From contig JAJRDC010000111.1 of NCBI GenBank assembly GCA_028678635.1, positions 1 through 12,984 on the forward strand: 12,984 nt of DNA, read 5' to 3'. The position numbers and the translations under genes were made by a program. This DNA comes from Methanomicrobiales archaeon. GTDB taxonomy: Archaea > Halobacteriota > Methanomicrobia > Methanomicrobiales > JACTUA01. The notes below the pieces were generated by a model, which ran no database searches, had not been told where the DNA came from, and saw only the letters and a list, made by a program, of their open reading frames with translations. Positions 1 to 12,984 of this stretch are shown piece after piece. How positions within the stretch are numbered: the stretch's first letter is position 1; every line of letters begins with the position of its first letter.

Positions 1-870
1 CCGGCCGTCGTGGAACTGGATCCCCTGACCCTGAAGCTGAAGGGGCCGAACACCTACTGGGAGGTCAACAAGGCCAATGCCGACCCGTACGGTGACTATA
101 TTTTCGGTCTCGGTGTGACCGGAACGGGCGCGAATCCCCAGGTCTATTTCATTGACGCCCAGACCAAGTTCCCCTCCTCCACGACAAAGAACAGCGTGTG
201 GAAGCTGGACATGGCCTCGGGGAAATCAACGAAGGTCCAGGCCCTCCCCAAGTTCGCCATGGGTCTCGGGGTCCCATCGCCCTCGGTGCCGAACGTCTAC
301 TACTATGCCGAGGGGAAGAACGTCCACATCATCCAGGGCGGCACGGTGATCCAGAGCCAGGTGTTCCCGACGAACATCGGCGGGGTTGAGGTGGTACCGG
401 ATCCCTCGAACCCGTTCCTCCTGGCCATCACCCGCGATGCCGGGAAACAGTATGTCTACCGGATATCCCTGGATCCCGCGACAGGCAAGATGATTCCCCC
501 GGTGGTGACCAATCTCATCATCAAGGCCAGCTCCATGTCCACCCTGTACCCCTACTCCTACACGGGCATCGCCTTTGCCCAGATTAACCTGGGTGGGGTG
601 GAGCGGCGGGTACTGTACGTAACCAAGGACGACGGTACCATCGAGCCATGGGACCGGATCGGGATCGTGGACTTCGATACCGGCGACATCCTGATGGAGG
701 CCTTCACCACCGACCTGGGCATCGAGGTGGATCCCGGAACCACCTGGCAGTCCGGAACCTCGGGCTACCTGAACTATGCGAACCCATCCGGCATTGACTA
801 TGTCGATGGCCGACTCTTCATCTCCTCGCTCCACTACTGGAACAAGGGGGACAAGTGGCCGCCGAAACCT
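1..870 (+). other. Beta-propeller-like N-terminal region of the giant protein
   Basis: About 287 residues with recurring short beta units that pair a value or display phrase with an aromatic strand, such as VYRISLDPATGKM, RIGIVDFDTGDIL and GIDYVDGRLFISS. This spacing resembles propeller blades of secreted repeat proteins with an N-terminal WD40/YVTN-like or LVIVD-like propeller. I cannot count blades reliably, and further blades may lie left of the window. The assignment rests on pattern only, with no diagnostic catalytic residue. Confidence 0.45.
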
Positions 871-3800
871 GAAGGCAAGTGCATCAGCGGCAAGAAGTGG
901 GAGGATAAAAACGGTGATGGCAAGAAGGATGCCGATGAGCCCTACATCGCCGGCTGGAAGATCACCCTCTACCGCTGGGACGGCTCCTCCTTTGTGCCCT
1001 ATGCAGAGACCACCACGGACTCAAACGGCGCCTACAAGTTCTGCAACCTGCCCCCCTGCACCTATTACAAGGTAGTGGAGGATCACCCGGCCGGATACAT
1101 CCAGACGTACCCTCAGGCACCGGGATACTGGATTATCTACCTGCCGGTCTGCACGAACCAGTATGACAAGAACTTCGGGAACAAGAAGGAACTGACAGGG
1201 AAGATCATCATCATCAAGGATGGCATCGGCTGCATGAAGCTCCCGTCCGGGATGGTGGGCTGGTGGCCGGGTGACGGGAATTCCCTGGACATGTACGATG
1301 GCAATCCGGGCTCGCCTGCCACCTATGCCGCGGGTAAGGTGGGAGAGGCCTTCGCCCTCGCCGACGTGGATGACGTGGTACAGATCCCGGAGGCGAGCAG
1401 CAACCTGGACGGATTCCAGAAGCTTTCGATTGACGCCTGGGTGAAACCAGATTCCCTGACCCCCGAGTACCAGACCATTGTGAGTAAATACGACGGATCC
1501 CTGAACAACGGTGTCAGCTACTGGCTCGGGCTCAGGAAGGACGGGCGTATCCAGTTCTCTGTCTATTCGGCCTACACCGCCGCTCCTTTCTCTTCCATGG
1601 GCTGGACCGCCATCACCACCGCCCAGGGACTGGCCCCGACAGACAAGTTCACTCACGTCTCCGGCGTGTGGAATGGGGGCCAGGATCTCGTTATTTATGT
1701 GAACGGTGTTGCACAGGCAGCCCCCGTCACGCCGAACGCAAACGGACCGGGCGGTGCCTCCACCGCTGATAACTCTGTACCGGTCACCATTGGGGCTGTG
1801 TGGAGGGAAGGCCCGGGATCCACGATGCCGGGGCTCCTCTTCACAGGTCTCATTGACGAGGTGGAGATCTTCGGGAGCGCGCTCACGAAGGATGAGATCC
1901 AGGCAATCGTCGCCGGTGGCAAGTGCAAGGGAATCTTCCACTACGATGCAGGCCAGGCACCTCTCGCTCCCTTCAACCTCCCCGTCGGAAGCTACCGGTC
2001 CTTTGACCCGGTCCCCGCCGGGACCTACACGGTCACGGAGACGCTCCCGCTCCCCGCAGGCTGGGAGTTCAAGAGCCTGGTCTGTGACGATGCCGAGACC
2101 CAGTACAGTGACGGCGGAAGGACTGCGAAGATCGACCTGGACGGCGGTGAGACGGTTACCTGCACCTACCGGAACGAGAAGCAGAAGGGGAAGATCGTCA
2201 TCAAGAAGGAAGGGGAGGACTGCATCTTCCCGCCGGACGGGATCACCGGCTGGTGGCCTGGCGACGACAGCATGGTTGACATCGCCGACGGCAACTTCGG
2301 CGCGGCACCCCCGCCCCCGGCCCAGGGTCCCTCGTATGCCGACGGGATCGTGGGACGGGCCTTCTCACTGGACGGGCAGAACGATGCCGTGCTGATCTCC
2401 GACACACAGGGCGGTGTCCCGCTGGATGGCTATAGCCAGCTGACCCTGGATGCCTGGGTGAAACCGGACACGGTGGACCCCGCCCTCCAGACCATTGTGG
2501 CGAAGTACGACTACGCGAAGAATGACGGGTACAGTTACTGGCTGGGTATCCTCCAGGGCGGGGCTGTCCGGTTCGCCGTCTACTCGGGGAACACGGGAGG
2601 GACCTGGTACGGCTCCTACATCGATACCGCCCCGGGTGTGATCACCCCCGGCCAGGCCTACCATGTGGCGGGCGTCTGGGACGGCGGAGACCTGCTGACC
2701 ATCTACGTCAACGGCGTCGGGTTCACTCCGCTGGTCCAGTACGGGAACGGCGGGGCGATGGGTCCCGTTCTCACCCAGAACGACATCCCGGTCACCATCG
2801 GCCGGGTTGAGTCCTCGCCCTTCACGACGTCCCCGGACTTCTATTTCGATGGCCTGATCGACGAGGTGGAGATCTTTGACCATGCCCTGACCGAAACGCA
2901 GGTTAAAGCCATCCACGCGAAGGGCAGTGGCGGCAAGTGCAAGGTGGGAACCGATGACTTCCAGTTCACCGGCACGGGCGGACTCGGGAACTTCCCCCTG
3001 AAGATCGGCCAGTCCAAGACCTTTGAAAACCTTGATCCCGGCCCGTACACCGTGACCGAGAGCGGGCTGCCGCCGGACTGGGCTCTGGACGACATCGTCT
3101 GCATAGACCCGACCACGAACACCGTTGTCGCGGATCCCTCCGCAACCATCCAGCTGGATGATGCAGAGACCGTCGTGTGCACGTTCGTGAACAAGGAGGA
3201 GGCCTGCGCCGGTAAGATCTGCGGGTACAAGTATAATGACCTGAACGGCGATGGGCAGATGGACGCGGGCGACACCGGCGTGGCAGGGGTGAAGATCCGG
3301 CTCTACCCCGGCACCTCCACCGCTGTCGACAGTGTGGATATCGGTCTCGTAGCCAGCGAGACCGGCCATAACCTGGCGGGATGGGGCCCGGTGGAGCCTG
3401 CCAGCTCTGGCGGAACCTACGGCGGCATCACCGATACCCGCGTCGCGTGGACCAAGGGCGACGCCCGGCCGGCCAGCTTCACGCTGGCAGTGTCCGATGT
3501 CACGAAGGACCACTACCTGCTCGCAAAGGTGCTGGATGGCATCGCAGACGACTCCTTCGTTGTCCTTGTGAACAACGATCCGGTGTATTCGTTCACCGGC
3601 AAGAACAATCCGGTCTCGGGTGGGCAGAACTACTTTGGTGATCCGGCCGGTACAACCGAGGTGTGGAGGACCCACGGGATCTTCCTGGCAAAGGAGATCC
3701 TTGTGGTAGGCGACAACACGGTCACCGTGATCCCCACGGGCCCCGCCTGGTCCGGCTTTGACACCTACGGTCAGCTGGCGGTGGATACTGTCGAGCTCCT

Positions 3801-6800
3801 GAAACTCGATGCACCCCTTGCAGAGGTGACCACTGACAGCAACGGGCACTACTGCTTCGAAGACCTTGCCGCAGGCGACTACTATGTCGGCGAAGCGGTG
3901 ATCCCGTCAGGCAACGTGCCCAGCACACATTCGATCCTGTCCAGGGTCACCCTTGCGTGCAATGAGGTAAAGGAGCCCCTGAACTTCTTCAACACGGGTC
4001 TCGTCAGGATCTGCGGTGAGAAGTACCGGGACGTGAACGCGAACGGCCTTGGGGATCCCGATGAAGGATTCGGCGGCGTGGGGATGACCCTCTTCACCCG
4101 GAGCCCCAACCCGGCTGACGGAGTGGACATCGGGGACACGGGGAGCGAGACCGGCCACAGCCTGAACGGCTGGGGCCCCATCGAACCCCTGACGAGCGGC
4201 GGGACATGGGGCGGCATCGACGACGCCCGCGCCACCTGGATCAAGGGTGACGGGCGCGGAGCCTCCTTCACCCTGGACGCCGGCGCCGGGAGTGACCACG
4301 AGCTGATCCTCCGGGTGCTGGACGGCCAGGCCGACGACTCGTTCATGGTCTTCGTGAACGGCGACCCGGTCTACCAGTACACGGCCAAGAACAGCCCGAA
4401 GCCCGGCGACGGGAACTACTTCGGCGACCCGCCCGGCCCCCAGGAGCTCTGGCGGGACCACCGGATCTACGTGTCCGGCACAGGCACCCTCACCATCAGC
4501 ATTGCCGCCATGGGTGACGCCTGGAGCGGCTTTGACACCTACGGCCAGCTGGGCGTGGATCGGGCAGACATCTACACCCTGACACAGGTCAGCGGGGGCA
4601 CGGCCATCACGGGAAGCGACGGGAAGTTCTGCTTCTTCCTGACCGGTATCGACCTCTCGCAGAACCCGGTGTTCTACATCGGCGAGACCGGTCTCCCCGA
4701 TGGTTCCATCCCGACCACCGGCTCGGTGAGCGATCCCGCCACCCAGCCCTACCTCTTCCGGAACACGGAGGAGCAGGACGTGGACAAGCTCTTTGACCTG
4801 GAGATCATCGAGTTCTGCCCGCCCGGCGATCTCGATGACTACACCACCTACACCCAGGGAGGCTGGGGCGGTCCCGGCGCACCGGGCCAGCTGCTGGCCA
4901 CCAACTTCGCGGCGGTCTACCCCTCCGGCGTGGAGGTCGGGATACCGGGTGCCGGTGGTTACTCCATAACGTTCACATCCGCGGCGGCGGTGGGGACCTA
5001 CCTCCCGGCAGGCGGAACGGCAGCCCCCCTCTCCGCTGATCATACGGATCCGGTGACTACGGAATCGGGTGTCTTCGGCGGCCAGGTGCTCGCCCTCCAG
5101 ATAAACGTGGACTTCAGCGATGCCGGCGTGACTGAGCCTGGACTCGGGGCCCTGATCTACGTGAATCCAGGTGATTCCCTGGACGGCAAGACCGTGCAGG
5201 AGATCCTGGATGTAGCAAACAGCGTCCTGGGCGGCGGTACCCTCCCTGCCGGATACACGGTATCTGATCTGAATGACCTGGTAACGCACCTGAACGAGGC
5301 CTTTGACAACGGCCTCACCTCCGGCTGGGCAGAGCAGCACCTGAAAGAGGCGGATGGCGAATGCATCTCGCCGGTGCCTGACGGGGCCATCCTGAAGGTG
5401 GACCTGACACGGGACGGGAACACCGTGACCCAGGTTCTGGTGGAGGGACCACCCGGCCACTGGACCACGGAGTTCACCGATCTCGAGCCCGGGTGCTACG
5501 GGTACCGGGTCTACTACGTCCTGGGCATCCAGGAAGTGATCCTCTTCCAGGGCACCGAGTGCCTCCCGGTCTCCATCACCAACCCCTTCACCCTGAAGCC
5601 CTGTGTTGCCCTGATAGGGATCAACAAGGACGGGCCGGAGGAGGCAGAACCCGGTGACACCGTGCACTACACGTATACCGTCACCAACATCGGCAACGAA
5701 CCCCTCGCCCTGGTCGGGGTGACCGATGACAAGGCGGGCGCGGCAAGCCCGGTGCTGGCCGGCGGCTTCAACGTCGGCGATCTGAACAAGGATGGGCTCC
5801 TGGACCTGAACGAAAAATGGCAGTTCACCGCGGATTACCAGATCCCTGCTGATTACCAGGGCGCGTCACTCATGAACGTTGCCACTGCCTCCGGGTCCGG
5901 ATGCGGAGGGGCCACCTCGTCCCATGATGACCACACGCTCGTGATCACCCGTACCGCCCAGATCTGCGGTACCAAGTTCAGCGATGACGATGGCAACGGC
6001 CAGCAGAGCGGAGGGGAGGCGGGCGTGGAGAACGTCCAGATGAAGCTCTTCACGATCGGGACCCTCTCCGACCGGGTGGAGATCGGTGATGCCGCCAGTG
6101 AAGCGACCCACAGCATGGACGGCTGGGGCCCCGTGGAACCCATGACCCACGGCGGCGGCTGGGGAGGAATCGCTCCCGGAACGCTCCGGGCCACCTGGGT
6201 GCCGGCGGACGCCCCCTGGGCATCCTTCACCCTGGATGCCGGCAGCGCCACCTCCAGCCTGCTGAAGATCCGGGCCCTTGACGGCGGCAGCGACGACTCC
6301 TTCCTGGTGGAGGTGGACGGCACGCCCGTCTACGTCTACCGGGCGAATCCGAGCACCACCGAGGTCTGGTACGTGCACGACATCTACGTTGCAGGTTCCG
6401 GGGTCAGGACCGTGAAGGTCACGGCCATCGGTGAGGCCGGGCCGTATTACGACCCGTACGGGCAGCTGGGCGTGGACTGGGCCGAGCTCTACCCGCTCAC
6501 CGCCACCGGCCACCAGGCAACCACCGGGAGCGACGGGAACTACTGCATCCAGATACCAGGCCTGACCCCGTCGCAGCTCCCGGCCACGTTCTACGTCGGA
6601 GAGATCGCGCCTCAGGGACGGATCCCCTCCACCGATTCGGTCCGGGGGCCCACCACCTTCACCATGGACGACTTCTCCTGGAATGTGATGGGCGAGAACT
6701 TCGGGAACCGGTTACCGAGCCTCCTCGTCGTGAAGAAGGTGGTGGAGAACCACGGCGTCGGGACGAAGGTACCGTCTGACTTCTCCTTCGCGAACAACGC

Positions 6801-8757
6801 GGGAACGCTCCAGAAGTTCGAGGTCGACGGGCAGAACGAGTATCCCTTCTACCTGGGAGCCTTTGCGGTGACCGAGCCGGCCGTGTCCGGGTACACCACG
6901 ACCTATGACGGCTGCGCCGGATCGGTCGCGCCCGGTGAGACAAAGACCTGCACCGTCACCAATTCCTGGCAGACAGGATCCATCGAGCTGACGAAGGTCT
7001 GGTCCGGAACGGCAGGCCGGACAACCCTGCAGATCGGGACATCGGCAGGGGACGACGATGTTGACTCCCAGCAGACCGGTGAGAACGGGGCAGCCCCCCT
7101 CACCACCGGTGCGAACACCGTCGCCGCCGGGACGTACTACGTCTCAGAGATCAATGGGCTCTCCGGCTACGACAAAGTCCTGGAATGCACGAAGAACGGG
7201 CAGGCGTATGTGCCAGGAGCCAATGGCCAGGTTCAGGTGGGAGCCGGCGACGTGGTGGTCTGCAGGTTCACGAACACGCGGCAGACAGGAAAGATCGAGC
7301 TGAAGAAGCACTGGGTCGGCACAGCCGGCAGCACCACGATCCGGATCGGGACCACCGAGGGTGGCCATGAGACCGACCAGGAGACGGTGAACGGCCAGGA
7401 CGGGACCACCGGGCAGAACACCGTTGATACCGGGACCTACTACCTGAGCGAGACGGCGCTGGCCGGGTATGACGCGGTCATCACCTGCCTGGACCAGCAG
7501 CAGAACCCGGTGGCGGTGGGATCCGATGGCGACGTCCAGGTAACGAAGGACAAGGAGATCACCTGCACCATCACCAACACGGAGGAAGCCACGGTGACGG
7601 TTGTGAAGACCGCCATCGGTGGTGACGCCACCTTCGGCTACACCGGCACCATCGGCGATCCCTTCAGCCTGACCACCGTTTCCGGCACCGCTTCGAAGGT
7701 GTTCACCTTCGAGAACCTGCCGGCCGACGGGGTCACGAAGACGGTGATCGAGTCGGCACCCTCGGCTCCATGGACCTTCACGAGCCTGCTCTGTGTCCCG
7801 GCAATGCCCGTCACTGACAGAACCGCCACCATCACGGTGAAGCCCGGGGATGACATCACCTGCACGTATACAAACACGAAGCAGGAGACCGTCACCAAGG
7901 CCTTTGACCTGGAGTGCGTGCCGGGCGGGTTCGAGGAGGGTGACTACTATACCTACACCCAGGGTGGCTGGGGCGGACAGCCAGCCGGGCAGAATGTCGG
8001 GCAGCTCCTGTACGAGAACTTCGATGATGTCTATCCGTCAGGATACGTTGAAGTGGGGATACCCGGATCCGGCGGATTCTCGATGACGTTCATCGGCCCC
8101 GGGTCCATCCAGAAGCCCCCGCCCAATTACCTGCCCGCGGGAGGCACCGCCGGCCCCCTGGACAATGACTATGTGTTCGACGGGGTGGATCCCGATCCCA
8201 CGAGCACCGGTTCCGGCGTCTTCGGCGGCCAGGTGCTGGCCCTCCAGCTGAACGTGGACTTTGCCTCGGCCGGGAAGACCGGGGGAGACCTGGGCCCCCT
8301 GGTCCTGACCGGTCTGACCGACGAGGGAGGATACCACCTGTCGTACTTCAACGGCATGACGGTCAGCCAGGTGCTTGCACTGGCCAACCAGGTGCTGGGA
8401 GGCGCCACGCCGCCCGCCGGTATCACGGTAGGAGATCTGAACCAGATCGCGGACCTGCTGAACAATGGCTTTGATAACGGCATTCCCACGGGGTGGGTCC
8501 AGCTGCACGTGGTTGCACCCTGTGTACCCGCCGGTGCGACTGCCTACGCATCCCTCAGTGGAACCGGAGGCACCCTGTCCACCGCCCTGACCCAGAACGG
8601 GCTCCACTACACGGGAAGCATCGCCGATGTGGTGAAGGGAACCTATGACGTCCGGTTCTACTACGTGCTGGGCGGCGAGACCACCCTGTGCACCACGGAC
8701 GATGAGAACCTGCAGCTTTCCATCACCAACTACTGCCTGTGGCCACCGGCTCCCTGA
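1..8757 (+). CDS. Giant extracellular multidomain Ig-like/LamG surface protein (5' end outside window)
   Basis: The frame is open from base 1 and ends at TGA 8755-8757. A GTG at 10 is an unlikely start: the frame continues upstream and no signal peptide follows. Counting from that GTG, the order is: beta-propeller-like region (1-287); SdrD/Cna-B-type domain (291-394) with a DxNxDGxxD Ca2+ loop; two prealbumin/SpaA-like domains (396-725, 727-1064), each holding a LamG domain; two SdrD-type domains (about 1066-1330, 1333-1588), each holding a jelly-roll-like guest; a TQGGWG module (1594-1865); a DUF11-type domain (1866-1980); a third SdrD-type domain with guest (1984-2234); four tandem prealbumin-like domains (2236-2625); a second TQGGWG module (2631-2915). 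The role is inferred: adhesion, sheath or S-layer-associated rod. The C-terminus (NYCLWPPAP) has no hydrophobic helix, PGF-CTERM or LPxTG signal, so anchoring is unexplained. A glycan-modification gene set follows. Extracellular repeat protein is near certain; ligand and function are unknown. Confidence 0.93.
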   Translation, partial: PAVVELDPLTLKLKGPNTYWEVNKANADPYGDYIFGLGVTGTGANPQVYFIDAQTKFPSSTTKNSVWKLDMASGKSTKVQALPKFAMGLGVPSPSVPNVYYYAEGKNVHIIQGGTVIQSQVFPTNIGGVEVVPDPSNPFLLAITRDAGKQYVYRISLDPATGKMIPPVVTNLIIKASSMSTLYPYSYTGIAFAQINLGGVERRVLYVTKDDGTIEPWDRIGIVDFDTGDILMEAFTTDLGIEVDPGTTWQSGTSGYLNYANPSGIDYVDGRLFISSLHYWNKGDKWPPKPEGKCISGKKWEDKNGDGKKDADEPYIAGWKITLYRWDGSSFVPYAETTTDSNGAYKFCNLPPCTYYKVVEDHPAGYIQTYPQAPGYWIIYLPVCTNQYDKNFGNKKELTGKIIIIKDGIGCMKLPSGMVGWWPGDGNSLDMYDGNPGSPATYAAGKVGEAFALADVDDVVQIPEASSNLDGFQKLSIDAWVKPDSLTPEYQTIVSKYDGSLNNGVSYWLGLRKDGRIQFSVYSAYTAAPFSSMGWTAITTAQGLAPTDKFTHVSGVWNGGQDLVIYVNGVAQAAPVTPNANGPGGASTADNSVPVTIGAVWREGPGSTMPGLLFTGLIDEVEIFGSALTKDEIQAIVAGGKCKGIFHYDAGQAPLAPFNLPVGSYRSFDPVPAGTYTVTETLPLPAGWEFKSLVCDDAETQYSDGGRTAKIDLDGGETVTCTYRNEKQKGKIVIKKEGEDCIFPPDGITGWWPGDDSMVDIADGNFGAAPPPPAQGPSYADGIVGRAFSLDGQNDAVLISDTQGGVPLDGYSQLTLDAWVKPDTVDPALQTIVAKYDYAKNDGYSYWLGILQGGAVRFAVYSGNTGGTWYGSYIDTAPGVITPGQAYHVAGVWDGGDLLTIYVNGVGFTPLVQYGNGGAMGPVLTQNDIPVTIGRVESSPFTTSPDFYFDGLIDEVEIFDHALTETQVKAIHAKGSGGKCKVGTDDFQFTGTGGLGNFPLKIGQSKTFENLDPGPYTVTESGLPPDWALDDIVCIDPTTNTVVADPSATIQLDDAETVVCTFVNKEEACAGKICGYKYNDLNGDGQMDAGDTGVAGVKIRLYPGTSTAVDSVDIGLVASETGHNLAGWGPVEPASSGGTYGGITDTRVAWTKGDARPASFTLAVSDVTKDHYLLAKVLDGIADDSFVVLVNNDPVYSFTGKNNPVSGGQNYFGDPAGTTEVWRTHGIFLAKEILVVGDNTVTVIPTGPAWSGFDTYGQLAVDTVELLKLDAPLAEVTTDSNGHYCFEDLAAGDYYVGEAVIPSGNVPSTHSILSRVTLACNEVKEPLNFFNTGLVRICGEKYRDVNANGLGDPDEGFGGVGMTLFTRSPNPADGVDIGDTGSETGHSLNGWGPIEPLTSGGTWGGIDDARATWIKGDGRGASFTLDAGAGSDHELILRVLDGQADDSFMVFVNGDPVYQYTAKNSPKPGDGNYFGDPPGPQELWRDHRIYVSGTGTLTISIAAMGDAWSGFDTYGQLGVDRADIYTLTQVSGGTAITGSDGKFCFFLTGIDLSQNPVFYIGETGLPDGSIPTTGSVSDPATQPYLFRNTEEQDVDKLFDLEIIEFCPPGDLDDYTTYTQGGWGGPGAPGQLLATNFAAVYPSGVEVGIPGAGGYSITFTSAAAVGTYLPAGGTAAPLSADHTDPVTTESGVFGGQVLALQINVDFSDAGVTEPGLGALIYVNPGDSLDGKTVQEILDVANSVLGGGTLPAGYTVSDLNDLVTHLNEAFDNGLTSGWAEQHLKEADGECISPVPDGAILKVDLTRDGNTVTQVLVEGPPGHWTTEFTDLEPGCYGYRVYYVLGIQEVILFQGTECLPVSITNPFTLKPCVALIGINKDGPEEAEPGDTVHYTYTVTNIGNEPLALVGVTDDKAGAASPVLAGGFNVGDLNKDGLLDLNEKWQFTADYQIPADYQGASLMNVATASGSGCGGATSSHDDHTLVITRTAQICGTKFSDDDGNGQQSGGEAGVENVQMKLFTIGTLSDRVEIGDAASEATHSMDGWGPVEPMTHGGGWGGIAPGTLRATWVPADAPWASFTLDAGSATSSLLKIRALDGGSDDSFLVEVDGTPVYVYRANPSTTEVWYVHDIYVAGSGVRTVKVTAIGEAGPYYDPYGQLGVDWAELYPLTATGHQATTGSDGNYCIQIPGLTPSQLPATFYVGEIAPQGRIPSTDSVRGPTTFTMDDFSWNVMGENFGNRLPSLLVVKKVVENHGVGTKVPSDFSFANNAGTLQKFEVDGQNEYPFYLGAFAVTEPAVSGYTTTYDGCAGSVAPGETKTCTVTNSWQTGSIELTKVWSGTAGRTTLQIGTSAGDDDVDSQQTGENGAAPLTTGANTVAAGTYYVSEINGLSGYDKVLECTKNGQAYVPGANGQVQVGAGDVVVCRFTNTRQTGKIELKKHWVGTAGSTTIRIGTTEGGHETDQETVNGQDGTTGQNTVDTGTYYLSETALAGYDAVITCLDQQQNPVAVGSDGDVQVTKDKEITCTITNTEEATVTVVKTAIGGDATFGYTGTIGDPFSLTTVSGTASKVFTFENLPADGVTKTVIESAPSAPWTFTSLLCVPAMPVTDRTATITVKPGDDITCTYTNTKQETVTKAFDLECVPGGFEEGDYYTYTQGGWGGQPAGQNVGQLLYENFDDVYPSGYVEVGIPGSGGFSMTFIGPGSIQKPPPNYLPAGGTAGPLDNDYVFDGVDPDPTSTGSGVFGGQVLALQLNVDFASAGKTGGDLGPLVLTGLTDEGGYHLSYFNGMTVSQVLALANQVLGGATPPAGITVGDLNQIADLLNNGFDNGIPTGWVQLHVVAPCVPAGATAYASLSGTGGTLSTALTQNGLHYTGSIADVVKGTYDVRFYYVLGGETTLCTTDDENLQLSITNYCLWPPAP
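880..1191 (+). other. SdrD/Cna-B-type Ig-like domain with Ca2+ loop (no guest)
   Basis: This is the plain version of the domain that later carries guests. It opens CISGKKWEDKNGDGKKDADE, with the D-x-N-x-D-G-x-x-D/E calcium loop of SdrD B-type repeats, then GWKITLYRW, then the closing TTDSNGAYKFCNLPPCTYY and FGNKKE. Because the KITLYRW strand runs straight into TTTDSNGAYKF here, it serves as the internal reference showing where later copies have been interrupted. Confidence 0.85.
1234..1923 (+). repeat. LamG domain, copy 1, nested in a prealbumin-like domain
   Basis: About 230 residues with LamG/concanavalin-like hallmarks: GWWPGDGNSLD at the start, LSIDAWVKPD, QTIVSKYDG, GVWNGGQDLVIYVNG, and the ending FTGLIDEVEIFGSALTKDEI. 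Such domains usually bind carbohydrate or protein. It is bracketed by Cys408 and Cys639 (numbered from the GTG at 10). It lies between the first strand of a prealbumin-like domain (GKIIIIKDG) and the rest of that domain (from 1930). Copy 2 at 2224-2937 is a clear paralogue, with near-identical stretches around DAWVKPD and LIDEVEIF. Confidence 0.88.
2224..2937 (+). repeat. LamG domain, copy 2, nested in a prealbumin-like domain
   Basis: About 238 residues, paralogous to copy 1: GWWPGDDSMVD, LTLDAWVKPD, QTIVAKYDY, GVWDGGDLLTIYVNG, FDGLIDEVEIFDHALTETQV. Flanking Cys738 and Cys977 match the Cys pair around copy 1. The host strand GKIVIKKEG precedes it, and the host resumes at DDFQFTGTGGLGNFPL, the usual continuation of this prealbumin-like family. 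The two host-plus-guest units most likely arose by duplication of the whole nested unit. Confidence 0.88.
3319..3801 (+). repeat. Jelly-roll-like guest domain, copy 1, inside an SdrD-type domain
   Basis: About 160 residues inserted between the host strand VKIRLYPG and the host ending TTDSNGHYCFEDLAAGDYY. Hallmarks shared by all three copies are SETGHNLAGWGPVEP, a GGxxGGI turn, VLDGIADDSF, an xVWRTH strand and YGQLAVDTVEL at the end. The pattern of alternating hydrophobic strands suggests a galactose-binding-like or CBM-like beta sandwich. The fold is inferred and I recognise no named family. Confidence 0.7.
4111..4581 (+). repeat. Jelly-roll-like guest domain, copy 2, inside an SdrD-type domain
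   Basis: The second copy follows the host start ICGEKYRDVNANGLGDPDE and strand VGMTLFTRS. It contains SETGHSLNGWGPIEP, VLDGQADDSF, ELWRDH and FDTYGQLGVDRADIY. It shares the FxGxNNP/NYFGDP-type loop with copy 1, so these adjacent copies look like the most recent duplication. The host resumes at ITGSDGKFCFFLTG. Confidence 0.7.
4789..5604 (+). repeat. TQGGWG two-part module, copy 1
   Basis: The first part (4789-5367) runs from LFDLEIIEFC through YTTYTQGGWGG, VYPSGVEVGIPG, YLPAGGTAAPL, GVFGGQVLALQINVDFS and LGGGTLPAGYTVSDLN to FDNGLTSGWAEQHL. I recognise this pattern from surface proteins of diverse bacteria and archaea but cannot attach a family accession. The second part (5374-5604) is a short beta domain ending YRVYYVLG...VSITN. 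The same pair in the same order closes the protein, so the module is a two-part duplicated unit. Confidence 0.8.
5605..5949 (+). other. DUF11-type conserved repeat domain
   Basis: A single copy opening ALIGINKDGPEEAEPGDTV and continuing HYTYTVTNIGNEPL, with the hallmark V-x-Y-x-Y-T-V-T-N-x-G pattern of DUF11/conserved-repeat domains in archaeal and bacterial surface proteins. It ends with NVATASGSGCGG and HTLVI. An internal DLNKDGLLDLNE resembles a calcium loop. The domain separates the first TQGGWG module from the third guest-bearing domain. Confidence 0.8.
6058..6498 (+). repeat. Jelly-roll-like guest domain, copy 3, inside an SdrD-type domain
   Basis: This copy has SEATHSMDGWGPVEP, ALDGGSDDSF, EVWYVH and YGQLGVDWAELY. 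It is somewhat shorter than copies 1 and 2 because the NYFGDP-containing loop is absent. The host domain begins ICGTKFSDDDGNGQQSGGE, in which the calcium loop has lost the usual Asp at position 9. The host resumes at TTGSDGNYCIQIPG and ends ENFGNRLPS. Confidence 0.7.
6715..7884 (+). repeat. Four tandem prealbumin/SpaA-like domains
   Basis: The units are about 6715-6972, 6973-7284, 7285-7587 and 7588-7884, roughly 86-104 residues each. Each starts with a beta strand ending in Lys (LLVVKK, IELTKVW, IELKKHW, VTVVKTA), has a central (S/T/I)E after an aromatic or hydrophobic strand, and closes with C-x-(F/V/I/Y)-T-N. Units 2 and 3 are closest to each other (IEL-x-K-x-W-x-GTAG), pointing to recent duplication. 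The layout matches CnaB-type stalk domains, including the residues that form Lys-Asn isopeptide bonds. Confidence 0.85.
7900..8754 (+). repeat. TQGGWG two-part module, copy 2 (C-terminus)
   Basis: AFDLECVPGG opens the copy, followed by YYTYTQGGWGGQ, VYPSGYVEVGIPG, YLPAGGTAGPL, GVFGGQVLALQLNVDFA, LGGATPPAGITVGDLN and FDNGIPTGWVQLHV. The second part (from about 8524) ends VRFYYVLGG...LQLSITNYC. It is more than 2.5 kb from copy 1 and clearly diverged, so the duplication is old. The protein ends nine residues after the ITN strand begins, without any membrane anchor. Confidence 0.8.
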
Positions 8758-8769
8758 CCCTCCCCACTG

Positions 8770-8830
8770 TTTTTTTCCTGACGGTCCCCACGCCGCGAGG
8801 GGAATCCCCGAGGACCATTGTTCTTTCCTG
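8770..8830 (+). terminator. T-run and hairpin after the giant gene
   Basis: A run of seven T (8770-8776) starts 13 bases after the stop codon, as expected for oligo-T archaeal termination. It is followed by an imperfect hairpin with outer arms GGTCC (8783-8787) and GGACC (8812-8816) and a tight inner GGGG-AAT-CCCC (8799-8809), then T-rich sequence. Either element could end the giant transcript. The rest of the 8758-8916 gap holds no gene and no convincing TATA box. Confidence 0.5.
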
Positions 8831-8905
8831 CCTTGAGCATCCTTTCCTTCCTGGTTCGTTGGCCGGGGGATTCATACGGGAAATGACCACAGGGTATTTT
8901 GAGAC

Positions 8906-8911
8906 GGGAGG
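8906..8911 (+). promoter_or_regulatory. Strong Shine-Dalgarno serving the leader frame
   Basis: GGGAGG lies five bases before ATG 8917 but 37 bases before ATG 8949 of the deacetylase. The ribosome-binding site is therefore placed for the short upstream frame, not directly for the deacetylase. Confidence 0.6.
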
Positions 8912-8916
8912 ATGAG

Positions 8917-8952
8917 ATGGGTACGACAGACCACTCCCTTGCCCGAGCATGA
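8917..8952 (+). CDS. 11-codon leader frame overlapping the deacetylase start
   Basis: ATG 8917 opens MGTTDHSLARA and ends at TGA 8950-8952. Its stop overlaps the deacetylase ATG (8949-8951) as ATGA. It has the only good ribosome-binding site in the leader, at a normal 5-base spacing, whereas the deacetylase ATG has none at a normal distance. In-frame extension of the deacetylase upstream is blocked by TGA 8913-8915, with no other start codon between. The likely role is translational coupling to the deacetylase. The peptide shows no signal or run of one amino acid that would suggest attenuation. A chance frame is the main alternative. Confidence 0.4.
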   Translation: MGTTDHSLARA

Positions 8953-9857
8953 ACCCGCACACCCTCTCCGTTACGGTGGACATCGAGGACTGGTACCATA
9001 TCCCCTCGGTGACCGGCTCCCCCTTCTCCGTATACCGCGACACGGATGAATTCTTCCGGCGATGGGAAGGGAGATACGATTTCCTGACGGAACCGACACG
9101 GCGGACACTGGATCTCCTGGATGATCTGGAGATCACCGCCACCTTCTTTGTCGTGGCCGGGGTGGTGGAGCGGTACCCGGGTCTCGTGGAGTCCATCGTC
9201 GAACGGGGCCACGAGATCGGGTGCCACGGCCTGCACCACGGCTGTACCCTGGACCCCGGCACGAAGCAGCCATTTCTTCCTCCCCCGGAGTTTGAGGCCC
9301 AGACCATTGCCGCAAAGGCCATCCTGGAGAAGGTCAGCAGAGCACCGGTGGTCGGGTACCGTGCACCCAGTGCCTACCTTGGAGGGTGGATGCTGGACAC
9401 CCTCGAGAACCTGGGGTTCCTCTACGATTCCTCTGTCTCTGTGAACTCGCTGTACAACAAGACCAACTCGGACCTGGGGAGAGTCGGAACCATCCCCTAC
9501 TTCCCGGCACCGGGAACCCTCCTTCCCGGCGGGAACCGCCGGCTGGTGGAGTTCCCCTTCCCCTACTGGCAGGGGGCGGGTCTCCGGATCCCGACTGCCG
9601 GCGGCCCTGTGCTCCGGTTCCTGGGGGCCGGGGTGGTCCTCCGGGGGATCCGCCAGAGCCTCTCCCGGGGCCCCACGCTCTTCTACTTCCATCCCGTGGA
9701 TATCGCAAGGGAGAAGTTCCCTGACGTGGGGAAAGGGCGACCGCTCTACTGGATGATCAAGGGGGAGCGGGTGGAGCGGAGGATCCGGAAGGTGCTGGAC
9801 GAGCTCCGTGACGTTCCCAAGGCAACGCTGGGCGATGTGCGCGGGGGAATGGGGTGA
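8949..9857 (+). CDS. NodB-fold polysaccharide deacetylase
   Basis: 302 residues. It should hydrolyse N-acetyl groups from a GlcNAc-type polysaccharide or lipid-linked glycan using a divalent metal. Visible motifs: VDIEDWYH (residues 10-17, motif 1, with candidate catalytic/metal Asp at 11 or 14), TATFF (63-67), GHEIGCHGLHH (motif 2, metal-binding H93 and H97), GYRAPS (motif 3, R138-A-P140) and FYFHP (H248). The DIEDWYH opening and YFHP ending resemble the subfamily found in exopolysaccharide/exosortase loci rather than peptidoglycan or chitin deacetylases. There is no signal peptide or membrane helix, so action on a cytoplasmic or membrane-face intermediate is inferred. The start is fixed by an upstream in-frame TGA and appears translationally coupled to the 11-codon leader. 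It leads the plus-strand glycan gene set. Confidence 0.9.
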   Translation: MNPHTLSVTVDIEDWYHIPSVTGSPFSVYRDTDEFFRRWEGRYDFLTEPTRRTLDLLDDLEITATFFVVAGVVERYPGLVESIVERGHEIGCHGLHHGCTLDPGTKQPFLPPPEFEAQTIAAKAILEKVSRAPVVGYRAPSAYLGGWMLDTLENLGFLYDSSVSVNSLYNKTNSDLGRVGTIPYFPAPGTLLPGGNRRLVEFPFPYWQGAGLRIPTAGGPVLRFLGAGVVLRGIRQSLSRGPTLFYFHPVDIAREKFPDVGKGRPLYWMIKGERVERRIRKVLDELRDVPKATLGDVRGGMG

Positions 9858-9956
9858 CCATTCAACGACGGGGGCGGCTATGCAAAAGGGATAATTCCTC
9901 CCACTCCCCACTACTCCCCGTAGGTTGTCCCTGGGACTCTCGGCAGGGTGTTTCTG

Positions 9957-10538
9957 ATGGGTGTCGTGTCTGAGCGGGATGCCGAGGCTTTCGATGAGGC
10001 CGTGGAAGTGCGGGGCTCCAGCCGGATCGGCTTTGGTCTCCGGTTCCTCTGGAACTGGTTCCTAGAACGGCTCGCCCTCGGCTTCCCTGTCCCGTCCTGG
10101 CGGGCAGCGCTCCACCGGGCACGGGGGGTTCGCATCGGGAAGAACGTGTACATCGGCTACGACGTGATCTTTGACCGCGTCTATCCCGACCTGATCACCA
10201 TCGAGGATTATGCCGTCATCGCGGACCGGTGCATCATCAGTTCTCACAGCGGTGGTGCCACGCTGCTGCGATCGGTGTATCCCCGGGAGATGAAGCCGGT
10301 AAAGATCGGCAGGGGAGCCTGGCTCTCCCCGGCCTGTATCGTCATCATGGGAGTCGAGATCGGTGAGCTGTCGGTGATAGGAACCGGTGCAGTCGTGACC
10401 CGCACCATCCCTCCCAGGTCGGTGGCTGTCGGGGTACCGGCCCGGGTGATCAAGACACTGGACATTCAGGAACCGGAGCGGGAAAGGCCCCTGCCAATGT
10501 CGGGTGTGAAGGGGATGGGGGATGAAAAATCATCATGA
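9957..10538 (+). CDS. Left-handed beta-helix (hexapeptide-repeat) acyltransferase
   Basis: 193 residues from ATG 9957; an in-frame GTG at 9948 would add three residues. ATG is preferred because GGGTG (9945-9949) then lies 7 bases upstream. Hexapeptide-repeat turns are visible: VRIGKNVYIGYDVIF (58-72), LITIEDYAVIADRCII (79-94), VKIGRGAWLSPACIVI (115-130) and VEIGELSVIGTGAVVTR (133-149), then the typical end SVAVGVPARVIKTL. H97 in SSHSGG sits where this family has its catalytic His. Members transfer acetyl (or other acyl) from CoA to a sugar hydroxyl or amino group, acting as trimers. An N-terminal aromatic stretch (28-49) may help membrane association but is not a clear helix. It ends in an ATGA overlap with the WbqC gene, so the two are co-translated. 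The acceptor sugar is unknown. Confidence 0.9.
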   Translation: MGVVSERDAEAFDEAVEVRGSSRIGFGLRFLWNWFLERLALGFPVPSWRAALHRARGVRIGKNVYIGYDVIFDRVYPDLITIEDYAVIADRCIISSHSGGATLLRSVYPREMKPVKIGRGAWLSPACIVIMGVEIGELSVIGTGAVVTRTIPPRSVAVGVPARVIKTLDIQEPERERPLPMSGVKGMGDEKSS

Positions 10539-11245
10539 TCGTCTCCATGCACCAGCCCAACTACCTCCCGTATCTGGGCTTTTTCCAGAAGGTTGCCGCC
10601 GCGGAGCTCTTCATCTTCCTTGACGTGGTGCAGCTCACAGAGGGAGGCTACACCCGGAGGGTCAGGATCCGGACGAAAGAGGGATCCGACTGGCTCTCCA
10701 TCCCGATGCCGGGGGAAAACCGGCTGGCACCCATCGACCAGGCAAGGCTCCTTCCCGATAACCGGTGGCGGAAGAAGCACCGGAATCTCCTCTCGGCCAA
10801 CTATGACCGGGCCCCCTTCTTTGACCAGGAGTTCGTGGAGGATTACTACCGCCGACCGTTCACCACCCTGCGGGAGATGAACGAGCACGGGATACGGTAC
10901 CTGATGGGCCGGCTGGGGCTCTCCACCCGGACCATGCGCGCCAGCGATCTCCCGGTGAACCGGACCCTGAAATCCACGGAGATCCTGGTGGAGATCCTCT
11001 CCCGGGCAGGGGCCGATGTCTTCATCTCGGGGGCAACCGGCATGGACTACATGGATGAAACGAAGTTTGCCGACGCCGGGATCGAGCTCCGCTACCTGGA
11101 TTTCCATCCGGTGCCGTACCCCCAGCGATGGCCCGGTTTCGTGCCCTACCTCTCAGCCCTGGACCTTGTGTTCAATGTCCCTTCGGAGGAGTGCCACCGG
11201 ATGGTCAGGGCCACTGATGGGGTTGAGGGTCCCGCGACATCCTAA
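10535..11245 (+). CDS. WbqC-family protein of surface-polysaccharide loci
   Basis: 236 residues. The family signature HQPNYLPYLGFF (6-17) is followed by FIFLDVVQLT, a basic RRVRIRTKEGSDWLSIP stretch and the conserved C-terminal features ISGATGMDYMD and FVPYLSALDLVFN. WbqC-like proteins occur in O-antigen and capsule clusters, often beside DegT aminotransferases. They are thought to act in modifying amino sugars, but the exact reaction for this member cannot be read from sequence. ATG 10535 overlaps the acyltransferase TGA (ATGA), and GGGGGATG (10517-10524) inside that gene is the likely ribosome-binding site. The DxVQ-x-x-K pattern of many relatives is replaced by DVVQLTEGGY. The last dozen residues are unconserved in character. 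No signal peptide or membrane segment is visible. Confidence 0.9.
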   Translation: MIVSMHQPNYLPYLGFFQKVAAAELFIFLDVVQLTEGGYTRRVRIRTKEGSDWLSIPMPGENRLAPIDQARLLPDNRWRKKHRNLLSANYDRAPFFDQEFVEDYYRRPFTTLREMNEHGIRYLMGRLGLSTRTMRASDLPVNRTLKSTEILVEILSRAGADVFISGATGMDYMDETKFADAGIELRYLDFHPVPYPQRWPGFVPYLSALDLVFNVPSEECHRMVRATDGVEGPATS

Positions 11246-11319
11246 GATCCGGGACAATCCGATACGTTCATGAGACCCGGGCTGCAAGGGAGGTGTGCAG
11301 GGCCGGCCGTCGGGGCACC

Positions 11320-11330
11320 GGTGGAGAAGG
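11320..11330 (+). promoter_or_regulatory. Ribosome-binding site deciding the start at 11340
   Basis: GGTGGAGAAGG lies nine bases before ATG 11340. The alternative in-frame GTG at 11295 has GGGAGG only one base away, too close to work, so ATG 11340 is preferred. Confidence 0.5.
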
Positions 11331-11339
11331 ATACGACCC

Positions 11340-11936
11340 ATGGCAACGGATCAGCAGGTCAGCTGCCACTTCAAATTCGATGACAACCGCGAGGCCACGG
11401 AGCCGTACCCCTTCTCGCTTTTCGATACCCGCAGCTGGCGGTTCACGGTGAACCGGCTGGCCTACGACATGGGAGACCGGCATCCCTGGATTCCGGAGTC
11501 CGGGCGCAGGGTCATGCGGGTGCGATCGTACTTCAGGAGGGCTATGGCAGGAACACTGAGGCCGGGAGAAATCCCGGCAGATGCAAAGATTCTGAACCTG
11601 GAACCCGGCGAATGGGTGGAGGTACGGCCGGTCAAGGAAATCCAGGCAACCCTTGACGCCAGGGGGCGCCTGCGGGGCCTGGTCTTCATGCCCGAGATGC
11701 AGCAGTTCTGCGGGAAACGGTTCCGGGTCTTCAAGAAAGTGAAGACCATTGTGCTTGAGACCAACCAGGAGATGCGGAAGATCGGCAGCCCCACCGTGTT
11801 CCTGGAGGGATCCCTGTGCGACGGTTCCTACCACGGGGGCTGCGACCGGTCCTGCTTTATGTTCTGGCGGGAGGAGTGGCTCCGGAGGGTTCCGGGGCCG
11901 GAAGGTACTGACGCCGGAACTCCGAAGGATACGTGA
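11340..11936 (+). CDS. Conserved Cys-rich protein of glycan loci, function unknown
   Basis: 198 residues from ATG 11340. I recall similar unnamed proteins beside polysaccharide genes in archaea and bacteria but know no family name. The middle, LNLEPGEWVEVRPVKEI (86-102) and LVFMPEM...FCGKRFRVFKKV (114-134), reads like a small SH3-like beta barrel. The end carries C160-DGSYHGG-C168-DRS-C172-FMFWREEWLRRV. With C124 there are four Cys, plus H165, that could bind Zn or an Fe-S cluster. The first 80 residues are basic and aromatic (SWRFTVNRLAYDMG). No signal peptide or transmembrane helix is visible. It follows the WbqC gene by 94 bases on the same strand, so co-transcription is plausible. The role is unknown; partner or regulator of the glycan enzymes is a guess from position. 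Confidence 0.8.
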   Translation: MATDQQVSCHFKFDDNREATEPYPFSLFDTRSWRFTVNRLAYDMGDRHPWIPESGRRVMRVRSYFRRAMAGTLRPGEIPADAKILNLEPGEWVEVRPVKEIQATLDARGRLRGLVFMPEMQQFCGKRFRVFKKVKTIVLETNQEMRKIGSPTVFLEGSLCDGSYHGGCDRSCFMFWREEWLRRVPGPEGTDAGTPKDT

Positions 11937-11943
11937 ACGCATA

Positions 11944-11974
11944 AACCATTCGTACCGGTTCATCCTCTTTTCTT
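11944..11974 (+). terminator. Possible terminator of the plus-strand gene set
   Basis: A weak hairpin (AACC 11944-11947 with GGTT 11957-11960) is followed by the pyrimidine run CCTCTTTTCTT (11964-11974) shortly after the stop at 11936. The T-run is interrupted, so this is only a plausible archaeal-type terminator. Confidence 0.3.
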
Positions 11975-12067
11975 ACGGGAGGGGCATTGCCCCATCCCGG
12001 GCCCTCGCCACGACGAGAGGCTAGGGTAGTCCAGACCATTCACTGAAACTGCTCTCATGCCGATCAA

Positions 12068-12117
12068 CCGCGGGGGGACGCCCACGCGGCGGGGGGGCGG
12101 AGCCCCCCAGGAGCGTC
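12068..12117. repeat. GC-rich perfect hairpin in the convergent gap
   Basis: GGGGGGC (12092-12098) and GCCCCCC (12102-12108) form a perfect 7-bp stem with a GGA loop. Outer arms GACGC (12077-12081) or ACGC (12084-12087) can pair with GCGTC (12113-12117), and a CCGCGG palindrome sits at 12068-12073. A G7 run and this stem are unlike the flanking DNA. Candidates are a bidirectional terminator between the converging genes or one copy of a dispersed intergenic palindromic repeat. The rest of 11937-12207 contains no gene I can support. Confidence 0.6.
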
Positions 12118-12152
12118 TCACCAATACAATACGAATGCCATCCACTGACGGA

Positions 12153-12204
12153 TCTCGCATCATAAACCTTTAAGGGATCACACCATGTCGTTGGAAATGC
12201 GAGA
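12153..12204. repeat. 8-bp inverted repeat around a TATA-like element
   Basis: TCTCGCAT (12153-12160) and ATGCGAGA (12197-12204) are perfect inverted copies separated by 36 bases. Between them is ATAAACCTTTAAGG (12162-12175), which resembles an archaeal BRE/TATA box for plus-strand transcription. The right arm ends four bases from the stop codon of the minus-strand PIG-L gene. It could be an operator-like site, part of that gene's 3' end, or chance. Confidence 0.35.
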
Positions 12205-12207
12205 CAG

Positions 12208-12846
12208 TTAGTACAGCATCCGGATGCACTCGAAGACCTCGGCAAAGTCCACGCCCACGTTCATGCCGCGGGTGTAGGCCGAGGACCGGACGTACTCTGG
12301 GGAGAAGTAGGGCCGGTAGGACTGGCTGTTGTACTGGGCCAGGGCCTGGATCTTCTGCTCTAGGTGCCGGGCCTCCAGGGCCATGAAGATGTCAGTCCGG
12401 AAGCTGATGTTGTTCCAGGGATGCTCCATGCCCCAGATGGAGGAGATCTTCTTGAAGGCCCGGACCGTCTCGTGGTAGATCACCTGGTGATCCTGGTGGG
12501 TGTCGAAAGACGAGGGGGTGATGACGAGTTCCGGCTGGACATCCCGCCCGATATGGATCATCCGGTCCAGGATCTCCTGGCGGAGGCGGGGGAACTCCCG
12601 CACCTCGAAGTCCAGGAGCATCAGGTTCCGTGCCGGTATCCCCAGCTGGCCGGTGGCGAGGTGGCACTCCTGCTTCAGGATATCCATGGGCTCTCCAGGC
12701 TGGAGCGACTTCTCGCAGGAAGAGAAGGCGACGTAGTGAATGTCATGCCCCTCCTCTGCGAGACGTGCGATGGTGCCCCCTGCCGAGATCTCGCCGTCGT
12801 CGGGATGGGGGGAGAGGATCAGGATCCGGTCCGGTGCCCGCGTCAT
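12208..12846 (-). CDS. PIG-L/LmbE-type N-acetylglucosaminyl deacetylase
   Basis: 212 residues, close to the usual family length. The family is Zn-dependent and removes N-acetyl groups from GlcNAc-linked small molecules, lipids or sugar intermediates in the cytoplasm. The metal-site motifs are intact: SPHPDDGE (H14, D16, D17, E19) and THQDH (H117, D119, H120). The Rossmann-like start RILILSPHPDD is typical. The C-terminal Tyr-rich stretch YNSQSYRPYFSPEYVRSSAY is also typical of PIG-L proteins in sugar-biosynthesis loci. ATG 12846 overlaps the aminotransferase stop as ATGA, with ribosome-binding sequence GGGGTGAT (12857-12850) inside that gene. An aminotransferase feeding a deacetylase suggests amino-sugar tailoring; the substrate is unknown. 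It converges on the plus-strand glycan genes. Confidence 0.93.
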   Translation of the reverse strand: MTRAPDRILILSPHPDDGEISAGGTIARLAEEGHDIHYVAFSSCEKSLQPGEPMDILKQECHLATGQLGIPARNLMLLDFEVREFPRLRQEILDRMIHIGRDVQPELVITPSSFDTHQDHQVIYHETVRAFKKISSIWGMEHPWNNISFRTDIFMALEARHLEQKIQALAQYNSQSYRPYFSPEYVRSSAYTRGMNVGVDFAEVFECIRMLY

Positions 12847-12984
12847 CCTATCACCCCACGGGCAGCCCGCGAGACCACCCGGACGTCATCCTCCGTCAGG
12901 GAGGCATACATGGGGAGCGAGACCGCCTGCTGCGCGATCCGCTCTGCCATGGGGAGACTTTCCTGGGGGCCGAACCGTTCTCTC
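12843..12984 (-). CDS. DegT/DnrJ/EryC1-type sugar aminotransferase (C-terminal 46 residues only)
   Basis: Only the end of this gene lies in the window; it continues past the right edge. The visible frame reads RERFGPQESLPMAERIAQQA, then VSLPMYASLTEDDVRVVSRA, and ends ARGVIG at TGA 12845-12843. The phrase AE-x-I-x-x-x-x-x-SLPM(Y/H)-x-x-LT-x-x-DV is the standard C-terminus of PLP-dependent DegT/DnrJ/EryC1/StrS aminotransferases, which transaminate nucleotide-linked keto sugars. The catalytic Lys region lies outside. The stop overlaps the PIG-L start (ATGA), so the two genes are very probably co-translated. Confidence 0.85.
   Translation of the reverse strand, partial: RERFGPQESLPMAERIAQQAVSLPMYASLTEDDVRVVSRAARGVIG

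Follow-up and report, generated by a model that had tools for sequence, protein, structure and literature searches.

LamG domains very likely inserted into two CnaB-type stalk domains of a giant archaeal surface protein

The CnaA and CnaB folds tolerate insertions into their loops, and the inserted segments are usually isopeptide or adhesion domains, according to a 2025 survey (PMC12617251). The inserts named in the legend to Figure 1 of that survey are CnaB, vWFa, and TED, and it reports that domains accompanying isopeptide folds were seldom found in archaea (PMC12617251). The survey used AlphaFold-database proteins of up to 1280 residues, and therefore proteins of the size described here lie outside it (PMC12617251). 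The insertion of domain D3 into domain D2 of RrgA and the arrangement in Mfa5 are solved examples of nesting (PMC5333627, PMC7835359). In RrgA, the tip adhesin of pneumococcal pilus-1, domain D2 is formed by two halves around the inserted D3, and a Lys-Asn isopeptide bond joins the halves (PMC5333627). In Mfa5, from the fimbrial tip of Porphyromonas gingivalis, a vWF domain is located between the strands of an isopeptide Ig-like domain, with the bond-forming Lys in the first segment and the Asn in the second (PMC7835359). Tip pilins that bear VWA domains have also been described, and the portions of these papers available to us add nothing on nesting (PMC5536039, PMC3490378).

The two split stalk domains described here resemble RrgA and Mfa5 in these respects, whereas the guests and hosts of the solved examples are different. 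RrgA has a vWF-type guest in a CnaA-like host, and Mfa5 has a vWF guest inserted between strands B and C of a CnaA-like host, as compared in PMC7835359. RrgA is a component of a Gram-positive sortase pilus and its bond was shown experimentally, whereas the bond in our protein is predicted. A split CnaB-like host is found in PDB entry 2XID, which we take to be Cpa of Streptococcus pyogenes. Its SpaA domain (PF17802) is made up of segments 291-384 and 588-598, and its isopeptide residues are Lys-Glu-Asp; unlike in our protein, the gap precedes the last segment rather than following the first strand, and its entry in the survey names no LamG (PMC12617251).

The window, by which we mean the whole stretch of 12,984 nucleotides that was analysed, encodes a giant surface protein on the + strand (1..8757), with 2918 residues visible and its 5' end lost at the edge of the contig. 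Its reading frame is open up to the contig start. An earlier count began at the GTG at nucleotide 10, and the visible residues are numbered here three higher than in the first-pass annotation (Cys 411/642 and 741/980; Lys 406 and 736). That annotation placed two consecutive prealbumin-like domains, each interrupted by a LamG domain, at 1195-3201, which is essentially right: the sequence that it described is encoded by this frame, and the units run from 1198 to 2178 and from 2188 to 3198.

Unit 1 begins with the host strand A, GKIIIIKDG (residues 400-408, 1198..1224 on the + strand), in which the codon of Lys406 occupies 1216-1218. It is followed by the guest, a LamG_3 domain bracketed by Cys411 and Cys642 (residues 411-642, 1231..1926, +; PF13385, E 8.8e-24), and by the host body comprising strands B onward (residues 643-726, 1927..2178, +), which matches SpaA_4 (PF24514) with an E-value of 4.5e-8 and contains Glu680, Asn725, and its own cysteines 695 and 721. 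Unit 2 has the same order: strand A, GKIVIKKEG (residues 730-738, 2188..2214, +), with the codon of the strand-A Lys736 at 2206-2208 (+), the Cys-bracketed LamG_3 guest (residues 741-980, 2221..2940, +), and the body (residues 981-1066, 2941..3198, +; PF24514, E 9e-12) with Glu1020, Asn1064, and its own cysteines 1034 and 1060. LamG_3 was found twice by Pfam (PF13385, E 3e-42 for the whole protein), and the guests score 84.8 and 84.2 bits over profile positions 4-151 and 1-151 of 151, which is a full-length match to Laminin_G_3; the structure search described below agrees with the jelly-roll fold of this family. Both bodies score above the curated SpaA_4 cutoff of 27.3 bits, with 46.2 bits in unit 2 and 34.3 bits in unit 1. 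The match in unit 2 covers positions 10-106 of the 107-position profile, so the first strand is missing after LamG; the same start at position 10 is seen in the body of the short homologue L017, and the match in unit 1 begins later (positions 46-103 of 107). As judged from the sequence, the hosts are split and the guests complete, and it is very likely that two SpaA_4 domains of the CnaB type are each divided after strand A by a whole LamG_3 domain. A split stalk domain with a complete second domain in a loop is what characterizes RrgA, Cpa, and Mfa5, and the predicted model described below is consistent with it.

The guest of the window protein lies outside the guest types described for adhesins of the RrgA, Cpa, and Mfa5 type, which are VWA, thioester, and CnaB domains. 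The first-pass annotation knew of no described LamG-in-CnaB nesting in archaeal surface proteins. We likewise found no LamG as guest of a CnaB or isopeptide domain in the open-access literature, whereas the principle of insertion was already known (PMC12617251, PMC5333627, and PMC7835359). The architecture is therefore a known design with a new guest, an A-B loop site, and an archaeal lineage; these three aspects appear to be new. Domain insertion of this kind, described for bacterial pilus tips in which VWA or thioester domains are the guests of isopeptide-type stalk domains, is thereby extended to the surface protein of a probable methanogen that has lectin-like guests, in a different loop.

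The assignment of strand A was examined with an 11-residue profile made from 80 segments of uninterrupted SpaA_4-like domains. The model that gathered the training domains (94, of which 80 had an ungapped start) had a single uninterrupted domain from the window protein as its seed; P0001, P0002, P0003, and P0039 were left out, and all 94 members come from other proteins. The best two of the 2908 positions in the window protein are 729 (KGKIVIKKEGE, 23.5 bits) and 399 (TGKIIIIKDGI, 17.6 bits), both just before LamG, in agreement with the nesting proposed earlier. The next four positions are strands of domains read as uninterrupted SpaA-type in the same protein. Elsewhere, the strand scores 19.6 in L017 and 17.4 in the locus L003. 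For 495 LamG domains the upstream sequence was long enough to be scored: the flanks of the seven nested ones score 17.8-21.6, and those of the other 488 reach at most 9.05. P0133 is cut before the body and was classed as nested from what lies upstream, which makes that row circular.

These results bear on the possibility that the units are beads on a string, in which strand A just links two domains or extends LamG at its N-terminus, and the body folds by itself as a truncated CnaB domain. In six units the body reaches 57-68 bits on its own, and the joined flanks add little in unit 1, as would be expected from such an arrangement. The strand-A motif is nevertheless the best match in the whole protein with its invariant Lys kept, and the 488 un-nested LamG flanks have no such strand. 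Comparison of the halves alone and joined with HMMER, which had been proposed as a check, is a weak test that depends on the register of the loop, and it bore out the split host in part: in four units, only 3-17 of 1000 random peptides equalled the gain from the joined flanks, whereas the gain was small in unit 1 (equalled by 406 of 1000) and in unit 1 of P0002 (69 of 1000). In profile-profile comparison with the uninterrupted family, the body by itself scored 125.1 and the joined host 134.4, with strand A aligned on strand A; the latter score was equalled by four of 100 column permutations, so the support is moderate.

An AlphaFold2 model of unit 2 calculated from 34 sequences (pLDDT 91.2, pTM 0.83) contains a separate strand at model residues 4-13 (block means 91 and 82), the LamG domain, and body strands at 259-340. 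The linkers are less sure, with block means of 82 (residues 11-20) and 66 (residues 251-260). In the underlying alignment, strand A was supplied by nested relatives only and by no row of an intact SpaA domain, so the intact domains did not place the strand for the model; the SpaA rows had been cut after strand B because MAFFT misplaces them in most mixtures. A model of both units together from three sequences reached a pLDDT of 42. The 50 matches listed in a structure search were all LamG, with no CnaB among them, and the CnaB fold of the host is predicted from its sequence. Among these 50 matches, the LamG fold covers model residues 15-254 at most, and every LamG alignment begins at residue 15 or later, leaving the strand outside. 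Strand A is thus predicted by the model to be a strand separate from LamG, as the first-pass annotation had expected, and we regard beads on a string as improbable.

Many of the structure matches listed were receptor-binding domains of clostridial neurotoxins; this likeness reflects no more than the common jelly-roll fold and carries no information on function. The closest fold to the guest among the matches listed is domain 4 of AbnA, a Geobacillus arabinanase (5hon, 5ho2). Compared by its title, which is without CnaB nesting, that match differs from our protein in being an enzyme domain. The guest is a concanavalin-like, probably carbohydrate-binding domain, and the likeness to AbnA domain 4 suggests that it may bind sugar.

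The strand before LamG could also be donated backwards, completing the preceding stalk domain and not the one after LamG, and it does come directly after the end of the previous stalk domain. The positions of strand A relative to SpaA_4-like bodies argue otherwise. The 240 retrieved proteins contain 114 such bodies, of which 103 are immediately preceded by their own strand A; most of the 103 were also in the training set of the profile. Nine of the other eleven have a strand A farther upstream, and seven of the eleven are nested units, two of them in the window protein, with the strand 239-253 residues upstream. Two of the nine, P0003 at 3053 and P0106 at 987, score lower across short gaps and were excluded from the count of nests. 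The proteins L017 and P0122 stop approximately ten residues past the body, and consequently no strand A other than the one preceding LamG can complete it; under backward donation this body would have none. Such donation is therefore highly improbable, and we retain the reading in which the strand belongs to the body beyond LamG.

The cysteines that bracket the guest were considered in the first-pass annotation as a clamp specific to the graft point, and this proposal was rejected, since the bracket marks the LamG family at large, in which nearly all domains are un-nested. In a first count of 390 LamG matches, 355 were near full length, in 109 proteins; the window's own domains were left out, P0002 and P0003 were kept, and four of the 355 were nested. 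Cysteines were present near both ends in 299 of the 355 and at neither end in 42. A second set gave the bracket in 106 of 137 near-full LamG domains. By eye, the bracket C...WWPGD...AGSxGKC also occurs right after signal-peptide-like starts and in tandem LamG arrays. The Cys pair belongs to the guest and, at the level of sequence, is no evidence on the graft. The guest would bring its terminal pair with it: as the bracket is common in the family, a putative disulfide, if formed, came along with the module.

Complete nested units number eight in five proteins, with two each in the window protein, P0002, and P0003, and one each in P0122 and L017. Partial units are present in P0121, P0133, P0039, and L003. 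The locus L017 (1-2517), with a 909-residue open frame, encodes a short homologue with one nested unit that ends in CGSP soon after the body, and is a minimal form of the giant protein. The similarity of guests correlates with that of hosts over the eight units (r 0.68, permutation p 0.003), which fits a single insertion, after which the unit was duplicated as a whole. The nested unit thus appears to be inherited as such.

The isopeptide triad of SpaA_4, which the 2025 survey lists as CnaB-like with the bond residues Lys, Glu, and Asn (PMC12617251), straddles the insertion as Lys406/Glu680/Asn725 and Lys736/Glu1020/Asn1064. The Lys is upstream of the insert, where the first-pass annotation had put it, and the Glu and Asn are downstream. 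In uninterrupted domains, the Lys is present in 80 of 80 training strands, the Glu motif in 87 of 94, and the terminal Asn in 94 of 94. The Lys, both guest cysteines, the Glu, and the Asn are invariant across six aligned units; the triad is conserved.

Based on these observations, a mechanism of force bypass can be proposed. LamG is very likely inserted between strands A and B of two CnaB-type stalk domains, and each host would close around its insert by pairing of strand A with the downstream body. Lys406 and Lys736 on strand A may form isopeptide bonds with Asn725 and Asn1064 on the last strand, assisted by Glu680 and Glu1020. A pulling force would then enter by strand A, cross the isopeptide bond, and leave by the last strand, bypassing LamG, which would hang sideways within a covalent loop, presumably staying folded and able to bind a ligand under load. 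We consider this explanation as a whole, with nesting in the A-B loop, closure of the host by the isopeptide bond, and force bypass, to be likely. The unit is compact and stands alone at the end of L017, and it should therefore express easily, which makes the idea of force shielding directly testable.

Alternatively, the nesting may be real and mechanically neutral, a loop insertion tolerated after domain shuffling, with neither isopeptide bond nor force shielding. In favor of this reading, our searches found the arrangement in one protein family only, and we infer both force and binding from the architecture. The invariance of the Lys-Glu-Asn triad in the six aligned units speaks against it, as does a second, unrelated pair of host and guest nested within the same protein, and we consider neutrality rather unlikely.

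In that second pair, the host is an SdrD_B domain (PF17210). The N-terminal half of copy 1 (residues 1073-1103, 3217..3309, +) matches profile positions 3-33 (E 7.8e-6, 26.5 bits), an inserted domain of approximately 165 residues follows (3310..3810, +) with no Pfam match above cutoff, and the C-terminal half (residues 1271-1310, 3811..3930, +) matches positions 37-75 (E 8e-7, 29.7 bits). The N-terminal half alone is below the cutoff of 29.7 bits, and both halves together reach 52 bits. Further copies of this nest are probable near 4009-4700 and 5962-6600, where the sequence repeats. Pfam supports both halves in copy 1 only; the N-terminal half of copy 3 is a weak match below the cutoff, and that of copy 2 gave none. 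L017 has a weak SdrD_B match of 26.8 bits, relative to the same cutoff. The motif of the insert occurs three times in the window protein and twice each in P0002, P0003, and P0039. When the insert of copy 2 was used as the query against 2149 candidates comparable in length, four proteins were matched, all of this protein family and one of them the window protein itself, and a sequence search of the PDB with the insert found nothing. It is conceivable, if somewhat doubtful, that the two kinds of nest reflect a general building rule by which binding modules are spliced into loops of covalently lockable stalk domains and project sideways, in comb fashion, from an inextensible shaft that shields them from tension. 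The two unrelated host-guest pairs in one protein would then represent convergent use of one design.

The distribution of the nested unit is narrow in the searches made. None of 98 pattern matches in viral contigs encodes a relative, and a search of genome contigs gave 15 loci. In the forward frames of 50 loci, 43 LamG matches were found in 33 loci; strand A precedes LamG only in L003 and L017, and the body also follows only in L017, L003 being cut by the contig end. Within the order of genome G001, 57 of 232 genomes match with E <= 0.001, and among the matches listed none but those in G009 and G001 begins at position 1 of the profile. The class search, covering the same number of genomes as the order, again gave G009 and G001 as the two with E <= 1e-15. 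In a sample of the phylum, 13 of 392 genomes match with E <= 1e-15; only G001 is matched from position 1, and the others have guest or body alone. The rows of G290 and G371 begin at positions 5 and 10 and include no body, and the forward frames of G290 (L049) contain no strand A before LamG. The relatives bearing a name (P0039 and L003) are from Methanomicrobiales, and on protein similarity, with no marker gene involved, that order is the very probable source of the window. An assembly or frameshift artefact was considered, since the window is a single contig and P0121 seems by eye to carry a frameshift close to its end. The same junctions are present in JGI and ENA records and in genomes G001 and G009, and the NCBI record P0039 holds the guest-body junction, so the chance of an artefact is negligible.

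The window protein is best explained as a fibrillar-adhesin-like surface protein, and its visible part consists largely of CnaB-type and related stalk domains; as a whole, we regard this reading as likely. The relatives P0002 (3664 residues) and P0003 (3730 residues) both start approximately 140 residues before it, and by comparison with them we infer that about that many N-terminal residues are absent from the window protein. The N-terminus of P0002 and P0003 looks like a signal peptide by eye. The C-termini vary: the window protein stops after a domain starting with YTQGGWGG, whereas P0003 ends in a tail rich in Pro, Thr, Glu, and Val, and no sorting signal was recognized by eye at the C-termini of the window protein, P0002, and P0003. 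The YTQGGWGG domain is present in two copies in the window protein (4849-5600 and 7954-8757), neither of which has a Pfam match, and once in P0002 by motif. Downstream of the giant protein, the Pfam assignments in the window at 8949-12846 include a polysaccharide deacetylase with DUF3473, a hexapeptide transferase, and WbqC. A PIG-L deacetylase is encoded on the - strand, and a gene at 11295-11936 has no Pfam match. The genes at 8949-12846 look like a glycan-synthesis neighbourhood.
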